A model generated the notes under the pieces. It saw nothing but the letters and a program-made list of their open reading frames with translations. It made no database searches and had not been told where the DNA came from. From Fulvimarina manganoxydans (GTDB taxonomy: Bacteria; Pseudomonadota; Alphaproteobacteria; Rhizobiales; Rhizobiaceae), in assembly GCF_900176465.1 (NCBI RefSeq), contig NZ_FWXR01000002.1:62001-126000 (forward strand): DNA of 64,000 bases. The letters run 5' to 3'. Position 1 is the first letter of the stretch, and the number at the start of each line of letters is the position of its first letter. A program made the position numbers and the translations under genes. Below are positions 1 through 64,000 of the stretch, piece after piece.

Positions 1-740
1 GCGCCTTGCCGGAGGCGGCGGAAATCGGCTTCTTCTATGTCGCGGCTCTCCCCTCGACCGTCTCCTCCTCGGTCGCCATGGTTTCGCTCGCGCGCGGCAA
101 CGTGCCGGTCGCCATCTTCAACGCGACCCTGTCGAGCCTGCTCGGCGTCGTTCTGACGCCGGCCTTGATGGCCTGGTATCTGCAATCGAGCGGAGCGCCG
201 GTGCCGCTTCTACCGACGATCTTCAAGGTGGTGCTTCTGGTCCTTCTGCCGATCATCGTCGGGCAGGTAGCCCGGCACTGGCTCGGCGGCTGGGCTGAGC
301 GGCACAAAGCCGTCATCAAGCTCGCCGATCGTGGCATCATCCTTGCGGTCGTCTACGGGGCCTTTTCCAATTCGGTGGCCGACGGCGTCTGGCTGCGCCA
401 CGATCCGCTGGTCGTTGCCGAAATCGCCGTGGCAGCGATCGTGCTTTTCTTCGTGATTTATGCCGCGACCGTTCTGGTCTCCAAGCTTCTCGCTATGTCG
501 GAGGAGGACGTGATCGCGGTCGCCTTTTGCGGCTCGAAGAAATCGCTGGCCGCCGGCGTGCCGCTTGCCCCCGTCATTTTCGCGGGACGCAGCGATGTGG
601 GGCTGATCATCCTGCCCATCATGCTGTTCCACTTCTTCCAGCTATTGATCGTCAGCTTCATCGCCGCGCGCGCCGGCCGGCGACCGGAGGCCGAGGAGGA
701 TACGCTTTCGAGCCGGAGCGAGCCTGCAAAGGTCGCCTGA
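1..740 (+). CDS. Bile acid:sodium symporter family transporter, 5' end outside window
   Basis: The frame is open from the first bases, so the start and the first membrane helices are missing; about 245 C-terminal residues remain. The protein is strongly hydrophobic with roughly six membrane helices. Two stretches are typical of the SBF-like (YfeH-type) branch of the family: ALPSTVSSSVAMVSLARGN near the start, and GSKKSLAAGVPLAP at about residue 176. Family knowledge says it is an inner-membrane sodium-coupled carrier of an organic anion; the substrate cannot be read from the sequence. The C-terminus is a short charged cytoplasmic tail. No partner gene is visible, because the next gene starts after a gap of about 190 bases. 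Confidence 0.85.
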   Translation, partial: ALPEAAEIGFFYVAALPSTVSSSVAMVSLARGNVPVAIFNATLSSLLGVVLTPALMAWYLQSSGAPVPLLPTIFKVVLLVLLPIIVGQVARHWLGGWAERHKAVIKLADRGIILAVVYGAFSNSVADGVWLRHDPLVVAEIAVAAIVLFFVIYAATVLVSKLLAMSEEDVIAVAFCGSKKSLAAGVPLAPVIFAGRSDVGLIILPIMLFHFFQLLIVSFIAARAGRRPEAEEDTLSSRSEPAKVA

Positions 741-933
741 CCGCCGCAAGACAAGATGCATGGTTCGTGGTGTCTTGGCGCGGCTCGAACCCTTTGCGCC
801 AAAGCACAGAGGGCGGCGCGCTGTCGAGCGTGCGGCGCTCTTGTTGCATTCTACCTCGCAACGTTTTCTCCCCACGCGTCGTTTTTAACGCGCGGGCAGC
901 GGCTCCGCAGACCCTTAAAGACGCGGAGATCAT

Positions 934-1968
934 ATGCAGGCTTGGGCGCAGACGCAGACGCAAAACCTGGCCGACGCCGCCAGTGGGCAACCTCAAACCT
1001 TGGATCAGGCGGTCACTCTCGAGCCCGCTTTCGCGCTCGGCAAGATCGAAGACTGGGTCATCGGTTTCCAGAAGCTACTGCCCAACATCGTCGTCGGCCT
1101 CGTTGTCATTGCGATCTTCTGGATGGTCGGATGGCTGTTCGACCGGGCCTTCAACCGCTGGGCGCGTCGTCATTCCCGCGACAATCTCGGCGAGGTGCTG
1201 GGTGCCTTCGTCAAATGGCTCATCATTCTCTTCGGCACGCTTATCGGTTTGACGATCGTCATTCCCTCGCTCAACCCGGCTGACCTGCTCGCGGGTCTCG
1301 GCATCGGCTCCGTCGCCATCGGTTTCGCCTTCAAGGACATTCTGCAGAACTGGCTGGCCGGGCTGCTTCTCCTTATCCGCCAGCCTTTCCAGGTGGGCGA
1401 TCAGATCGTCGTCAACGGCTATGAGGGCACCGTCGACTGGATCGAGACCCGGGCGACGATCATCACGACCTATGACCGCCGACGGGTGATCATCCCGAAT
1501 GCCGACGTTTATTCCAACGCCGTCACCGTCAACACGGCCCATGCGGTGCGGCGCTCTCAATATGATATCGGCATCGGCTATGGCGACGTCATGGAGCAAG
1601 CGCGCGCCGTGATCCTGAAGGCGCTCGGCGAGACGCCGGGCGTCGAGGCCGAACCCAAGCCGGAAGTTCTCGTCATGGATCTCGCCGCCTCCTGGGTAAC
1701 GCTCAGGGCGCGGTGGTGGACGAGTTCGAAGCGCACCGATGTGGTCCATGCCCAGGCCGCCGCTTTGGAGCGCATCAAGACGGCGCTCGACGCGGCCGGC
1801 ATCGACATGCCCTTCGACACCAAGGTGCTGCTCTTCCACGACCAAAGCGAAGAGATCGACGGCATTCGCGGCCGCCAGCGCGAAGGCTGGCCGAAACCGA
1901 CGAGCGGTCCGGCGCCGCGGCCCGCGCGCTTGGTTGGCGTTGAGGACGATCAGACGGGGAGAGACTGA
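934..1968 (+). CDS. Mechanosensitive ion channel of the MscS family
   Basis: A 344-residue inner-membrane channel that would open under membrane tension during osmotic downshock. Three membrane helices are visible at about residues 50-70, 89-111 and 118-147. The last is the pore helix, rich in small residues (GLGIGSVAIGFAFKD). It is followed by the family signature RQPFQVGDQI and a beta domain (VNGYEGTVDWIETRATII). The C-terminal cytoplasmic domain ends in a polar, proline-rich tail. The length is close to the short MscS type (about 286 residues in E. coli) plus a 35-residue Gln/Thr-rich N-terminal extension. The gene stands alone. The start ATG follows the weak ribosome site GCGGAGATCAT. Confidence 0.93.
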   Translation: MQAWAQTQTQNLADAASGQPQTLDQAVTLEPAFALGKIEDWVIGFQKLLPNIVVGLVVIAIFWMVGWLFDRAFNRWARRHSRDNLGEVLGAFVKWLIILFGTLIGLTIVIPSLNPADLLAGLGIGSVAIGFAFKDILQNWLAGLLLLIRQPFQVGDQIVVNGYEGTVDWIETRATIITTYDRRRVIIPNADVYSNAVTVNTAHAVRRSQYDIGIGYGDVMEQARAVILKALGETPGVEAEPKPEVLVMDLAASWVTLRARWWTSSKRTDVVHAQAAALERIKTALDAAGIDMPFDTKVLLFHDQSEEIDGIRGRQREGWPKPTSGPAPRPARLVGVEDDQTGRD

Positions 1969-2356
1969 GGGGGCGAAAATGGGAGCAAGAGAGGACCTTT
2001 TGGCGTTGAGCCTGCTCCCTTCGTCAGCCCTCCGGATCGACAGTGCCAGCTACGGACAGTTGCGGCTTTCTCAGTCCGTCCCGTACCGTAGTAATCCTTG
2101 GACATTCAGGGCCTTAGGATCCATGCCTCAGCGCTCATCACGCCTGCTCACCTTCGCGGTATGCGCCGCGTTCTTCCTCCGCCGGAATGCCGCATCGAAG
2201 GGGACAGCATGGTCCCCGCCCTCTTCGAGGGCGAGGATGACGAAGCGTCGGGGGCGCATTCGCGCATTTCGAAGTTTGCTGACGCGGCCATCGTTCAGGC
2301 CGGAAAGTAAAAATGCGAGCGGACAGGCCTGGCTTGTTGGATGCGCGAAATCGTTT
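1969..2356. other. Intergenic region, convergent genes
   Basis: This 388-base gap lies between the end of the MscS gene and the end of the convergent phosphomannomutase gene. A transcription stop would be expected here, but I see no clear GC-rich hairpin with a T-run. A 70-codon open frame at 2098-2310 has no recognisable family, no good ribosome site and no neighbour logic, so it is not called. Confidence 0.5.
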
Positions 2357-3799
2357 TCAGGACGCCGCCAGCTCGGCTTCCGCGAGCGCGAGGCCTTTCA
2401 CCAGGAGCTTGTTCGCCTCGTCCTCAGTCGGTGCTTCCACATAGCAGCGTAGTTCGGGGGCGTTGCCCGAAGCTCGGTAGTGGATCGACCGGCCGCCGGC
2501 GAGGACCATGCGAACCCCGTCGAGAGCGTCGACGCCCTGGATCGGCGCGATATCGGCCATGAGCTTGGACCGATAGGCTTCGTCCTCCGCAAGCCGCTGG
2601 AGGAAAGGGCCCGAGCGATCGGCCGAAATCTCCTTCAGGCGATTGGCGGCGGTGCATCCTGCATTGAGCGAGGCGACGACGCCTGACAGGCCGCTCGTGC
2701 CGGCGGCCTTGGCCTCCAGAAGCGCGCACAGGATCGGCAGGACCGCATCGCGGGTGGCGAGCGCCGGCAGTCTTTTGCTATCGCGCTCCACATCGCTGCC
2801 GAGAAGCACGCCGCCATTCGCTTCGAAGCCGACGATTCCGGAAAGGCCTGCTGTCCGAGCCTCCTCGATCCCGGCGATGACGAAGGGGGAGCCGACCTTG
2901 GTTCGCTTGACCGTCGAGGCGATACCCGTCGCCTCGATCGCGGAAGAGGAGGTCACTGGGGTGACGATCGTCTGAAGCTTCAGGTGGCGGGCGACGATGA
3001 GCCCGAGGACATCGCCTCTCAGGATCGCACCCTTCGAATCGGCGACCATCGGCCGGTCCGCGTCGCCATCGGTCGACACGATCGCGTCGAACCGCCCTTC
3101 GCCGGCCCAGCCTTCAACGAGCGCGATATCCTCCGGCCGATGCGCTTCGGTATCGACCGGGATGAAGCGGTCGGCGCGGGCGAGAGACACCACATCGGCG
3201 CCGAGGCCTCTAAGAATGTCGCCGAGACTGTCGCGAGCGACAGAGCTCTGTTCGTAAAGGCCGACGGTCAGGCCTTTGAGGGCCTCGTTGCCGAAGAACG
3301 CTATATAGCGCTCGGCATAGGCCTTCAGCGCCGCCGTTCCCGCCTGTTCGACGCTTGACAGATCGAGAGTGGTCTCGACCTGTCTGACATCGGCCGGCAA
3401 GGCCTCATGGGCCGCCCTGATGCCGGCTTCGTCGCTTTTCGAAACTTCGCCCGTTGGCACGTAGAATTTCAGGCCGTTGCGATCGTCGGGAATGTGGCTG
3501 CCGGTGATCATGACGGCCGCGCCAGCTCGCGCCATCGCGGCCATGGCGAGCGCCGGCGTCGGCAGGGCGCCGCAGGCGACCGGCGTCATTCCCGCGTCCT
3601 GGATCGCAGCCGCGACGCGCCGGGCAATCGCCGGGCTCGAGGCCCGCAGATCTTCGCCGATAAAAACCGTCCGACTTCCCGCCTGGCCCGAGGCTTCGAG
3701 ATGGTCGACAAAGGCCCGCGTCCAGGCATAGGCCGCAGGGGTGTCGAGATCGGTGACGAGGCCGCGCAGGCCACTGGTTCCAAACTTCAAAGAGTCCAT
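2357..3799 (-). CDS. Phosphomannomutase / phosphoglucomutase family protein
   Basis: A 480-residue cytoplasmic hexose-phosphate mutase of the alpha-D-phosphohexomutase superfamily. It would interconvert mannose-6-P and mannose-1-P (or the glucose equivalents) to feed GDP-sugar or polysaccharide synthesis. All four active-site loops are visible: the phosphoserine loop TGSHIPDDRNGLKFY, the metal loop DGDADRP, the sugar-binding loop FEANGG, and the phosphate-binding loop RASGNAPELR near the C-terminus. The chosen ATG begins the conserved LKFGTSGLRG segment; the open frame extends 49 codons further upstream, but that part has no family character. The gene is monocistronic. Phosphomannomutase against phosphoglucomutase cannot be decided from the sequence. 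Confidence 0.92.
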   Translation of the reverse strand: MDSLKFGTSGLRGLVTDLDTPAAYAWTRAFVDHLEASGQAGSRTVFIGEDLRASSPAIARRVAAAIQDAGMTPVACGALPTPALAMAAMARAGAAVMITGSHIPDDRNGLKFYVPTGEVSKSDEAGIRAAHEALPADVRQVETTLDLSSVEQAGTAALKAYAERYIAFFGNEALKGLTVGLYEQSSVARDSLGDILRGLGADVVSLARADRFIPVDTEAHRPEDIALVEGWAGEGRFDAIVSTDGDADRPMVADSKGAILRGDVLGLIVARHLKLQTIVTPVTSSSAIEATGIASTVKRTKVGSPFVIAGIEEARTAGLSGIVGFEANGGVLLGSDVERDSKRLPALATRDAVLPILCALLEAKAAGTSGLSGVVASLNAGCTAANRLKEISADRSGPFLQRLAEDEAYRSKLMADIAPIQGVDALDGVRMVLAGGRSIHYRASGNAPELRCYVEAPTEDEANKLLVKGLALAEAELAAS

Positions 3800-4177
3800 T
3801 GTGCCAACTTTCCTGACGGTCCCGCCGATGCGCCCGAAGAGTATGAGTAGCGCGCTTGCCTGCTCGTAACGGCGATTGGTACGGGAGAAAAGGGCTCGGG
3901 GCCTTGCTCGATCTCGATCGGAGGCGATCGAGGTGCGGTAGCGCATAAGCTTTTGCCCGATAAACCATTCGGCGGGCGCAAATGCCGAATGGCTTGCGGC
4001 GGCACGCCGTCCGGGTGTATCGGCTTTTGCGTTTTCTTTCCCGTTGGAAAGGCGCCTTGGAGCGGGCTGCGACGGATTTGCGTCGCCAAGCCGTTCTCAG
4101 ACCTTGTTTTGATGCATGGTGGTATCAGGGACGTCGTGCTGCGCGCGCCCCTCATGCTTTAGAAAGCGAGACGACGG
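3800..4177. other. Intergenic region with an inverted repeat
   Basis: A 378-base gap upstream of the phosphomannomutase gene. It contains a 9-bp perfect inverted repeat, CCATTCGGC at 3965-3973 and GCCGAATGG at 3984-3992, with no T-run, so it is more likely regulatory or structural than a terminator. The mutase promoter should lie here, but I cannot place its boxes with confidence. Confidence 0.4.
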
Positions 4178-4327
4178 ATGTTTTCGGATATCCTTATCGG
4201 AATGGTCATCAGCTTCCTGTTGGCCGGTGTTCTATTCGCGGGCGTGGATTATGAAATCCATCACGCGGCCTATCGTGGCTCGACCCATGTGGTGGTGCCG
4301 GATTGGGAACATCCCGCGCACGGATAA
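4178..4327 (+). CDS. Small hypothetical membrane protein (49 aa)
   Basis: A short frame starting MFSDILIGMVISFLLAGV, with one clear N-terminal membrane helix (about residues 4-23) and a polar C-terminus with several His residues. I do not recognise a family. The support is the compact helix-plus-tail architecture and a GAG-containing purine stretch upstream of the ATG. It could also be a chance frame in an intergenic region, so the call is tentative. Confidence 0.35.
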   Translation: MFSDILIGMVISFLLAGVLFAGVDYEIHHAAYRGSTHVVVPDWEHPAHG

Positions 4328-4388
4328 TCGCCTCGTTCCAGGCGGCGACGGGCTCCAACAAGCCGGACTATGACGCAGAATGTGGACG

Positions 4389-4553
4389 TCAGCCCTTCCG
4401 TTCCCCAGACCTGTGCTCAGCCTCCCGCTTTTCGCGCCGACGCCTCTCGCGCTTCTCGACGGCGAGCGGGCCTTTATATATCTGCGTGTACCAGGCGATC
4501 GCCATGATCAGGACCAGGATCCCGAGTTCGATCAGCCCATACCAGTGATCCAT
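4389..4553 (-). CDS. Small membrane protein with highly charged tail (54 aa)
   Basis: Starts MDHWYGLIELGILVLIMAIA. One membrane helix spans about residues 5-25, followed by a strongly basic and acidic C-terminal tail (KRERRRREKREAEHRSGE) that should lie in the cytoplasm. The pattern of an N-terminal helix followed by an Arg/Glu-rich tail recurs in small alphaproteobacterial membrane proteins of unknown role. The chosen ATG removes a 16-residue upstream stretch that lacks hydrophobic character. No function can be given. Confidence 0.5.
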   Translation of the reverse strand: MDHWYGLIELGILVLIMAIAWYTQIYKGPLAVEKRERRRREKREAEHRSGERKG

Positions 4554-4718
4554 CGACGACGCCTCGCTCCCGCATTGGATTTGAGGGAAGCGGGTTGCCA
4601 AGCCCGACGCTTCCCACCAACAATTTCGCCGATTTCGCTAAACAGACCAAGCGGATGATTCGCCGCGCCTCGCGCATATGGGGCCAGCAGCGCGCGAGCC
4701 GACACCCGAACGGGTCTC

Positions 4719-5441
4719 TCAAGTGACCGTCCCGCCCAGAGCGATTGTCATGGAGTTGTCGATGTGGCGCTCCAAGGCGCGGGTTGCGGCTTCGACATGA
4801 CCTTCTGCAAGAGGGTCGAGGATCGCTCGATGTTCTTTCAGGATCCGCGCGGCGTTGTCGCCCGTCACTTGCAGGCGCGACTGGACTGCCATGCGGATCT
4901 TGATCGCCGTGACGCGATAGACATTGTCGACCAATCGGTTGCCGAGAGCGGCGACGATCTCGGCATGCATGGCCCAGTCATAACGTTGGACCTGATCGAT
5001 CAGACTTCGAGCGATTCCGCCGGCGGATTCCTGAACCGCGATCTCCTTTGCCTCATGCCAAACTCGCCATTCTTCGATCTGTTCGCGCGGAATGCGCCGC
5101 GCTGCTTCTCGGAGGGCGGACAATTCGATCATTCGGCGCAATTGATAGGCTTCTCGCACGAAGGCCACGTCGAGGCTTGGGACCATCAGCCCCTTTTTCG
5201 GCACGGTGACCAGAAGCCCCTCGGCTTCGAAGCGGGGAATGGCCTCTCGCACCGAGCCGAGCGTTGCCCCCGTCGCCTCGACGAGTTCACGCTGGGAGAC
5301 CAATTGGCCCGGCCTCAACTGGCCGGAATTCAGAAGATCCTCGATTTTCCCATAGGCATAGCGCCGCAGCGAGCCCATCCCGGACTTTCCGTGGGCTTCT
5401 TGCTCCGATGCTGAAAGCGCTTCGGACGTCGGGTTCGACAT
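4719..5441 (-). CDS. GntR-family transcriptional regulator, FCD (FadR) subgroup
   Basis: A 240-residue DNA-binding regulator. The N-terminal winged helix-turn-helix (about residues 25-95) has the family pattern LRPGQLVSQRELVEATGATLGSVREAI. The C-terminal all-helical FCD domain (about 100-235) binds a small organic acid effector, often with a metal. It is transcribed away from the TRAP operon starting at 5559, and the shared 118-base gap contains a perfect 14-bp palindrome. It is therefore likely the local repressor of that operon, responding to the imported substrate or a breakdown product. That link is inference from position. Confidence 0.9.
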   Translation of the reverse strand: MSNPTSEALSASEQEAHGKSGMGSLRRYAYGKIEDLLNSGQLRPGQLVSQRELVEATGATLGSVREAIPRFEAEGLLVTVPKKGLMVPSLDVAFVREAYQLRRMIELSALREAARRIPREQIEEWRVWHEAKEIAVQESAGGIARSLIDQVQRYDWAMHAEIVAALGNRLVDNVYRVTAIKIRMAVQSRLQVTGDNAARILKEHRAILDPLAEGHVEAATRALERHIDNSMTIALGGTVT

Positions 5442-5473
5442 CGGGTCTCCGCTTTTCCGATTGATGACATCTT

Positions 5474-5487
5474 ACTAACATGTTAGT
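5474..5487. promoter_or_regulatory. Perfect 14-bp palindrome, likely GntR operator
   Basis: ACTAACATGTTAGT is a perfect palindrome between the divergent GntR gene and the dctP start. FCD regulators commonly bind short AT-rich dyads in such intergenic spaces, so this is the best operator candidate. It sits 33 bases upstream of the regulator start and 71 bases upstream of the dctP start, and could control both directions. Confidence 0.6.
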
Positions 5488-5558
5488 TGGAAGTCCAGAT
5501 GGCGACGACTGCCGGGAGGGCACGCCATCACTGCCAATCGTCTCGGGAGGACCATTTC

Positions 5559-6566
5559 ATGCCCATCACTCGTCGCCTGCTTCTGGCCTGCGGTTTCGCG
5601 TTTGCCGGCGCAACGGCCCTTGGCTCCAGCCTCGCTTTCGCTCAGGACAAGGTCACGATCCGGATGTCGACGCCGGCTTCCGAGACGGACCAGCGCACGA
5701 TCGCGCTCGCCGAGGTCTTCGGACCGGCGGTCGAGGGCTTCGCCGCTTATGAGCCCCATTACAACGCGTCCCTCGTCGCGCAGGGCTCTGAGCTCGAAGC
5801 CATCGCCTCCGGCGACCTCGAAATGTCGATCGCCTCGGCTCAGGAACTCGCCACCTTCTTCCCCGAATTCTCGATCTTCACGGCTGGCTATGTCCATCAG
5901 AGCGCCGAGCATCAGGTCGCCGTCTTCAATGATCCGTTGATGGATCCGTTCAAGCAGAAGGTCGAAGACGAACTCGGCGTGAAGCTCCTCTCGGTCATGT
6001 ATCTCGGCAAGCGCCATGTGAATCTGCGCTTTCCGAAATCCGAGCGGAACATTCAGACACCGGACGATCTTTCGGGCGTCAATCTGCGCATGCCCGGCAG
6101 CGATGCCTGGCAGTTCCTCGGCCGTGCGCTCGGCGCCAATCCGACGCCGATGGCCTTCACGGAAATCTACACCGCGCTTCAGACCGGCTCGGTCGACGGG
6201 CAGGACAACCCGCTGCCGACCGTGGTCGACGCGAAGTTCTACGAGGTGACCAAGCAGGTCGCGCTGACCCAGCATCTGGTCGATCTCAACTATATCGCTT
6301 TCTCGAAGGCGGTTTGGGACGAGCTGACTCCGGAACAGCAAGAGACCGTGCAAAAGGCGGCTGACGATGCCGCCGCATCGGCGCGTGAGGCGCAGATCGC
6401 CAAGGAAGAGGAACTGGTCGGCTTCCTGCGCGAGCAGGGGCTCGACGTTTACGAGCCGGATCTTGCCGCCTTCCGCGAGCATGTCCAAGCGGCCTATCAG
6501 GGTTCGGAATTCGCCCAATCCTGGCCGGAAGGCGTCTTGGAGAAGATCAACGCTCTCGCGAAGTGA
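5559..6566 (+). CDS. TRAP transporter substrate-binding protein (DctP family)
   Basis: A 335-residue periplasmic binding protein. The signal peptide MPITRRLLLACGFAFAGATA has a basic start and hydrophobic core, with cleavage likely after SLAFA. The mature part has DctP features: an early VTIRMSTPAS strand, LNLRMPGSDAWQ-like sorting (residues NLRMPG) and the FTEIYTALQTGSVDGQDNP segment that carries ligand contacts. The ATG at 5559 is preceded by GGGAGG eight bases upstream, which decides the start over an upstream frame. It delivers a carboxylate to the DctQM permease encoded next. Its length is usual for the family. The substrate is unknown. Confidence 0.92.
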   Translation: MPITRRLLLACGFAFAGATALGSSLAFAQDKVTIRMSTPASETDQRTIALAEVFGPAVEGFAAYEPHYNASLVAQGSELEAIASGDLEMSIASAQELATFFPEFSIFTAGYVHQSAEHQVAVFNDPLMDPFKQKVEDELGVKLLSVMYLGKRHVNLRFPKSERNIQTPDDLSGVNLRMPGSDAWQFLGRALGANPTPMAFTEIYTALQTGSVDGQDNPLPTVVDAKFYEVTKQVALTQHLVDLNYIAFSKAVWDELTPEQQETVQKAADDAAASAREAQIAKEEELVGFLREQGLDVYEPDLAAFREHVQAAYQGSEFAQSWPEGVLEKINALAK

Positions 6567-6575
6567 TCCTGCGGC

Positions 6576-6619
6576 GCCGGCCTCGCTCGTCCTGTCGCGA
6601 TGATGGGCGCGAGGCCGGC
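6576..6619. repeat. Strong intergenic hairpin between dctP and dctQ
   Basis: GCCGGCCTCGC (6576-6586) and GCGAGGCCGGC (6609-6619) form a perfect 11-bp stem with a 22-base loop, starting 10 bases after the dctP stop. There is no T-run, so it is better read as an mRNA-stabilising or partial-attenuation element that would give more binding protein than permease. The second TRAP cluster has a similar hairpin in the same place. Confidence 0.6.
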
Positions 6620-6712
6620 TCCAAGACGGCCGAGACCCTGGCGCGCTTGCGGTCTCGGCCTCGGTCCCCCTAGCCGCACTTTCCGCATCCTCCAGTTCAA
6701 CCGGATCCTGCC

Positions 6713-7276
6713 ATGTCGAGAACAGTCGCGACGCTTCGCAGCGCGGCCGAGGCGGTCGCCGCGCTCTTCATGTTTCTGATGTTCGCGACCTTCATCCTGC
6801 AGGTCGCCATCCGCTATGGCGCGCGGCTCGACGGCTTCGTCGCGGCCTTCCCCTTTTTCGACCCGACCCATTTCGGCTGGACGCTTGAATTCTGCCTGGC
6901 CCTCTGGGTCTGGCTGATCTTCTGGGGCAATGCCTTCGTCGTACGCGACACCGATCACGTCACCTTCGACATCCTGTCGGCGAGCGTCTCCTGGCCGGTC
7001 CGACGCATCTTCATCATCGTCACGGGCCTTGCCATTGCCGGCGGGCTGCTTCTGTCCATCGCGCCGACCTGGGATCGCTTCGCCATTTTGAGGCTGAAGC
7101 AGACCGCGACCCTCGGCGATCTCTTCGGCGACTGGATCCGCATGCGCGACGTCTATGCGATCTACATTGTCTTTCTCGTTGCCGTGTCGGCGCGCTATCT
7201 CTTCGCCGTCTGGCGCGCTTTCCGCCATTCGATGAATGATCCTGATGACCTGCCGGGCGGGGAGGGCGGACGATGA
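6713..7276 (+). CDS. TRAP transporter small permease (DctQ)
   Basis: A 187-residue inner-membrane protein with four predicted helices (about residues 12-32, 60-78, 100-122 and 143-160), the usual DctQ layout. The WTLEFCLALWVWLIFWGNAF segment corresponds to the conserved Glu-containing second helix. The last four bases overlap the start of dctM (ATGA), so the two are translationally coupled, as expected for subunits of one complex. Between helices 1 and 2 lies a longer loop than usual. Confidence 0.9.
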   Translation: MSRTVATLRSAAEAVAALFMFLMFATFILQVAIRYGARLDGFVAAFPFFDPTHFGWTLEFCLALWVWLIFWGNAFVVRDTDHVTFDILSASVSWPVRRIFIIVTGLAIAGGLLLSIAPTWDRFAILRLKQTATLGDLFGDWIRMRDVYAIYIVFLVAVSARYLFAVWRAFRHSMNDPDDLPGGEGGR

Positions 7277-8568
7277 GCCTCGCCTTCCTCCTCTGCATCC
7301 TCGTCCTCCTCATCATCGCGGCCCTCGGCGCGCCCGTTGCCTATGCGATCATCATCGCATCCTTCGTCTATCTCTATGCCGCCGGACAGAGCATCGGTAT
7401 CGCCGGCAAGGTCCTGATGGACGGGCTCTATCAAAGCTTCATCCTGCTCGCCGTGCCACTTTTTATCGTGGCGGCGAACATCATGAATGCCGGTACGGTG
7501 TCGGACCGGCTCCTGCGCTTCTGCGTTGCCGTCGTCGGGCGATTTCGCGGCGGTCTCGGCCATGTGAACGTCATGGCCTCGCTCGTCTTTTCCGGCATGT
7601 CGGGCTCGGCGGTGGCGGACGCGGCTGGTATCGGCAAGATCATCATCGAGATGATGACGAAGTCCGGCCATTATACGCGCGGTTATGCCGCCGCGATCAC
7701 GGCTGCTTCCGCCACCATCGGGCCGATCATTCCCCCATCGATCCCGATGGTGCTCTATGCCCTGGTCTCCAATTCCTCGATCGGCTTTCTCTTCCTCGCC
7801 GGCATCTTCCCTGGGCTCTTGATGGGCCTCGTCCTGATGGCGATGAATCTCTGGCTGTCCTATCGGCGCAATTTCGCCGTCGAAGAGCCGGTGCCCTTGA
7901 AAGAGCTGCCACGCACCACCTTTCGCGCCTTCCCGGCGCTGATGATGCCCATCATTCTTCTTTACGGCATCTATGGCGGGGTCACGACGCCGACCGAGGC
8001 GGCGGCGGTCGCGGCCTTCTACGCCCTCATCCTCGCGGCGGTCTTCTATCGAAGCCTCAGCTTCAAGGTGTTCTACAACATCCTCGTCACCAGCGCCCGC
8101 TCCTCGGCCGCGGTCGGTCTCGTCATCGGCGGAGCGCTGATCCTCAATTACATCGTCGCCTCGGAGAACGTGCCGGGCCGTGTCGCGGAAGCCCTTGTCG
8201 GGCTCGACATTTCGCCGCTCGCCTTCCTGCTTCTCGTCAATCTCCTCATCCTGCTTCTCGGCTGCGTTCTGGATGCCTCGACGATCATTCTCGTCATCAT
8301 CCCGCTCTTCCTGCCGGCCTGCCGCGAACTCGGCATCGATCTCGTCCATTTCGGCGTCGTCGCCATCGTCAATTGCATGATCGGCCTGATCACGCCGCCC
8401 TATGGCATCCTGCTTTTCGTCATCAATGCCGTGACGCGGATCCCGCTGGTCGAGATCATCCGCGAAATCTGGCTTTTCCTTGCGGTCCTGATCTTCGCGC
8501 TCCTCCTTCTCATCCTCTTTCCAGGGATCACCCTCTGGCTGCCCCGTCTCTTCGGCTATGCCGGCTGA
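7273..8568 (+). CDS. TRAP transporter large permease (DctM)
   Basis: A 431-residue sodium-coupled permease with about 12 membrane helices. Family landmarks include VPLFIVAANIM near residue 57, the SGSAVADAAGIGKIIIEMM stretch near 115, IGPIIPPSIPMV near 152 and LITPPYGILLFV near 371. With DctP and DctQ it forms a secondary transporter for an organic acid or sugar acid in the inner membrane. It overlaps dctQ by four bases. The operon continues into a dihydrodipicolinate-synthase-family gene 44 bases downstream, linking uptake with an aldolase-type step. Confidence 0.95.
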   Translation: MSLAFLLCILVLLIIAALGAPVAYAIIIASFVYLYAAGQSIGIAGKVLMDGLYQSFILLAVPLFIVAANIMNAGTVSDRLLRFCVAVVGRFRGGLGHVNVMASLVFSGMSGSAVADAAGIGKIIIEMMTKSGHYTRGYAAAITAASATIGPIIPPSIPMVLYALVSNSSIGFLFLAGIFPGLLMGLVLMAMNLWLSYRRNFAVEEPVPLKELPRTTFRAFPALMMPIILLYGIYGGVTTPTEAAAVAAFYALILAAVFYRSLSFKVFYNILVTSARSSAAVGLVIGGALILNYIVASENVPGRVAEALVGLDISPLAFLLLVNLLILLLGCVLDASTIILVIIPLFLPACRELGIDLVHFGVVAIVNCMIGLITPPYGILLFVINAVTRIPLVEIIREIWLFLAVLIFALLLLILFPGITLWLPRLFGYAG

Positions 8569-8612
8569 CGGGCCGACATCTCTCAACCGGTTTCTCCCAA
8601 GGACTTAAACCC

Positions 8613-9554
8613 ATGGCCTCCGCGATCTCGGGTATCTTTCCCGTCGTCATCACCCCCTTCAACGACGACGACAGCATCGATTTCGACGGCTATGGCCGTC
8701 TCCTCGACTGGTACCTCCAGAATGGCGCGCAAGGGCTCTTCGCGGTCTGCCAATCCTCGGAGATGCAGGCCCTGTCGCTCGACGAGCGCGTGGCTCTCGC
8801 CCGCTTCACGATGGATCACGTCAAGGGTCGCATTCCCGTCGTCGCATCCGGTCATATCTCGGACAGCCGGGACGATCAGTTGGCGGAATTGACGGCGATC
8901 GCCGAGACGGGGGTCGATGCGGTCGTCCTCGTCACCAATAGGCTCGCCGGCAAAGACGATCCGGCGGGAACGCTTCTCACCAACGCCAAGGCGCTGATCG
9001 ACGCCTTGCCTTCCGATATGCGCTTTGGCCTCTATGAGTGCCCGGCGCCCTATCGCCGGCTCCTGAGCGAGGACGAATTACGCTGGTTCGCCGAGAGCGG
9101 GCGCTTTGCCTTTCTCAAGGACGTTTCCTGCGATCTCGATGTGGTCAAACGCCGTTTGGCGATCGTCAAAGGCACGCCGCTTGCCATCAACAACGCTAAT
9201 GCCGCGATCGCCTATGCCGCTATGCAAGCGGGCGGCGAGGGCTTCTCCGGGGTCATGAACAATTTCCACCCCGATCTCTACAATTGGCTTTACACGCACG
9301 GGACGGCCCATCCGCTGCTCGCCGCCGAAGTCGACGAATTCCTGGTGCTGTCGGCCATGAGCGAGGCCATGGGCTATCCCAAGCTCGCCAAGCGCTACCA
9401 CCGCCGCATCGGCACTTTTGCCAGCGAGCACACGCGGGTCGTGGCTTACGATCTCGAAGAGCGCCATTGGGCGGTCGACGCCGTTCTCGACCAGATCATG
9501 GCAGGAGCCGACCGGCTTCGCGGGCGCATCGCGGCGCTAGCCAAGGCCGCGTGA
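8613..9554 (+). CDS. Dihydrodipicolinate synthase (DapA) family lyase
   Basis: A 313-residue cytoplasmic (beta/alpha)8 enzyme of the DapA/NAL superfamily. The Schiff-base lysine is in FLKDVSCD (Lys169) and the partner tyrosine in GLYECPAPY (Tyr141). It lacks the GTTGE-type motif of true DapA: the corresponding segment reads CQSSEMQAL. A role as an aldolase, dehydratase or hydrolase of a 2-keto sugar acid or hydroxy acid is more likely than lysine synthesis, and the TRAP genes just upstream support a catabolic role. The start ATG is followed at once by the conserved GIFPVVITPF strand. The substrate is unknown. Confidence 0.88.
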   Translation: MASAISGIFPVVITPFNDDDSIDFDGYGRLLDWYLQNGAQGLFAVCQSSEMQALSLDERVALARFTMDHVKGRIPVVASGHISDSRDDQLAELTAIAETGVDAVVLVTNRLAGKDDPAGTLLTNAKALIDALPSDMRFGLYECPAPYRRLLSEDELRWFAESGRFAFLKDVSCDLDVVKRRLAIVKGTPLAINNANAAIAYAAMQAGGEGFSGVMNNFHPDLYNWLYTHGTAHPLLAAEVDEFLVLSAMSEAMGYPKLAKRYHRRIGTFASEHTRVVAYDLEERHWAVDAVLDQIMAGADRLRGRIAALAKAA

Positions 9555-9630
9555 GGCCATGCGGGCCTGCCGTCTTGGTAGGCCTGTTCCCGCTGCCCCT
9601 TGGGGGGCGACTATAATGGATGATCCTGCC

Positions 9631-9670
9631 AAACGGCCTTCCCCATGCCAATCATGAGGAAGGCCGTTTT
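9631..9670. terminator. Bidirectional intrinsic terminator
   Basis: A 12-bp perfect stem, AAACGGCCTTCC (9631-9642) with GGAAGGCCGTTT (9658-9669), and a short T-run on the plus side. It lies between two convergent operons (the DapA-family gene on plus, the second TRAP cluster on minus), so it can stop transcription from both directions. Confidence 0.75.
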
Positions 9671-9778
9671 GGTTGAGAGCGGAATGCGCTCAATCGGATT
9701 TGCTGTTTCGCCCAGACGTCGTTGCTTTGGCGGTGTGATGGTGTGCGAAAAGCCCTGAAGCTTTGCGGCACCATGCGT

Positions 9779-11107
9779 CTATCGCCCGGTGATCCACGGG
9801 AAGGCGACGAGAAGACCGACCGCCAGCATTTGCAGGCAGATGAAGGGCAGCAGGGACTTGAAGATGTCGCCGAGCGAGATTTCTGGCGGTGTGACGGACT
9901 TCAGATAGAAGGCCGCGGGGCCGAAGGGCGGCGACAGGAACGAGATCTGCATGTTCATGCAGAACAGGACGCCGAACCAGACCGGGTCCATGCCAAGATC
10001 GCGGACGATCGGCACGAAGATCGGCATGGTGAGAAGCGCGATGCCCACCCAGTCGAGAAAGGCGCCAAGGACGAAGAGGATCGCCATCATCAACAGGATG
10101 ATGACCGTCGGATTGTCCGACACGCCGGTGATCATGTCGGAGACGAAGTTGACGCCGCCCATGAGGTTGTAGACGCCGACGATCGCGGTCGCGCCGATGC
10201 CGATCCAGACGATCATGCCGACGGTGGCGAGCGTCTGCATCGCCGCATCGCGCATCAGGGCATAGGAAAACTCGCCGCGCAGGATGGTCGACAAGACGAC
10301 GCCGCCGACGCCGATGGCGGAGGCCTCCGTCACCGAGGCGATGCCGCCATAGATCGAGCCGAGAACGATCACCACCACGAGGATCGGCAAGGCGAGACCT
10401 TTGAGCAGCCGCAGCTTTTCGGCGGTCGGGATCGGCTCCTGCTCGGGCTCCGGAACATAGCCGGTTGAGACATAGGCGCGGAAGAGAATATAGGCGACAT
10501 AGAACATCGCCAGCATGAAACCGGGCAGGAAGGCTGCGGTGAAGAGCTCGCCTATCGAGACATTCGCGGTCAGGCCGTAAATGATGAGCACGATTGAGGG
10601 CGGGATCATCGTGCCGAGCGAGCCGCCTGCGCAGACGACGCCGATCGAGAGATTCCGGTCATAGCCGAGCCGCAGCATCTGGGGCAGGGCGATCATGCCG
10701 AGAAGCACGATCTCGCCGCCGATGATGCCGCTCATCGCCGCGAGGATGACCGAGACGAAGACGGTCTGGACGGCGACACCGCCGCGAATTCGGCCGGCGA
10801 AGAGCTTCATGGCGTCGAAGAGATCGCGCGCGATGCCCGATCGGTCGAGGATCGCCGCCATCAGGACGAACATCGGCACCGAGACGAAGACGAAGTTCAT
10901 CACGAAAGAATAGACGCGGCTGGTGATCAGCGGGATCGACATCGGGCCGAACCAGCCAAGCGCGAAGATCAGCGCCACGAGCAGCGTGACAAAGGCGAGT
11001 GGCATGCCGGTGAGCAGAAGCGCCACCAGCATGAGGAACATCACCAAAGTCCCCCAGCCGATGCCGAGAGACTGAAGGTTGAAGGAGATATCGAGAATCT
11101 GGCTCAT
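9779..11107 (-). CDS. TRAP transporter large permease (DctM), second system
   Basis: A 442-residue polytopic membrane protein with about 12-13 helices. Landmarks include VPMFVLMAAIL, SGIIGGEIVLLGMIALPQML, GSLGTMIPPSIVLIIYGL and FLSPPFGPAAFYL. The SPPFGPAAFYL motif and the preceding FCMNMQISFL belong to the branch with a larger DctQ partner, distinct from the permease at 7273. It is the last gene of a leftward regulator-dctP-dctQ-dctM set and overlaps dctQ by four bases. The substrate is unknown. Confidence 0.94.
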   Translation of the reverse strand: MSQILDISFNLQSLGIGWGTLVMFLMLVALLLTGMPLAFVTLLVALIFALGWFGPMSIPLITSRVYSFVMNFVFVSVPMFVLMAAILDRSGIARDLFDAMKLFAGRIRGGVAVQTVFVSVILAAMSGIIGGEIVLLGMIALPQMLRLGYDRNLSIGVVCAGGSLGTMIPPSIVLIIYGLTANVSIGELFTAAFLPGFMLAMFYVAYILFRAYVSTGYVPEPEQEPIPTAEKLRLLKGLALPILVVVIVLGSIYGGIASVTEASAIGVGGVVLSTILRGEFSYALMRDAAMQTLATVGMIVWIGIGATAIVGVYNLMGGVNFVSDMITGVSDNPTVIILLMMAILFVLGAFLDWVGIALLTMPIFVPIVRDLGMDPVWFGVLFCMNMQISFLSPPFGPAAFYLKSVTPPEISLGDIFKSLLPFICLQMLAVGLLVAFPWITGR

Positions 11108-11688
11108 TTGGCCGACCGATGACTGCCGCGCGCATAGTTGACGGCGAGAATGAGGAACTGGACCACCAGAAGGACCATGACGACGAAGACGAAGATTTTG
11201 ATGAGGGCCGGGGTCGGCGGGCTCCAGGCGCTGCCCGTGGTCTCCAGCCGGATCGTGCCGGCCGGCGTGACGACGGCGCGCATGACCATGTGCCAGGCCG
11301 CATAGGCGAAGAAGCCAGAAGCGATCGCCGAGACGATCGAAATGCCGATATCGGCGATACGGCGCAGCCAGGGCGGGAAGCTGTCATAGAGCAGCACGAC
11401 GCGGATATGGCTGTTGCGCGAGGTGCAGTAGAGACCGCCGAAGACGAAGGCGAGCCCGCAGAGGAAGACGCTCGTCTCATGCACCCAAATCGTCGGGCTG
11501 TCGAAGAAGTAGCGCATGACGACTTCGTAAAGCAGGATGGCCGCCGCGACGACGATGCCGGCGGCGAAGATATAGCCGGCGCGGTCGACCAGCCTTCCCA
11601 TCAGCCCGGCTTCGGGCGCGGTGCGGCCGGTGCCTTCGCTGGTCGCGGCCAGATCGGTGTCGTCATCGGTGCGGGATGGGTCACTCAT
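11104..11688 (-). CDS. TRAP transporter small permease (DctQ), second system
   Basis: A 194-residue four-helix membrane protein. The helices lie at about residues 32-52, 70-88, 108-130 and 155-178. The conserved segment YFFDSPTIWVHETSVFL carries the Glu typical of DctQ helix 2. The N-terminal 25 residues are polar (Asp/Thr rich) and probably cytoplasmic. It overlaps dctM by four bases and is separated from dctP by 82 bases that contain a hairpin. Confidence 0.9.
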   Translation of the reverse strand: MSDPSRTDDDTDLAATSEGTGRTAPEAGLMGRLVDRAGYIFAAGIVVAAAILLYEVVMRYFFDSPTIWVHETSVFLCGLAFVFGGLYCTSRNSHIRVVLLYDSFPPWLRRIADIGISIVSAIASGFFAYAAWHMVMRAVVTPAGTIRLETTGSAWSPPTPALIKIFVFVVMVLLVVQFLILAVNYARGSHRSAK

Positions 11689-11730
11689 GGGGATCGCGCT
11701 GGAAAGAGGAAAGGACGGCCGGAAGGCGAA

Positions 11731-11759
11731 GCGGCCGCACCTTTGAAGGGAGCGGCCGC
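11731..11759. repeat. Intergenic hairpin between dctP and dctQ, second system
   Basis: GCGGCCGC occurs at 11731-11738 and again at 11752-11759; as the octamer is self-complementary the two copies can pair across a 13-base loop. It takes the same position, after the binding-protein gene and before the small permease gene, as the hairpin in the first TRAP operon. Confidence 0.5.
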
Positions 11760-11770
11760 CTGCAAGCGCT

Positions 11771-12793
11771 TTACTGAAGGAGGTTCTTTTCCGTCAAATA
11801 GGCGGTCAGCGTGTCATAGACCTTCTGGGCCATCGGCGACTGCTGAGCGATGGTCTGCCATTCGGCCTGGCCGAGCTTGCGGAACTTGGCTCGCTCTTCC
11901 TCTGACCAGTCGTGAATGGTGATCTTGCCACCCGCCTTGGCTTCCTCGACTGCCTTGAGATCGGCGGCCTTGTTGCCCTCGATCTGGGTCTTCTGGAATT
12001 CCTTGACGGTCTCTTCCAGCATCGTCTTGATGTCGTCTGGCAGCGCGTCCCACTTTGCCTGGTTCATCGAGACTTCGACGAGAGGCAGCGAGTGGAAGCC
12101 CGGATAGACAGGGTTGGGCGCGATGTCGTTAAGGCCCTGCTGCTGGTTCACCGAGAACACTGAATAATCGGCGGCATCGACGACGCCCTTGTCGAGCGAG
12201 GTGTAGACTTCCGCCGAAGGCAGGTTCACGGGCGAGGCGCCGGCGGCCGCGAAGACATTGGCGATCGGGCCTTCCGGCGAGCGCATCTTCAAGCCCTTGA
12301 GATCGTCCACGCCATCGAGCGGAACGCGCGAGACGAAAGCTTCGAGACCCGGCGTCGAGACGCCGATGAAATGGAGGCCGTAAGAGCCCAGAAGCTCCTG
12401 CATGATCTCCTTGCCGCCGCCATTCTCGACGAAATCGATCATCTGGGCCGGATCGGACCAGGCACCGACCGGATTGGCGATCAGGCCGAAGGCGGGATCC
12501 TTGCCGGCCCAATAGGAGCTATCGCAGATCTGGCCGTCGAGAATGCCGGCCGCGACCGCGTCGAGCGTCTCGTTATATTCGACCACCGAACCCACCGGCA
12601 GAAGCTCGATCTGAACCTGGCCATTGGAGCGCTCCTTGACGAGGTCGGTCCAGCCTTTCTGATATTCGAAATTCGGGTTGCCGGCCGGATCGGACGACTG
12701 AAAGCGGAACGAATAGTCTTGAGCGTTGGCGAAGCCGGCCATGGCGAGTATCGCGACGGCGGCAACGCCTGCGCGAACGAGTTGGTTTTTCAT
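11771..12793 (-). CDS. TRAP transporter substrate-binding protein (DctP family), second system
   Basis: A 340-residue periplasmic protein. The signal peptide MKNQLVRAGVAAVAILAMAG ends with cleavage likely after FANA. DctP-type segments follow: LVKERSNGQVQIELLPVG, the DLKGLKMRSPEG strand with the family Arg that contacts carboxylate ligands, and YTSLDKGVVDAADYSVFSV. A GGAGGATTC ribosome site precedes the ATG. It feeds the DctQM permease encoded downstream on the same strand. The FCD regulator upstream probably controls it. Confidence 0.92.
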   Translation of the reverse strand: MKNQLVRAGVAAVAILAMAGFANAQDYSFRFQSSDPAGNPNFEYQKGWTDLVKERSNGQVQIELLPVGSVVEYNETLDAVAAGILDGQICDSSYWAGKDPAFGLIANPVGAWSDPAQMIDFVENGGGKEIMQELLGSYGLHFIGVSTPGLEAFVSRVPLDGVDDLKGLKMRSPEGPIANVFAAAGASPVNLPSAEVYTSLDKGVVDAADYSVFSVNQQQGLNDIAPNPVYPGFHSLPLVEVSMNQAKWDALPDDIKTMLEETVKEFQKTQIEGNKAADLKAVEEAKAGGKITIHDWSEEERAKFRKLGQAEWQTIAQQSPMAQKVYDTLTAYLTEKNLLQ

Positions 12794-12832
12794 GAGAATC
12801 CTCCCTTGGATGAAGTCTTGGGGTTGAAGGCG

Positions 12833-12860
12833 GCGAACGCTCCCCTGATGAAGCGTTCGC
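12833..12860. repeat. Hairpin between regulator and second dctP
   Basis: GCGAACGC (12833-12840) and GCGTTCGC (12853-12860) make a perfect 8-bp stem with a 12-base loop, just after the regulator stop on the minus strand. No T-run follows. It may separate regulator and transporter messages or act as an operator. Confidence 0.4.
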
Positions 12861-12876
12861 TATAGGGGCCGGCCGC

Positions 12877-13695
12877 TTATGTCACGGTGGCGGAGGGGTT
12901 TTTCGCCTCGCTGCCTTTGACCGGAGCATAGCGGATGTCGAGCCAATGCGGATCGATCCGGCGTTCCAACTCGTCGATCATGTCGATGCCGCAGGCGACC
13001 AAAGCCTCGCATGAGTCCCGCGCCGCCCGCTCGTTGCCGGAGAGAACGGCATCCATGATGGCGATGTGGCGCTCGACTGTCCGCGCAAGACCGGTCTCGC
13101 CGCTGATCTGCGTCAAATGCAGGTAACCCGTCCGCCGGGCAATGGCATGGAGCGGGCGCAGCGCCCGTTCCAGAAAGCGTTCGCCCGAGGCCTGGATCAA
13201 CAGCGTATCGAACGATTTGTCGATCTCGTTGAAGCGGTCGACGCTCATCGGCGTCTCGCCGGAGAGCAGCTCCCTGCGCAGATAATGGACCCGCGCCCGC
13301 TCGTTCGCCGTCATATTGCGCATCGCCGCTTCGGTCACGAAGCGGATCATGTCGCGGCGCAGGACTGCCAGATGGCGCTCGCGGGCCAGATCGATCGGCG
13401 CCACCATCAGCCCGTTGCGAGGCCGGATCTCGAACAGGGTTTCGGCGGCCAGGCGCCGGATCGCCTGATGGACCGGGGTGCGACCCAGCCCGATTCGGCT
13501 CTGAATGTCCTGGGTACGAAGGGATGCGCCGGGCGCAAGCTGCATCGAGACGAAGAGTTCCTCGATCCGCTCATAGGCCGTCGTCGTCAGGTCGGCAGCG
13601 CGGCCCGCTTCGGGCTCGCCCGATGCGGCCGCAGACGCTTCGTGGCCATTGGTCGTGAGCGTTTTCCGATCCCGTTCTGGCGAAGCAACTTGCAA
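12877..13695 (-). CDS. GntR-family transcriptional regulator, FCD subgroup
   Basis: A regulator of up to 272 residues. The N-terminal winged helix (about 40-105) contains LAPGASLRTQDIQSRIGLGRTPVHQAI, a typical GntR DNA-reading helix. The C-terminal FCD domain (about 115-255) follows. The first 35 residues are polar and variable. The start is uncertain: the frame is closed by TGA immediately before a TTG codon at 13695, and no ATG lies upstream of the DNA-binding domain, so TTG or an internal GTG must be used. It heads the leftward second TRAP operon and is divergent from the dehydratase operon at 13826, so it may control both. Confidence 0.87.
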   Translation of the reverse strand: MQVASPERDRKTLTTNGHEASAAASGEPEAGRAADLTTTAYERIEELFVSMQLAPGASLRTQDIQSRIGLGRTPVHQAIRRLAAETLFEIRPRNGLMVAPIDLARERHLAVLRRDMIRFVTEAAMRNMTANERARVHYLRRELLSGETPMSVDRFNEIDKSFDTLLIQASGERFLERALRPLHAIARRTGYLHLTQISGETGLARTVERHIAIMDAVLSGNERAARDSCEALVACGIDMIDELERRIDPHWLDIRYAPVKGSEAKNPSATVT

Positions 13696-13724
13696 ATCAG
13701 GCCCTATCCCCGTATCCGTCCACT

Positions 13725-13751
13725 GTGATATTTCACGATATGCAAAGGCAT
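13725..13751. promoter_or_regulatory. Two dyads in divergent promoter region
   Basis: Between the divergent FCD regulator and the dehydratase gene lie GTGATATTTCAC (13725-13736; arms GTGA/TCAC) and ATGCAAAGGCAT (13740-13751; arms ATGC/GCAT). They sit close to the regulator's start and are the best candidates for its operator. Confidence 0.45.
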
Positions 13752-13825
13752 GTCAATTGCGTCACGGTTCGCGTGAACCAGTCGGACCAGGCTCGTGAAG
13801 GCCGAGAGGCTAGTGGAGGACACCG

Positions 13826-15031
13826 TTGAAGATCACCGCGCTCGAAACGCTGCGCACCGAGGAATTCTCGAATGTCCTCTGGGTGCGCGTTCACACCGAT
13901 GAGGGCACGATCGGGCTGGGTGAGACCTTTTATGGCGCGGGCGCCGTCGAGGCGCATATCCACGACACGCTCGCCGGCCGGCTCCTGGGTAAGGATCCGT
14001 TACGCATCGAGGCCCATTCGCGTGAACTCGTGAATCTGCCGATGGCGCAGTCTTCGACCGGGGCGGAATACCGCGCGGCCTCCGCCATCGACCTCGCTCT
14101 GTGGGATATTTTCGGCAAGGTCTGCGGCCAGCCCGTGCATCAGATGCTGGGCGGCCTGTGCCACGATAAGGTGCCCGTCTATAACACCTGCGCCGGCTAC
14201 GGCTATGTGCGCTCCAATAAGATCAAGCCGGTCGACACCTGGAATTTCGGGGCCGAGAAGGACGGCCCCTACGAAGACCTCCAGGGCTTCATGACCGATG
14301 CCGGTGCCGTCGCCGATAGCCTGCTCGAACAGGGCATCACCGGCATGAAGATCTGGCCGTTCGATCCGCCGGCCATCGCGAATGACGGACGTTTCATCTC
14401 CGCCGAAGACATGCGCCGCGCCATCGAGCCTTTCGAGAAGATCCGCAAGCGCGTCGGCGATAAGATGCAGATCATGGTGGAGTTTCACTGCCTGTGGAAT
14501 CTGCCGACGATCAAACGCATCGCCCGCGAACTCGAAGCCTTCGATCCGACCTGGTACGAAGACCCGATCCGCATGAATTCGGTCTCGGCGCTGAAGGAAC
14601 TGGCGGCTTCCACGAGCGTGCCGATCTGCGCCTCCGAGACGCTGGGGAGCCGCTTCCCCTACAAGGACATGCTGGAAGCCGGCGCCATCGGCGTCGTCAT
14701 GACAGACCTCGTCTGGACGGGCGGCCTCACCGAAGGGCGCAAGATCGCGGCGCTCGCCGACACCTATCACCGCCCCTACGCCCCGCATGACTGCACCGGA
14801 CCGGTCGCCTATGTGGCCGCCGTCCATTCCTCGCTTTCCCAGCCCAACACGATGATCCAGGAGTCCGTCCGGGCCTTCTATACCGGCTGGTACAAGGAAC
14901 TCGTCACCGAACTGCCGGTGATCGAGAACGGCCATGTCCTGCCCATGCAGGGGCCGGGCCTCGGCACCGAGCTTCTGCCCGCCGTCTTCGAACGGTCCGA
15001 CCTCACAATCCGCAAATCGGAGCTTTCCTGA
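13826..15031 (+). CDS. Mandelate racemase / muconate lactonizing enzyme family sugar-acid dehydratase
   Basis: A 401-residue enolase-superfamily enzyme with an N-terminal capping domain (1-120) and a C-terminal barrel. Magnesium ligands and acid/base residues can be placed by comparison with galactonate and mannonate dehydratases: Glu219 and His221 in MVEFHCLW, Glu245 in WYEDPIRM, Glu271 in ASETLGSR, and His321 in APHDCTGP. The expected reaction is removal of water from a sugar acid to give a 2-keto-3-deoxy acid. The start is TTG with GTGGAGGA a few bases upstream. The gene overlaps the SDR gene by one base, so the pair is coupled. The exact sugar acid is unknown. Confidence 0.88.
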   Translation: MKITALETLRTEEFSNVLWVRVHTDEGTIGLGETFYGAGAVEAHIHDTLAGRLLGKDPLRIEAHSRELVNLPMAQSSTGAEYRAASAIDLALWDIFGKVCGQPVHQMLGGLCHDKVPVYNTCAGYGYVRSNKIKPVDTWNFGAEKDGPYEDLQGFMTDAGAVADSLLEQGITGMKIWPFDPPAIANDGRFISAEDMRRAIEPFEKIRKRVGDKMQIMVEFHCLWNLPTIKRIARELEAFDPTWYEDPIRMNSVSALKELAASTSVPICASETLGSRFPYKDMLEAGAIGVVMTDLVWTGGLTEGRKIAALADTYHRPYAPHDCTGPVAYVAAVHSSLSQPNTMIQESVRAFYTGWYKELVTELPVIENGHVLPMQGPGLGTELLPAVFERSDLTIRKSELS

Positions 15032-15813
15032 TGCCTCACGCCACCAAGCCCAATCCCCTTTTCGACCTCACCGGACGGACCGCGCTCGTCACCGGCTCCT
15101 CGCGTGGGCTCGGACGGGCGATCGCCGAAGGGCTCGGAGATGCGGGCGCGAAACTCGTCATCAACGGGCGCAAAGCGGATACGTTGAAGCAGGCGGCGGA
15201 CGAGATGCGCGCCAAGGGCTATGACGTTCTGGAAGCAGTGTTCGACGTCGCACTGGAGAAGGAGGTCGAGGCGGCCTTCGAAAGGTTCGATGCCGAGGGC
15301 ACCCAAATCGATATCCTGGTCAACAATGCCGGCATCCAGCATCGCCAACCCATGGTCGAATTGAAGCTCGCTGACTGGCAGCGCGTCATCGACACCAATC
15401 TGACAGCCTCCTTCCTTCTGGGGCGCGAAGCGGCCAAGCGGATGATTGCGCGCGGCCACGGCAAGGTCATCAATATCGGCTCGCTCACCTCCGAACTCGC
15501 CCGGCGCACCGTCATTCCCTATACGGTCGCCAAAGGCGGCGTCCGGCTTCTGACCAAGGGCATGGCGGCCGAATGGGCCGAGCACGGCATTCAGGCCAAT
15601 GCGATCGGTCCGGGCTATATGGTCACCGACATGAACGAGGCGCTTTTGTCGGACGAAAAGTTCGACGCCTGGGTCAAGTCCCGCACGCCCGCCGGTCGCT
15701 GGGGTCAGCCGGACGAACTCGTCGGCGCGGCGGTCTTTTTGGCTTCGCCTGCCTCGAACTATGTCAACGGTCAGATGATCTATGTAGATGGAGGCATGCT
15801 CTCGGTCCTCTGA
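15031..15813 (+). CDS. SDR-family oxidoreductase, gluconate 5-dehydrogenase-like
   Basis: A 260-residue classical short-chain dehydrogenase. It shows the nucleotide loop TGSSRGLG (21-28), NNAG (98-101), the catalytic Ser near 151, and Tyr164-x3-Lys168 in IPYTVAKGG. The PYTVAKGG and ANAIGPGYMVTDMN stretches match the IdnO/gluconate 5-dehydrogenase group, which interconverts D-gluconate and 5-ketogluconate with NADP(H). Its place between a sugar-acid dehydratase and a sugar epimerase supports a role in sugar-acid breakdown. SDR substrate calls from sequence are only approximate. Confidence 0.88.
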   Translation: MPHATKPNPLFDLTGRTALVTGSSRGLGRAIAEGLGDAGAKLVINGRKADTLKQAADEMRAKGYDVLEAVFDVALEKEVEAAFERFDAEGTQIDILVNNAGIQHRQPMVELKLADWQRVIDTNLTASFLLGREAAKRMIARGHGKVINIGSLTSELARRTVIPYTVAKGGVRLLTKGMAAEWAEHGIQANAIGPGYMVTDMNEALLSDEKFDAWVKSRTPAGRWGQPDELVGAAVFLASPASNYVNGQMIYVDGGMLSVL

Positions 15814-15853
15814 GCGATCGAGGCTCAAACCGCCCCGCAAGGAGATCCCACCC

Positions 15854-17092
15854 ATGACGCCGCCGCTCGCTTCGACCGAAACCGGCTTCTGGCTGGACGA
15901 TCCGACACATCGGGCCTTTCTGGCGGCGGACGCGCGGCGCCAGCTCGCCTTTTTCGATCGCAGCCTTCGCCAAGACGGCGGTCTGGTCTCGCTCGACTAT
16001 GAAGGCAAGCCCCTTAAAGGGCCTCAGGAGCTCTTTGCGACGACGCGTCTCGTCCATTCCTATGGTCTCGCGCAGATCGCCGGGCGTCCAGATGCGGCGG
16101 GCATTGTCGATCGCGGCATGGACGATCTTTGGACGCGCCATCGCGACAAGGAGCATGGCGGCTATCTTCACGCGGTGGATGGCGAAGAGGTCGTCGACGG
16201 CATCAAGCTTGGCTACGGCCATGTCTTCGTGCTTCTGGCGGCGTCGACCGCCAAGCAGCTCGGCCATCCTGACGCCGATCGGCTTTTCGACGACATCGTG
16301 GCCGTTCTCGACCGCCATTATTGGGACGAGGCGGTAGGTCTTTTTCGCGACGAGTTCACCCGCGATTGGCAGCCCTTTTCCACCTATCGCGGCATGAACG
16401 CCAATATGCACGGCGTCGAGGCCCTGCTCGCGGCCTTCGAGGCGACCGGCGAGCCGATCTTTCTGACGCGCGCCCGGCGAATTCTCGCCTTCTTCATCGA
16501 TCGGATTGCGCCGCAGGAAGGCTGGCGGATCGCCGAACACTATACGGACGATTGGCGGATCGATCGCGCCTATGAGGGCAATCCGATGTTCCGTCCGGCC
16601 GGAACGACCCCGGGCCATTCCTTCGAGATGGCGCGGCTTCACCTTCAGGCCTGGGATCTGGCCGGCCGGCCCGACGACGACAGTGTCGCCAAGGCGCGGC
16701 GTCTGGCCGAGACGGCGCTTCTTGCCTGGGACGAGAGGAGGGGCGGCTTCGCCTATACGCTGAACGTCGATGGCACCATTGCCCGCAACGCCCGCTATTG
16801 GTGGCCGGTGACGGAGGCAATCGGCGTCGTTGCAGCGCTGATCAAGCTCGACCGCAAGGAGAGCGACGAAGTCTGGTACCGAAAGCTCTGGCGCTTTGCC
16901 GATCAGTGCCTCATCGACCATGAGACAGGCGGCTGGTTTCCGGAACTTGGCGAGAACGACCGACCAGCGATGGACCAATTTGCCGGCAAGCCCGATATCT
17001 ATCATGCGCTTCAGGCCGAACTGTTCCCTCTCGCGGGCGGCATCTCGCGCGCGGCCGAGGCGCTTGCGGTGCAAAAACCCTTGGCCGAATGA
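15854..17092 (+). CDS. AGE-family sugar epimerase/isomerase
   Basis: A 412-residue (alpha/alpha)6-barrel protein of the N-acylglucosamine 2-epimerase family, which also contains D-mannose isomerases of the YihS type. Conserved catalytic-region segments are visible: RLVHSYGLA, YGHVFVLLAAS, NANMHGVEALLA, the His-containing GTTPGHSFEMARL, RYWWPVTEAIG and KPDIYHALQ. Such enzymes convert aldoses to ketoses or epimerise C2 through a cis-enediol. It is the third gene of the plus-strand set starting at 13826, with a GCAAGGAGATCC ribosome site. Mannose isomerase activity is the likeliest, but this is inferred from family membership. Confidence 0.87.
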   Translation: MTPPLASTETGFWLDDPTHRAFLAADARRQLAFFDRSLRQDGGLVSLDYEGKPLKGPQELFATTRLVHSYGLAQIAGRPDAAGIVDRGMDDLWTRHRDKEHGGYLHAVDGEEVVDGIKLGYGHVFVLLAASTAKQLGHPDADRLFDDIVAVLDRHYWDEAVGLFRDEFTRDWQPFSTYRGMNANMHGVEALLAAFEATGEPIFLTRARRILAFFIDRIAPQEGWRIAEHYTDDWRIDRAYEGNPMFRPAGTTPGHSFEMARLHLQAWDLAGRPDDDSVAKARRLAETALLAWDERRGGFAYTLNVDGTIARNARYWWPVTEAIGVVAALIKLDRKESDEVWYRKLWRFADQCLIDHETGGWFPELGENDRPAMDQFAGKPDIYHALQAELFPLAGGISRAAEALAVQKPLAE

Positions 17093-17313
17093 CATGCCGC
17101 TCCGAGACCCGATGTTGGGGAGGGAGGGCGTCATCGACGAAAGCTTCATCGTTCGGGCTACTGGCCGCTCAATGCCATGCCGGGCCGAGGGAAAGCGCAT
17201 GCAAGGGCTAGGCGTCGTAAGGCAAATTGACGTCATGGAGCCGTCATCAAGGCGAGACGATACCGTCATCCTTTGCGGATAAAAGGGCGGGATATCGTTA
17301 GTGGCCCAAAGAA

Positions 17314-18384
17314 ATGGCCGATGTTGCCCGATCCCGGCCGGTCCATCGTTCCGGCGTGAGCGGGGACTGCGGCCGAGGCACCGTCTTCGAAAGACCGATT
17401 GATTCCGTGTCCGCGACCGATCCTCTCTCCTCCTCCGCCGCTCCTGACCATGGTCTTCGAACTGGTCTCGCCAAAGATGCCGTTCGCCTGTCCTATGCCG
17501 CGACCATCGAGCACAAGTTGATGCGCCGCTTGTGCCTGGCGCTCGAGGCGCTGACCGGCCGGCCGAAGCTCGAACGGCTTTACGAGCGCTATTGCGCCGA
17601 GCCCCATGGCGAGGATTTCTTCATCGAGGCGATCGAGCGGATGGGTGTCGAGATCCGCCTGCGGGGGGAGGGTGCCATACCCGCGACCGGCTCGCTCGCG
17701 GTCGTTGCCAATCATCCGTTCGGCGCGATGGACGGGATTGCCGTCGGATGCCTCCTCGGTCGCGTACGACCCGATGTGATGGTCATCGCCCATTCGGCGC
17801 TCACCCGTGTGCCGGAGCTCGCCGAGCGCCTGTTTCCGATCGATTTCAGCGGCACACGGGAGGCCGAGCGGGGCAACATCAAGAGCCGCACGGCCGCGCT
17901 CGCCCATCTGAAATCCGGCGGCTGTCTCGTGGTCTTCCCGGCTGGCGCCGTGATGACGACGCCGCGCCCTTGGGCGCGGGCCGCCGAAGAGCTTCCCTGG
18001 GGACCCCTGAGCGCAAGGCTGATCATGCGCTCCGGCGCTGCCGTTCTACCGCTCTATGTGGGTGGGCAGAATTCGCGTCTATTCCAGCTTGCAAGTCATG
18101 TGTCGCAATCCTTCCGCTATGCGCTGCTCTTTCATGAGGCGGCCCGCATGATCGGCGGGACAATCGACATGACCCTCGGGCGGTCGATTCCGTTCGAGAC
18201 GGTCGCGACCTTCCAGGACGCCGTCGCGCTCACGGCTTGGCTGCGCCGCCAAGTCTTTTCGCTTGCGGAGATTGAAACGAACCGGATTGCTGAGGATTCC
18301 AGTTTCTTCGGCGATTTCCTGGAAGAGGGTCGTGCCGAAGGCGACGAGCGGGATGGGTTCTCGACCGCTGCGGCTCGTGGTTGA
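17314..18384 (+). CDS. Lysophospholipid acyltransferase family protein
   Basis: Up to 356 residues. The acyltransferase signature NHPFGAMDG (HX4D) is followed by GTREAERGN and the FPAG-type motif VVFPAGAVMT, as in PlsC/hemolysin-type O-acyltransferases that acylate lysolipids or ornithine lipids at the inner membrane. The first 45 or so residues are Ser/Arg-rich and poorly protein-like; a GTG start near 17407 is a realistic alternative. No membrane helix is obvious, so it may be a peripheral membrane enzyme. It does not form an operon with clear partners. Confidence 0.8.
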   Translation: MADVARSRPVHRSGVSGDCGRGTVFERPIDSVSATDPLSSSAAPDHGLRTGLAKDAVRLSYAATIEHKLMRRLCLALEALTGRPKLERLYERYCAEPHGEDFFIEAIERMGVEIRLRGEGAIPATGSLAVVANHPFGAMDGIAVGCLLGRVRPDVMVIAHSALTRVPELAERLFPIDFSGTREAERGNIKSRTAALAHLKSGGCLVVFPAGAVMTTPRPWARAAEELPWGPLSARLIMRSGAAVLPLYVGGQNSRLFQLASHVSQSFRYALLFHEAARMIGGTIDMTLGRSIPFETVATFQDAVALTAWLRRQVFSLAEIETNRIAEDSSFFGDFLEEGRAEGDERDGFSTAAARG

Positions 18385-18511
18385 AATCGTGACCCGCTTG
18401 GCTTCTCGCGGCGTCTCGATAGATTCATGAAAACTTTGCAAGCGATGCTCTGGCAGGGCGCTCACAAGGGGGATAGACAAGGGCCGATTCTCTGACCGAG
18501 GAGGCGGCATC

Positions 18512-19189
18512 ATGCGCGTTGCGATCTATCACACGCCGCCCTACGAACATCCGCTGACCAAGGCGGCGGCCGATTGGCTCGGACGCTGCGCCTTCACCGG
18601 TGCGCCGAAGGTTTCGCCCATTGCGCCGGAATTGACGGCATCGGCACGCCGATATGGGTTCCATGCGACGATCCGGGCGCCCTTCCGGCTCGCCGAGGGA
18701 TGTGATCTCGGCGCGCTCGAAGAGCGTCTGTCGGATCTCTGTGCGAAGGCCGCACCGATCGTTTTCGAGCGTCTCGCACTGGCCGAACTCGGCCAGTTTC
18801 TTGCGCTCGTCGCCGAACCGCAGCCCGAGGCGCTTGCACTCCTTCAAAGGCAGATTCTCGAACTCGCCGAGCCTTTCCGCGCCCCTCTCAGCGAGGCGGA
18901 GATCGCGCGGCGAAACCCGCAAAAGCTAACGGATCGCCAGCGCCATTATCTGGAGCAATGGGGTTATCCTTACGTGCTGAAAGATTTTCGCTTCCACATG
19001 ACGCTGACCGAAAGCCTGGAGCCTATCGTCCGCCGGGATGTCTCGGACAAGGCGCGGGCTCATTTCGCCGAGTTTATCGATCGACCTTATCGCCTCGACG
19101 CGCTCGCGCTCTTCGTCGAGCCTGCGGCGGGCGCCGATTTCACCATTCGATCGATCCATCCCTTCGGGCAAGCCGCTCGGAAAGGCTGA
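18512..19189 (+). CDS. DUF1045 2H-phosphoesterase-like protein of phosphonate clusters
   Basis: A 225-residue protein with two HxT motifs, FHATI (His51, Thr53) and FHMTL (His162, Thr164). Their placement is that of the 2H phosphoesterase superfamily, which opens cyclic phosphates. DUF1045 genes are regularly found with carbon-phosphorus lyase genes, and a role on the cyclic ribose phosphate made by that pathway, in place of PhnP, is a reasonable inference. The phnM gene begins two bases after its stop. The start has GAGGAGGC upstream. Confidence 0.85.
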   Translation: MRVAIYHTPPYEHPLTKAAADWLGRCAFTGAPKVSPIAPELTASARRYGFHATIRAPFRLAEGCDLGALEERLSDLCAKAAPIVFERLALAELGQFLALVAEPQPEALALLQRQILELAEPFRAPLSEAEIARRNPQKLTDRQRHYLEQWGYPYVLKDFRFHMTLTESLEPIVRRDVSDKARAHFAEFIDRPYRLDALALFVEPAAGADFTIRSIHPFGQAARKG

Positions 19190-19190
19190 C

Positions 19191-20330
19191 ATGTTGCAGG
19201 AAACCGTTCTCACCAACGCCCGCATCGTTCTCAAGGACACGGTGATCGACGGCCATCTGGTCCTGCGCGACGGACGGATCGCGGAGATCGGCAGCGGGTC
19301 CGCGCGCGGCGAGGATCAAGGCGGCGATCTTCTCATTCCCGGCCTCGTGGAGCTTCACACCGACCATATCGAGGGCCATTATCTGCCGCGCCCGAAGGTC
19401 GTGTGGAACCCGTATGCCGCGCTCCAGGCCCATGATGCCCAGATCGCCGGCTCCGGCATCACCACCGTCTTCGACGCGATCCGCGTCGGCACGGAGGAGG
19501 GGATCGCCCTCAACCACGAGACCGCCGCGCAACTGGCCGACGCCATCGCCGAAGCACAGGCGACGGGCCGCCTTCGCGCCGAGCACTTCATTCATCTGCG
19601 CTGCGAGGTCTCGGTCGCAGACGCCGTCGAGGGCTTCTCGCAGCTTTCGGGAAATCCGCGTGTCAGGCTCGCTTCGCTGATGGATCACGCGCCGGGCCAG
19701 CGCCAATTCGTCGATATCGACACCTATCGCGCCTATCATCAGAAGAAGCGCGGGCTTTCCGACAACGAGTTCGAGCGCTTCATGGCGCGGCGGCGGGCCG
19801 AATCGGACGAAAACAGCGCCCGCTCGCGAAAGGGCATCGCCGATCTCTGCCGAGAGAAGGGGATCGTCGTCGCCTCCCATGACGATGCATTCGAATCCCA
19901 TGTGGAGGAAGCCGTCGTGCTCGGAACCCGGATCGCCGAATTTCCGACGACGAGCATCGCGGCCAGCGCCTCCCGCAAGGCCGGCCTGTCCGTCCTCATG
20001 GGCGCGCCGAACATCGTTCGCGGCGGATCCCATTCGGGCAATGTCGCCGCGCTCGATCTCCTCAAGGCCGGCGATCTCGACATTCTGTCCTCCGATTACG
20101 TGCCCTTTTCGCTTCTTCAGGCGGCGTTCCACCTGACTGACACCGAGGATGCGGACTTGCCCGCGGCGGTCCGCCTCGTCGCCACCCATCCGGCGCAAGC
20201 GGCGGGGTTGGACGATCGCGGGGAGATCGCGATCGACAAGCGAGCCGACCTCGTTCGAGTGGATGCGAGCATGAAGGGGCGCCCACCCATTGTGCGGAGT
20301 GTCATGCGGGAGGGGAGGCGTGTCGCCTGA
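19191..20330 (+). CDS. phnM: Alpha-D-ribose 1-methylphosphonate 5-triphosphate diphosphatase
   Basis: A 379-residue amidohydrolase-fold enzyme that removes pyrophosphate in the C-P lyase pathway. Metal-binding and family motifs are clear: LVELHTDHIEGHYLPRP, FIHLRCEV, VASHDDAFESHV, APNIVRGGSHSGN and SSDYVPFSLLQAAF. The ATG at 19191 directly precedes the first beta strand; the longer upstream frame belongs to the DUF1045 gene region. It overlaps phnN. The core lyase genes (phnGHIJKL) are not in this window, so this is a detached part of the pathway. Confidence 0.95.
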   Translation: MLQETVLTNARIVLKDTVIDGHLVLRDGRIAEIGSGSARGEDQGGDLLIPGLVELHTDHIEGHYLPRPKVVWNPYAALQAHDAQIAGSGITTVFDAIRVGTEEGIALNHETAAQLADAIAEAQATGRLRAEHFIHLRCEVSVADAVEGFSQLSGNPRVRLASLMDHAPGQRQFVDIDTYRAYHQKKRGLSDNEFERFMARRRAESDENSARSRKGIADLCREKGIVVASHDDAFESHVEEAVVLGTRIAEFPTTSIAASASRKAGLSVLMGAPNIVRGGSHSGNVAALDLLKAGDLDILSSDYVPFSLLQAAFHLTDTEDADLPAAVRLVATHPAQAAGLDDRGEIAIDKRADLVRVDASMKGRPPIVRSVMREGRRVA

Positions 20331-20946
20331 ACCGTTTTCGCCCGCCATGGCCGACGGACCGAGAGGCGCGGGACGCGGCGTCGGCCTATTCGTTGCCGTC
20401 GTCGGTCCAAGCGGGGCGGGAAAGGATACGCTCATCCGACGCGCCGCAGCGGCTCTCGGCGGCGATCCGGGCGTCGTCTTCGCTCGTCGCATCGTCACGC
20501 GGGAAGCCGATCCTGAGGCCGAGGATCATGCAAGCCTTGACCTTATGGCCTTCGAAGCGCGGGAGGCGGCCGGCCGTTTCTGCCTCGCCTGGGGCGCGCA
20601 TGGGCTGCGCTACGGGCTCGAGCGGGATTTGCTCGCCCATATCGAACGAGGCCGGCTTGTCGTTGCCAATCTGTCGCGCCGTGCGATCGGTCCGGCCGCC
20701 CTGGCCTTTCCGCGCCTTGCCATCGCCGAGATCACGGCGCCGCGGGCGGTCCTGATCGAACGGATCGTCGCGCGCGGCCGGGAGACGCGGCCCGAGGCAA
20801 AGGCGCGGGCTGCCCGCGAGGCGTCTATCGTTGTGCCGGACGGTCTCGAAGCGCTTCGGCGAATCGACAATGGCGGCGCTCTGGACGAGGCTACGGCCGC
20901 CTTTCTCGGCTTTCTCGCAAAATGCCGGGAGACCGGTCTTCGCTGA
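20320..20946 (+). CDS. phnN: Ribose 1,5-bisphosphate phosphokinase
   Basis: A 208-residue P-loop kinase that makes PRPP from ribose 1,5-bisphosphate. The Walker A motif is VVGPSGAGKDTL; RRIVTREADPEAEDH and FCLAWGAHGLRYGL are typical of PhnN. A GTG start overlapping the end of phnM is preferred, because GGGAGG lies six bases upstream; an ATG at 20347 would also keep the whole kinase domain. It completes the DUF1045-phnM-phnN set. Confidence 0.92.
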   Translation: MSPEPFSPAMADGPRGAGRGVGLFVAVVGPSGAGKDTLIRRAAAALGGDPGVVFARRIVTREADPEAEDHASLDLMAFEAREAAGRFCLAWGAHGLRYGLERDLLAHIERGRLVVANLSRRAIGPAALAFPRLAIAEITAPRAVLIERIVARGRETRPEAKARAAREASIVVPDGLEALRRIDNGGALDEATAAFLGFLAKCRETGLR

Positions 20947-20962
20947 CCGTCCGAGCGCGCGA

Positions 20963-22957
20963 TCAGGCGGCCGAAACAGAGCGCTGGCGGCGCGGCCTTT
21001 GCGGCGTCTGCTCTTTGATGCGCCCCTGCCCCATTTCGGAGAGAAGGCGCTGACTGGCATCGGCTGCGCACATCGGCTTTCCGAAATAGAAACCTTGAAT
21101 GATGTCGCAGCCAAAACGATCGAGCATCTCGACCTGTTCGCGAAGTTCGACGCCCTCGGTGGTCACCTTCATGTCCATGTGATGAGCCATGGAGATGATC
21201 GTTCCGACGAGCTGCTCGACCCTCTTTTCACCGCGCGCCAGAGCGAACATGAAGCTCTGATCGATCTTCAGCTTGTTGAAGGGGAAGCGCCAGAGATAGC
21301 TGAGCGACGAATAGCCGGTCCCGAAGTCGTCCATGGCCAGGGATGCGCCGAGGGCTTTCAGCCGGCGGAGCTGGTCGAGAATGTCGTCCGAGCGGTCGAG
21401 AACGAGCGATTCGACCACTTCGAGTTCCAGGCGTTCGCCGCTGACGCCGGCGTTGTCGAGCGCCGTCTGCACGATCTTGATCAGATCGCCATCGGCAAAT
21501 TGCACGGCGCTCAGATTGACCGAGACGAAGATCGGATCCGGCCACTCCGCAACCTGGCGGGTGGCCTCCCGGATGACCCAGGTGCCGATCCGCTTGATAT
21601 AGCCGCGCGCCTCCGCGACGGGCACGAATTCGGTCGGCGAGATATAGTTTCCATCGGCATCACGAAGGCGAAGCAGGGCTTCGAAGCCGATCGTGCGATG
21701 GCTGCGCCCGTCGATGAGCGGCTGATAGAAGAGCTCGAAACCCTTGTTCTCGACCGCCTGGCGAACGACGCCCTCGATCTGGCGGCGACGATGGGCCTCT
21801 TCATCCATCCAGGCTTCGAACAGAACGAGATCGTCCTGCTTCGAAGATTTATGTCTCAGATGGGCGATCTCGGCATGTTTGACGAGCTCGGTATGGTTGC
21901 GGCCATCGAGCGGGGCCAGGGCGCAGCCGACCGAAATCCGCGGCGCGATGGGCTCGCCAGCAATTTCGAGGGGCGCGCAGACGACCGAGGTCAGACGTCT
22001 GGCAAAGGCGTGGGCGTCGTCGGGCGAGATGATCCTGCGGCGCAGGATCGTGAAATCGTCCGGTCCGACCCGTGCTGCGAGATCGTCCGGCCCGCAGACG
22101 GCGCGCAGACGGCGCGCGACCCCTCTGAGCAACTCGTCGCCATTGGCTTGGCCCAGCCGATCGTTAATCTCGGCCAATTCGTCGATATCGATGAAGAAAT
22201 AGGCCATGCGCTCACGCGTCGCGCGTGCTGTCTGCAGGTGGCGATCGGTCTCCTCCTGCATGCGGCGGCGATTGAGGAGCCGGGTGAGATTATCGTGATT
22301 GGCGAGGAATTCGATGCGCGCGTCGGCCTCTTCCAGGATCCTCCGGCGGCGCAAGAACAAGAGGAAGGGAACCCCAGTGGCAAGCAGTAGGACGGCGGCA
22401 ATAATCGCCGAAGCCTTAACCAACGTGTTGCTATAGGCGCTGCGATCGGCCGTCACGTCGGCAACCACCGACAGAAAGCCAATGCGCTCCCCATCGCGAT
22501 AGAGAGGCTGAAGCACGGAGACCGGCGAGTTGCCGTCGTCTAGCACCATCTGCCACTGCCCCGTATGATCGAGCATCTGCGGAGATAAGGAGTCACCCGT
22601 GGAAATGCCGCCCGGACGGTCTCGGATCATCCATTGATAGCGATCCGAACGAGATTTGTAGATTTCCTGGCCGTTCCGATCGAAGATCGAGAAGCTCTCG
22701 ATGCCGGCGAGGTTGGAGACTTGGCGGATCTTCGCTTCGGTCTCGGCCTCTCGGCTGATGCCTGTCAAAAGCGAGTCGATCGCATCGGGCTCGGTGAGAA
22801 GAACATCTGCGAAGCTGTCGCTGCGACCGCGAAGCTCGGTTTCCACAATATCGCCGATGGCCTTGTTGCCGACAAGAAGGGCGCTTGCGACGACGAAGCC
22901 TGCGATCGCAAGCCCACCTCCCATGACGGCCCAATGTTGTCGTAGCGCTTTGAGCAC
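20963..22957 (-). CDS. Membrane GGDEF/EAL protein, likely c-di-GMP phosphodiesterase with inactive GGDEF
   Basis: 664 residues. An N-terminal membrane helix (11-30), a periplasmic sensor region (about 31-180), a second helix (182-202) and a coiled linker lead to a GGDEF domain (about 215-380) and an EAL domain (about 395-640). The GGDEF active site reads VGPDDF (297-302), which is not expected to make c-di-GMP. The EAL domain keeps EALL (426-429), NLSAVQ, ELEVVES, DDFGTG (543-548), KLKID and TTEGVE, so it should hydrolyse c-di-GMP. The signal sensed in the periplasm is unknown. The gene stands alone and converges on phnN. Confidence 0.93.
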   Translation of the reverse strand: MLKALRQHWAVMGGGLAIAGFVVASALLVGNKAIGDIVETELRGRSDSFADVLLTEPDAIDSLLTGISREAETEAKIRQVSNLAGIESFSIFDRNGQEIYKSRSDRYQWMIRDRPGGISTGDSLSPQMLDHTGQWQMVLDDGNSPVSVLQPLYRDGERIGFLSVVADVTADRSAYSNTLVKASAIIAAVLLLATGVPFLLFLRRRRILEEADARIEFLANHDNLTRLLNRRRMQEETDRHLQTARATRERMAYFFIDIDELAEINDRLGQANGDELLRGVARRLRAVCGPDDLAARVGPDDFTILRRRIISPDDAHAFARRLTSVVCAPLEIAGEPIAPRISVGCALAPLDGRNHTELVKHAEIAHLRHKSSKQDDLVLFEAWMDEEAHRRRQIEGVVRQAVENKGFELFYQPLIDGRSHRTIGFEALLRLRDADGNYISPTEFVPVAEARGYIKRIGTWVIREATRQVAEWPDPIFVSVNLSAVQFADGDLIKIVQTALDNAGVSGERLELEVVESLVLDRSDDILDQLRRLKALGASLAMDDFGTGYSSLSYLWRFPFNKLKIDQSFMFALARGEKRVEQLVGTIISMAHHMDMKVTTEGVELREQVEMLDRFGCDIIQGFYFGKPMCAADASQRLLSEMGQGRIKEQTPQRPRRQRSVSAA

Positions 22958-23496
22958 AGTTCGCGTCCACCCCTGTCTATCAAAGGACTTAGCAAGCCAA
23001 GGTTAAGAAACACTGCACGTCTTTGGCGATGGCGCCAGTCGGCATCCTACACAAAGCGCATTGACGGTGTGAAACGGCGCAACCCGTTTGGGCCCGAGCC
23101 TACCAAGGAGGGGGCGACCCCATTCCGGGATGGGCCGAATTCGCCGGATGCGCGTTCCACGGAAAAGCAATCGCGCAGCGCAGGCGAGGGGAATGGCACA
23201 TTGCTCGCTCTGGCAGGGCAGCCGAGCAACGGCGTAAAATCAAACGCGATCAGCCGAAATTGATCGACTGCTCCCGTCATCGTTTGAAATGTTCACCGGC
23301 GGACATTCCCTAGCGAGAGGCCAAAAATTGGTCATCGCTCTTGGTTTCACGAGTAGGTGATCTTAACAGGTTGCGGCGAAGTCACCTTTCGGCGGGCCGT
23401 TCACCTTGGTGTCGGCTGCAGAATTGCCCTGGACATCCGCCAGATTTAGGCTTTCATTGGGTGAAAATAAGGCAATAACTAGGCTGGAGTGTTCCC
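22958..23496. other. Intergenic region upstream of L,D-transpeptidase gene
   Basis: A 539-base gap between two divergent genes. It must hold the promoters for both, but no convincing promoter pair or operator stands out. Short open frames here (for example 23047-23280 on minus) show no family signal. Confidence 0.45.
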
Positions 23497-23925
23497 ATGA
23501 AATCCTATTTGGCGGTTCTAACCGTCCTCTTTGCTGTGTTCGGCTTCGGGCTCACGGGCGCACAGGCGCGTCTCGTCGCGAAGGTTGATCTTTCGAGCCA
23601 AACCATGACGGTGATTCAGGACGGCAAGGTCCGTTATCGCTGGCCGGTTTCGACGGCCAGACGCGGTTATGTCACCCCGACCGGCACGTGGCGCCCCAAG
23701 CGTGTTCATCGCATGTGGTACTCCCGGAAATATGATATGTCGCCCATGCCCTATTCGGTCTTCTATCATGGGGGATATGCGATCCATGGAACCGGCGCGG
23801 TCTCGCGCCTGGGCCGTCCCGCATCCCATGGCTGCGTGCGGCTGCATACAGCCAATGCGAAGACCTTCTATGATCTGGTTCGGCGCGTCGGCATGGGCAA
23901 TACGCGAGTTGTCGTCCAGCGCTGA
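23497..23925 (+). CDS. Small L,D-transpeptidase (YkuD domain)
   Basis: A 142-residue exported peptidoglycan cross-linking enzyme. The signal peptide MKSYLAVLTVLFAVFGFGLT has a cleavage site likely after AQA. The YkuD domain fills the rest, with the catalytic motif HGTGAVSRLGRPASHGCVRL: His97, His111, Cys113 and Arg115. PTGTW at 61-65 is also conserved. It would form 3-3 cross-links or attach proteins to the wall. CTGGAG lies just before the ATG. Single-domain forms of this size are common in Hyphomicrobiales. Confidence 0.95.
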   Translation: MKSYLAVLTVLFAVFGFGLTGAQARLVAKVDLSSQTMTVIQDGKVRYRWPVSTARRGYVTPTGTWRPKRVHRMWYSRKYDMSPMPYSVFYHGGYAIHGTGAVSRLGRPASHGCVRLHTANAKTFYDLVRRVGMGNTRVVVQR

Positions 23926-24249
23926 TTCGGCTTGTGATGAGGGCATCAGCCCGAGTATCGGAATTGATTTTCGGGCTGATGCTGGAGATTTAAGGATCGA
24001 CAGCATCCGTTCGGACCGACGGCGCTTCTATGAGCACGGAAACTGACCGAATGGGCAGGCCACTCCTTTGGAGCGTATTCGAGCCGAAGCCATGCAGGTT
24101 CGGGCATCGTCGCTGATGCCTGAAAGCCCTCGTCACGGCGTATCGCACGGTCATCCAAGCCCATAAAGTCAAATGGGCCAGAAGCGTGCTTTGAATAAAT
24201 GTCTTGGAGAATGCGGCAAAAGCGCTGACGGCACATCTCGTCGAGCAAA
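23926..24249. other. Gap between last host gene and prophage left end
   Basis: 324 bases. A 100-codon minus-strand frame (23946-24248) ends right at the tRNA fragment but shows no family and no ribosome site. Host sequence flanking the phage integration site is the best description. Confidence 0.5.
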
Positions 24250-24300
24250 TGGTGCTGCTGGCGAGGATTGAACTCGCGACCTCTCCCTTACCAAGGGAGC
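24250..24300 (-). tRNA. 3' fragment of tRNA-Thr(GGT): prophage left attachment site
   Basis: On the minus strand these 51 bases read as the anticodon arm, variable loop, T arm and acceptor 3' strand of a tRNA, ending in an encoded CCA. The anticodon loop TTGGTAA gives anticodon GGT (Thr). The T arm is GCGAG-TTCAATC-CTCGC. The 5' half (D arm, acceptor 5' strand) is missing: upstream bases are AT-rich and unrelated. This is the classic remnant left when a phage integrates into a tRNA 3' end. The integrase gene starts its 3' end 24 bases away. The intact tRNA-Thr should lie at the right end of the prophage, outside the window. Confidence 0.85.
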
Positions 24301-24323
24301 ATTTTTGATTGCAAGTCATTGTT

Positions 24324-25373
24324 TTATATAACGTCGGCTTTCCGTTCCCCCAGGTTTTCCCCCAGCTTCTGGCTGAAGTCCCAACCAAAACGCTTCACGC
24401 GGCGGCCGAGATCGGGCGTGCCGATCTTGGTGTAGCGCTGCCATTCGTTCGATAGCCAGCCGCCCTCCACCTGCAGCCGGCGCACATCGTTTGTTTGCGC
24501 ATAGAACCATGTCGCCCAGGTGTGGCGGCAAACGTGCGGGGTGTATCGCCGCTCATCGAGATGAGCGCTTTTCACAGCTGTTCGGAACGCGCTCTTGATC
24601 TGGCCGCCAGCAGCTTCGTCCGTCTTAAATGGGTGGCCGTCCAGCCGGCGGAACACCGGCCCTGGCTCGCCGATCGTCGGCAGATTGGACATCGCCGCGA
24701 CGACACGGGGAATCAGCGACACGCGCCGCTCCTCGCCATTCTTCGTCAGCCGCAGGATCGCCAATCGGTCGTCGAGGTGAACGTCCCGCCCATCAAGCGT
24801 CAGCGTCTCCTTCATTCGGCTGCCCTGGCCGATCAGGAACGTCACCAGCGGGCCGAGATAAGCGTTCGGGTTCGCGTTCAGGCTTAGAAGAACCGCGTCG
24901 ACTTCCTCTGGCTTGAAGAACACGGTTCGGCGATTCGCTTGCACCTTGATCTTGAGCCGGGGAGGGGCGCAAAGCTCTTCGTCGGCCGCATGGTTCAGGA
25001 TCGCTTTGACGGGGGTGTAAAGTTGCCGGCGGATCGTCTCATCGGATGCATCGGGATAGAGCTTCTTCGCCGCTTCGCGCATGGCCGCATTGTTGATCTC
25101 GGACACCGCCCTGGCGCCGAAATGCGACAGCAGTGGATCCAGAAACCGCGCTTTCGGCTTCGTCTCGCGATAGATCGCCAGGGCGGCGGCAAAGGTCAGT
25201 TCGGCTTCCTCCGAAACGGGATCGGCTGAAAGGATGCGTCGTTCGATGTCTTGAAGCTTTCGCCGGGCCTCTCGGAGATTGTCGGTTCCGGTGCTCTCTT
25301 CGACGCGCTGTCCGTTGATCGTGCCGCGCGCATAGTAGAACGGGCTTTTCGGGCGTTTGACGAGTTTGAGCAT
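24324..25373 (-). CDS. int: Tyrosine-type site-specific integrase
   Basis: A 349-residue recombinase. An N-terminal arm and SAM-like core-binding domain (1-150) is followed by the catalytic domain. Catalytic residues can be placed: Arg186 in GQGSRMKET, Lys211 in the beta hairpin LTKNGEERR, His280 and Arg283 in TPHVCRHTWAT, Trp306 in EGGWLSN and the nucleophile Tyr314 in WQRYTKIG. It would insert the phage at the tRNA-Thr gene, whose fragment lies next to the gene's 3' end. It is the last gene of the leftward operon, so its expression depends on read-through from the leftward promoter at about 31260 or on a local promoter. Confidence 0.95.
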   Translation of the reverse strand: MLKLVKRPKSPFYYARGTINGQRVEESTGTDNLREARRKLQDIERRILSADPVSEEAELTFAAALAIYRETKPKARFLDPLLSHFGARAVSEINNAAMREAAKKLYPDASDETIRRQLYTPVKAILNHAADEELCAPPRLKIKVQANRRTVFFKPEEVDAVLLSLNANPNAYLGPLVTFLIGQGSRMKETLTLDGRDVHLDDRLAILRLTKNGEERRVSLIPRVVAAMSNLPTIGEPGPVFRRLDGHPFKTDEAAGGQIKSAFRTAVKSAHLDERRYTPHVCRHTWATWFYAQTNDVRRLQVEGGWLSNEWQRYTKIGTPDLGRRVKRFGWDFSQKLGENLGERKADVI

Positions 25374-25561
25374 GGGGCAGGTTCCGCAATGCGTTCGAGG
25401 TCGTCCGGCGTAAAGAATACCGCCTGACCAATTTTCCGAAATGCCCCGAGCTTTTTACCACGCTCGATCAGCGTCCGTTTTGAAATATCAATGCCGCGCT
25501 CGGCGAATCGGGCCACGGCTTCATCAGGCGAGATCGCGCGATCAAGAATGGTGTTCGACAT
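25196..25561 (-). CDS. Small helix-turn-helix protein, possible excisionase, overlapping integrase
   Basis: 121 residues. The N-terminal part has an AlpA/excisionase-like helix-turn-helix (ISPDEAVARFAERGIDISKR and onward to about residue 55), and a wing-like IGQAVFF. The C-terminal half is Ser/Ala/Arg-rich and reads through the first 178 bases of the integrase gene in another frame. Such HTH genes overlapping integrases are common in rhizobial phages and islands. A role as recombination directionality factor is inferred from place and fold. The real end may be functionally dispensable. Confidence 0.65.
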   Translation of the reverse strand: MSNTILDRAISPDEAVARFAERGIDISKRTLIERGKKLGAFRKIGQAVFFTPDDLERIAEPAPCSNSSNARKARSTMRAARSTDSASKRAPEPTISERPGESFKTSNDASFQPIPFRRKPN

Positions 25562-25757
25562 CGCCTGTCTCCGCCCGTAAATCGTACCATTCTGTCGTCT
25601 TCCCGCAGCGCCGGCATTTGAAAGAGACCGCCCATGGTGCGCCTTGCTTGCGAGCCACCCGAACCGCGTTGTCATGGCCTCCGGTCAATTCGCACCACGC
25701 TCTTCGTAGACGGGACGGCGTGCGTGTCGTGACCTCGACCGCATCAGTCAGCCGCAT
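25542..25757 (-). CDS. Small protein with a Cys/His zinc-ribbon-like pattern
   Basis: 71 residues starting MRLTDAVEVTT. A CELTGGH segment and a later CRRCGKTTEWY suggest a one-metal ribbon. The start overlaps the upstream gene and its end overlaps the HTH gene by 20 bases, fitting the tight leftward operon. No function is known. Confidence 0.5.
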   Translation of the reverse strand: MRLTDAVEVTTRTPSRLRRAWCELTGGHDNAVRVARKQGAPWAVSFKCRRCGKTTEWYDLRAETGDVEHHS

Positions 25758-26061
25758 GGCTGTCCTCCTTCCCTGCGCGGATGGCTGCGGCGATCTCGTT
25801 CGTGCCGCTCCGGTAAGCGAGACCCCAAGTCTTTCCAAAATCATCTACGACGAGAGCACACCTCTCCCTTTCCGCCTCCACCGCCGCCTTAACGCGCTGG
25901 TCTGCGTCTGCCTGGGCGGATGAGAGGGCTTCGATCACCCGACGAGCCGCAAACAGGCGAGCCTCATGGACGTTCTTGGCGTCGATGGCTCCAGGGAAAT
26001 CCTCCCATGCCTTCTTGTTCACCTCAGCGACCATTTCGACGAGCTTGGACGTGTCAGTCAT
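25744..26061 (-). CDS. Hypothetical phage protein, helical
   Basis: 105 residues starting MTDTSKLVEMVAEVNKKAWE. Predicted largely helical, with Ala/Glu/Arg-rich segments (AADQRVKAAVEAERERCALV) that resemble an early-gene coiled coil. It overlaps both neighbours by 8-14 bases. I do not recognise a family with known function. Confidence 0.55.
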   Translation of the reverse strand: MTDTSKLVEMVAEVNKKAWEDFPGAIDAKNVHEARLFAARRVIEALSSAQADADQRVKAAVEAERERCALVVDDFGKTWGLAYRSGTNEIAAAIRAGKEDSHAAD

Positions 26062-26296
26062 GGGCGGAGCCCTCCGTGCGGGAAGAGGTTCGGCGCACGA
26101 TGATCGTGTCGTCTCTTGCTGCGGCCTCTGCCTCCATGTCAGCGATCTTCCGCTTGCAGTAATCCTCGTACCCAAGGAGTTCATCCCGGCGACCAGCGGT
26201 CATTATGACCGGGCGGAAGTGAGCGATGCACTGGAGGATGAACATCACGCCAAACATCCAATTTGACGGCGTTGAACTGCGCGCACCCATCCTCAT
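26054..26296 (-). CDS. Hypothetical small phage protein
   Basis: 80 residues. A hydrophobic stretch (MFGVMFILQCIAHF) is followed by a Glu/Ala/Arg-rich C-terminus. ATGA couples its start to the stop of the upstream gene, and its stop overlaps the next start by 8 bases, which is the main support. No family recognised. Confidence 0.5.
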   Translation of the reverse strand: MRMGARSSTPSNWMFGVMFILQCIAHFRPVIMTAGRRDELLGYEDYCKRKIADMEAEAAARDDTIIVRRTSSRTEGSAHD

Positions 26297-27006
26297 CCCT
26301 CCTCACGCTTGGCCGGTGATGGCGGGGTGGGGAGATGGCGCCAGTGGGTGAAGTGGTTCGAACGATTGTATCCAGCATCGCCGCCGAACATGACATGTTC
26401 CGCCACCCTGATACCTTCGGCGGTCGTGAAGTCGTGCTCCGGTTCGTCGGGGAAGTACCAGCCAGGATCAGGATCGCCATCGGGCCACTCATACCAACGG
26501 CAGATCACCAAGGTTTGCCAGCGTCCCTTTGCCAGGGGCGGCCTATAGGCTTCGATCCACGTTCCGTCTTTCGGCGCGGTCTCGATCGGATGCCACCCAT
26601 CTTGACTCTCACCCGTTACAGGCAAGCCGGTTTGAGTGTCACCGATCAGGGCTTCGTGAGAGGCAACGTCCTCAGAGGCTGGGGCGTGGGCGGAGAGGGC
26701 GGCGCGATCGAGAAGCGCGCGGCCTTCCTTCACCAGACGCGCGAAGCGATCCGATGGCTTCACATCAGGATACGATCGGATCATCTCTTCGTCGCGCTCA
26801 ACGAAGTCGGTCAGCCTCGCGACAAGCTCCTCCACCAGCCCAGCCTCACGCGCTGCCCGGTCTGCGTCTCTGCCGGACTGGATTGCGCGGGCGATGATGT
26901 TTTCCACGGCGCTGCGCTGGTCTATTCCCCCGGTCGCTAATTCGGTGCCGATTTGGCGCGCGCACTCTGCGGCCAGCCTGCGGACGGTCTCTGTGCGATT
27001 ATCCAT
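26293..27006 (-). CDS. Phage protein with DUF551-like C-terminal domain
   Basis: 237 residues. The N-terminal half is helical (about 1-115). The C-terminal half has the DUF551 pattern: WHPIETAPKDGTWIEAY, then VICRWYEWP, and the closing FTHWRHLPTPP. Such domains are very common in early regions of phages; their role is unknown. A second, shorter protein with the APKDGT motif is encoded at 29532-29792. Confidence 0.65.
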   Translation of the reverse strand: MDNRTETVRRLAAECARQIGTELATGGIDQRSAVENIIARAIQSGRDADRAAREAGLVEELVARLTDFVERDEEMIRSYPDVKPSDRFARLVKEGRALLDRAALSAHAPASEDVASHEALIGDTQTGLPVTGESQDGWHPIETAPKDGTWIEAYRPPLAKGRWQTLVICRWYEWPDGDPDPGWYFPDEPEHDFTTAEGIRVAEHVMFGGDAGYNRSNHFTHWRHLPTPPSPAKREEG

Positions 27007-27289
27007 TGTCGGACCCTTTCGTGCGATCGCCGATACGTCGTTCCCGAATCATTTTGCCAGCCTCGCGCCAAGTGATCTCCTGCGCGCCGGCTGCAACAGC
27101 CAGAGCGCGCTTCGAGAGCGCAATGTCGAAATGCTCGTGAGCGGTTCCGGCATTTTGGAGCCACTTGCGCGCAACGCCGATCCGATCGGCCATCGCGATC
27201 AATTCGTCGGTCGTGTCTGCCAGCATGTGACACATCACAAGACGGCCATACCGGGCGCGCATATCATCGACATAGACGGCCATCAGCAT
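26999..27289 (-). CDS. DUF4031 domain protein
   Basis: About 94-96 residues. The conserved DUF4031 opening MAVYVDDMRARYGRLVMCHM is followed by LADTTDELIAMADRIGVARK and HFDIALSKRALAV. This family is small, widespread in phages and prophages, and of unknown function. The ATG beginning MAVYVDD (27283) is likely the true start; MLMAVYV would add two residues. Confidence 0.75.
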   Translation of the reverse strand: MLMAVYVDDMRARYGRLVMCHMLADTTDELIAMADRIGVARKWLQNAGTAHEHFDIALSKRALAVAAGAQEITWREAGKMIRERRIGDRTKGSDNG

Positions 27290-27588
27290 ACCTCGTCGAA
27301 ATACGAGTTCAGGAGGTCGTCGAGATCGTCCGGCGCGCCTTCTTTGGCAGCGATCGTGTCGGGCTCATCCTGACCACCGGAAGCGACAAGCTCCAATCGT
27401 TCTTGGCTGAGACTCGAAAGCCATGCGTCCGACGAAGAGAGAGTTTGAAGCGGTTGCTTATCAGCCCAGCGGTCGAAGTCGCGACGCTGATCCTCGACGG
27501 AGCGGCACCTATTGATGCCGCCGTTGTCCAAGGCGATGAGGAGATAGGCGCGATAGAGACCGGGGAATTCGGGATGGTTCGATCGCAT
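27283..27588 (-). CDS. Hypothetical phage protein (101 aa)
   Basis: Starts [20 protein letters not shown]. The C-terminus is acidic and Leu-rich (DDLDDLLNSYFDE). The start shares bases with the stop of the upstream gene and its stop overlaps the DUF4031 start. No family known to me; a role in early phage development is only inferred from position. Confidence 0.5.
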   Translation of the reverse strand: MRSNHPEFPGLYRAYLLIALDNGGINRCRSVEDQRRDFDRWADKQPLQTLSSSDAWLSSLSQERLELVASGGQDEPDTIAAKEGAPDDLDDLLNSYFDEVC

Positions 27589-28553
27589 CACTCGCCTCCC
27601 TCTGTGCGGGCTGCGCGGGCGGCAAGCTCCGATCTGATGTGCTCGACCATGACGCGGTCTTCGTCTTCCGGGCCTTCTCCCGTTGCCTCCGTGAGATAGT
27701 CGAGATTGGCGAGCAAGGTGGCGGCATGACTGCGCCAAGTCTCGTTCTCCTCCCGCAGCCGTGCCAAGGCTGGCAGTCGATCGACGGGAAGGTCAGGCCT
27801 GTCTCGCAAGACGGCGTTTCTCCGCACCATCTCGTCATAATTGGCCTTCCAGTGCGCAGCCTCCTTGCGGGCGGCGTCTCGCTCCTGCCGCAGCCGGTCT
27901 AGGTCGGCGGAGGGGCGGGCGTAAAATGGCTTCACGTAGCCGTTGGCGATCCCATATCTGAGGGCTTCGACTACAAACCGGATAGGCTTTCCCCGGTCAT
28001 CGCACGGCAAGCCATCGTTTGGGCATTTACCGTTTTCATCGGCGCAATCTCGGCAGTCGCCGCCGTATCGTGCCACCCAATCGACTACGTCTTCCAGGTC
28101 GCTCACCGCCTCTCCCGGCTCTGCCTTTTCGGCGGCCTGTGTAACGCGCTCCAGTTTCTCCAAGCGTATCGCCACCTTGAGAATATCAAATGCGAGCGAT
28201 CCCCAAGTTTCACCTTTTGCATAGTCAGGCGACAACCACCCGGCATTGGCGTACTCCCGAAGGAATCGCTCATGCAGATCGCAGAGGAACTTGACTTCCG
28301 GCGTTGCGTTTTTCGTGTCCACCGCCTCTGCCTTTGCGGGGGTGGGCTCCGGCGCCTCGGCAGGCGTGGGGGCAGGAGCGTTGGCAACCATGCGGCTATA
28401 GATGGCCGTGACTACTTCCTCGTTGCTGCCGCAGTTTTCGATATCGTCGGACATGAAATCGACTCCGGCTTCAACCATGATGTCCGTTGGCTCAAGCGGC
28501 ACAACGCGCACTCTCGTCTGCTCGGTCGGGCGGCCTGGGTTGGGGGTGGTCAT
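27588..28553 (-). CDS. Hypothetical phage protein with Cys cluster and coiled coil
   Basis: 321 residues starting [20 protein letters not shown]. An Ala/Pro-rich linker at about 60-85 separates an N-terminal part from a middle domain with a Cys cluster ([20 protein letters not shown], then a further Cys) that could hold a metal. The C-terminal third is a predicted coiled coil ([20 protein letters not shown]). The start overlaps the thyA stop as ATGA. No function is recognised. Confidence 0.6.
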
Positions 28554-29344
28554 CGGGAAACCCTCGCTGGGATGTGAGGCGCCGCCTCGTAATTCTCGAT
28601 CGCAATGTCCTCGAAGCGGAACGCGAAGAGATCGTCGATCTCGGGACCAAGCTTGAGCATCGGCAAAGGGCCTGGCGTACGTGTCAGCTGTAGCTGAGCC
28701 TGCTCGAAGTGATCGCGATAGAGATGCGCGTCGCCCAACGTGTGGACGAAGACGCCCGGCTTGAACCCTGTCACCTGGGCGACCATCGCCGTCAGCAGGG
28801 CATAGGACGCAATATTGAAGGGCACGCCCAGGAACATATCGCCCGAGCGCTGGTAGAGCTGGCAGGACAGCCGGCCCTCGGCAACGTAGAACTGAAACAG
28901 ACAGTGGCAGGGCGGCAGCGCCATCTCGTCGACAAGCGCGGGGTTCCAGGCCGAGACGATCAGCCGGCGGGAATTCGGCGTCTTGCGGATCGCTTCGACC
29001 ACCTTCGCGATCTGGTCCACATGACCGCCGTCGTAGTCCGGCCAGGATCGCCACTGCGCCCCGTAGACCGGGCCGAGATCACCGTGCTCGTCGGCCCACT
29101 CGTCCCAAATCCTGACGCCGTTGGCCTTCAGATAGGCAATATTGGTCTCACCCTTCAGAAACCAGAGCAGTTCATGGACGATCGAACGGATATGTAGCTT
29201 CTTGGTCGTCAGGAGAGGGAACCCGTCCGACAGATCGAAGCGCATCTGATGACCGAAGATCGAGCGCGTCCCGGTTCCGGTCCGGTCGCCGCGATCAACG
29301 CCGGTCTCAAGGACTGTCTTGAGGAGGTCGAGATATTGCTTCAC
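28550..29344 (-). CDS. thyA: Thymidylate synthase
   Basis: 264 residues, the usual short bacterial length. It methylates dUMP to dTMP with methylene-tetrahydrofolate. The catalytic Cys146 lies in [12 protein letters not shown], at the same number as in E. coli. Also present are RTGTGT (21-26), [37 protein letters not shown] and HTLGDAHLY. The C-terminus ends PHIPARVSR and lacks the usual final APVAV/I, whose last residue closes the active site in studied enzymes. It is part of the leftward phage operon and would raise dTTP supply for phage DNA, together with the dCTP deaminase/dUTPase-like gene at 41179. Confidence 0.95.
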
Positions 29345-29535
29345 GCTGCATCCCTCCGGCCCTCAGCCCGGCCGCGCTCGAGGAGCGCGTTGAGCTCATC
29401 GACAAGTTTGGTGATCTCCATGTCGGCCGCCGGATTTGGCGTCGGCGACATATTGGCGAGCTCGCGGCCGCGCTTGGTGATCATGACGCCGATCGAGGCA
29501 ATGTGCCCGGCGGTGTTCGTGTGGCGCCCGCTCAT
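29341..29535 (-). CDS. Hypothetical phage protein (64 aa)
   Basis: Starts [21 protein letters not shown] Leu-rich C-terminal helix ([19 protein letters not shown]) could mediate dimerisation. It overlaps both thyA and the upstream gene by four bases. No family recognised. Confidence 0.5.
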
Positions 29536-29792
29536 GACGCTGCCTCATTGGGCTGGCGGGCGGGGAACCAGTGCGTCGGCTGAGAGCGAACCATCCCGTC
29601 CGCACAGACGAAATATGCGCTTGGCGACCATGCATCGCCGACAAATCTCGCCGTCGTCTCGTGAAATGACGAGCCCCGCCGAAACGAGGATGGGTCAGCA
29701 ATGTGCGCGACCGAAATGCGCGTTCCATCCTTTGGCGCCGCCTTGATGTCTTCCCAGCCCTCGGGGATCGTGACCTCAATCGTCTTTCTCAT
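29532..29792 (-). CDS. Short DUF551-like phage protein
   Basis: 86 residues. It contains IKAAPKDGTRISVAHI and ends [15 protein letters not shown], the same APKDGT and HW-x-P landmarks as the larger protein at 26293. It is the domain alone without the helical N-terminus. Function unknown. Confidence 0.6.
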   Translation of the reverse strand: MRKTIEVTIPEGWEDIKAAPKDGTRISVAHIADPSSFRRGSSFHETTARFVGDAWSPSAYFVCADGMVRSQPTHWFPARQPNEAAS

Positions 29793-29935
29793 CGTGCCTG
29801 CTCCAGATGCGCCGATCTCACGGCGGAAAATGCTTCCTGGTTGATGGTGTCCTGCCTCTCGATCGCAGCATCAGCGACGTGGCCGATGGCGTAGAGGGCT
29901 AGGAGGATTGGGAGGGTGATGAGGGCGCGGGTCAT
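29789..29935 (-). CDS. Small membrane protein (48 aa)
   Basis: Starts MTRALITLPILLALYAIGHV: one N-terminal membrane helix (4-20), followed by a polar helical tail (AAIERQDTINQEAFSAVRSA). Both ends overlap neighbouring genes as ATGA, a strong sign that it is translated. Size and topology resemble small phage inner-membrane proteins. The role is unknown. Confidence 0.6.
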   Translation of the reverse strand: MTRALITLPILLALYAIGHVADAAIERQDTINQEAFSAVRSAHLEQAR

Positions 29936-30234
29936 GACAGACCCTCGGCTTTGGAGGTTTTGCCATCGCCCATCCGAACCTCGATTGCGTCAGCGGCTTC
30001 GAGGTAGAAGTGAGCCCTTCTCAAGAGACGAGTTCGCCATTCGAACGGACTGCGCCCCTTCTTTGGCTTGGCGGTCGGGTCAGCCCGAAACCTCTTCCAC
30101 TCTTCAAGTAGTTGTTGAGCGTCTCGGTTGGCACTCTCAGCCCGGCGACGAAGAAAGGCGACGACATCTGCGGCTGTGGTGAGCCGCCCGAACCCGTTGC
30201 CCTTGAGTTCCTTGACGATAGGGGTCTCGCTCAT
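29932..30234 (-). CDS. Hypothetical phage protein (100 aa)
   Basis: Starts MSETPIVKELKGNGFGRLTT. It is a basic, mostly helical protein (AADVVAFLRRRAESANRDAQ, then LLRRAHFYLEAADAIEV). It overlaps its neighbours by four bases on each side. The charge could fit nucleic-acid binding, but no motif is decisive. Confidence 0.5.
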   Translation of the reverse strand: MSETPIVKELKGNGFGRLTTAADVVAFLRRRAESANRDAQQLLEEWKRFRADPTAKPKKGRSPFEWRTRLLRRAHFYLEAADAIEVRMGDGKTSKAEGLS

Positions 30235-30662
30235 GACGCCTCCCCCTTCGCATCGGGGGAGAGAGCGGAGCGGGCGATCTGGCGAAGACCGCCGTGCTGC
30301 CTCTGAGCCCAGCTCAGTTCATCTCCGCCATAGGCCGCTGGCTGATCTGGAATGTGCCGCTCGCTGATCTCAGTCAGCGCCTCCCTCAGCCTCTCCACCG
30401 CCGCCTCGGCGGCCTCGGCGCGCTCTTTGAAGGCAAAACCAGCGTCTGCATTCCCGTCAGAAATTGCTGAGGTTTCTTCCAGCTCTCGCCTCAGCCTCTC
30501 CACCTCGCTCTCAAGCTCTGAGACGCAGGGGTCAGGCGTTCCGTTCGCCGCTCGGACAATGGCCTCCCACTGTCCCGGCGAAATGCGGTGCGTCTCGACG
30601 CTCTCGTATCCGCTGTCGGCTTTTAGGGTCAGGGTGAGCTTGGCGCCCTTCTCGGTGTCCAT
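30231..30662 (-). CDS. Hypothetical phage protein with coiled coil
   Basis: 143 residues from an ATG with AGGGAG five bases upstream; a GTG at 30677 overlapping the preceding stop is a weaker alternative. A coiled coil fills the middle (SELESEVERLRRELEETSAI, then AAEAAVERLREALTEI). The N-terminal HRISPGQWEAIVRA segment occurs in other phage early proteins. Function unknown. Confidence 0.55.
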   Translation of the reverse strand: MDTEKGAKLTLTLKADSGYESVETHRISPGQWEAIVRAANGTPDPCVSELESEVERLRRELEETSAISDGNADAGFAFKERAEAAEAAVERLREALTEISERHIPDQPAAYGGDELSWAQRQHGGLRQIARSALSPDAKGEAS

Positions 30663-30673
30663 CTCCCCCTCCC

Positions 30674-30883
30674 TCACGCTGCGATCTGATCGGACGCAGG
30701 AGCGCCGCCCTCCATCCGGCGCAGGCCGGACAGAAGATCGGTGAGATGGTCGACGCCCGGAATGTCGCTGGCATCGACTGCGGCCGCGAAGGCCTCGTTG
30801 TCGCGATGAAGCTCGTCGATCAGGCCGTCGGCATAGTCGAGGGCCATGATGAGGTCGGAGATGGTGGGGCGTGCGTTGGGCAT
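30674..30883 (-). CDS. Hypothetical phage protein (69 aa)
   Basis: Starts MPNARPTISDLIMALDYADG. Helical and acidic, with the pattern LIDELHRDNEAFAAAVD. It lies 11 bases after the preceding gene. No family recognised. Confidence 0.5.
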   Translation of the reverse strand: MPNARPTISDLIMALDYADGLIDELHRDNEAFAAAVDASDIPGVDHLTDLLSGLRRMEGGAPASDQIAA

Positions 30884-30894
30884 GGTAACCACCT

Positions 30895-31188
30895 TCACGC
30901 AGCGTCGGCGACGCGGGGCGTCGTGCGGACGACGTAGAAAGGCACGCTCTCGCGATCGAAGCCGGCGATCACGTCCTTGCCGAAGCGCTTCTCGAGACCT
31001 TTGCGGTCGAGCGACTTGCGGCTCTGCAGAGCGACCGTGGCAATATTCTCGTCGCCTCCGACCGCATCGCGATCGCCGATCATCTCGATGACCTGTTCCT
31101 TCAACGCCTTTTCGCGCTTCGTCAGCTCGGCAATGCGGGCCTTCACGTCGACTAGTTCGTCGACTGGATGGCGGTTGGTTTGTGGCAT
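30895..31188 (-). CDS. First gene of the leftward phage operon, hypothetical
   Basis: 97 residues starting MPQTNRHPVDELVDVKARIA. A coiled N-terminus (LTKREKALKEQVIEMIGDRD) is followed by a compact region with SRKSLDRKGLEKRFGKDVI and VPFYVVRTTPR, a pattern seen in small phage proteins of unknown role that resemble host-nuclease modulators or recombination helpers. Its start lies about 45 bases downstream of the -10 box of the leftward promoter, so it should be among the first genes expressed after induction. GGAGACACCCC precedes the ATG. Confidence 0.6.
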   Translation of the reverse strand: MPQTNRHPVDELVDVKARIAELTKREKALKEQVIEMIGDRDAVGGDENIATVALQSRKSLDRKGLEKRFGKDVIAGFDRESVPFYVVRTTPRVADAA

Positions 31189-31233
31189 GGGGTGTCTCCA
31201 TCGGTTTGGCGCGTTGCGCTGTTCGATGGGCAG

Positions 31234-31263
31234 ACTATGAGATTATCGCATATATTCTGTCAA
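31234..31263 (-). promoter_or_regulatory. Leftward early promoter with operator OL1 in its spacer
   Basis: On the minus strand: -35 TTGACA (31258-31263), 18-base spacer, -10 CATAGT (31234-31239). The 17-bp near-palindrome TATGAGATTATCGCATA (31236-31252) fills the spacer and -10, so a bound repressor would block RNA polymerase. The rightward promoter at 32352-32381 has the same -35, spacer length and -10. It should drive the leftward operon down to the integrase. Confidence 0.8.
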
Positions 31264-31271
31264 GCGCTAAC

Positions 31272-31288
31272 TGTGAGAAAATCGCATA
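31272..31288. promoter_or_regulatory. Second left operator (OL2)
   Basis: TGTGAGAAAATCGCATA matches the operator TATGAGATTATCGCATA at 14 of 17 bases. It is centred 36 bp from OL1 and lies just upstream of the leftward -35 box, which allows cooperative repressor binding. Confidence 0.72.
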
Positions 31289-31370
31289 AATTGTCTCGGC
31301 GAGCTGTTCGCTCACCCGACTCGACAAAAGCTTTTGGTTCGGGAATCTTATAGAACAAAAGGAGAACTAG

Positions 31371-31598
31371 ATGTCCGACGACACTCGCATCATCGCCGCT
31401 CGCTTCACCCTATTCGTTCGGTGCGCAAATTGTCTGCGCGACACTAAGCGCTGCCTTGAAGTGCCTCAGGCAGACGATGCGCCCAGCGACATCGACGAGC
31501 TACTTGATAGTGCCTACCTAGCCGGCCAGCGCTTCGCGTGCACTCAATGCGACAGCTCGATCGCCACCATCGTTGGGATCAAGCAGAACGCAGCTTAA
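31371..31598 (+). CDS. Small CxxC...CxxC protein between left promoter and repressor
   Basis: 75 residues starting MSDDTRIIAARFTLFVRCAN. Two CxxC pairs (CANC and CTQC) predict a zinc ribbon; LDELL-type helix in between. AAAAGGAGAACTAG is a strong ribosome site. A weak promoter is possible (TCGACA at 31321, TCTTAT at 31346), with a 12-bp palindrome CAAAAGCTTTTG at 31325-31336 between the boxes. It faces the repressor gene tail to tail: the two stops share TTAA at 31595-31598. It is not under the leftward promoter, so it could be expressed in the lysogen. Similar small ribbon proteins occur in Rhizobiales; function unknown. Confidence 0.65.
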   Translation: MSDDTRIIAARFTLFVRCANCLRDTKRCLEVPQADDAPSDIDELLDSAYLAGQRFACTQCDSSIATIVGIKQNAA

Positions 31599-32293
31599 GA
31601 CAGAGGAATATCGTTGATGATGCGCCGGACAACCGCAATGACCTGGACGGCCGTTCCGTCGTCAGCCTGCATGTCGCGCTCGATAACGATCGGCCTGTGG
31701 CGCTTGTTCGTCGATCGCGGATGAAATTCCGTTCGATCCTCGTAAAGCTCAACTTGCTTGACCGACCATTCGCGCGTCTGCCCGCCGTCGCGGGCGCGCT
31801 CCACGACGACCACCATGCCGTCGCGCATGCGGATTTGATCCGCGACATCTTCAAATGCGACGCCAACCACCTGATCTCCGGGGAGGATAGGGCGAGGCTT
31901 AAGGTCGTTCATGGAATCGCCGGCAACGTCGAATGACAGCACGCGAGCGTTCGGAAATTGCGGATCTCGAGGGACGCTAATTTGGCGGGTCTCGTCGAAC
32001 GGATTGTCAGCGAATTCATCCACTTCACGGAAGGCGCCGGCCTCAACAACGCCAGCTCTAAACGCGATGACTGTTCCACCTGTGGCGCTCGGCATCGCTT
32101 CGATAGAAGGCGCGTCCTCGCCGAAATATTCGGCTGCTCCCACCACCTCATGGGACTTTAGCAGCCGTTTGCGCTTCACGACTTTGTTAATGCTTGAAGG
32201 ATCGACCCCAAGGTGCCGGGCAAGGCCAGACTGACTTTTCCCCGGTTTTGCGAGGTTGTCCACAAGCCACTTGATGTAGGGGTCGTCGCGCAT
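31595..32293 (-). CDS. LexA/CI-like phage repressor with self-cleavage domain
   Basis: 232 residues from the ATG at 32293 (a GTG at 32308 would add five). The N-terminal helix-turn-helix (about 20-45, QSGLARHLGVDPSSINKVVK) binds the 17-bp operators. The C-terminal S24 peptidase domain has Ser127 in AGDSMND and Lys179 in EWSVKQVEL. A likely cleavage site is Ala85-Gly86 in GVVEAGAFREVDEF. Family knowledge predicts RecA-stimulated self-cleavage and prophage induction by DNA damage. It sits between two identical-type promoters, each with two operators, exactly as expected for the lysogeny repressor. Confidence 0.92.
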   Translation of the reverse strand: MRDDPYIKWLVDNLAKPGKSQSGLARHLGVDPSSINKVVKRKRLLKSHEVVGAAEYFGEDAPSIEAMPSATGGTVIAFRAGVVEAGAFREVDEFADNPFDETRQISVPRDPQFPNARVLSFDVAGDSMNDLKPRPILPGDQVVGVAFEDVADQIRMRDGMVVVVERARDGGQTREWSVKQVELYEDRTEFHPRSTNKRHRPIVIERDMQADDGTAVQVIAVVRRIINDIPLS

Positions 32294-32327
32294 GTGCGTT
32301 TTTTGCACGGTCTATGCGCCCGCGTCC

Positions 32328-32344
32328 TGTGATTAAATCGCATA
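32328..32344. promoter_or_regulatory. Second right operator (OR2)
   Basis: TGTGATTAAATCGCATA matches the operator consensus at 14 of 17 bases. It is centred 35 bp from OR1, upstream of the rightward -35, and 35 bases upstream of the repressor start, so it may also regulate the repressor's own promoter. Confidence 0.72.
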
Positions 32345-32351
32345 TTCGTGC

Positions 32352-32381
32352 TTGACAGAGACTGTGCGATAATCTCATAGT
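32352..32381 (+). promoter_or_regulatory. Rightward early promoter with operator OR1 in its spacer
   Basis: -35 TTGACA (32352-32357), 18-base spacer, -10 CATAGT (32376-32381). The operator TGTGCGATAATCTCATA (32363-32379) lies in the spacer and is the reverse-complement orientation of OL1 with one end base changed. The start codon of the next gene is at 32389, only seven bases after the -10, so the message is expected to be leaderless. Confidence 0.8.
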
Positions 32382-32388
32382 TGCTTTT

Positions 32389-32625
32389 ATGAGATGCGAA
32401 CCGGCAAATTCCCTGATCCAGAAGTTCGGCGGCCTTAGCGCTGTCGCCAAGGTCGTTGAGGCCACGCCGAACGCCGTCATGCGTTGGCGTATGCCAAAGG
32501 CGAAGGGCGGCACCGGAGGCGCTATCCCTCATTGGCATATTCCGAAGCTCATCGCCGAAGCGAGGCGCAGCGGGATTAATGTCGAACCGGGCGACTTCAT
32601 TGTTCTCGACGAGGCAGCCGCATGA
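32389..32625 (+). CDS. Cro-like DNA-binding protein
   Basis: 78 residues starting MRCEPANSLIQKFGGLSAVA. The segment SLIQKFGGLSAVAKVVEATP and the following NAVMRWRMP is a YdaS/Cro-type (carph-isopro-like) helix-turn-helix; IPHWHIPKLIAEARRSG is the typical end of this family. Placed divergent from the repressor and right after the rightward promoter, it is the expected lytic switch protein. No ribosome site precedes the ATG, which fits a leaderless message. Confidence 0.8.
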   Translation: MRCEPANSLIQKFGGLSAVAKVVEATPNAVMRWRMPKAKGGTGGAIPHWHIPKLIAEARRSGINVEPGDFIVLDEAAA

Positions 32626-32912
32626 TCGCTGCCCTCCCATTATGCGCGGCCGCCATCTGCGCGGCCTTCGCAATTCGCGACATGCGGCGAGGCGGGTCGG
32701 CTTTCGCCTCCCGCTCTCCGCTTTCTGATTTCGTCGATGATCGCTCCAACGATCTCGCCGATCTGCCTCGGCCCGTCAGCTTTGTTCGTGGTGGGCCTGT
32801 CTGTGATGGCAATCCGCATCTCCTGTTTCGTGTTCGCTTCCATGTCCAAGTACATGGCGGAGAACTGACAGCATGTGGTGCGGAAAAACTCAGCATCTGG
32901 TGCGCGAAATGA
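32622..32912 (+). CDS. Hypothetical protein with N-terminal hydrophobic segment
   Basis: 96 residues starting MIAALPLCAAAICAAFAIRD, which could be a signal or membrane helix. The rest is not distinctive. The support is translational: ATGA couples its start to the Cro-like gene, and its stop overlaps the next ATG in the same way. Its codon pattern is poor, and a minus-strand frame over 32640-32843 has better third-position GC, so the coding strand here is not certain. Confidence 0.4.
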   Translation: MIAALPLCAAAICAAFAIRDMRRGGSAFASRSPLSDFVDDRSNDLADLPRPVSFVRGGPVCDGNPHLLFRVRFHVQVHGGELTACGAEKLSIWCAK

Positions 32913-33262
32913 CGAGCGCCACCAAGACATACATTGACCGCATGGTCGCGTGGGAGAGTGCCGGCTGGGGCGATCAGAAGAACGCAGTCGAACGCCTCGC
33001 ACGTCGCCATCAGATCCCGTTCTGGTCGCTCGAACATGCTCGAACGAGAGCAAAGACGATCAAAGACGACTTCGCCGCCATGGTTCGGTCGGCATACCTC
33101 AAAGAGTGCGAGAGGCAGATCGAGTGCTTGCGGCACGAACTCGAAATGGAACGCGCGAAAGGTGCCGGCGATGATTTTGCAGACCTTGAGCGTGAGGCTG
33201 AGGCGTTGGTTGCGAAGCTTGTGGAAGCGCGCAAGGCCGCGCTTCGCCGAGCGGGACGATAA
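32909..33262 (+). CDS. Hypothetical phage protein (117 aa)
   Basis: Starts MTSATKTYIDRMVAWESAGW. The middle has AVERLARRHQIPFWSLEHAR, which looks like a helix-turn-helix, followed by a long Glu/Arg/Ala coiled-coil C-terminus. A DNA-binding regulator or replication accessory role is possible but unproven. The ATG overlaps the preceding stop (ATGA). Confidence 0.55.
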   Translation: MTSATKTYIDRMVAWESAGWGDQKNAVERLARRHQIPFWSLEHARTRAKTIKDDFAAMVRSAYLKECERQIECLRHELEMERAKGAGDDFADLEREAEALVAKLVEARKAALRRAGR

Positions 33263-33274
33263 GGACGGCCGCCC

Positions 33275-33817
33275 ATGAACGTCCAAGCCTCATTCGAACA
33301 CACCGCGTCCGTGGCGGGCCGTGGTGAGCAGATCGGGGAGGGCTCCACCTCCCGGCCCTCCCCGATCACCTTCACATGCCCCGTGCCGCCAAGCGTCAAC
33401 GCGGCTTTCAAGAACACGAAGCGCGGCCGGGCGAAGACGAAAGCCTACGAGGACTGGCGTTTGATCGCGGCTGCCGCGATCCGCCGGCAAGGCGTCCAGC
33501 CGGTCGCAGGGCGCGTGATCGTCAACATGGCCTTCGAGATCGACATCGACCGCGCCGATGCGTCGAACCGCATCAAGCTCATGGAAGACCTTCTCGGCAA
33601 GCGCCACGGCATCGGGATCATCGAAGACGACAGCCTGATCCCTGGAGGCCTCTATTCCAAGCTGCCACCGACGAACGGCGCGGCGCACGTTCAGATTTGG
33701 CCGGTTCAGAACCTGACGGCCACTTTTCACGCCTCGCAGAATGGTGCGAGCGGCGCGTGGATCATCACCGCACCACAATCACCAGAAGGAGATGATCATG
33801 GCGATTTCGCTGAATGA
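33275..33817 (+). CDS. RusA-family Holliday junction resolvase
   Basis: Up to 180 residues. The RusA domain starts near residue 31 (ITFTCPVPPSVNAAFKNTKR) and contains the acidic catalytic residues in DIDRADASNRIKLMEDLL and GIIEDDSLIPGG. The enzyme cuts four-way DNA junctions in phage recombination and replication. Its last 20 bases overlap the next gene. The first 30 residues are atypical and lie over a 12-bp perfect inverted repeat, so translation may start later (for example GTG at 33311) or be regulated by RNA structure. Confidence 0.88.
   Translation: MNVQASFEHTASVAGRGEQIGEGSTSRPSPITFTCPVPPSVNAAFKNTKRGRAKTKAYEDWRLIAAAAIRRQGVQPVAGRVIVNMAFEIDIDRADASNRIKLMEDLLGKRHGIGIIEDDSLIPGGLYSKLPPTNGAAHVQIWPVQNLTATFHASQNGASGAWIITAPQSPEGDDHGDFAE
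33331..33367. repeat. 12-bp perfect inverted repeat in the start region of the RusA gene
   Basis: GATCGGGGAGGG (33331-33342) and CCCTCCCCGATC (33356-33367) with a 13-base loop. It would form a very stable RNA hairpin just ahead of the conserved RusA domain. The left arm contains a ribosome-site-like GGGGAGGG that the stem would hide. Confidence 0.6.
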
Positions 33818-34607
33818 TCTTCGAACCGTCCGGGCCGATCGGCCTCCGCGCATTCTGATCTACGGCAACGAGGGCGTCGGCAAGACGACGCTTGCCAGCG
33901 AGTTTCCGAACCCGGTCTTCCTCCAATGCGAGGAGGGGACGCCAGGCGAACTCGAGTTGCAGTCGTTCGGCTTCCTGCCCGACTTCAACGCCGTCATGGA
34001 GGCCATGACTGCGCTCTACGATGGCGAGCACGACTTCCAGACGCTCGTTCTCGACAGCGTGACGGCTCTGCAGGCGATGATCTTCGCCGAGGTCTGCCGG
34101 CGCGGCGACGAACACGGCAACCCCAAAGCGCGGATTGAAGATTTCGGCTACGGCAAGGGCTACGCCAATTCCAAGCCTGTTCTTCGTGAGTTTCAGGACG
34201 GCTGCGACGCACTGCGCCGCGATCGAGGCATGGCCGTGGTTCTGATTGCCCACTCGATCGTGACGACGTTCAACGATCCCGAAACGCAGGCTTACGATCG
34301 CTATGAGATCGACCTGCACAAGCAACTCAACGGCCAGATCACCCGCGACCTCGACGCGATCCTGCTTCTCAAGAAGCCGGTCAACATGAAGGTCGAGGAC
34401 GGGAAGGGCTTCAACCAGAAACGCGCCCGCGCCGAGGGCGCCGCCTCGACGATTAAGATCCACGCCGTCGGCAAGCCGGCCTTCGTCGCGAAGAACCGCT
34501 ACGGCATCCCCGAGAGCGTCATCTTCGAGCGCGGCCGAGGCTACGACGCCCTGGCTCAGTATCTGCCGGCGCCAGCCGACGCCTCCCCCATCAAGAACGC
34601 CGCTTAA
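33798..34607 (+). CDS. Sak4-like RecA-fold ATPase (AAA_24 type)
   Basis: 269 residues. Walker A is GNEGVGKT (23-30), Walker B TLVLDSVTAL (Asp86), and a later LIAHSIVTTFNDPE segment has the sensor His seen in this family. Such phage P-loop proteins act as single-strand annealing/RecA-like recombinases or their loaders, usually encoded beside an SSB-like DUF669 protein, as here. The ATG at 33798 has AAGGAG six bases upstream and is preferred over the ATG at 33792. It overlaps the RusA gene. Confidence 0.85.
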   Translation: MAISLNDLRTVRADRPPRILIYGNEGVGKTTLASEFPNPVFLQCEEGTPGELELQSFGFLPDFNAVMEAMTALYDGEHDFQTLVLDSVTALQAMIFAEVCRRGDEHGNPKARIEDFGYGKGYANSKPVLREFQDGCDALRRDRGMAVVLIAHSIVTTFNDPETQAYDRYEIDLHKQLNGQITRDLDAILLLKKPVNMKVEDGKGFNQKRARAEGAASTIKIHAVGKPAFVAKNRYGIPESVIFERGRGYDALAQYLPAPADASPIKNAA

Positions 34608-34619
34608 GGAGCGCCAATC

Positions 34620-35156
34620 ATGGTTGATATTTCAGGCTTCAACGCCAACGACTACGAGCCAACGCAGGAATATGAAGTCTTGCCCGAAGGCAAATACCAC
34701 GCCGAGATCGTCAACTCAGAAGAGCGTGACATCGGACAAGGCGGATCAAAGGGTTTGAAGCTGACCCTTCAGTGGAAGATTTTGTCCGGCTCTGCCGAGG
34801 GGCGGATTGTCTTTCAGGATATCCTCCATCGCTACAATGTGCAGGGCGAGAAGGGCGACAAGACGCGCGAGATCGCGGCTCGTCAACTCTCTTCGATCTG
34901 CCACGCCGTTGGCCGGCTCGCGCCGAACAACACCGACGAGCTCCACAACATCCCGTGCGAAATCTCGGTCGGCTTCCAGAAGCAGAACGTCAACCCGGAG
35001 ACCGGCGAGAAGTACGCCCTGCGCAACGAGATCAAGGGCGTGAAGCCCTGGAGCCAGAACGGCAACGCCGCTCCGCGCCAACAGTCGTCTCCGCCGCCGC
35101 AGGCTCGCCAGTCGACGCCTCCCGCCGCTGGCGGCTGGGCTCGCCGGGCTGGATAG
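34620..35156 (+). CDS. DUF669 SSB-like protein
   Basis: 178 residues. The DUF669 signature is clear: VLPEGKYHAEIVNSEERDI, then GLKLTLQWKILSGSAEGRIV and ICHAVGRLAPNNTDEL. The fold is predicted as a single-strand DNA-binding OB-type protein. The C-terminal 35 residues are Gln/Pro/Ser-rich and disordered but lack the acidic tip of host SSB. It is co-encoded with the Sak4-like ATPase, forming a recombination pair. Confidence 0.85.
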   Translation: MVDISGFNANDYEPTQEYEVLPEGKYHAEIVNSEERDIGQGGSKGLKLTLQWKILSGSAEGRIVFQDILHRYNVQGEKGDKTREIAARQLSSICHAVGRLAPNNTDELHNIPCEISVGFQKQNVNPETGEKYALRNEIKGVKPWSQNGNAAPRQQSSPPPQARQSTPPAAGGWARRAG

Positions 35157-35163
35157 GTCAGCG

Positions 35164-35203
35164 GCCGGGCGGGTCGTGAGATTGGCGTCCTAGCCCGCCC
35201 GGC
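35164..35203. repeat. GC-rich hairpin in the early rightward operon
   Basis: GCCGGGCGGG (35164-35173) and CCCGCCCGGC (35194-35203) form a perfect 10-bp stem in the only real gap (94 bases) of the rightward operon. No T-run follows, so it may be an attenuator, an RNA-processing site or a Rho-related pause rather than a full terminator. Confidence 0.5.
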
Positions 35204-35250
35204 ACCCCATCGAACCAACGATTTGAACGTCGCTCGAAGGAGTTTCAGCG

Positions 35251-35547
35251 ATGACAGGAAACGTGTGCCCTGAAAAGGGCAAGAGACCTCGCCGAACCGG
35301 CTGGCTCAAGAACCCAAAGGTCGCTCGCAAGGGCGAAACGATCGGTGGCGGCTGGTTTGTCTTCCGCCGTGGCAACGACACCCGTCGCATCCGCCCATCA
35401 TGGTGGCCGTTCGAATATGCGAGCCGTGAGGATGCTGCCGTCCAGGCGGAGAAGCTGGCGGCTGAAAACCCCGGATACCGCTTCGATGTCGTCGGCGTGA
35501 CCGATAGCTTCGCGACGGCTGCCACCGTTCAGGCGGAGGCGGCATAA
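35251..35547 (+). CDS. Hypothetical phage protein (98 aa)
   Basis: Starts MTGNVCPEKGKRPRRTGWLK, a basic N-terminus, followed by a compact domain with GGGWFVFRRGNDTRRIRPSW and AENPGYRFDVVGV. The preceding CGAAGGAG is a good ribosome site. Its stop overlaps the next ATG (TAATG). Function unknown. Confidence 0.6.
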   Translation: MTGNVCPEKGKRPRRTGWLKNPKVARKGETIGGGWFVFRRGNDTRRIRPSWWPFEYASREDAAVQAEKLAAENPGYRFDVVGVTDSFATAATVQAEAA

Positions 35548-36512
35548 TGGTCGCTCTCGCCCCCAATCTCATCTCGCAAACCATCACCGCAATTGACGCC
35601 GCCCTGGCAGATCGCCAGCGGCCGCGCTTTCAGCGCCGGCTGTCCGGCTCCATGATCGGCAAGGAGTGCGAACGGGCCATCTGGTTTCAGTTCCGCTGGG
35701 CCTATGAGCCGGAGCGCTTCTCCGGCCAGATGCTGCGGCTGTTCGAGACCGGCCATCTTCGCGAGCCGCGGGTCTTTCGCGAACTCGCCCTGATCGGCGT
35801 AAAGGCGTCCGACATCGACCCGGAGACGGGCGAGCAATGGACCTTCACCGAACTGGACGGCCACTTCGTCGTCAAGATCGATGGGCGAGGAACCGGCTTC
35901 GTCGAGGCGCCGAAGACCGAGCACATCGTCGGCATCAAGACGATGAACGACAAGAACTTCAAGGAATTGAAGAAGGTCGGCATCGCGGTCTCGAAGCCCG
36001 AGCACGTCGCCCAGGCGCAGAGCGAAATGCACTGCTCCGGCATCCATCGGTTCTTCTACTATGCCGTCAACAAGGACACCGACGAGCTTTATTCCGGCGC
36101 CGATGTCCGCATTCGCTACGACGAGGTCGCGGCGATCAAACTGATGGTCAAGGCCAAGCGCGTACTGGACGCCATCCGGCCGCCAGAGCCCATCTCACAA
36201 GACCGCAGCGCGTTCGCCTGTCGGTTCTGTAAAGCGAAAGCGGTCTGTGGCGGCGAGGCGTTCGCGCCTCGGACCTGTCGATCATGTCTGCATAGCACTC
36301 CGGCCCTCGGCGGCGACGCCGAATGGCGGTGCGAAAAGCACGGCACGATTTTGACCGTCGAAGATCAGGAAGCTGGCTGCGGCGAGCATTTGTTCATCCC
36401 TGAACTGGTCCCGGGCAGCCAAATTGACGTCGCGCCTGACGGCTCGTCCGTCACCTACGAGATGCCGGACGGCACGACGTGGGTGGACGGCATTGCGCAG
36501 GAGGCTGCGTGA
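35547..36512 (+). CDS. PD-(D/E)XK superfamily nuclease with C-terminal Cys cluster
   Basis: 321 residues. The nuclease core has FETGHLREPRVFREL, the Asp of VVKIDGRG and the Lys of VGIKTMNDKNF. The C-terminal region has FACRFCKAKAVCGGEA and further Cys pairs, as in Cas4/AddB-type iron-sulfur or zinc clusters. These phage proteins act like exonucleases in recombination, next to annealing proteins. The TAATG start couples it to the gene before. The exact substrate polarity cannot be read. Confidence 0.75.
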   Translation: MVALAPNLISQTITAIDAALADRQRPRFQRRLSGSMIGKECERAIWFQFRWAYEPERFSGQMLRLFETGHLREPRVFRELALIGVKASDIDPETGEQWTFTELDGHFVVKIDGRGTGFVEAPKTEHIVGIKTMNDKNFKELKKVGIAVSKPEHVAQAQSEMHCSGIHRFFYYAVNKDTDELYSGADVRIRYDEVAAIKLMVKAKRVLDAIRPPEPISQDRSAFACRFCKAKAVCGGEAFAPRTCRSCLHSTPALGGDAEWRCEKHGTILTVEDQEAGCGEHLFIPELVPGSQIDVAPDGSSVTYEMPDGTTWVDGIAQEAA

Positions 36513-36898
36513 TGGGCGATAACCAGTCGAAACCCGACCAATATCAATTGCGCTTTCCTGACGGCCTCCGTGACCGTCTCAAGGACGCAGCCGCAGCCAA
36601 CCACCGCAGCATGAACAGCGAGATCGTGGCCCGCCTTCTGGCGAGCTTTGGCGAATCCATAAGCGAGCCGGAGGCCGCGCCGATGGAACGAATTACAGCG
36701 CAACAAGGCGACCCGCAGATCAAGTTCCGCTTTCCAACATGGATGCACGAAGCAGTGAAAGCTCGTGCAGATGCGAATGGCCGATCAATGAACGCAGAGG
36801 TTTCTGCGATCGTGGCGGCAGCGCTGAACGGCGAAGACGACCGGCTCGCACGTATCGAAGCTAAGCTGGACGCCCTCCTGAATGGAGGGGCTGCGTGA
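36512..36898 (+). CDS. Arc-like ribbon-helix-helix protein with two tandem domains
   Basis: 128 residues made of two Arc-type ribbon-helix-helix units in one chain: residues 11-46 (YQLRFPDGLRDRLKDAAAAN, then RSMNSEIV) and 69-105 (IKFRFPTWMHEAVKARADAN, then RSMNAEVS). A C-terminal helix (ARIEAKLDALL) follows. Arc proteins normally dimerise; the fused pair could bind DNA as a single-chain pseudo-dimer. It is probably a regulator of early or late phage genes. The start overlaps the preceding stop as TGATG. Confidence 0.85.
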   Translation: MGDNQSKPDQYQLRFPDGLRDRLKDAAAANHRSMNSEIVARLLASFGESISEPEAAPMERITAQQGDPQIKFRFPTWMHEAVKARADANGRSMNAEVSAIVAAALNGEDDRLARIEAKLDALLNGGAA

Positions 36899-37176
36899 TG
36901 GCGAAGCGACCAAGACGGCTCATCGAACAACAGGTCACGGTCGAGTTGAGCCTCGACGAGTTCGAAGACGAAGTCATCCGCGATGAGTACGAGGCGCGGT
37001 TTGGCGCCATGGCGGCGATTGAGCCGCGCAATGCTGACCGCCTCGCCGAACTGATTGCCGAGGGCGCGACCGACGAAGCGCTCGACCTCCTGCGCGAGAT
37101 CGCGCCGGACACCCTCTACCCATCCACCATCAAGCGCCTGGTCGCCGACCGGCAGCATCAGCGGAGCCTTGCCTGA
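36898..37176 (+). CDS. Hypothetical phage protein (92 aa)
   Basis: Starts MAKRPRRLIEQQVTVELSLD. Acidic and helical (ELIAEGATDEALDLLREIAP). Both ends overlap neighbours (TGATG). The immediate downstream gene is the sliding clamp, so a replication-linked role is possible, but no motif shows it. Confidence 0.5.
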   Translation: MAKRPRRLIEQQVTVELSLDEFEDEVIRDEYEARFGAMAAIEPRNADRLAELIAEGATDEALDLLREIAPDTLYPSTIKRLVADRQHQRSLA

Positions 37177-38333
37177 TGTTCGATTTCACCATCCCACGCG
37201 CCGATTTCCTGGCTGCCGTCGAGCGCATCGAAAAGCTCTCGCCACCAAAGGCCACGGTGCCGATCCTGTCTCATTGCCTGATCGCCCTTGGCGAGGACGG
37301 CACGCTGACAATCACCGCCACCGACTTGCAACGCAAGGGCGTTGCCACGACGCGAGCCGAGATCCAAACCGGCCACGGCGCTGTCTGCGTCTCGACCGTC
37401 CATCTGGCGACAACCCTCAAGCGCGTCAGCGCCGACAGCGTGATGTTCACGGTCGACGATCGCGAGGCGCTGCTCAAGTGCGGCCGGTCCAAGATCAAGA
37501 TGCCGACGCTGCCGGCTGTCGATTTCCCCGACATTCGCAAAGAGGCGATCGGCGGAAGCGTCATGCGAATGGCTGGCCCCGACATCGAGCGGATCGTCTC
37601 TGCCTGCGCCTTCGCGATGGAGAAGAGCGAAATCCGCTTTCACCTCAAGGGCGTTTATCTGACGAGCGAGGGAGACAAACTGACGGCAGTGGCGACGGAC
37701 GGGTACAAACTCGCCCTGGTCAGTCAGTCAATGCCGGAGGGCACGCACGACCTGCCGCCGTCCATTCTCCCGGATGCCCTGATCGTCGCACTCGCGCCCT
37801 TCACGAAGTCGCAGACTGTGGACGTGACGATCGGCGAGAGCTTCGCCGAGTTCGCCACGGACGGCTATTCGCTGACTTCTCGTCTAGTGGATGCGACCTA
37901 TCCCGACTTCCGGCGGGTCGTTCCGACTGACCAGCCGCTCGTTGTCAGGGCAGATCGAGAGGCGCTGATCGCTTCGATCCGTCGTGTCGAGACGTTTGCC
38001 GGCGGCGGCGAGCGTGAGATCGCCTTCATCGTCACGCCCGACACGCTTCGGCTTGTCGCGGCTTCGGCCGCGACGGGCGAGGCTGAAGACGAGATGGAGG
38101 TCGACGGCGACGCCGACATGCTCATCGGCTTCAAATCGGACGTGATCTTGCTCTCGCTCCAAAGCCTCGATTGCGACGAGGTGGAGATCAAGCTTCGCGA
38201 CGGAAGTTCGCCCGGCGTCCTGATCGATCCCGGTGACGACAGCCGTCTGGTGGTCGTCATGCCGTACCGCCTCGGCGCCGCGACCATGCAAGCCGTCAAT
38301 CGCGGCGTGCCTTCCATGATGGAGGCGGCGTGA
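37176..38333 (+). CDS. dnaN: Phage-encoded DNA polymerase III beta subunit (sliding clamp)
   Basis: 385 residues. All three clamp domains are present: the opening FLAAVERIEKLSPPKATVPI, the central KGVYLTSEGDKLTAVATDGY (158-177), and VDATYPDFRRVVP (238-250). The C-terminal VMPYRL (361-366) corresponds to the host VLPMRL partner-binding end, but 19 extra residues follow it, which is unusual. The clamp encircles DNA and tethers polymerases and repair enzymes. Phage clamps of the bacterial type are uncommon and suggest that the phage controls its own replisome. It overlaps both neighbours, so it is firmly part of the phage operon. Confidence 0.92.
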   Translation: MFDFTIPRADFLAAVERIEKLSPPKATVPILSHCLIALGEDGTLTITATDLQRKGVATTRAEIQTGHGAVCVSTVHLATTLKRVSADSVMFTVDDREALLKCGRSKIKMPTLPAVDFPDIRKEAIGGSVMRMAGPDIERIVSACAFAMEKSEIRFHLKGVYLTSEGDKLTAVATDGYKLALVSQSMPEGTHDLPPSILPDALIVALAPFTKSQTVDVTIGESFAEFATDGYSLTSRLVDATYPDFRRVVPTDQPLVVRADREALIASIRRVETFAGGGEREIAFIVTPDTLRLVAASAATGEAEDEMEVDGDADMLIGFKSDVILLSLQSLDCDEVEIKLRDGSSPGVLIDPGDDSRLVVVMPYRLGAATMQAVNRGVPSMMEAA

Positions 38334-39700
38334 TGGGTGTTCAAGATTACGGGCAGTTTCTCAAAGCCAAGACGCACGAAGGCGCGAAGCATGGTTTCGA
38401 ACCAATCTTCATGCCAGAAAGCGCCTTCGATTTTCAGGAAGCGATGATCGGCTACGCCGTCGAGAAGGGGCGCGCTGCGGTCTTCGAAGACTGCGGGCTC
38501 GGAAAGACGCTTCAGTTTCTCGCCTGGGCGGAAAACGTCGTTCGTTTCACCAATCGACCGGTTCTCATTCTCACGCCGCTGGCGGTGGCCGGGCAGACGA
38601 TCCGCGAAGCCGAAAAGTTCGGCATTGAAGCGTCTCGTTCGTCCGATGGGTCAATCCCTACGAAGATCGTCGTCACCAATTACGAACGCCTCGGCGCGTT
38701 CAACCCGGCCGATTTCGCGGGTGTCGTCTGCGACGAGAGCTCAATCCTGAAAAGCTTCGACGGCTCGCGCAAAGCTGAAATCACGGATTTCATGCGCAAG
38801 GTGCCGTACCGGCTTCTTGCGACCGCGACGGCCGCGCCCAACGACTACATCGAACTCGGCACATCGTCCGAAGCCCTTGGATACATGGGTTACATGGACA
38901 TGCTGAACCGGTTCTTCAAAAACGACCAGAACAACAGCGCAACCAGGCGCATGTACGGCGAGGCGACGAAATGGCGCTTCAAGGGACATGCCGAACTGCC
39001 GTTCTGGCAGTGGGTGTGCTCGTGGTCACGAGCGATGCGCAAGCCGTCCGATCTCGGCTTTGACGATGGCGCATTTCGGCTTCCGCCGCTGATCGAGAAC
39101 TCGCATCTGGTCGAAGCCAAGAGCCTCGCAAACGGAATGCTTTTTGCTCTTCCGGCCGCGACGCTCCCCGAGCAGCGAGACGAGAAGAAGCGAACAATCA
39201 AGGAGCGGTGTGAGCGCGCCGCTCAACTGGTCGATCACGGCGAGCCGGCCATAGTGTGGTGCCAGTTCAACGAGGAGGCCGACCTTCTCGAGAGCATCAT
39301 CCCTGGCGCGAAGCAGGTGTCGGGATCGCAGAAGGACGAGTTGAAGGAAGCTCGGTTCATGGACTTCATCAATGGGGACATACGTGTCCTTGTGACGAAG
39401 CCGAAGATCGGCGCTCTCGGGCTCAATTTCCAGCACTGCGCCCACGTCGTCTATTCCCCCTCGCACTCCTTCGAGCAGTACTACCAAGCGGTTCGGCGAT
39501 GCTGGAGGTTCGGTCAAAAGCGCCCTGTGACGGTCGATATCGTCATGACCGAAGGCGAGCGGAAGGTGATGGAAAACCTTCGCCGCAAAGCCGACGCCGC
39601 CGAAGTGATGTTCGGCAATCTCATCTCTGAAATGAACAACGCCATGACCGTCTCGACGGCGAAGGCATTCGATCGCCCAATGGAGGTGCCAGCATGGTAA
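38333..39700 (+). CDS. SNF2-like DEAD/DEAH-box helicase
   Basis: 455 residues. Superfamily 2 motifs: Walker A-type FEDCGLGKTLQFL, Ia ILTPLAVAGQ, DEAD-type VVCDESSIL, III LLATATAAPNDYIELG, V KIGALGLNFQHC, and VI QAVRRCWRFGQKRPV. The GQKRPV and YQAVRR ending is SNF2-like, so it is more likely a DNA translocase than a strand-separating helicase. It overlaps the methyltransferase gene downstream by seven bases. This helicase-methyltransferase pair recurs in phages. The start TGATG overlaps the clamp stop. Confidence 0.88.
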   Translation: MGVQDYGQFLKAKTHEGAKHGFEPIFMPESAFDFQEAMIGYAVEKGRAAVFEDCGLGKTLQFLAWAENVVRFTNRPVLILTPLAVAGQTIREAEKFGIEASRSSDGSIPTKIVVTNYERLGAFNPADFAGVVCDESSILKSFDGSRKAEITDFMRKVPYRLLATATAAPNDYIELGTSSEALGYMGYMDMLNRFFKNDQNNSATRRMYGEATKWRFKGHAELPFWQWVCSWSRAMRKPSDLGFDDGAFRLPPLIENSHLVEAKSLANGMLFALPAATLPEQRDEKKRTIKERCERAAQLVDHGEPAIVWCQFNEEADLLESIIPGAKQVSGSQKDELKEARFMDFINGDIRVLVTKPKIGALGLNFQHCAHVVYSPSHSFEQYYQAVRRCWRFGQKRPVTVDIVMTEGERKVMENLRRKADAAEVMFGNLISEMNNAMTVSTAKAFDRPMEVPAW

Positions 39701-40686
39701 ACGTCATCGATCAGGTCATTAGCGACAACTACGCCATCTACAACGGCGATTGCATCGAGGTTATGGCCGGACTGCCCGACAAGTCGGTGCATCTTTCGGT
39801 CTACAGCCCACCGTTCGGCGGCCTCTATAATTACTCGTCCGACGAGCGAGACCTTTCGAACTGTCGAGACTACGATCAGTTTTTCGACCACTATCGGTTC
39901 GTGATCGAGCAGATTGCCCGTGTCACGCTGCCGGGGCGTTGCTCGGCCGTCCATTGCATGGATGTCCCGACCGGCAACACCGGGTCTGATGCCTATATCG
40001 ATTTCCCCGGTGACATAATCCGGCTTCACCAGAAGATGGGTTTCCACTTCATCGCGCGGCACGCGATCTGGAAAGAGCCGCTGTGGGTCCGCAATCGGAC
40101 CATGCAAAAGAACCTCGCCCACAAGACAGCCGTGGACGACAGCGTTCAATGCGGTGTGGCCTCGGCCGACTACCTTCTGATCTTTCGCAAGCGAGGTGAG
40201 AACCGGGTCCCGGTCGCGAACCCCATCGGATTCCTCGAATATGCCGGCGACGACAGCAAAATGCCGAACGACGTTCGGCGGCTACGCGGCTTCGATGGAG
40301 ATCAGAAGCAGAACAAGTTCTCGCACTGGATCTGGCGACGGTACGCCTCTTCGATTTGGGACGACATCCGCATGGGCAACGTCCTGCCCTATGAGGAAAG
40401 CAGGGAGGCGGATGACGAAAAGCACGTCCATCCGCTCCAACTCGACGTCATCGATCGCGTCGTCCAGATGCGCAGCAATCCCGGCGAGACCGTTCTGACG
40501 CCCTTCATGGGCGTCGGATCGGAGGTCTATTCGGCTGTCACCAAGGGGCGTCGCGGGATCGGGGCGGAGCTGAAAACCAGCTACTACCGACAGGCTGTTC
40601 GAAATCTCGAAAACGCCGTCAGCGGAAGTCGCGCCATCCAAGGCGGGCAGATTGACGCCTTCGATGTAATCGAGGCCGCCGAATGA
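39694..40686 (+). CDS. DNA methyltransferase (N4-cytosine or N6-adenine)
   Basis: 330 residues. The catalytic motif IV is SPPFGG (38-43), preceded by the NGDCIEVMAGLPDKSV target-region segment. The AdoMet motif I, LTPFMGVGSEVYSAV, lies near the C-terminus (about 268), so the order is that of the beta class (IV before I). It would modify phage DNA, protecting it from host enzymes. The absence of a matching restriction enzyme gene nearby suggests an orphan. Amino-cytosine against adenine cannot be decided from SPPF alone. Confidence 0.88.
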   Translation: MVNVIDQVISDNYAIYNGDCIEVMAGLPDKSVHLSVYSPPFGGLYNYSSDERDLSNCRDYDQFFDHYRFVIEQIARVTLPGRCSAVHCMDVPTGNTGSDAYIDFPGDIIRLHQKMGFHFIARHAIWKEPLWVRNRTMQKNLAHKTAVDDSVQCGVASADYLLIFRKRGENRVPVANPIGFLEYAGDDSKMPNDVRRLRGFDGDQKQNKFSHWIWRRYASSIWDDIRMGNVLPYEESREADDEKHVHPLQLDVIDRVVQMRSNPGETVLTPFMGVGSEVYSAVTKGRRGIGAELKTSYYRQAVRNLENAVSGSRAIQGGQIDAFDVIEAAE

Positions 40687-40886
40687 CCGCGCCCGGCTAT
40701 TGCCACCGCACCAATGCGGATCGGCACTTCACCCTCATCACGCAATGCCGGCGCGAGGTCGCCGTCCGCACGGGCGAACAGACGCCGCGCGGAATCAAGG
40801 AGAAGCGACAGGCGCGAGAGGGCGCCGTCGCATCCTGGAAAGACCTCGACGCCTTCAAGAACCCAGAGTGGGAGATCCAATCATGA
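40683..40886 (+). CDS. Hypothetical phage protein (67 aa)
   Basis: Starts MTAPGYCHRTNADRHFTLIT. Basic, with SWKDLDAFKNPEW near the end. ATGA overlaps on both sides. No family recognised. Confidence 0.5.
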   Translation: MTAPGYCHRTNADRHFTLITQCRREVAVRTGEQTPRGIKEKRQAREGAVASWKDLDAFKNPEWEIQS

Positions 40887-41182
40887 GCGACACCCCACCA
40901 TATGCAGGCCTGCGTTCCGTGCTGATGAGCGCGCTGGAACAAGCCGCCAACGGCAAGGGATCGGATCGCCATGGCAATGGCTTGCCCTTCACAGATCAGC
41001 CGATGATGGAGATCGGTCGCATGACCGGGGCCGGAGGGCCCGCCTTCCAAGCGATGAAGAAATCCCAGGAAGCGCTCGGCATGATCCGTCGCGGCCAAGA
41101 TAAGGCGGCCGAGGCTGAATTGCTTGGGGCGATCAACTATCTGGCCGGCGCCATCCTCTTGATCAGGGAGGGCCGGGCATGA
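40883..41182 (+). CDS. Hypothetical phage protein (99 aa)
   Basis: Starts MSDTPPYAGLRSVLMSALEQ. Mostly helical, with DRHGNGLPFTDQPMMEIGRM and a Glu/Ala-rich C-terminal helix (AEAELLGAINYLAGAILLIR). It overlaps both neighbours. A possible link with the dCTP-deaminase-like gene next door rests only on position. Confidence 0.5.
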   Translation: MSDTPPYAGLRSVLMSALEQAANGKGSDRHGNGLPFTDQPMMEIGRMTGAGGPAFQAMKKSQEALGMIRRGQDKAAEAELLGAINYLAGAILLIREGRA

Positions 41183-41643
41183 CGATCTTATCCGCACAAT
41201 CCATCCGCGACGTTCGTCCGATCGAACCCTTCCTTGAAAGCTTCAAGGTGGCTGGCATGACGGCAGGTCTTTCGGTCGCCGGCTATGACATCAGGATCCG
41301 CGAAACGATCACGCTCGAGCGAGGCGGATTCGCCCTCGCATCGACCATTGAGCGCTTCGTCATGCCGCTCGATGTGATCGGCATCGTTCACGACAAAAGC
41401 ACGTGGGCAAGGCGCGGGCTCGCTTGCCAGAACACCGTGATTGAATGCGGCTGGCAAGGCTTCCTGACCCTCGAGCTGACCAATCACGGCGATGGCCCGT
41501 TGCAGATCGAAGCCGGAATGCCGATCGCGCAGATCCTGTTCCATTGGGTCGATCGCGTGACGGAGGGCTACGACGGAAAATACCAGAACCAAGCTGATCG
41601 TCCGGTGCCGGCCATCCTCGAAACGGACGAGGTGTCGGCATGA
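41179..41643 (+). CDS. dCTP deaminase / dUTPase family protein
   Basis: 154 residues, shorter than E. coli Dcd (193). Family motifs: HDKSTWARRGL (nucleotide-binding Ser/Arg region), then VIECGWQGFLTLELTNHG and MPIAQILFHWVDRVTEGY, with YQNQADRPVPA at the end. These trimeric enzymes make dUMP or dUTP from dCTP/dUTP. With the phage thyA this would give a route from dCTP to dTMP. Deaminase against diphosphatase cannot be fixed without alignment. Start and stop overlap neighbours. Confidence 0.8.
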   Translation: MTILSAQSIRDVRPIEPFLESFKVAGMTAGLSVAGYDIRIRETITLERGGFALASTIERFVMPLDVIGIVHDKSTWARRGLACQNTVIECGWQGFLTLELTNHGDGPLQIEAGMPIAQILFHWVDRVTEGYDGKYQNQADRPVPAILETDEVSA

Positions 41644-41879
41644 GCACTCAAAGCGTTCTCGATCGCCTTTCAGCTTGGGATCACACGCCCCACGAGGGCG
41701 ACCCGATGGTTGATTGCCTTCTGGATGATGTCGCCTTGGCGAAAGCCGAAATCGAAAGGCTTCAAGCGATCATCGATAGCCGCCCAGCGATCAACGCGGG
41801 TCTGCCTGGAACCTACATTCGATGGTCTCGGAGCATCTACGTGATGGAAGCCGCTCATGTTCTGGAGACGGCACAATGA
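41640..41879 (+). CDS. Hypothetical phage protein (79 aa)
   Basis: Starts MSTQSVLDRLSAWDHTPHEG. A central helix ALAKAEIERLQAIIDSRPA could be a coiled coil. ATGA at both ends. Function unknown. Confidence 0.5.
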   Translation: MSTQSVLDRLSAWDHTPHEGDPMVDCLLDDVALAKAEIERLQAIIDSRPAINAGLPGTYIRWSRSIYVMEAAHVLETAQ

Positions 41880-43519
41880 CCCTAACCCTCCGTCCATACC
41901 AGCGCAAAAGTCTTGATGCTCTCTATGGCTATTGGGAGACCGAGCGCGGTTCGCCTCTCATCGTGCTTCCGACCGGCGCCGGCAAGTCGCTCGTCATCGC
42001 CAAAATGGTGGAAGAGCTCTTGGCGCAGTTCCCTGATCTTCGGGTGGCGATCGTCACCCATTCCAAGGAGCTGATCGTTCAGAATTATCGGGAGCTGATC
42101 GGCCTGTGGCCGGCGGCGCCCGCCGGCATTTATAGCGCCAGCGTCGGCCGCCGAGAGACGCATTCCCGCATCCTCTTCTGCGGCGTCCAGTCGGTCTACA
42201 ACAAGGTGGACCTGATCGGGCCGCGCGATCTGATCATCGTGGATGAGGCTCACCTTATCCCGCGTGACAGCTCGACCATGTACGGCAAGTTCTTCGCGAA
42301 CATGGCCGAAATCACCGCCGACATGCGCGTCTGCGGACTAACGGCGACACCCTATCGAATGGACAGCGGCCTTCTCGCCGAGGGGCCGGGCGCGATGTTC
42401 GATCGAATCGTCTATGAGGCCAATGTCGGCGATCTGATCGAAGGTGAATATCTCTCGCCGCTGATCTCCAAGGCGTCGGCCGCTCAGATCGATCTCAACG
42501 GTATCGGCACCAGGGCGGGCGACTTCATTTCGTCGGACATGGAGCGCGCGGCTATGGCCGACGGTCTGGTCGAACGGGCCGTTGCCGAGCTCGTGGCCTA
42601 TGGCCAGGACCGGCGGGCATGGCTCGCCTTCTGTTCCGGCGTCGATCATGCGACGGCCGTTCGCGATGCGATCCGCGCTCACGGCATTGCCGCTGAGACC
42701 GTCCATGGTGCGATGAAGCAGGGCGAACGCAACGGGGTCATCGAGCGGTTCCGCCGAGGCGAGATCCGATGCCTGACATCGGTCAACGTCCTGTCGATCG
42801 GCTTCAACGTCCCGCATGTCGATCTGGTGGCGCTGATGCGCGGCACGAAATCGACCGGCATGTATGTCCAGCAGGTCGGCCGGGGCTTCCGCCGCGCGCC
42901 TGGCAAGGAGAACGCGTTGATCCTCGACTTCGCGTCCGTGATCCGAATGCATGGGCCGGTCGACGCCGTATCGGTCCTGCCGAAAAAGAAAGGTGCGAAG
43001 GGCGAGACCGAGAAGGTGACGGTCAACGATGTTCGGGCCAAGGAATGCCCGGACTGCGAAAGCCTGGCGGCGCTGAACGCGAGAACCTGCAAGGTCTGCG
43101 GCCACGAGTGGCAGATCGAGGTGAAGCCCAGCCATGAGGCCGAGGCGGATGCGACGACGGGCATTCTGTCGTCAGAAAAGGTGCCGCCGCAGTCCATCCC
43201 GGTCCTGCGCTGGGATTGGAAGCGGTGGAAGAAGGAGGGGTCGCCGGACAGCGTCCGCATCACCTATGTCGCCGGGCTCAACACCTATATCGAATGGGTA
43301 TGCCCCGAGCATGGCGGCCGTGCCGGCGAGAAGGCGGCGAACTGGTGGTCGGAGCACGGGGGCGACATGCCGCCGCCAAGAGATGCGGACGAGGCATTGG
43401 AGCGGCGAGGCGAGGCCACCTTGCCCGCCACCATCACCGTTCGACCGGCCAAGCACAATCCTCGCTATTTCGACATCGTGGGCCGGTCCTTTGCGGCCGC
43501 GCAGGGGAGGGCGGCATAA
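41876..43519 (+). CDS. DEAD/DEAH helicase, RadD-like, with zinc finger
   Basis: 547 residues. Q-motif RPYQRKSLDAL, Walker A VLPTGAGKSLVIA, DEAH-box IIVDEAHLIPRD, motif III GLTATPYRMDSG and motif VI QQVGRGFRRAPGK are all present. A four-Cys finger follows (ECPDCESLAAL...TCKVCGHEW). The C-terminal 110 residues form an extra domain with WDWKRWKKEGSPD and NTYIEWVCPEHGG, resembling phage/RadD-type helicases with SSB-like DNA contacts. It probably remodels recombination or replication intermediates. It starts with ATGA and ends with TAATG into the DnaA-like gene. Confidence 0.88.
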   Translation: MTLTLRPYQRKSLDALYGYWETERGSPLIVLPTGAGKSLVIAKMVEELLAQFPDLRVAIVTHSKELIVQNYRELIGLWPAAPAGIYSASVGRRETHSRILFCGVQSVYNKVDLIGPRDLIIVDEAHLIPRDSSTMYGKFFANMAEITADMRVCGLTATPYRMDSGLLAEGPGAMFDRIVYEANVGDLIEGEYLSPLISKASAAQIDLNGIGTRAGDFISSDMERAAMADGLVERAVAELVAYGQDRRAWLAFCSGVDHATAVRDAIRAHGIAAETVHGAMKQGERNGVIERFRRGEIRCLTSVNVLSIGFNVPHVDLVALMRGTKSTGMYVQQVGRGFRRAPGKENALILDFASVIRMHGPVDAVSVLPKKKGAKGETEKVTVNDVRAKECPDCESLAALNARTCKVCGHEWQIEVKPSHEAEADATTGILSSEKVPPQSIPVLRWDWKRWKKEGSPDSVRITYVAGLNTYIEWVCPEHGGRAGEKAANWWSEHGGDMPPPRDADEALERRGEATLPATITVRPAKHNPRYFDIVGRSFAAAQGRAA

Positions 43520-44016
43520 TGAACCCTCCGCCACCAAACCGGCGCTCAGTCGCCGGCATTCCGAAAGAGCTTCTCGCGACGGCGCCGAGAAAATGGATGC
43601 CGAACGCGATCGGCGTCAGGGTGCGCGTGATCGATCCGAAATGGATCGAAGAGTGGCATCTGGAGCAGGAAGCTATCGCGGCTTGGGAGGCGCTGATTGC
43701 CGAGCGCCAGCAGGACATCAGAAGCCATATCGAAAGGGTCGCCGATATCATCGCGGGGCGATCGGAGGGTGTCGTGACGCCATTCGAGAGAACGATCGCG
43801 GAGCTCGACGCCATCATGCGGCGACGCGGCATCACGTCGGATGAGCTGTTCGGGCCATCCCGCAAGCGGGCCATCGTTGAGGCGCGCGCTGACTGCTACG
43901 CCTTTCTGCAAAAGAAGGGGTGGAGCCTTCCCCGCATCGGCCGCATGTTCCGCAAGGATCACACCACCATCCTGAACGGCATTCAGCGCCGGCGGGAGAC
44001 CACCAATGCCGCGTAG
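43519..44016 (+). CDS. Stand-alone DnaA domain IV-like DNA-binding protein
   Basis: 165 residues. The C-terminal 55 residues match DnaA domain IV: SRKRAIVEARADCYAFLQKK corresponds to the basic loop and first helices, and IGRMFRKDHTTIL (139-152) carries the DHTT signature (147-150) that reads the DnaA box. The N-terminal 110 residues are helical and unrelated to the DnaA AAA+ domain, which is missing. In the phage it lies one gene before the primase-helicase and 3 kb before a perfect DnaA box. An initiator or DnaA competitor role is plausible. The start overlaps the helicase stop (TAATG). Confidence 0.82.
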   Translation: MNPPPPNRRSVAGIPKELLATAPRKWMPNAIGVRVRVIDPKWIEEWHLEQEAIAAWEALIAERQQDIRSHIERVADIIAGRSEGVVTPFERTIAELDAIMRRRGITSDELFGPSRKRAIVEARADCYAFLQKKGWSLPRIGRMFRKDHTTILNGIQRRRETTNAA

Positions 44017-44353
44017 CTCCGATCACTCGACCTGTGCCGTCTGTGGGCGGCGCGGGACCGGCCTCGGATATTCCGAGCCCAGGCAACCCTTCCGCCCGCT
44101 CTGGCTCTGCGACGACCCAGATTGCATCCAGATCGCCAAGGACAGCTATTCCATGCCCCAGGACGACTTCAACCGGATCGAGCGGATGGCGCACCAGGAC
44201 GCCGGCCATGCGCTAGAGCGCTATTGCGACCGGATCGGCAAGACCGATTTCCGCGATTTTACCCAGGACGAGTTCGAGGGCGCGATGGAAAGCGTCTTCG
44301 CCGAATATCACGAGGCCATGAAGGGCCGGCTCAAGAACGAGGCGCCGTTCTGA
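44006..44353 (+). CDS. Phage zinc-ribbon-like protein
   Basis: 115 residues. The N-terminal half has CAVCGRRGTGLGY, then LWLCDDPDCIQIAK, a four-Cys ribbon. The C-terminal half is helical and acidic (DFTQDEFEGAMESVFAEYHE). It resembles short phage proteins next to primases; a role in replication is inferred from position only. Confidence 0.65.
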   Translation: MPRSSDHSTCAVCGRRGTGLGYSEPRQPFRPLWLCDDPDCIQIAKDSYSMPQDDFNRIERMAHQDAGHALERYCDRIGKTDFRDFTQDEFEGAMESVFAEYHEAMKGRLKNEAPF

Positions 44354-46482
44354 TGGGCGCGGCAGAGGCAATCGCAACCCAGCGCGAGGCGCTGTGGAAG
44401 TCCGGCTACCGCCCGGTCCCGGTCTACAATATCGACGCGCGGGTCAATTCGCCCGGGAAGCAGCCGAAGGGGTTCGCGTGGCAGCGCGAAGCGCTCTTGG
44501 ACCCGCCAGGATGCGTCGCGCGGCCACCGGACGGGGACGCCCTGAACACCGGCGTCATGGCCAATGGATATCGGGTCGTCGATCTCGACGTGGATGATGG
44601 AGCCGTATCAGATCAACTGATGCGGCTTTCTCTTTCTCTTCTCGGCCAAGCGCCCATGCGGTTCCGCGAGAACAGCGGCCGCCGGCTTCTGGTCTACCGC
44701 GCTGCCCATGGGGAACCGGGCAAGCGATCGATTAAGGGCGCACTTGGAAAGGTCGAGGTGCTGGGCAAGGGGCAGCAGTTCGTCGCCTATGGCAAGCATC
44801 CATCGGGCGCCGATCTTTGCTGGGAGCGTCCGCTCGAGGATTGGCCAGCGGAGGATTTGCAGCCGGTCAGTGAGGATCAGATCGGCGAGTTTCTGGCCAG
44901 GGCCGCCGAATTGATCGGCAGTGCGGAGCACGCGCGCGACGTCGTGCCCTTCCGGCTCGGCGAATACACGGCCAACTCGCCGACAGGCCTTGGCGAGATC
45001 GACCACCTGTTGAGTTTCGTGCCGCCGGACAGCCCCTATGAGGAGTGGGTTTCGACCCTCATGGCCGTCCATGCGGCGACGGGTGGATCGTCTGACGGCC
45101 TCGAGATCGCCGACAACTGGAGCCGGCGGGGATCGAAATACAAGCCGGGAGAGGTGGCGAAGAAGTGGGGATCGTTCCGATCGACCGGCATCACCGGGGC
45201 AACTCTCGCCGAGCTTGCCCGCCAGCATGGCGCGGACCTGTCAGCCATTCGCATCGCTCACATGCCGGAGGACCCCGAATGGAAGGCGATGGTGGAGCAC
45301 GGGCGCCAGGTCGCGCGGACGATCAAGGCGCCGCGGGCCGGACAGATCAGGCACTATGTCGAGGACGACGACGGCAACGTCTTCGACGAGGACGGTAATG
45401 CGGCGCCGGAAGAGGTTGCGGAGGTCGAGCGTCAACGGCGAGTCGCGGCGAGATCGGACCTCGAATGGTTCGATGACGTTCGGCCGGTGGTCGAGGTTCC
45501 GTACATCGTGAAGGGGCTTCTCGATCATGGGTCCATGTCGGTGGTTTACGGACCATCGAACAGCGGCAAGACGTTTTTCGCGCTCGATCTCGTTTTCAAC
45601 ATCGCGATCGGCAATCAGTGGCGGGACAGGCGCGTTCACGGCGGGTCGGTTCTCTACCTTGCCGCAGAGGGTGGAAACGGCATCGCCAATCGCATTGCAG
45701 GCCTGCGGAGCGTCTTCGGCTCTGTCGACGTGCCCCTGGCGCTCAGACGTGCGGGCCTCGATCTCCTGAAGCCCACGGCTGATCTGAACTACGTCATCAC
45801 GCTCGCCGAGGAGGTGGCGCGGCGCGAACCGTTGGCTGTGATCGTGATCGACACCCTGTCGCGCGTGATCGCCGGGGGCGATGAGAACGCGGCTTCCGAC
45901 ATGACCGCCTTCATCAAGAACATCGACGTGATCCGCCAGAAGACCGGCGCGCACATCATGATCGTCCACCACACCGGCAAGGACGCGGCGAAGGGCGCGC
46001 GCGGCCACTCGTCGCTTCGCGCGGCAACCGACACCGAGATCGAGCTCTCGGTCGACGATTTCGAAAACCGGGTCGCCAAGGTCACGAAGCAGCGCGACTA
46101 CGAGGGCGGCGAGGAGTTCGTCTTCGGCCTCAAGTCGGTGTTCCTCGGCATCGATCAGGACGGAGACAACGTCACCACATGCGTCATCGAACCCATCGAG
46201 AAGGTGACGACGGGCGGCGAGGACGCGCCGCCGATCGAAGTGTGTCGGGCCATGCTGAAGGAGATCGACGCCGGCTGGACGTCGAACAATCCGCTCTCGA
46301 CGGCGCCCCAGAGCAAGCACTCTGGGCGGTACGCGGCGCGCTATCTGGCGACCACGTTCAAGCTCCCGCAGGGCAAGGTTCAAAAGCTTCTGGAGGGGTG
46401 GATCGATGGCGAAATCATCGTCGTCGACATGGTCGATTTCCATTCCAAGAAGCGCGGCCTTCGTGTTCGGGAATGGATTTAA
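44353..46482 (+). CDS. Bifunctional primase/polymerase with RepA-like helicase domain
   Basis: 709 residues. An N-terminal prim-pol domain (1-200) has the metal motif RVVDLDVDDG (74-83), the GRRLLVYR strand and FVAYGKHPSG. A PriCT-like domain (205-290) follows, with YEEWVSTLMAVHAATGG. A RecA-like ATPase domain (375-620) has Walker A GPSNSGKT (400-407), Walker B AVIVIDTLSR, His pair 539-540 in MIVHHTGK and GARGHSSLRAATD. The C-terminus has a small winged-helix-like part. The protein should prime and unwind at the phage origin, which follows it. TGATG couples it to the ribbon gene. Confidence 0.88.
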   Translation: MGAAEAIATQREALWKSGYRPVPVYNIDARVNSPGKQPKGFAWQREALLDPPGCVARPPDGDALNTGVMANGYRVVDLDVDDGAVSDQLMRLSLSLLGQAPMRFRENSGRRLLVYRAAHGEPGKRSIKGALGKVEVLGKGQQFVAYGKHPSGADLCWERPLEDWPAEDLQPVSEDQIGEFLARAAELIGSAEHARDVVPFRLGEYTANSPTGLGEIDHLLSFVPPDSPYEEWVSTLMAVHAATGGSSDGLEIADNWSRRGSKYKPGEVAKKWGSFRSTGITGATLAELARQHGADLSAIRIAHMPEDPEWKAMVEHGRQVARTIKAPRAGQIRHYVEDDDGNVFDEDGNAAPEEVAEVERQRRVAARSDLEWFDDVRPVVEVPYIVKGLLDHGSMSVVYGPSNSGKTFFALDLVFNIAIGNQWRDRRVHGGSVLYLAAEGGNGIANRIAGLRSVFGSVDVPLALRRAGLDLLKPTADLNYVITLAEEVARREPLAVIVIDTLSRVIAGGDENAASDMTAFIKNIDVIRQKTGAHIMIVHHTGKDAAKGARGHSSLRAATDTEIELSVDDFENRVAKVTKQRDYEGGEEFVFGLKSVFLGIDQDGDNVTTCVIEPIEKVTTGGEDAPPIEVCRAMLKEIDAGWTSNNPLSTAPQSKHSGRYAARYLATTFKLPQGKVQKLLEGWIDGEIIVVDMVDFHSKKRGLRVREWI

Positions 46483-46498
46483 GGTAGCATTCGTGGCT

Positions 46499-46617
46499 TG
46501 CGGAAGTCTGCGGAGGTCCAAGAAAAAAGCCAATTATTTCAATGCGGAAGTTTGTTGCGGAAGTGCGGAGGTTGTATGTGTAAGTCATTGAAATCATTTG
46601 CGGAGGTCTGCGGAAGT
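46499..46617. repeat. Seven TGCGGARGT iterons: probable phage replication origin
   Basis: The 9-mer TGCGGARGT occurs at 46499, 46509, 46543, 46556, 46564, 46599 and 46609, all in the same orientation. It forms three clusters: a pair 10 bp apart, a group of three 13 and 8 bp apart, and a pair 10 bp apart, separated by 34-35 bp. The spacers (46521-46542 and 46575-46598) are AT-rich and could melt. The array starts 17 bases after the primase-helicase stop, and no gene covers it. Iterons next to a replication gene are the classic sign of an origin. Confidence 0.75.
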
Positions 46618-46639
46618 CTGGCTATACCCTAAAGGGTTC

Positions 46640-46666
46640 CGCCGGGCGCCTCGGAGCGCCCCGGCG
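46640..46666. repeat. Hairpin next to iterons
   Basis: CGCCGGGCGC and GCGCCCCGGCG pair with one bulge around a six-base loop. No T-run follows, so it is not a terminator. It sits between the iterons and the DnaA box and may be a priming or protein-binding structure of the origin. Confidence 0.5.
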
Positions 46667-46686
46667 AGAGGGAGGACGAAGGGGCG

Positions 46687-46695
46687 TTATCCACA
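46687..46695 (+). promoter_or_regulatory. Perfect DnaA box
   Basis: TTATCCACA is the exact consensus DnaA-binding site. It lies about 70 bases after the last iteron and 99 bases before the next gene. It could be bound by host DnaA or by the phage's own DnaA-domain-IV protein. Confidence 0.7.
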
Positions 46696-46793
46696 CCCGC
46701 CGATCTTCCCGTCCGGCTTCGTTTCTGCCATCATCCGAATTGCTCACCACGCCTGCCACGGGCTCCCTCACCGCCACCCCGAGGAAGCCCGAC

Positions 46794-47435
46794 ATGAAGA
46801 AAGCCGAGACTGCTTCGACGTCACAGGACCGTTCGCCATCGCTCCGTGAGCGAATGAGCGACACGCAAGTCGATCACGACATTCTCGACATCGCGGCACG
46901 TTTGCACTGGTACGCCTTGACCGTTCCGGCGCAGAAGGAGTTCGTCGCTCAGAAGATCCTGCGGCGATATGGGCTCCGCACGTTCGTCCCCTTGCGCCGC
47001 GAATATCGGCACGCCAGCGCGAAGGCGAAGCGAACCCGGCAGCCGAAGCAGGAATTCTGCTTTCCACTCGCACCACGCTACCTGTTTGCCGGCTTCACCC
47101 CTGGGCGGCCTCTCTGGTTCGATCTGTTCTCGCTGCCATGCATCTCTGGCGTGGTCGGCATTGATGGGCGGCCCATGCCGATCGTCAGGAAGGACATGAC
47201 CCGGCTCGTCAGAAAGACGGCGACTGGCATCAATGCGCCGGAGGCTCAGAAATTCATGCGGACCCATCACGAGTTCTCCGTGGGCGATGTGGTCCGCGTT
47301 ATGGATGGCCCGTTCGAGGGGCTATCGGTGCCGGTGGTTGAGATCACAGGCGGATTGGCTCGTCTTTGCCTCTCGTTGTTCGGCGGCGCGGTGGATGGCG
47401 TCGAGGTGAGGCTTGACTGGCTTGAGGCGGCGTGA
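46794..47435 (+). CDS. NusG/RfaH-like transcription antitermination protein
   Basis: 213 residues. An NGN domain (about 36-145) starts RLHWYALTVPAQKEFVAQKI and has APRYLFAGF near 93; a KOW domain (160-205) has FSVGDVVRVMDGPFEGLSV. The first 35 residues are a polar extension. The ATG at 46794 has GAGGAAG seven bases upstream. NusG homologues bind RNA polymerase and change pausing and termination; a phage paralogue just upstream of a terminator and of all late genes suggests that it switches on late transcription by read-through. Family is secure, specific role inferred. Confidence 0.88.
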   Translation: MKKAETASTSQDRSPSLRERMSDTQVDHDILDIAARLHWYALTVPAQKEFVAQKILRRYGLRTFVPLRREYRHASAKAKRTRQPKQEFCFPLAPRYLFAGFTPGRPLWFDLFSLPCISGVVGIDGRPMPIVRKDMTRLVRKTATGINAPEAQKFMRTHHEFSVGDVVRVMDGPFEGLSVPVVEITGGLARLCLSLFGGAVDGVEVRLDWLEAA

Positions 47436-47534
47436 GATGGATGGGCTCAGGACGACCCCGGCCATTGCGTGAATGCATGTCAGTGCTCGGACCCAGCCCC
47501 AGCGTTGAGCTTGGCGGTATGGATGGATGTTTAT

Positions 47535-47564
47535 GGCCTCGCCGATGCGGGGCCTTTTTTGTTT
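47535..47564 (+). terminator. Intrinsic terminator between early and late genes
   Basis: GGCCTCGC (47535-47542) and GCGGGGCC (47547-47554) form an 8-bp stem with one GU pair and a four-base loop, followed by six T. It lies 100 bases after the NusG-like gene and ahead of the packaging genes, where an antitermination control point would be expected. Confidence 0.78.
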
Positions 47565-47588
47565 CTCCCAAACATCACGAGATCGGTC

Positions 47589-47765
47589 ATGGCGCTCACC
47601 GCGAAGCAGAGCCGCTTCGTGGAGCAAGATCATGAAGCTTCTGAACCGTTTGTTCGCCAGGATGATCATCCGGGCAATGCTCAAGCGCGGGCTGTGATGC
47701 CCGACCCCAACCCCGCCGCCTCCGAAATCCTCCCATACGATGAGCGGACGGAGAGGTTTGAGTGA
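47589..47765 (+). CDS. Short ORF with a terminase-small-subunit-like N-terminus
   Basis: 58 residues. The opening MALTAKQSRFVEQ closely resembles the start of Terminase_2-type small subunits (LTxKQxRFVE), but the rest (from about residue 14) does not continue that family. It may be a decayed or chimeric terminase gene, replaced by the Nu1-type subunit at 48469. An ATG inside it at 47697 (22 residues, MPDPNPAASEILPYDERTER) overlaps a 21-residue frame in another phase, so the true product is uncertain. Confidence 0.4.
   Translation: MALTAKQSRFVEQDHEASEPFVRQDDHPGNAQARAVMPDPNPAASEILPYDERTERFE
47632..47697 (+). CDS. Possible 21-residue basic amphipathic peptide
   Basis: A short basic peptide starting MKLLNRLFARMIIRAMLKRG, with six basic residues on an amphipathic helix. 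Its TGA overlaps an ATG at 47697 (TGATG), which runs 22 codons to the start of the tail-protein gene, again TGATG. The chained overlaps are typical of translated phage genes, but the size makes the call weak. Confidence 0.3.
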   Translation: MKLLNRLFARMIIRAMLKRGL

Positions 47766-48337
47766 TGCTGATCCTCAAGATCACAGGCGATGGGCTGCCG
47801 AAGCTGAACCGTGCTCTTGATGAGCTTGGCAACGAGACGGTGGCCCACAAGGCATATCGCAGGGCGATCAACAAGATCGGCGATCAAGCCCGAACCCGCG
47901 TAAAGCGAGAGCTGGCTGCCCAGGTGGGGCTCACGCAAAAGAAGCTCGTCGAACTCGGCGGTTTTCGCGTGACCCGAGCCAACTACTCGGCGCTCGAATA
48001 CAAGATCAGCACGTCCGGCAGCCCGATCCCTTTGAAGGAGTTCAGCGCGAAGCAGTTCTCCTACGGCGTTCGTGCAAAGCCATGGGGGCGCTCGCAACAA
48101 TTTCCGTCTGCTTTCATCTACGCAGGCCGGTGGGATAGCGGCAATGCAATCGCAGACGGCCACGTCTTCAAACGCACGTCGAAGAACTCTTTGCCGATTG
48201 AAAAGCTCTACGGCCCCTCCATCCCCAAAGAGATGGTGCAAGGCGCGACGGCCGCAGCCTTCACCGAGTATGGACCGAAGCTTCGTGAGCGCGTCGAGCA
48301 TGAGCTAAGGCAGATCACTCAAGGCGTGGTCAGCTAG
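47765..48337 (+). CDS. Minor tail protein Z-like (GPZ) tail completion protein
   Basis: 190 residues. The lambda gpZ family pattern is visible: AINKIGDQARTRVKRELAAQ, GLTQKKLVELG, SPIPLKEFSAKQFSYGVRAK, GHVFKRTSKN and LPIEKLYGPSIPKEMV. gpZ-type proteins act at the head-tail joint or tail end. Here the gene is upstream of the terminase genes instead of after the head genes, a rearranged order. The start overlaps the preceding short frame (TGATG). Confidence 0.8.
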   Translation: MLILKITGDGLPKLNRALDELGNETVAHKAYRRAINKIGDQARTRVKRELAAQVGLTQKKLVELGGFRVTRANYSALEYKISTSGSPIPLKEFSAKQFSYGVRAKPWGRSQQFPSAFIYAGRWDSGNAIADGHVFKRTSKNSLPIEKLYGPSIPKEMVQGATAAAFTEYGPKLRERVEHELRQITQGVVS

Positions 48338-48468
48338 ATCGTATCCGAAATGCCATGGCGATATGCTACCCTCGGTTTAGGGACCGTCCTATGGGGGCAA
48401 GGCGGACGGGTGCGCGGCAGCCCGAGATATCGCTAGTTTCTCAATTTTCGAAATGAGCTTCCCTCCCT
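48338..48468. other. Noncoding region before terminase genes, candidate packaging site
   Basis: 131 bases without a gene. It holds a dyad CCGTCC/GGACGG (about 48385-48410) and an imperfect dyad CTCAATTT/AAATGAG (about 48437-48455). In lambda the cos site lies directly upstream of Nu1, and the terminase here is of the lambda type, so a cos-like site may be present. The cut site itself cannot be recognised. Confidence 0.35.
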
Positions 48469-49044
48469 ATGCCAAGCACCGTCAGTCAGATTGCCTTGGC
48501 AGAGCTTTTGGACGTCACGCCGAAGACTGTCCGGGCATGGGAGCGGCAGGGCTGCCCGGTGGAGGTCAAGTCACGGAAACGAGGCCAGCCTTCGGAATAC
48601 CTCGTGGCGGATGTCGTCCGCTGGCGCGAGCAACAGGCGGCTCTCGCAGCTTCTGGCGATCTCTCCGCAATGGACATGGACGAGGCGAAAAGGCGGAAGC
48701 TTGCCGCTGAGGCCGCCATGGCGGAAATCGTGCTGGATAAGGAGCGCGGGGAGATTGCCGAGATCGCGACCATCATGGGCGTCGTCGGCAAGGGATTGGA
48801 ATCCTGCCGGGCTCGCTTGCTTGGCATCAGTTCGAAGATTGCGCCGATCCTCGCGATGGAGACGGACGCCACAACAGCGAAAGAGATCGTGGACGACGCG
48901 ATCCACGAGGCGTTGAATGAAATCAGCGGCCCCGCATTTGCATTCGCGGACGAGGCAGAGGGCGATGGTGAAGAAGGCGCTGACGGCTCTTTTGATGAGC
49001 CGGATGACGCCGCCTCCAACGCTCACCCTAAGCGAATGGGCTGA
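48469..49044 (+). CDS. Terminase small subunit, Nu1-like
   Basis: 191 residues. An N-terminal winged helix (1-55) starts TVSQIALAELLDVTPKTVRA and has the PVEVKSRKRGQPSEY wing. A coiled region (AKRRKLAAEAAMAEIVLDKE, about 75-95) follows, and an acidic C-terminus (EGDGEEGADGSFDEPDD). It should bind the packaging site and recruit the large subunit, whose gene overlaps its 3' end by 80 bases. Confidence 0.88.
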   Translation: MPSTVSQIALAELLDVTPKTVRAWERQGCPVEVKSRKRGQPSEYLVADVVRWREQQAALAASGDLSAMDMDEAKRRKLAAEAAMAEIVLDKERGEIAEIATIMGVVGKGLESCRARLLGISSKIAPILAMETDATTAKEIVDDAIHEALNEISGPAFAFADEAEGDGEEGADGSFDEPDDAASNAHPKRMG

Positions 49045-50884
49045 CGAATACCGGAAGCTTTCCAGCGAGAGTTCAGCCGAGCCCGGAGACTGGAAGACGA
49101 GCCGAGCTGAATATCAGCGCGGTATCATGGATGCTCTCGCCGAGGATCGCGTTAAGAAAGTTGTCTGCATCAAGGCCGCGCAAGTCGGCTGGACGGAGAT
49201 CATCAACAACACGGTCGGCTATTATATCGACCGTGATCCCGCGAGCATTCTCGTCTTGCAGCCGACCGTCCACATGGCGGAGCAGTGGTCGAAGAAGCGC
49301 TTGGCGCCGATGCTTCGAGACACGCCCTGTCTCGCCGGAAAGGTGAAAGACCCGAAAAGCCGCGACAGCGACAACACCATCCGAGAGAAGGGTTTCCCAG
49401 GCGGCTATCTTGCGATCGTGGGGGCGAACGCACCATCCGATCTTGCGTCTCGACCTGTTCGGATTGTTCTTGCCGACGAGGTTGATCGCTATCCCTTGTC
49501 GGCTGGGTCGGAAGGTGATCCGCTGACGCTCGCGGCCAAACGCCAGACAAATTACTGGAACAGAAAATCCCTGGTAGGATCGACGCCGGTCGACAAGGAA
49601 AGCTCGGTTGTCTATCGCGAGTGGCTGGCCTCGGACAGGCGGCGCTTTCACGTTCCATGCCCCGATTGCGGGCATGAGCAGCATTTGAAATGGGCGCAGG
49701 TTCATTGGGACAAAGACGAGCGCGGCGAGCATCGACCGGAAACGGCGATGTATGCTTGCGAAGAGTGCGGATCGCTTTGGACTGACGGACAGCGCTGGCG
49801 CGCCATTGCGAAAGGTCGTTGGATCGCGGAACGGCCGTTTGCCGGCGTGGCCGGCTTTCATGTTCCTGGGTTCCTGTCCCCTTGGCTGACGCTCCAAGAT
49901 ATCGTTGAGGACTTCATCGCCTCAAAGTCTTGGCCGACCAAGCTCAAGACGTGGGTCAACACGGTTCTCGGCGAGCCATGGGAAGAACGAGGCGAGGCGT
50001 CGGACCCGAACCAGCTTCGACAACGCGCCGAGCCCTACAACGATGACAATGTGCCCGAAGCGGTGCGCGTCATTACTGCCGGCGTCGATACGCAGGACGA
50101 CCGCCTTGAGGTCACGTTTGTCGGATGGGGCGACGGCGAAGAGGCATGGGTGCTCCGACACTACGTCCTGCCCGGCGTTGTTGGCGAACCTGAGCTTTGG
50201 AACAAGGAATTGGACCCGCTATTGAAGCGGACCTTCACTTCAGAGACCGGGCATAGGCTTTTGTGTCGGGCGGTTTGCATTGATAGCGGTGGTCACTTTG
50301 GCGCCATGGTCCATGCGTTTTGCCGGGCTCGGCCATCGCGGAAGATCTACGCGACGAAGGGTATCGGCAACGATCATCGGGGGTCGAAGCCGATCTGGGG
50401 CAATTCGCTCCTGCGATCCAAGAATTCTGCCGATCGCCTTTGGGCAGTGGGTGTTGATAGCGCCAAGGATGACCTAGCAGCTCGGCTGCGGATTCTACCG
50501 AAAGCGGGAGAGAGGGCGCCTCGTGCTGTCCATTTTCCACTGCCGGATGTTTTGAGCGTCGATTACTTCGAACAGCTTACGGCCGAACACGCGGTAACGG
50601 AGTTCAACAAGGACGGCCGGAAAGTCCGGCGCTGGAAGCCGAAACAAGAGGGCGCCAGAAACGAAGCGCTGGATTGTTTCAATCTCGCCCAGGCCGCGAT
50701 GTTGTCGCTCCCAATTCGCTTGTCGAAGCCGTCATTGATTGCCTTGCCTGAAACGACGCCCGAACGTGCCGAGCCTGAACAGAAAACGGCGGAGCCGCAG
50801 GCCGAGCGTGTCACCGCCGAACCAGTTCGACCGATTGCGCGTCCCGCGCGTGTTGGGCGCGGACGCTGGAACAGCTACCGATAG
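48965..50884 (+). CDS. Terminase large subunit, lambda gpA family
   Basis: 639 residues from the ATG at 48965. The ATPase domain has the gpA-type Walker A variant CIKAAQVGWTEIINN, ASILVLQPTVHMAEQW and Walker B VLADEVDRYP. A Cys pair region (CPDCGHEQ...CEECGSLW) is typical of the family. The nuclease domain starts about residue 400 (TAGVDTQDDRLEV with a metal Asp), followed by CIDSGGHFGAMVHAFC. The C-terminus is a Pro/Glu-rich tail ending GRGRWNSYR. It cuts and pumps phage DNA into the head. Confidence 0.94.
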   Translation: MVKKALTALLMSRMTPPPTLTLSEWADEYRKLSSESSAEPGDWKTSRAEYQRGIMDALAEDRVKKVVCIKAAQVGWTEIINNTVGYYIDRDPASILVLQPTVHMAEQWSKKRLAPMLRDTPCLAGKVKDPKSRDSDNTIREKGFPGGYLAIVGANAPSDLASRPVRIVLADEVDRYPLSAGSEGDPLTLAAKRQTNYWNRKSLVGSTPVDKESSVVYREWLASDRRRFHVPCPDCGHEQHLKWAQVHWDKDERGEHRPETAMYACEECGSLWTDGQRWRAIAKGRWIAERPFAGVAGFHVPGFLSPWLTLQDIVEDFIASKSWPTKLKTWVNTVLGEPWEERGEASDPNQLRQRAEPYNDDNVPEAVRVITAGVDTQDDRLEVTFVGWGDGEEAWVLRHYVLPGVVGEPELWNKELDPLLKRTFTSETGHRLLCRAVCIDSGGHFGAMVHAFCRARPSRKIYATKGIGNDHRGSKPIWGNSLLRSKNSADRLWAVGVDSAKDDLAARLRILPKAGERAPRAVHFPLPDVLSVDYFEQLTAEHAVTEFNKDGRKVRRWKPKQEGARNEALDCFNLAQAAMLSLPIRLSKPSLIALPETTPERAEPEQKTAEPQAERVTAEPVRPIARPARVGRGRWNSYR

Positions 50885-50893
50885 GGACTACTC

Positions 50894-52552
50894 ATGCAAG
50901 ACCTGAAGCCGCGCGTTCGCGTCAAAGCGGGGGCGGTCGCGTTTCCTGCCGCGCCTGCGGCTTCGAAAGCGCCTACGATCACGGCCCGCTACCTTCGCGA
51001 CACCCGAACCGGGATGCTCTCCATGCGGCGGGCGGTGACGCGAGACGCGAAATGGGACGTGGCCGAGGCGGCGCAACGCGCGTCGTCTCTCGCCTACGAC
51101 TTCATTCGCAACAGCGGCTATCTGGCCGGGGCTGTGAACCAGGTTCTGTGCGACACGATCGGCGAAGAGCTTAAGCTCAACTGCCGTGCGCAGCTCCAGG
51201 CCCTTGGCTACTCGGCAGAGGACGAAGGTAAATGGCAGAGGGACGTCGAACGCCGGTGGCGCCGCTGGTCCTATGACGCCAAGGAGTGCGATCTCGCAGG
51301 CAAGATGACGATCGCCGAGATGACGGACGCCATGTTGCGCTCCTATCTCGCGACGGGTGAAGGGTTCGCCATCCTCGACAGTCTGACCGTTCGCCAGCGG
51401 CGCATGTTGAAATGCTCGACCGGGCTGAAGGTGACGTTGGTCCCGGCGCATCGGTGCCCGAATGTCTCGCGCGAGTTCGAAGGCTTCAACGGCGGCATCT
51501 TTCACGACGCCTGGGACCGGGCTCGGTTCTATCGTTTTCGCCGTCGTGAGAGCGGCATCGACGTTGATCATGATGTGCCGGCGTCCGACGTCATCCATGT
51601 GATGGATCGCGGAGACAATCTCGGCAGTCCACGCGGCATCTCGCCGATGGCGCCCATTCTGAGGGCCGCTGCTCAGGGCGACCAACTGGCCGATGCGACG
51701 CTGGCCGTGGCGCTGATGCAATCGGCCTTCGCTGCCGTTGTTCGATCGCCAGAGCCATCGGAGACCGCTTTTCAGGCGTTGCAAACCCTTGAGGGTCTGG
51801 AAGCCCCGATGGGTGAAGATCCACTCGGCTGGGGCGAATATCTCGGCGGGTTGCGTGCCGATCTCCTTGAGGTCTGGGCTCAGCGCATCGACGCGCTCAA
51901 GAATGGAAGCCTGGCGCTCAACGACCCGGCGCGCGTCGCGCATCTCGGTCCTGGCGAGACGCTGGAGATGGTCACGGCCGATAATCGGGCCGACAATTAC
52001 AAGGCGCTGTGGGAGACGCTGGCGCGCGAGATGGCCCGGTGCCTGGGGCTCACCTTCGAGAGCTTCGCGGGCGACCATTCCAACGCGACCTATTCGAGCG
52101 TTCGCATGGCTTGGGCTTCGATCTGGCCGGTCGTCATGCGGCGGCGCGAGCGGATCGCCGTTCCCTTCGTCCAGTCGGTTTATGAACGATGGCTGGAGGA
52201 CGAGATCGCCGAGGGGCGCATTGATTTTCGGGGTGGCTATCAAGCCTTTGCTGCCAACCGTGAAGCAGTGTTTCAGGCCGAGTTTCAAGGGCCGTCTCAG
52301 CCGACGGCCGACGACTATAAGAGCGCGATGGCTGCGAAGGTGAAGCTCGAAACCGGACAGGCTTCGCTTGAAGAGATCCACGCGGCGGCCGGGCAGAACC
52401 ATTCCGAGACCCTCGCTGCAATCGAGCGCGGGCATCAGTGGTTCACGGAGCGAGGGATACCCTCTCCGTATGGCCGTTCAACGGGTGGCGGCGCTGGCCC
52501 TCTTGGGTCGGCCGCAGATGGCAACCGTGAGCCGGCGAACGCCAGCGTCTAA
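50894..52552 (+). CDS. Portal protein, lambda gpB family
   Basis: 552 residues. Family features: RASSLAYDFIRNSGYLAGAV near 80, RWRRWSYDAKECDLAG near 124, VIHVMDRGDNLGSPRGISPM near 240 and GLTFESFAGDHSNATYSSVR near 390. It should form the dodecameric ring at one vertex through which DNA passes. It starts 10 bases after the terminase stop. The last 30 residues are Gly/Ala/Asn-rich and disordered. Confidence 0.93.
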   Translation: MQDLKPRVRVKAGAVAFPAAPAASKAPTITARYLRDTRTGMLSMRRAVTRDAKWDVAEAAQRASSLAYDFIRNSGYLAGAVNQVLCDTIGEELKLNCRAQLQALGYSAEDEGKWQRDVERRWRRWSYDAKECDLAGKMTIAEMTDAMLRSYLATGEGFAILDSLTVRQRRMLKCSTGLKVTLVPAHRCPNVSREFEGFNGGIFHDAWDRARFYRFRRRESGIDVDHDVPASDVIHVMDRGDNLGSPRGISPMAPILRAAAQGDQLADATLAVALMQSAFAAVVRSPEPSETAFQALQTLEGLEAPMGEDPLGWGEYLGGLRADLLEVWAQRIDALKNGSLALNDPARVAHLGPGETLEMVTADNRADNYKALWETLAREMARCLGLTFESFAGDHSNATYSSVRMAWASIWPVVMRRRERIAVPFVQSVYERWLEDEIAEGRIDFRGGYQAFAANREAVFQAEFQGPSQPTADDYKSAMAAKVKLETGQASLEEIHAAAGQNHSETLAAIERGHQWFTERGIPSPYGRSTGGGAGPLGSAADGNREPANASV

Positions 52553-52681
52553 CAACTGAAATTCCACGGTCGCAAACGTGGACAGAACGCAATCGCCAAA
52601 GCTTCATCGGCTCCGGCGGTTGTGAAAACAACCCCCTGTGCGTTCCGGGCTTTGCGGGCCGGAAGCCGATGGAGACTGGAA

Positions 52682-53344
52682 ATGGACGATCAACGCGATG
52701 GCCTGACGCTTTTGGAAAGAGCACAACTTCGTAAGGTTGAGGCGGAAGCCGCTCTTTTGGAGCTTCAGATCAAGAAAGAGGGCGGCGATCTGATTGATCT
52801 GACGGAGGCTGAAAACCTCCTGCGCCCTTGTGGCGACAACGATGGGAATAAATGCTCGCTGGCGGATTTCCTTAACCCAAAGCGCACCCCTGCTTATCCT
52901 GCGGCAGAGGAGGCGCTGTTCGATCTCGGCGTTCGAATGATCATTATCACTGGCGATGCGGGCACCGGCAAAAGCACTTTGATGATGCATTTAAGCCGGC
53001 TGGCGGCACTCAGTGGCCCCGCCGTTTGTCTTTACCCGACCATGAGCGCGGCGAACGCCGCCGAAAAGTTAGCCGGCCAGTTTCATGGTGCGACATTCGA
53101 CGTTTCTGGCGCTCCGATTGCGCGTCCATGCAAGACGATCTTCATCGAGGATTGGACCACGCAAGCCCAGGATTCGACGGAGGGAGATTTGGTCGATCTC
53201 TGTATGAAGCGAGTAGACAGTTATTGCGGCGGCAAAGTCGTCGTGATTGCAAACGAGCGCTTTCAGTTTTCATGCTTGCGGCTGATCAAGCCCGTATGCA
53301 CACGCATAATTTCGATGCCATCCGGCCATGTCGCGAGCTTCTGA
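52682..53344 (+). CDS. Orphan P-loop ATPase with Nu1-like coil, in the head cluster
   Basis: 220 residues. Residues 10-48 (LLERAQLRKVEAEAALLELQ and LIDLTEAENLL) resemble the coil of Nu1-type small terminases. The rest is a P-loop domain with Walker A GDAGTGKSTLMMH (91-103) and Walker B TIFIEDW (152-158), and the central VCLYPTMSAANAAEKLAG. No nuclease domain or helicase motifs follow. GGAG lies seven bases before the ATG. Lambda has no gene like this between portal and head genes. It could assist packaging or maturation; its function is unknown. Confidence 0.7.
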   Translation: MDDQRDGLTLLERAQLRKVEAEAALLELQIKKEGGDLIDLTEAENLLRPCGDNDGNKCSLADFLNPKRTPAYPAAEEALFDLGVRMIIITGDAGTGKSTLMMHLSRLAALSGPAVCLYPTMSAANAAEKLAGQFHGATFDVSGAPIARPCKTIFIEDWTTQAQDSTEGDLVDLCMKRVDSYCGGKVVVIANERFQFSCLRLIKPVCTRIISMPSGHVASF

Positions 53345-53352
53345 GGCTATTC

Positions 53353-53595
53353 ATGGCAGACGACATTGACCCCTGCGCAGAGGCGGTGCGCCTTCGGCAG
53401 AAGCTTTCTGAAATCGCGACGGGCGAGGCTGTCTCATCGTCGCGCTTTGGAAACGATGAGGCAAAGTTCGCCAAGGCCGACGTGACAGAGCTGAAAAAGC
53501 TGATCGCCCATTATGAGCGCGAATGCGCCATTTCGAAGGGCGAAACACCAAAGCGGACCCGCTACGCCATGGCCGCGCGGATGCGCCCCCACTGA
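53353..53595 (+). CDS. Head-tail joining protein, gpW-like
   Basis: 80 residues starting MADDIDPCAEAVRLRQKLSE. The gpW pattern is present: a helical start, IATGEAVSSSRFGND, an AKFAKADVTELKKLIAHYER helix and a basic end (RTRYAMAARMRPH). In lambda, gpW plugs the head after DNA packaging and lies between gpA and the portal; here it follows the portal and the ATPase. Confidence 0.82.
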   Translation: MADDIDPCAEAVRLRQKLSEIATGEAVSSSRFGNDEAKFAKADVTELKKLIAHYERECAISKGETPKRTRYAMAARMRPH

Positions 53596-53607
53596 TCCGA
53601 GGACACT

Positions 53608-54675
53608 ATGGCAGCCATTCTTGACGGCGATCGGCTGACGCTGACCGGCGATGTCGGTGATCTGTGGGGAGGTGATGCCTTCAACTATGCCGATGTGTTC
53701 GCCGCTCTTGCATCGTATGATGATGACGCAGATCTCACAGTCATCCTGAACAGCGGCGGCGGCGTGGCGACTGAGGGCGCCGCAATTCACTCGCTTCTCT
53801 CTCAGCGATCTGGCCGCACTGATGTTCGGATCGACGGCATTGCTGCAAGCGCAGCCTCTTTGATCGCAATGGCCGGCGAGACTGTCACGATGAGTGCCGG
53901 TTCGACGCTGATGGTTCACGATCCTGCCGGCATGACGTTCGGCAACAGCGACGCGCACACGAAAACCGTTGAGGCATTGGAAGCCCTCGCGACCGGGTAT
54001 GCGGCGATCTATGCGAGAAAGACCGGGAAGACCCCGGAAGAATGCCGCGCCGTCATGAAGGCCGAGACGTGGTTCACGCCTGATAAGGCGGTTGCCGATG
54101 GCTTTGCAGATGCCGTTCTTGGCAATTCCGCGCCAGCCGTCGCGGCTTTCCCATACCAGATTTACGCCAAGGCTCCTGAGCGGTTTGTCGCGCTCGCCAA
54201 GGCTTCGAATTGGCGTCCCTCGGACGACCAAGAACGCGGCTCCGCCGCATCGTCCGAAAACAAGGAGACCCCTATGACGGACAAGGAACGGGCGGATCAG
54301 CTTGCCGCCGAACTCGAAGCCCTGAAGGCGCAGATGTCAGCGTCGAAGGATGCCGAGAAGATCGCATCGATGGAGGCCGAACTCGAAAGCCATCGCAAGG
54401 AAAAGGCGGATCGCGAGAACGCCGACGCCATCATGAAGCTCGAAAGCGCCAAGGATCATCCCGCGCTGGCGAAGGCTCTCGCCGAGCAGAAGACGCCCGT
54501 CGCTGCGGCCGACGCCATCATGAAGGCTACGCCGAAGGCCGAAGCCAGCGCGAACGACGATCGACAGCCGAATGGCGCCGGTCTCGGTATTGGCGCCGGC
54601 GGTATGCCGAAAGCCGCTGCCGGACAGGCCGCAATGCTCGCCAACATGAACAAGCTTATCGGTAAGGGGGCCTAA
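53608..54675 (+). CDS. ClpP-like head maturation protease fused to scaffold
   Basis: 355 residues. The N-terminal ClpP/S49-like protease (about 1-185) has ILNSGGGVATEGAAIHSLLS, the nucleophile Ser81 in GIAASAASLIA, His104 in LMVHDPAG, and the ETWFTPDKAVADGFAD segment with the likely acidic residue. The C-terminal part (about 220-355) is a coiled, Ala/Lys/Glu-rich scaffold. As in lambda C/Nu3, the scaffold is also made alone from an internal start. The protease cuts scaffold and portal tails during capsid maturation. Confidence 0.9.
   Translation: MAAILDGDRLTLTGDVGDLWGGDAFNYADVFAALASYDDDADLTVILNSGGGVATEGAAIHSLLSQRSGRTDVRIDGIAASAASLIAMAGETVTMSAGSTLMVHDPAGMTFGNSDAHTKTVEALEALATGYAAIYARKTGKTPEECRAVMKAETWFTPDKAVADGFADAVLGNSAPAVAAFPYQIYAKAPERFVALAKASNWRPSDDQERGSAASSENKETPMTDKERADQLAAELEALKAQMSASKDAEKIASMEAELESHRKEKADRENADAIMKLESAKDHPALAKALAEQKTPVAAADAIMKATPKAEASANDDRQPNGAGLGIGAGGMPKAAAGQAAMLANMNKLIGKGA
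54274..54675 (+). CDS. Nested scaffolding protein (internal start within protease gene)
   Basis: 133 residues, in frame with the protease gene. The internal ATG at 54274 has AAGGAG (54262-54267) six bases upstream, a near-ideal ribosome site in the middle of a gene. The product starts MTDKERADQLAAELEALKAQ and is a coiled coil with a Gly/Ala-rich end, as expected for an assembly scaffold like lambda Nu3. Confidence 0.8.
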   Translation: MTDKERADQLAAELEALKAQMSASKDAEKIASMEAELESHRKEKADRENADAIMKLESAKDHPALAKALAEQKTPVAAADAIMKATPKAEASANDDRQPNGAGLGIGAGGMPKAAAGQAAMLANMNKLIGKGA

Positions 54676-54679
54676 TCAG

Positions 54680-55066
54680 ATGCCTGCGATTTTGACCGAA
54701 GGCCGGTACGCAAGCGACTGGCTGAAGGAATACGAGCACGACTATTCGGTCGAGGAAGTGACGATCGTTTCCGGCGCCGGCGTGGTCGATAGCGGGACCG
54801 TGGTCGGCAAGATCACCGCGTCCGGCAAATACAAGCCCGTCACGGTTGCTGCGAGCGATGGCAGCGAAAATGCCGCCGGCATCGTCATGCGTCTGGTTGA
54901 TGCGACATCCGCCGACGCCACTGCCGTCATCGTGGCTCGTAAGGCCAAGGTCGTTCACCAGGGCCTCAAGTACGGCGCCGATGTCGATACCTCGGCCGAG
55001 CGCGCCGCCATCCATGCTGCTCTCGGCGCTCTCAACCCGCCGATCCTCGTGCGCGAAGGAGCGTAA
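54680..55066 (+). CDS. Head decoration protein, gpD family
   Basis: 128 residues. The family opening LTEGRYASDWLKEYEHDYSV is followed by EEVTIVSGAGVVDSGTVVGK and GENAAGIV-type strands (NAAGIVMRLVDA). Trimers of gpD stabilise the expanded capsid. It lies five bases after the protease stop and four before the capsid gene. Confidence 0.88.
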   Translation: MPAILTEGRYASDWLKEYEHDYSVEEVTIVSGAGVVDSGTVVGKITASGKYKPVTVAASDGSENAAGIVMRLVDATSADATAVIVARKAKVVHQGLKYGADVDTSAERAAIHAALGALNPPILVREGA

Positions 55067-55069
55067 CCC

Positions 55070-56107
55070 ATGCCCAGCATCGTTGACATCTTCAACGACG
55101 ACGCCTTCAGCGCCACGTCGCTGACTGCCGCCATCAATGTCGTTCCGAATGACTACGGCCGTCTTCGGGAGCTGAACCTGTTCCCCGAGGAGCCGATCCC
55201 GACCACCACTGTTGCGGTTGAGTATGCGAACGGCACGCTCAATCTACTCCCGACCCGCGAGCGTGGCGCTCCGTCTTCTCTCGGCATGCCCGAGAAGCGT
55301 CAGGTTCGTTCGTTTGAGGCATTTCACGTCCCGCACGATGATTTCGTGCGCGCCGACGATGTCCAGAACATTCTGGCTCGCGTTGGATCAGCCGGGGTCC
55401 TGGAGTCGGTTCAGACGCTCGTGAACCGCAAGCAGATCACCATGCGCCGCAAGCACGCGATCACGCTGGAGCATATGCGGATGGGTGCGCTGCGCGGGGA
55501 AATCCTCGACAGCGACGGCTCGTCTCTGCTCAACCTGTTCACGACCTTCGGTGTCACGCAGCAAAGCGTCGACTTCGTGCTCGGCACGGCCACGACTGAT
55601 GTGAAGGCGAAGGCCCGTTCGGTCGTTTCCTACATGGAGGACAACCTTGAAGGCGAGGTGATGACCGGCGTCCATGTCCTCGCGTCGCCGGAGTGGTACG
55701 AGAAGTTTATCGGCCATGCGAAGGTCGAGGAAATCTACAAATATTACGACGGGCAGAACAATCCGCTCCGCCAGGATGTGCGGCGCGGCTTCCCGTTCCA
55801 CGGCCTCACGATCGAAGAGTATCGCGGATCTGCGCAGTATCTGCAGGAAGACGGCACCTATGCCACTCGGCGCTTTGTGCCGGCTGGCGAGGCGATCGCG
55901 TTCCCGCTCGGAACGATGGACGTCTTCCGAACCTACTTCGCGCCCGCCGACTTCATGGACACGGTCAACACCCTTGGCGAGCAGATCTACGTTCGCCAAG
56001 CCGTCGATCCTGAGTTCCAGCGCTGGGTGAAGATCCACTCCCAGTCGAACCCGCTTCCGCTCGTGAAGCGGCCAAAGCTCCTCGTCAAGCTGACGTCGAG
56101 CAACTGA
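55070..56107 (+). CDS. Major capsid protein, gpE family
   Basis: 345 residues, the usual gpE length. Typical segments are VDIFNDDAFSATSLTAAINV, a core with VRSFEAFHVPHDDFVRADDV, EHMRMGALRGEILDSDGS and the C-terminal EFQRWVKIHSQSNPLPLVKR, which matches the conserved QSNPLP ending. It builds the HK97-fold capsid shell. Confidence 0.95.
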   Translation: MPSIVDIFNDDAFSATSLTAAINVVPNDYGRLRELNLFPEEPIPTTTVAVEYANGTLNLLPTRERGAPSSLGMPEKRQVRSFEAFHVPHDDFVRADDVQNILARVGSAGVLESVQTLVNRKQITMRRKHAITLEHMRMGALRGEILDSDGSSLLNLFTTFGVTQQSVDFVLGTATTDVKAKARSVVSYMEDNLEGEVMTGVHVLASPEWYEKFIGHAKVEEIYKYYDGQNNPLRQDVRRGFPFHGLTIEEYRGSAQYLQEDGTYATRRFVPAGEAIAFPLGTMDVFRTYFAPADFMDTVNTLGEQIYVRQAVDPEFQRWVKIHSQSNPLPLVKRPKLLVKLTSSN

Positions 56108-56119
56108 GGAGGCTGACCG

Positions 56120-56284
56120 ATGCAAGTGAAGAACTCGAAGGGCGAGGTCGAGACAATGCGCTATGGCCCCGCTATGGCTGCCGTCGAAGCAGGGACCCAT
56201 ACGATCGTCAACCTCGACGAAGACGGAAAGCCGAAGGCGGAGAAGTCCAAGGCCAAGAAGTCCGACGAGAAGAAGTCGGGCTGA
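56120..56284 (+). CDS. Small Lys-rich phage protein (54 aa)
   Basis: Starts MQVKNSKGEVETMRYGPAMA with GAGGAGG seven bases upstream. The C-terminus is a Lys/Ser/Glu tail (KPKAEKSKAKKSDEKKSG). Small genes of this type often follow the capsid gene in phages with gpE-like capsids and precede head-completion genes. Function unknown. Confidence 0.7.
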   Translation: MQVKNSKGEVETMRYGPAMAAVEAGTHTIVNLDEDGKPKAEKSKAKKSDEKKSG

Positions 56285-56285
56285 C

Positions 56286-56663
56286 ATGCCGGCCCCTGAC
56301 GAAAAATATCGCGCGCTCGCCAAGAGTGGGCGCGCGAGCATCTGGGATGAGGCACTGCGCCTCTACCCGCTAAAGAACGGCGTCGTTGATCAAAGCCGGC
56401 CCCTGCATTCCTGCACAGGCTCTGTCCGGCAGGGCAATGAGAAGGAAGCCAATGCTTCGGGCGGCGGCGCTCAGGCATGGTCGACGCGCATCGCAGCAGG
56501 TGAGGCGGAAGCCTACATCACCCGCTCCACCTATACCGGCCCGCAGATCAAGGAAGGCGACAAGCTGCGCCGCATGGATCGCGCCGGGCAGCCTTTCTAC
56601 GAGATCGCCTCGGTCAATGACCGGGACGCGGGCGACATCATCCTCAAGCTGACGGAAGCCTGA
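56286..56663 (+). CDS. Probable head-closure / head-tail adaptor protein
   Basis: 125 residues starting MPAPDEKYRALAKSGRASIW. The C-terminal beta-rich part (IKEGDKLRRMDRAGQPFYEI, then SVNDRDAGDIILKLTEA) has the pattern of SPP1 gp16-type head-closure proteins, and the position after the capsid gene agrees. The N-terminal part is less typical. Its stop overlaps the next start (TGATG). Confidence 0.6.
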   Translation: MPAPDEKYRALAKSGRASIWDEALRLYPLKNGVVDQSRPLHSCTGSVRQGNEKEANASGGGAQAWSTRIAAGEAEAYITRSTYTGPQIKEGDKLRRMDRAGQPFYEIASVNDRDAGDIILKLTEA

Positions 56664-57445
56664 TGAGCCTCGTTCGCTATGCTCTCCGCCTTTGCGCCGT
56701 CGAGGCGCTGAAGGGGCGCACCCTCGTTGGCGAGAACGTCCGCAACAGCCGGATCGGCGCAATCGACATCGCCGCCGACGGCACGCTGCGCATCAACGAA
56801 GAGCGCGGCTTCGTGGACGTCTTCACCGACGACAGCACGGCCGACGAGAACATCGACACCCGCGATCTCCGCGAGAACGGCATGCTGGCGATGAACTTCG
56901 AGACCGGCATCACCACCACAATGGTCGAGACCGATGAGCAGACAGCCGAGAGCGTGATTGTAGGCGTTGGCATACCGGCGACAGATGATGCTTTCGAAGC
57001 GACCTTGGACATTCTCGACAATCAAATAGTCCGAGCGCTGACCGATCCCGAGAACGAATGGGCCGAACTCTGGCGCAAGCTGTCGGGCGGGGTGGCGAAG
57101 ATCGAGCGTCGCCGCATCTCCTCGCAGGATGATGGCGTGCGCCGCGCGGCCCGGCAGCTTCGCATCACGCTCAAGGCAAAAGCCGATCCGACCTGGGGGC
57201 AAGAGCTTGTTGAGACGTCACCATTCATGCGGTTCAAGGCTTTGGTCGAAGATCGCATTCCGCAACATGCCGGCACCGTCGCTCTGATGATGGGCATGGA
57301 AGTCGAAGGCGACCCGGTTGCCATGATCCGTGCGGCCTTCGGCCAGACCGCTTCCGAGGCCAAGGCCCTCGGCTACGCTCTTGCGAGCGACGCGCCGATC
57401 TCCGGCTTTACCATCAAGGATGCGCGCGATGAGCCTGCCTCCTGA
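56663..57445 (+). CDS. Hypothetical phage tail-region protein (260 aa)
   Basis: Starts MSLVRYALRLCAVEALKGRT. It has a beta-rich N-terminal part (IAADGTLRINEERGFVDVFT) and a middle ENEWAELWRKLSGGVAKIER. Position between head closure and spike genes suggests a tail-terminator or tail-completion role, but I recognise no family. It overlaps the spike gene by 17 bases. Confidence 0.65.
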   Translation: MSLVRYALRLCAVEALKGRTLVGENVRNSRIGAIDIAADGTLRINEERGFVDVFTDDSTADENIDTRDLRENGMLAMNFETGITTTMVETDEQTAESVIVGVGIPATDDAFEATLDILDNQIVRALTDPENEWAELWRKLSGGVAKIERRRISSQDDGVRRAARQLRITLKAKADPTWGQELVETSPFMRFKALVEDRIPQHAGTVALMMGMEVEGDPVAMIRAAFGQTASEAKALGYALASDAPISGFTIKDARDEPAS

Positions 57446-57923
57446 CGACATTTTGCAGATGATCCCCTGGCTCGTTCGCCAGAAGGCGGAAGAGCAAAGG
57501 CGCAATCGCAACCGGCGCCGGGCGGGACGGATCATCGAAGCCAAGCCGGCGGAAGGGCTCTATCGGGTTCGGTTCCGCGATGAAGACGGTGAGACGCCTG
57601 CCTTTGATAGCCCATGGCTCCCGGTTCGGGCCGTCTCGACTGGCGGTCTCAAAATCCAGGCGGAGCCGACCATCGGCCAGTGGGTCGAGGTCGTGTCCGA
57701 AAGCGGCGAGATGATCGACGGGTGGATCGAGATGAGCGGCTTCAACGACGACGATCCGCGCCCGCACGACAAGAACGGCGAGCTGGCCGTGAGCGTGTCG
57801 GATGGAGCGTATCGCCAGACCATCGCTCAGAACGGTTCCGAGACCACCAAGGCGGTAAGCCGGACGCACAACACGGACGGCGACATCGACTTCAATACTG
57901 GCGGCATAGTCCGTTTCAACTAA
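57429..57923 (+). CDS. Baseplate assembly protein V (tail spike)
   Basis: 164 residues. After a basic N-terminal helix (MIPWLVRQKAEEQRRNRNRR) there is an OB-fold (AGRIIEAKPAEGLYRVRFRD, then WLPVRAVSTGG and EPTIGQWVEVVSESG) and a C-terminal beta part (DGAYRQTIAQNGSETT, DIDFNTGG). This is the P2/Mu gpV layout: the central membrane-piercing spike of a contractile tail. It begins the P2-type V-W-J-I gene order. Confidence 0.88.
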   Translation: MSLPPDDILQMIPWLVRQKAEEQRRNRNRRRAGRIIEAKPAEGLYRVRFRDEDGETPAFDSPWLPVRAVSTGGLKIQAEPTIGQWVEVVSESGEMIDGWIEMSGFNDDDPRPHDKNGELAVSVSDGAYRQTIAQNGSETTKAVSRTHNTDGDIDFNTGGIVRFN

Positions 57924-57937
57924 CCGCGTGAGGTTTC

Positions 57938-58240
57938 ATGCTTTTGCCCGGCGTCATTTTCATTCGCAAGTTCAGAGATGAATTCTCTGGTTTGCCGATG
58001 TCTATCGGCTATGCCCATCCGCTTACGGTTGCCGCAGAGACCGCTGAGAACGCGCTGTTGATGGCCGTCGATAACACGGTGGCTGAGACGACCCCGCAGG
58101 AAATCGAAGCAAGCGCCATGGAAATGATGCCAGTCAGCGCAACGGACTTCGAAAGAAGCGTGGCCGGCTCTTTGGCAAAGCTCGCGGCCATCGTTCAGAT
58201 TGCCAGCGTGACGCAATGTCAGATCCCGTCGCCACGCTAG
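57938..58240 (+). CDS. Hypothetical protein between V and PAAR genes
   Basis: 100 residues starting MLLPGVIFIRKFRDEFSGLP. Ala/Met/Glu-rich helix in the middle (ENALLMAVDNTVAETTPQEI). Its 3' end overlaps the PAAR gene by 25 bases. No family recognised. Confidence 0.5.
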   Translation: MLLPGVIFIRKFRDEFSGLPMSIGYAHPLTVAAETAENALLMAVDNTVAETTPQEIEASAMEMMPVSATDFERSVAGSLAKLAAIVQIASVTQCQIPSPR

Positions 58241-58479
58241 GCGACGGCGCGAGCCATCCCGGCAAAATCACAAGTTCATGTTCCCGTCATTACGCGAACA
58301 ATGGTCGCCTGATCGCAAGACAGGGCGACACTTTTACGTGCGAGTGGCACGGCGAAAACCCCATCCTCGGCAACGTCTCGCCGAAGGTTCAAGTCGAAGG
58401 CCAGATGGCCGCTCGGCATGGCTCCATCTGCGCATGCGGCGCCGTGATCGTCGCCTCCGCAATATCCCCAGAGGTTTGA
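58216..58479 (+). CDS. PAAR-domain spike tip protein
   Basis: 87 residues. The PAAR pattern is clear: VATLGDGASHPGKITSSCSR, then RQGDTFTCEWHG and AARHGSICACGAVI. The Cys and His residues probably hold the iron or zinc that stiffens the cone. It sharpens the tip of the V spike for cell puncture, and is found with contractile tails and type VI secretion. Confidence 0.88.
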   Translation: MSDPVATLGDGASHPGKITSSCSRHYANNGRLIARQGDTFTCEWHGENPILGNVSPKVQVEGQMAARHGSICACGAVIVASAISPEV

Positions 58480-58480
58480 G

Positions 58481-58669
58481 ATGCAGACCAAGACTTACAC
58501 CGTCATGGAGCCCGGCTTCCTGTTCGGCGATCACTATCCCAAGGGCGCCAAGATCGAGCTGAACGAAAAGCAGGCGCGTCGCTTCGTCGACGAGGGCCGG
58601 ATCGCTCTACCGAAGGCTGAAGAGCCCAAGAAGGCGCCTGCGCCGGCCAAAACGGACACGAAGGACTGA
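58481..58669 (+). CDS. Small phage protein with Lys/Pro/Ala tail
   Basis: 62 residues. MQTKTYTVMEPGFLFGDHYP and KGAKIELNEKQARRFVDEGR resemble the short N-terminal domain of Mu-like FluMu proteins; the tail is EEPKKAPAPAKTDTKD. It starts two bases after the PAAR stop. Function unknown. Confidence 0.6.
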   Translation: MQTKTYTVMEPGFLFGDHYPKGAKIELNEKQARRFVDEGRIALPKAEEPKKAPAPAKTDTKD

Positions 58670-58673
58670 GCCG

Positions 58674-59057
58674 TTGCCAGCGTCCGTCGGGATCAACCGA
58701 CAGGTCGGGCGCCCTCTGACCGGATGGGAGCACGTCGAGCAAAGCATTGCCGTCATCCTCACAACGCCGATCGGTTCCCGCGTGATGCGCCGTGAGTTTG
58801 GCTCCGAGGTTCCAGCTTTGATCGACAGGCCAATGACGAACAGGGTGATCCTGGCCGTCTATGCGGCAACGGCCAATGCTCTGCGCCGATGGGAGCCGCG
58901 CTTCCGGCTGACGCGGTGCCAACTCCAGCAGGCTTCGCTGACCGGCGAATTATCGATCGCGCTGTTCGGCACGTATTACCCGAGCGGCCATCTCGGCGAT
59001 TTCACACCAGATCGGTCTGAGATGACCAGCGTCGTTAGCCTGGGGAGGGCGGCATGA
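58674..59057 (+). CDS. Baseplate protein W (gp25-like)
   Basis: 127 residues from a TTG start. The gp25/W family pattern is present: EHVEQSIAVILTTPIGSRVM, RREFGSEVPALIDRP and a later LTGELSIALFG. It belongs to the wedge of the baseplate and starts sheath polymerisation in contractile tails. It overlaps gene J by four bases. Confidence 0.9.
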   Translation: MPASVGINRQVGRPLTGWEHVEQSIAVILTTPIGSRVMRREFGSEVPALIDRPMTNRVILAVYAATANALRRWEPRFRLTRCQLQQASLTGELSIALFGTYYPSGHLGDFTPDRSEMTSVVSLGRAA

Positions 59058-59923
59058 AGACGTTTGTTGCCCCCCAGATCAATCCTTCTCTCCTTCCGGC
59101 ACCGGATGCGATCGAAGAGGTTGATTTCGAGAGCATCCGATCTGATCGTATTACCGACTTCGTACAGCGCGCCGCATCGGAAGGGCTTGATTATGATGTC
59201 GGAGGACTGGAGACGGATCCAGTCGTCATCGTCGAAGAAGTCGACTCATATCGGGAAACTCTTGTTCGAGCCCGCATCAATGACGGCATCCGCGCAGTTC
59301 TGCCTGCCTTCGCTAAGGGTGCGGATCTCGATCATGTCGCCTTAAAATCGGGCGTCGTTCGCCAGCCCGGCTGGTCGGACAAGACGCTGCTCCAGGCCTA
59401 TCTCGCCAATTTCGCTCGACCCTCTGCCGGGTCGGAAGACGCCTACATCATCCATTGCGTCGAGGCTTGGCCGGACGCCTATGACGTGGCCGTGCGGCAC
59501 GCCGGGCGTGGCCAAGTGGCAATCACCTTGCTGGCGAAGCCCGGCGAGCGGGTGCCGGAAGGTGCTTTCGACGCTATCCGCGAAAGGCTGCGCGGGCGGT
59601 ATGCAGTGCCGCTGACCGACCGCGATATGATTACCATCGGCGAAGCATCGCTACCGGTATGGACGGCGGCCGTCACGCTTGTCGTGCCGCCCGGCCCGGC
59701 GCCCTCCGGCATAGTCGCAGCCGCCGAGAAGCAATTCGCTGATCTTGCCGCGATCACCTATGCGATCGGGATGGGCGTGCCGCTTGACGCCATCTATGCC
59801 GCCGCCCGGGTGCCGAACGTCCTTTCGGTTCGCCTCGACGAGCCGTTCGTGGAGATCCCGCGATCGGTTAACGCGGCGCCCGTGTTCGGTGGCGTCCGCA
59901 TTCGAACAGAGGTCGCCCGATGA
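59054..59923 (+). CDS. Baseplate protein J
   Basis: 289 residues. Typical gpJ segments are VVIVEEVDSYRETLVRARIN, GADLDHVALKSGVVRQPGWS and YAVPLTDRDMITIGEASLPV. It is the main wedge protein of the P2-type baseplate. Overlaps W and I by four bases each. Confidence 0.92.
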   Translation: MKTFVAPQINPSLLPAPDAIEEVDFESIRSDRITDFVQRAASEGLDYDVGGLETDPVVIVEEVDSYRETLVRARINDGIRAVLPAFAKGADLDHVALKSGVVRQPGWSDKTLLQAYLANFARPSAGSEDAYIIHCVEAWPDAYDVAVRHAGRGQVAITLLAKPGERVPEGAFDAIRERLRGRYAVPLTDRDMITIGEASLPVWTAAVTLVVPPGPAPSGIVAAAEKQFADLAAITYAIGMGVPLDAIYAAARVPNVLSVRLDEPFVEIPRSVNAAPVFGGVRIRTEVAR

Positions 59924-61203
59924 TCCCGTTCGAGAGGCACCTCCTGCCGCTGTCGTCTTCGACGGCGCTGGAACGCGTCATCTCGGCGACTTCGCATCGG
60001 TTGCTCGATCTGCCGGTCCCGTTTCGCGAGACGCTCGACCCGCTCACGACGCCGGCAGAATTTCTGCCAATCCTCGCTCATGGGCAGTCGGTCGACCTTT
60101 GGCGCGAGGAATGGCCCGAGGAAAAGCAGCGCTGGGTCGTCGACAACTGGTACAAATTCGAAGCGGCCAAGGGCACGCTTGGCGGTCTCGAAGACTTTGT
60201 CGGCCTCGTCGATGCGGCGGTGGTTCACGTCATCATCCCGCCGCAGGACGCGTTCTGGGAAGAGGATTTGACGCTCGAAGAGCACCGGGCTTTCCTTGAG
60301 CGGTTTCGCCAGCTCCGGGTCTATCCGTTCTTTCCGGAGATCAAGCACACCGAGGATTGCTTCCCGTCGTCGGACCTTGTCGCCGATGCCGATGCCTATT
60401 GGGATGACATGGTCCTGCTCGACGAGGGGGCGGACAACATCTTCCGCCGGGCGGCCTATCTTTACGATCCAGCCGATGGGTCGATGACGGAGCTGACCTT
60501 CCGCACGACGACGGAGCTGGTCACCCGCGAGACCTATGTCACTTATGACGAAGTGGTCTTGCCGTCGAAGCCGTCCGAAGGCTTCTTCTGGGACGACTGC
60601 CTCGGCGCCTATTTCCTCGACGCCGACGGCTCGGCTGACCGGCTCGTCTATCGGGTGGCGACGGATCGCTCGGCGATGTGGGCGCGCAACCGGGCGCAGA
60701 TCAACACGGTCGCGCCCTCGCTCGATCCGATCAACATCGACCCCGAGCTCGTCTCGGAAACGGCGCCATTGCGGCCAGGTGACGACTGCTATGACGCCGA
60801 CAGCTTCTGGGACGACTGCTATCTGCCGGAGAACGATTCCTGGCGCTTCGTCTATGAGCGCACGTTCCTCTTCGAGCCCGATCGCGCTCCGAGCGGGCCG
60901 GGCGGCTTCGGCGGCACGTTCTGGGATCACGCTCGGCTCGGCATGCCGGAGTTTCAGGCGATCGCGAAGGTCGATGTGACCGACACCCAGCCGGTCTTCG
61001 CGTTTGGTGACGGATTCTGGGGCGAATGCCTGCCCGACCCTGACCTGCGCAAATATGAGGACGTTCTCGACGCGGCCGATCTCGCCCGCGCAGCGCGCGA
61101 TCAAATCCTCGTCGACACTGCCATCTACCGCCCGCGCCGGGTCGGCGATCCGATCATCATGGGCAAATCCCGCGTCGGCGACTTCGTCCCCGACTTCTTC
61201 TGA
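59920..61203 (+). CDS. Tail protein I, enlarged, with FW(D/E)D repeats
   Basis: 427 residues, more than twice P2 gpI (176). The N-terminal 105 residues are the gpI domain (LERVISATSHRLLDLPVPFR, EEWPEEKQRWVVDNWYKFEA, KGTLGGLEDFV). The rest has six recurring aromatic-acidic motifs: FWEED (112), YWDDM (160), FWDDC (223), FWDDC (296), FWDHA (334) and FWGEC (367), spaced 33-73 residues. They may be small repeated beta units that join the baseplate to fibres. The arrangement is unusual. Confidence 0.8.
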   Translation: MIPFERHLLPLSSSTALERVISATSHRLLDLPVPFRETLDPLTTPAEFLPILAHGQSVDLWREEWPEEKQRWVVDNWYKFEAAKGTLGGLEDFVGLVDAAVVHVIIPPQDAFWEEDLTLEEHRAFLERFRQLRVYPFFPEIKHTEDCFPSSDLVADADAYWDDMVLLDEGADNIFRRAAYLYDPADGSMTELTFRTTTELVTRETYVTYDEVVLPSKPSEGFFWDDCLGAYFLDADGSADRLVYRVATDRSAMWARNRAQINTVAPSLDPINIDPELVSETAPLRPGDDCYDADSFWDDCYLPENDSWRFVYERTFLFEPDRAPSGPGGFGGTFWDHARLGMPEFQAIAKVDVTDTQPVFAFGDGFWGECLPDPDLRKYEDVLDAADLARAARDQILVDTAIYRPRRVGDPIIMGKSRVGDFVPDFF

Positions 61204-61228
61204 TCTTCCTTCACAATCGAGGACTGCA

Positions 61229-62488
61229 ATGGACCGTGCGGTAAACGTTCGGCCGAACCAGCAAATGACGGCTGGCGACGGGCAGAACATTCAAGAGTTC
61301 CTGCGCGCTGGCATCGCCCGGCTCATTCAGGATGCCTTCGGATCGACCGGCTATTATTCCGGCTTCCAGATCTCCCGGCGCGATGTCTGGGAAATCCAGT
61401 TCACCGAAGGGCGGCTCTACGTCTCGGGGCAGGCCTATTCGGAGCGCTCGCCGGCACCGATCAATCTCTACAATCAGCGCCCGCTCGAAGGGCAGCGGAA
61501 GATCGCGACCATCGTTGCGCGGGGCGAGCCAGTCGATAGCGACGACCAGCCGCGCAAGTTCTTGAAGGACGTGAACACCCGCGAGACGCAGGTCAACACG
61601 GTCTCGATGCTGAAGACCTGGACGGTTTTCCTTGAGGCCATCGTCGGCCCGCCCGCGGCCCAGCCCGTCGCCCCCGCCGCGCCCGCCGGCTATGTGAAGA
61701 TCGGCGAGGTGGAGCTGACCTCGGGCGGCATCCCATCAACCGACGGCATCCGCATGTCGCTTGAGACCGAGCTGCCGAACGTCACTGACATCCTGATGTC
61801 GGTCGACGTGCTCGAAGACTGGCGCGAGCAGACGGAAGTGTCTGTCGGCCGCCTGCGAACCGACCTCTTTGCGCTGTCGCGCTCGCTCGAAAATTATGCG
61901 TCGCTCGCGCTTCTGCAGGAGGTTCTTCAGCGGCTTTCCGCAACTGAGAAGACGGCGAACGATGCCCTGGCGCTCGCCAGCGACGAGCCATTCCTACTCG
62001 ATTTCATCGAAGAATTCGCGTCGGAAGAGGCAAGCGACACGGGCTATGCCGGATACTCGGCGCGCATCAAGGATGGGCGGCTGCGCTTCCCGCGCACCGA
62101 GGGGAACATCCAGGGCGGCATCCAGCTTGCCAATGCGATCGATCCGAAGGTCGACAAGGTCGGCGATGTGATCACGCCGAAATCGTCGGCGCGCACGGTC
62201 ATCGACAATTCGGGCAGCCTCGGCCCGTCCGTCCGTCTCCAATCCTACACCATCGCTGAGCAGCCCGTGAGCTACACACCGCCGAGTTCGCCAAGCGGCT
62301 ATCAGGCCCCGGTCGTCAACCAGCCGACCAAGACCGTCGCCCAGACGCAGGAGCCGGCGAAGACCTGGCTACCATCGACGCAGTCGCTCTCGCAGGTCCA
62401 GGCGTCCCTGGGGTCTGGCTACACCGTCACGGTCAAATCGCCGCCCAATCAGTTCGGCGTCGCGTCCTACTACGTCGTCAAAAAATAA
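61229..62488 (+). CDS. Tail fibre or baseplate-associated structural protein
   Basis: 419 residues starting MDRAVNVRPNQQMTAGDGQN. An N-terminal beta-rich domain with SERSPAPINLYNQRPLEGQR is similar to DUF4815-type fibre-base proteins; a Pro/Ala hinge lies near 145-158 (PPAAQPVAPAAPAGY). The middle is coiled (RTDLFALSRSLENYASLALL). The C-terminus is repetitive and Ser/Thr/Pro-rich. It follows gene I where P2 has its fibre gene H. Confidence 0.6.
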   Translation: MDRAVNVRPNQQMTAGDGQNIQEFLRAGIARLIQDAFGSTGYYSGFQISRRDVWEIQFTEGRLYVSGQAYSERSPAPINLYNQRPLEGQRKIATIVARGEPVDSDDQPRKFLKDVNTRETQVNTVSMLKTWTVFLEAIVGPPAAQPVAPAAPAGYVKIGEVELTSGGIPSTDGIRMSLETELPNVTDILMSVDVLEDWREQTEVSVGRLRTDLFALSRSLENYASLALLQEVLQRLSATEKTANDALALASDEPFLLDFIEEFASEEASDTGYAGYSARIKDGRLRFPRTEGNIQGGIQLANAIDPKVDKVGDVITPKSSARTVIDNSGSLGPSVRLQSYTIAEQPVSYTPPSSPSGYQAPVVNQPTKTVAQTQEPAKTWLPSTQSLSQVQASLGSGYTVTVKSPPNQFGVASYYVVKK

Positions 62489-62512
62489 GCTCGGAAAGGC
62501 GGGGAAGCACCC

Positions 62513-63559
62513 ATGGCAACGCATACTGCACAAGGCCGGGCTCAAACCTTCATCGCGGCATCCGGCGGCCGCCTCAAGGATCTGACGCTCTACTTTCAAT
62601 CCAAGGCCAGCGTCGGCAACGTCGTGGCCGTGATCTGCCACACGGACGGTGGCTACCCGAACATCGCCAACGCGATCGTTGAGGTGACGATCACGCCTGC
62701 GGATATCATCGTCGGAGCCGTTGGCACGAAGATCCCGCTGCCGCCGGAATCGCTCGTGGCCGGTCAGCGCTACGGCCTCGTCATTCTGTCTGCCGGGGAC
62801 CACGCGCTCTATACGTCGGCCAAGCCGCGCTCAACGACACAGGGTCAACATTGGGCGTTGAACGGGTCGAGCAGTTACATCAAGGGCGATCAGGACGCTT
62901 ACGACATCGCGTTCCGGCTGACCTATCAGACCTATGAGCAGCCGCAGTGCATCGTCGATCTCGGGGCGATCACCTTCGCGGGCGGGATGGACGGCGTCGT
63001 CATCGACGGTGTGGTCGACGAGCCGTCTGGCACGGACATCTATTTCGAGATCCAGAAGGCCGGGGGTCAATGGCAGACGATTGGCATCACCGGCGGTCAG
63101 CGGCTCCAGGCCGATTTTACGGACCGGCCGGACAGCATCCAATTTCGCGCCGTTTTCAACGGCACGTCCGAAAAGATGCCCAGCCTTGTGGTCGGCGGCG
63201 CGCGGACGGCCATCAAGCCGTTCCGCAACGAGTCGACCTTCAAGCACGCATCGAACGAGATCGATGCCGGGGCGGGTGAGACCGTCAGCTATGTGAAGCT
63301 GAACGCCGTCCTCGACTTCTTCGACACCGATGACGACGACTATTCCTTCGACATGCAACTCGATGTCGGCGGCTCGATCATCAATCCGGCCAGCGTGAAG
63401 GACGTCCACTTGCGCGACTCGACGCTTGTCTCGCGCACGGCGATCTTCGAACTCGGCACGCCGACGCAGACCTATGCGGCGGTTCTGACGGGGGCAATGG
63501 CGACCGGCCGCCTGGAACGCTTCACGGTCGACAACGTCAAGCACTATGCAAAGGCGTAA
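62513..63559 (+). CDS. Hypothetical phage tail/fibre protein (348 aa)
   Basis: Starts MATHTAQGRAQTFIAASGGR and is beta-rich throughout, with repeated Gly/Asp turns (DLGAITFAGGMDGVVIDGVV). It looks like a receptor-facing or fibre-assembly protein. No family recognised. The preceding GGAAAGGCGGGG is a good ribosome site. Confidence 0.6.
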   Translation: MATHTAQGRAQTFIAASGGRLKDLTLYFQSKASVGNVVAVICHTDGGYPNIANAIVEVTITPADIIVGAVGTKIPLPPESLVAGQRYGLVILSAGDHALYTSAKPRSTTQGQHWALNGSSSYIKGDQDAYDIAFRLTYQTYEQPQCIVDLGAITFAGGMDGVVIDGVVDEPSGTDIYFEIQKAGGQWQTIGITGGQRLQADFTDRPDSIQFRAVFNGTSEKMPSLVVGGARTAIKPFRNESTFKHASNEIDAGAGETVSYVKLNAVLDFFDTDDDDYSFDMQLDVGGSIINPASVKDVHLRDSTLVSRTAIFELGTPTQTYAAVLTGAMATGRLERFTVDNVKHYAKA

Positions 63560-63565
63560 TCTCCT

Positions 63566-64000
63566 ATGCGCAAATACCCGATCCCTTACGCCGTCCAGGG
63601 CAACGAGGACTACACGCCTGAATTCTGGAACGATTTCCGCGAGGATGTGGATATCCGCATCCATGTGATCGAGGAATTTCGAGAGCTGGTCCTTGGCGAC
63701 GGCTATCTCGGCGGCCTTATCAAGGAGGCGCGGGACACCCTGCAAGGCGTTCTCGACCCGGCTGTTCAGACGATCCAGAAGATCCAGGAGAAGGGCTTCC
63801 TCGTCGCGCGATCCACAACGAGCGTGACGCTTGCCGAAGGCGCCGAACTCGGCTGGATCATCTCGGAAGGCGACTCCCGTGATCTCTTCACGCCCTCGAC
63901 CTTCACCATTCTGGCGAACACGTCCGAGCCGACGAACTATGCGGTGCTGCGCACGATCTCCTATGATCGCGATAGCGGTACGTATTTCGCCGAGGTCGTG
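63566..64000 (+). CDS. Tail-region protein, 3' end outside window
   Basis: The first 145 codons of an open frame starting MRKYPIPYAVQGNEDYTPEF. A helical N-terminus (EDVDIRIHVIEEFRELVLGD) and then a beta-rich part (GFLVARSTTSVTLAEGAELG) suggest a fibre or tail-tip protein. It starts six bases after the preceding gene and is cut by the window end. Confidence 0.7.
   Translation, partial: MRKYPIPYAVQGNEDYTPEFWNDFREDVDIRIHVIEEFRELVLGDGYLGGLIKEARDTLQGVLDPAVQTIQKIQEKGFLVARSTTSVTLAEGAELGWIISEGDSRDLFTPSTFTILANTSEPTNYAVLRTISYDRDSGTYFAEVV

Follow-up and report, generated by a model that had tools for sequence, protein, structure and literature searches.

Does this prophage of Fulvimarina manganoxydans carry a replication start of its own, and which parts of the locus belong to it? 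In the 64,000-nucleotide stretch of DNA that was analysed (the window), a small protein with a DnaA domain IV (P0003), a primase-helicase (P0004), a run of short repeats, a DnaA box and a NusG paralogue lie side by side (Table 1). A preliminary description had read the first four of these as one self-contained replication module, with no mention of the NusG paralogue or of the DUF6511 ORF that separates the two coding genes, and we examined which of them stay together in related loci.

Table 1. Features of the locus, with positions in the window (or residues of the encoded protein)
Feature	Position	Strand	Basis or remark
DnaA-domain-IV gene (P0003, 165 aa)	43519..44016	+	Pfam; intact DHTT; probable accessory regulator
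DUF6511 protein gene	44006..44353	+	between DnaA-IV gene and candidate initiator gene
Candidate one-protein initiator gene (P0004, 709 aa)	44353..46482	+	domain searches
P0004 Prim-Pol domain	residues 15-165		Pfam
P0004 PriCT_2 domain	residues 217-289		Pfam
P0004 RepA-type helicase, AAA_25	residues 372-545		Pfam, E 1.2e-39
P0004 putative C-terminal reading domain	46189..46479 (residues 613-709)	+	modelled winged-helix order
TGCGGARGT iterons, seven copies in clusters of 2, 3 and 2	46499..46617	+	exact word search; same place and layout in relatives
IHF-like site TTTCAATGACTTA	46581..46593	-	one mismatch to WATCAANNNNTTR
Palindrome ACCCTAAAGGGT	46626..46637		CCYWWWRGG element common to relatives
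GC-rich hairpin	46640..46666		forms in folded stretch 46618-46682
Exact DnaA box TTATCCACA	46687..46695	+	word search; not conserved in relatives
NusG paralogue (antiterminator-like)	46794..47435	+	between array and packaging genes; start codon uncertain

A primase-helicase gene and the repeats behind it

P0004 has the domains expected for a prim-pol/RepA-type protein, as first described, with primase and helicase in a single chain (Prim-Pol, PriCT_2 and AAA_25 by Pfam); the domain scan gave no match to Toprim. Its residues 383-553 matched PDB entry 1g8y, 'regulatory protein RepA' (E 4.5e-6), which we take to be RepA of RSF1010 and which was the sole PDB sequence match at E ≤ 0.01. The C-terminal domain belongs to no Pfam family. 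Its model (pLDDT 78) has its elements in winged-helix order and scored best against LexA (Z 8.2, where values of about 8 can be background), while Foldseek returned weak matches, none with E < 0.18. Searches by tblastn with this domain found nothing in the phage collection, and the plasmid search gave one weak match. The phage also has its own sliding clamp gene, at 37176-38333.

The seven direct repeats reported after the helicase gene were all found where they had been placed, as exact copies of TGCGGARGT starting at 46499, 46509, 46543, 46556, 46564, 46599 and 46609, all on the forward strand. With an isolated eighth copy at 45417 they make a total that none of 100 shuffles of the window matched, and the tandem pair TGCGGARGTNTGCGGARGT is confined to two sites in the window within the 4.8-Mb genome. 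The array stands between the replication genes and the packaging genes. Cumulative GC skew turned near 41 kb and not at 46.5 kb, and scans of the window gave no Rfam match and no tRNA.

Is such an array a property of this phage or of its helicase family? Of 82 loci, seven were dropped because the stretch did not include the stop codon and three more because less than 250 nt followed it; merging near-duplicates then left 28 loci. In 26 of these 28, our own included, the DNA just 3' of the helicase stop was more repetitive than all 200 shuffles, and in 20 it was the most repetitive window of the locus. There were no repeats behind the helicase in L090, and the repeats of L027 were reached by one shuffle in 200. 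The repeat words themselves differ from phage to phage within the family, and the genes that follow the array vary between loci when compared by eye; it is the helicase that the array accompanies. In these respects the TGCGGARGT repeats behave as iterons would, judged by their arrangement and their conservation.

Two further elements recur behind the helicase. In a set of 47 loci (48 before the removal of one near-duplicate), exact IHF sites were present in 13, where 0.50 were expected, and sites with at most one mismatch in 31, where 8.78 were expected; 18 sites with at most one mismatch occur across the 64-kb window. The spacing between stop codon and IHF-like site seen here recurs in L012 and L018. 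The CCYWWWRGG palindrome was found in 33 of the 47 loci against 4.57 expected, a count in which phage 16-3 scored as missing because its sequence was cut at 300 nt and its palindrome lies at 336. The hairpin noted after the iterons does form, in a stretch that folds no better than its shuffles (z -1.0); in all, two stretches of the region were folded, and neither did better than shuffles. No T run follows the hairpin.

The repeat word and the C-terminal domain

If repeat words differ between phages that share a helicase, what do they follow? BLAST homologues of the P0004 C-terminal domain were present in 4 of 46 other loci, and the loci with at least two copies of CGGARGT within 300 nt behind the stop (5 of 47) were exactly these four and our own. 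One of them, L123, had the lowest-scoring ATPase match (31% identity) and yet the same word. L116, which meets a contig end, was left out of a 19-locus comparison. Recruiting loci by the domain alone brought in five new ones: two carry CGGARGT arrays, two carry GGCGGAGA-type variants (one of them together with two CGGARGT copies) and one has a different repeat. L151, with a partial C-terminal domain, also has another repeat. A domain HMM was built from eight sequences that included the five positive loci, so that on the 47-locus set it is informative for the 42 negatives only.

The link also appeared when viral DNA was scanned by the array pattern alone. Among the 80 loci listed and read, out of 97 stretches, four were known records (our own, L018, L019 and L020), and 48 encoded the C-terminal domain (44 of the 76 new ones). 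In all 48 the domain stood at the C-terminus of its protein; its gene lay on the strand of the array in 45 and ended within 150 nt of it in 26. Ten representatives were scanned from 16 clusters of array-word proteins. AAA_25 was found in all ten, and beside the same array word two of the ten carried Toprim and some others Prim-Pol. A detectable domain was absent at the other 32 listed loci, 13 of which have less than 900 nt ahead of the array and one of which (L195) has an array resembling a coding repeat.

A permutation test over 46 loci separated the two parts of the protein. Repeat similarity was correlated with similarity of the C-terminal domain when ATPase similarity was held constant (partial rho 0.243, reached by 0 of 999 permutations), and not with the ATPase when the domain was held constant (0.001, reached by 524 of 999). 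This test left out L090, which has no repeats, and used rough alignments in which one ATPase value (0.05 for L106-L107) is a clear artefact. As far as sequence comparison can tell, the repeat word thus tracks the C-terminal ~100 residues and not the ATPase, and both this link and the position of the array are conserved beyond chance. The preliminary description had tied its reading to conservation of the 9-mer; loci that retain the reading domain retain the word as well, and where the domain is lacking another repeat mostly takes its place. The most likely explanation is that the C-terminal tip of P0004 itself recognises the repeats behind its own gene.

Repeats of this kind could also be operators, through which the C-terminal domain or another phage protein controls the next operon (the NusG-like gene and late genes) with no replication start involved. 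The array does lie between replication and packaging genes, and there are parallels in gene transfer agents: the RcGTA promoter bound by GafA lies upstream of TerS, according to the part of PMC9638019 available to us, and the action of GafY at the promoter of CcGTA involves IHF, according to the corresponding part of PMC11150451. From these cases, an IHF-bearing promoter region would resemble this array. However, the array goes with the helicase while the following genes differ, a search of 46300-47800 for promoters of the sigma-70-like type found none, and a primase-helicase with a linked reading domain suits an initiator better. We regard the operator explanation as improbable.

The DnaA-domain-IV protein, the DnaA box and the NusG paralogue

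Does P0003 take part in this putative origin? As the preliminary description had it, the protein carries a DnaA domain IV with the DHTT signature (Bac_DnaA_C, PF08299, at residues 97-156, E 3e-12); its other domain matches were limited to a weak HTH_38, and thus it has no AAA+ domain. A single-sequence model was poor (pLDDT 56). Searches with P0003 gave two weak matches in phages and only the protein itself in viral contigs. The exact DnaA box was likewise confirmed, 69 bases past the last iteron. It is the only one in the window; 10 of 100 shuffles contain one or more. TTATNCACA occurs once in 24324-76662, within this box.

The preliminary description joined these parts to the primase-helicase: P0003 would bind the DnaA box and either work with the iteron origin or recruit or block host DnaA. 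Iteron plasmids often use host DnaA, the reading-helix signature is kept in P0003, and the box is the sole one of the prophage. DnaA-IV ORFs were also found at 7 of the 80 listed array loci besides our own prophage, 1.3 to 10.4 kb from the array, and all seven are among the 48 loci with the reading domain. HdaB, a stand-alone DnaA-related protein, is cited in PMC9632790 as a stimulator of replication initiation; however, the authors of that paper propose that GafY, the same protein, does not act on replication from oriC. The comparisons also spoke against the combination. None of the other 39 viral records from this helicase family contained PF08299; many of these records are fragments, and seven have the same reading domain. 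In the seven array loci with a DnaA-IV ORF, no DnaA box stood at the array. TTATNCACA was near the array at 2 of 48 array loci (our own and L242), and behind the helicase at 2 of 47 (our own and L023) against 0.36 expected. A general association of DnaA boxes with DnaA-IV proteins was rejected, as TTATNCACA was absent from 8 of 8 other DnaA-IV stretches. We consider a joint module of this composition unlikely. By these comparisons neither the DnaA-IV protein nor the DnaA box is a conserved component of the candidate origin, and of the module first proposed it is the iterons and the primase-helicase that stand.

A different role for P0003 is suggested by the NusG-like genes that are often found next to such proteins elsewhere. 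The DnaA-IV protein (as activator) and the NusG paralogue (as antiterminator) may form a switch for late genes like GafY/GafZ, merely placed beside the origin. GafY is homologous to DnaA domain IV and active in GTA biogenesis, as stated in the available part of PMC9632790, and it acts with IHF and GafZ-mediated antitermination, as stated in that of PMC11150451. In 11 genomes, each of the six extra NusG paralogues had a stand-alone DnaA-IV gene no more than about 3 kb away, but these genomes were chosen for DnaA-IV, and among the matches listed a second NusG, whatever its type, is present in about 34 of 150 genomes. A NusG-like gene was present at just 1 of 81 other helicase loci (L030) within the stretch examined, and tblastn with the NusG-like protein found nothing in the phage collection. 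For the count by locus, three loci with a DR[ST] motif (the host's L097, L101 and L102) were classed as GafY-like and left out; of the ten stand-alone DnaA-IV loci (nine including our own, plus L103) six have a NusG paralogue and four do not. Against such a switch, no NusG-like gene is present in the stretch read at any of the other seven array loci with a DnaA-IV ORF, P0003 has DHTT where the host GafY-like protein has DRSS, and the GafZ domain (DUF6456) was not found among the subset of prophage proteins scanned. We rate the switch as a serious candidate with somewhat less than an even chance. A combined scheme, in which P0003, the lone DnaA box and the NusG paralogue would sense host DnaA, or compete with it, at the border of the phage origin and so time the passage from replication to late transcription, is very doubtful. 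Both the joint module and the late-gene switch concern P0003 and could be compatible with P0004 as initiator. The most likely role of P0003 is that of an accessory regulator, which perhaps acts on late transcription together with the NusG paralogue.

A candidate replication start and its relatives

We consider it highly probable that a self-contained module for starting phage replication occupies bases 44353-46637: a one-protein initiator with its origin directly behind the gene. The domain content of P0004, the place of the array and its conservation, and the statistical association of the repeat word with the C-terminal domain are computed results; from them we infer that the DNA is bound, bent and melted, that primers are made and that the region acts as an origin. 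The C-terminal domain would bind the TGCGGARGT iterons directly 3' of the gene. In many relatives host IHF would bend the stretches that separate the iteron clusters; one imperfect site is present here. The helicase would then assemble and open the AT-rich spacers, the primase would lay the first primers, possibly at the palindrome, and a polymerase would take over, perhaps with the sliding clamp of the phage.

The statement that no described system has this set of parts proved too strong, because P4 alpha, pRN1 and GafY/HdaB are precedents for parts of it. The helicase of P4 alpha is of the SF3 type. The P4 alpha protein unites a primase and a helicase with a winged-helix domain by which it binds origin repeats, and it then unwinds and primes, according to the part of PMC4234260 available to us (as for pRN1 and RSF1010 below); its primase is a Toprim, whereas P0004 combines Prim-Pol with a RepA-type AAA_25. 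Here too primase and helicase share one chain, and the repeats are linked to a putative reader at its C-terminus. ORF904 of pRN1 has an AEP primase, a helicase and a C-terminal winged helix, with the origin right behind the gene (PMC4234260), as the conserved array is here, but that origin is a large stem-loop without iterons and the helicase is SF3. In RSF1010 the functions are spread over three separate polypeptides (PMC4234260). These are RepA, RepB' and RepC, which work with iterons; RepA resembles the helicase part of P0004 (1g8y). GafY/HdaB is, like P0003, a small protein with DnaA domain IV and no AAA+ domain, in the accessible part of PMC9632790. In P0003, which is borne by a prophage, the domain is C-terminal after about 95 extra residues and keeps DHTT, and no GafZ (DUF6456) gene adjoins it, its neighbours being a ResIII-type helicase and the DUF6511 ORF; the host has a separate GafY-like gene (L097). 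Among the matches listed, literature searches, which covered open-licence papers, showed no account of this origin family, and no listed paper containing the 9-mers was on phage origins by its title.

If this reading is true, the locus represents a large family of phage origins with a constant helicase, a primase of Prim-Pol or Toprim type, and a C-terminal domain that varies in step with the origin word. Such a family would offer many pairs of reading domain and DNA word already matched in nature, from which a recognition code might be derived. They could also be used to foresee which phages are able to start replication at one another's origins, and to design small replicons for the laboratory. 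It would also set the origin apart from the DnaA-like protein, whose role would become a clean question of its own.

Repeats behind the helicase gene of a prophage

The stretch around the replication genes, placed in contig C21 of a 4.8-Mb genome, reads as a temperate prophage. It runs from an integrase through thymidylate synthase, repressor-like and Cro-like proteins (weak matches), Sak4, a Cas4-type exonuclease, a sliding clamp and helicases to a methylase; next come the genes described here, and beyond them neck, terminase, lambda-family portal, protease and capsid genes. The sliding clamp is a phage-encoded DNA polymerase III clamp (phrog_947). The IMG/VR record L003 (52,339 bases) encodes a helicase identical to P0004 (100% identity), and its extrapolated extent passes the window end.

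Features of the prophage (window positions)
Feature	Position	Strand	Remark
IMG/VR record L003	24324-76662		by offset extrapolation
Sliding clamp gene	37176-38333		early region
P0003 (DnaA-IV protein)	43519-44016	+	165 aa
P0004 (helicase)	44353-46482	+	709 aa; C-terminal (reading) domain, residues 613-709
Iteron array	46499-46617	+	seven TGCGGARGT
Palindrome	46626-46637		ACCCTAAAGGGT (CCYWWWRGG element)
DnaA box	46687-46695		
NusG paralogue	46794-47435	+	

Every element listed in the preliminary description was found where it had been placed. The seven iterons share one orientation and form three clusters (2 + 3 + 2). The window's total for the word, eight with a lone copy at 45417, was matched by none of 100 shuffles of the window.

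A protein search with the helicase gave ten viral loci (nine distinct, own included) as well as the named genomes of Chelativorans sp. and Aquamicrobium aerolatum. In eight loci from this search, the DNA 3' of the helicase stop codon holds arrays of TGCGGARGT or TTACGGARGT; L010 has a different repeat there, and the L009 sequence stops too early. Among the best 80 of 129 relatives from a profile search (own included), repeat-rich DNA follows the stop codon nearly everywhere, with words that differ between loci (CGGTAGAAA, GTCGGGTTT, TACGATTT and CTACATATT, among others). In 26 of 28 non-redundant loci, counting the own one, this region had a higher repeat score than any of 200 shuffles, and in 20 of the 28 no other window of the locus was as repetitive; one shuffle reached the L027 score, and L090 had no repeats 3' of the stop. 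By eye, repeats also follow the helicase in Roseobacter phage CRP-823, Rhizobium phage 16-3 and genomes from the window's own order. Judged by its relatives, the array belongs with the helicase.

Two loci (L029, L093) have a second small cluster of the main-array word ~2.6-2.9 kb 3' of the stop, resembling the second repeat region of P4. The word also occurs within the last 40-70 nt of the helicase coding sequence in L024, L025, L028, L030, L032, L034, L044 and L087.

The C-terminal domain and the repeat word

The ATPase domain of P0004 matches all 46 other non-redundant loci, and its C-terminal domain matches four (L012, L018, L021 and L123). At least two CGGARGT copies 3' of the stop occur in exactly five of the 47 loci, namely these four and the window's own. 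L123 is a telling case: no other locus has so low an ATPase score (31% identity), yet it has the same domain and word as the window's own locus. In a permutation test built on rough alignments (46 loci, 1035 pairs), repeat-word similarity tracked the C-terminal domain given the ATPase (partial rho 0.243, 0/999 permutations); against the ATPase given the C-terminal domain, partial rho was 0.001 (524/999).

Recruitment with the domain only gave five new loci: L142 and L150 have CGGARGT arrays, L148 and L149 have GGCGGAGA-type variants (L148 with two CGGARGT in addition), and L151, a partial domain match, has a different word. Recruitment of viral sequences with the array pattern only gave 97 stretches, of which 80 were read, 76 of them previously unknown. 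The reading domain is encoded in 48 of the 80 (44 of the 76), a figure from a scan with the array word only. It lies at the C-terminus of its ORF in all 48; ORF and array share a strand in 45, and the ORF ends at most 150 nt from the array in 26. No reading domain was detected in 32 of the 80 loci, of which 13 have <900 nt ahead of the array and one resembles a coding repeat. In nine of these viral contigs (L170, L177, L178, L181, L186, L207, L212, L217 and L218), the reading frames flanking several arrays are similar by eye, pointing to a different type of replicon or to a gene on the opposite strand that uses TGCGGARGT.

A domain scan of 10 of 16 cluster representatives from the word-only set found a RepA-type AAA_25 in all ten, with Prim-Pol in five, a Toprim-type primase in two and no recognised primase in three. 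In this sample the primase varies while helicase and reading domain remain joined. The C-terminal 120 residues of P0004, modelled from six sequences (pLDDT 78, pTM 0.61), form three helices and two strands that follow each other as in a winged helix. In structural re-alignment LexA and an archaeal protein both scored Z 8.2, with many winged-helix regulators lower; Foldseek E-values were 0.18 or worse. The model supports a winged helix but is not proof of one.

The CCYWWWRGG palindrome occurs in 33 of 47 post-helicase regions (4.57 expected), often flanked by the local word as inverted repeats. Exact IHF-like sites occur in 13 of 47 regions (0.50 expected), and sites with at most one mismatch in 31 (8.78 expected). 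L012, L018 and L021 have two, 57 bp apart. The region behind P0004 has one, with one mismatch, at the same distance from the stop codon as in L012 and L018; it is unremarkable alone, since the window holds 18 sites with at most one mismatch. A relaxed IHF pattern falls within the arrays of 33 of the 48 domain-positive loci (raw count).

The DnaA-IV protein and the DnaA box

P0003 retains SLPRIGRMFRKDHTTILNG, a near-match to the corresponding host DnaA segment; the host GafY-like protein has DRSS. PF08299 was looked for in 39 further viral records with a helicase of this family, many of them fragments, and found in none; seven of the 39 carry the reading domain of P0004. Seven of the 80 word-recruited loci, all among the 48 with the reading domain, have a DnaA-IV ORF (DH[ST]T in six, DRTT in one) at 1.3 to 10.4 kb from their arrays, and none of the seven has a DnaA box at the array. 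A box lies near the array in two of the 48 (own, L242; 0.007 expected per window), and TTATNCACA was found in none of eight other stretches holding stand-alone DnaA-IV genes. Half of the single self-contained module proposed in the preliminary description is supported: the pairing of iterons with primase-helicase, which is more general than one sequence could show. Inclusion of the DnaA-IV protein and box is not supported.

Of 10 loci with a stand-alone DnaA-IV gene, the own one among them and the genomes mostly from the window's own order, six have a NusG paralogue beside it. In 11 genomes picked for having DnaA-IV, all six extra NusG genes lie within ~3 kb of it; a NusG-like gene occurs in 1 of 81 other helicase loci. 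At L158:5822-6765 and in L159, both from genomes within the window's own family, the two genes are immediate neighbours. GafY, which we offer as a parallel to P0003, is described as a DnaA domain IV homologue of Caulobacter gene transfer agents (PMC9632790) that works with IHF and GafZ antitermination (PMC11150451); in Hyphomicrobiales, gafA is mostly preceded by a small DnaA-like gene (PMC9638019). Given its conservation, NusG-neighbour and box counts and this parallel, we favour, with low certainty, an accessory role for P0003, probably in transcription. At the end of the host GafY-like DnaA-IV gene (L097, G000:C10:80916-81101), an overlapping frame resembles GafZ by eye, and may thus mark a gene transfer agent regulator in the host.

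A candidate one-protein initiator

P0004, whose helicase is of the RepA kind, is best read from these comparisons as a one-protein initiator with its origin directly behind its own gene. The reading domain would bind the iterons, and P0004 would then open the DNA at the array and prime it. This order resembles that described for P4 alpha, in which a winged helix binds origin repeats before unwinding and priming, and the candidate origin lies behind its gene as in pRN1 ORF904 (PMC4234260). However, the P0004 primase is not Toprim, unlike that of P4 alpha, and the window has iterons where pRN1 has a stem-loop, so P0004 belongs with neither as described there. The candidate module varies on known kinds of initiator and origin, with a striking match of reading domain and DNA word seen over many phages.
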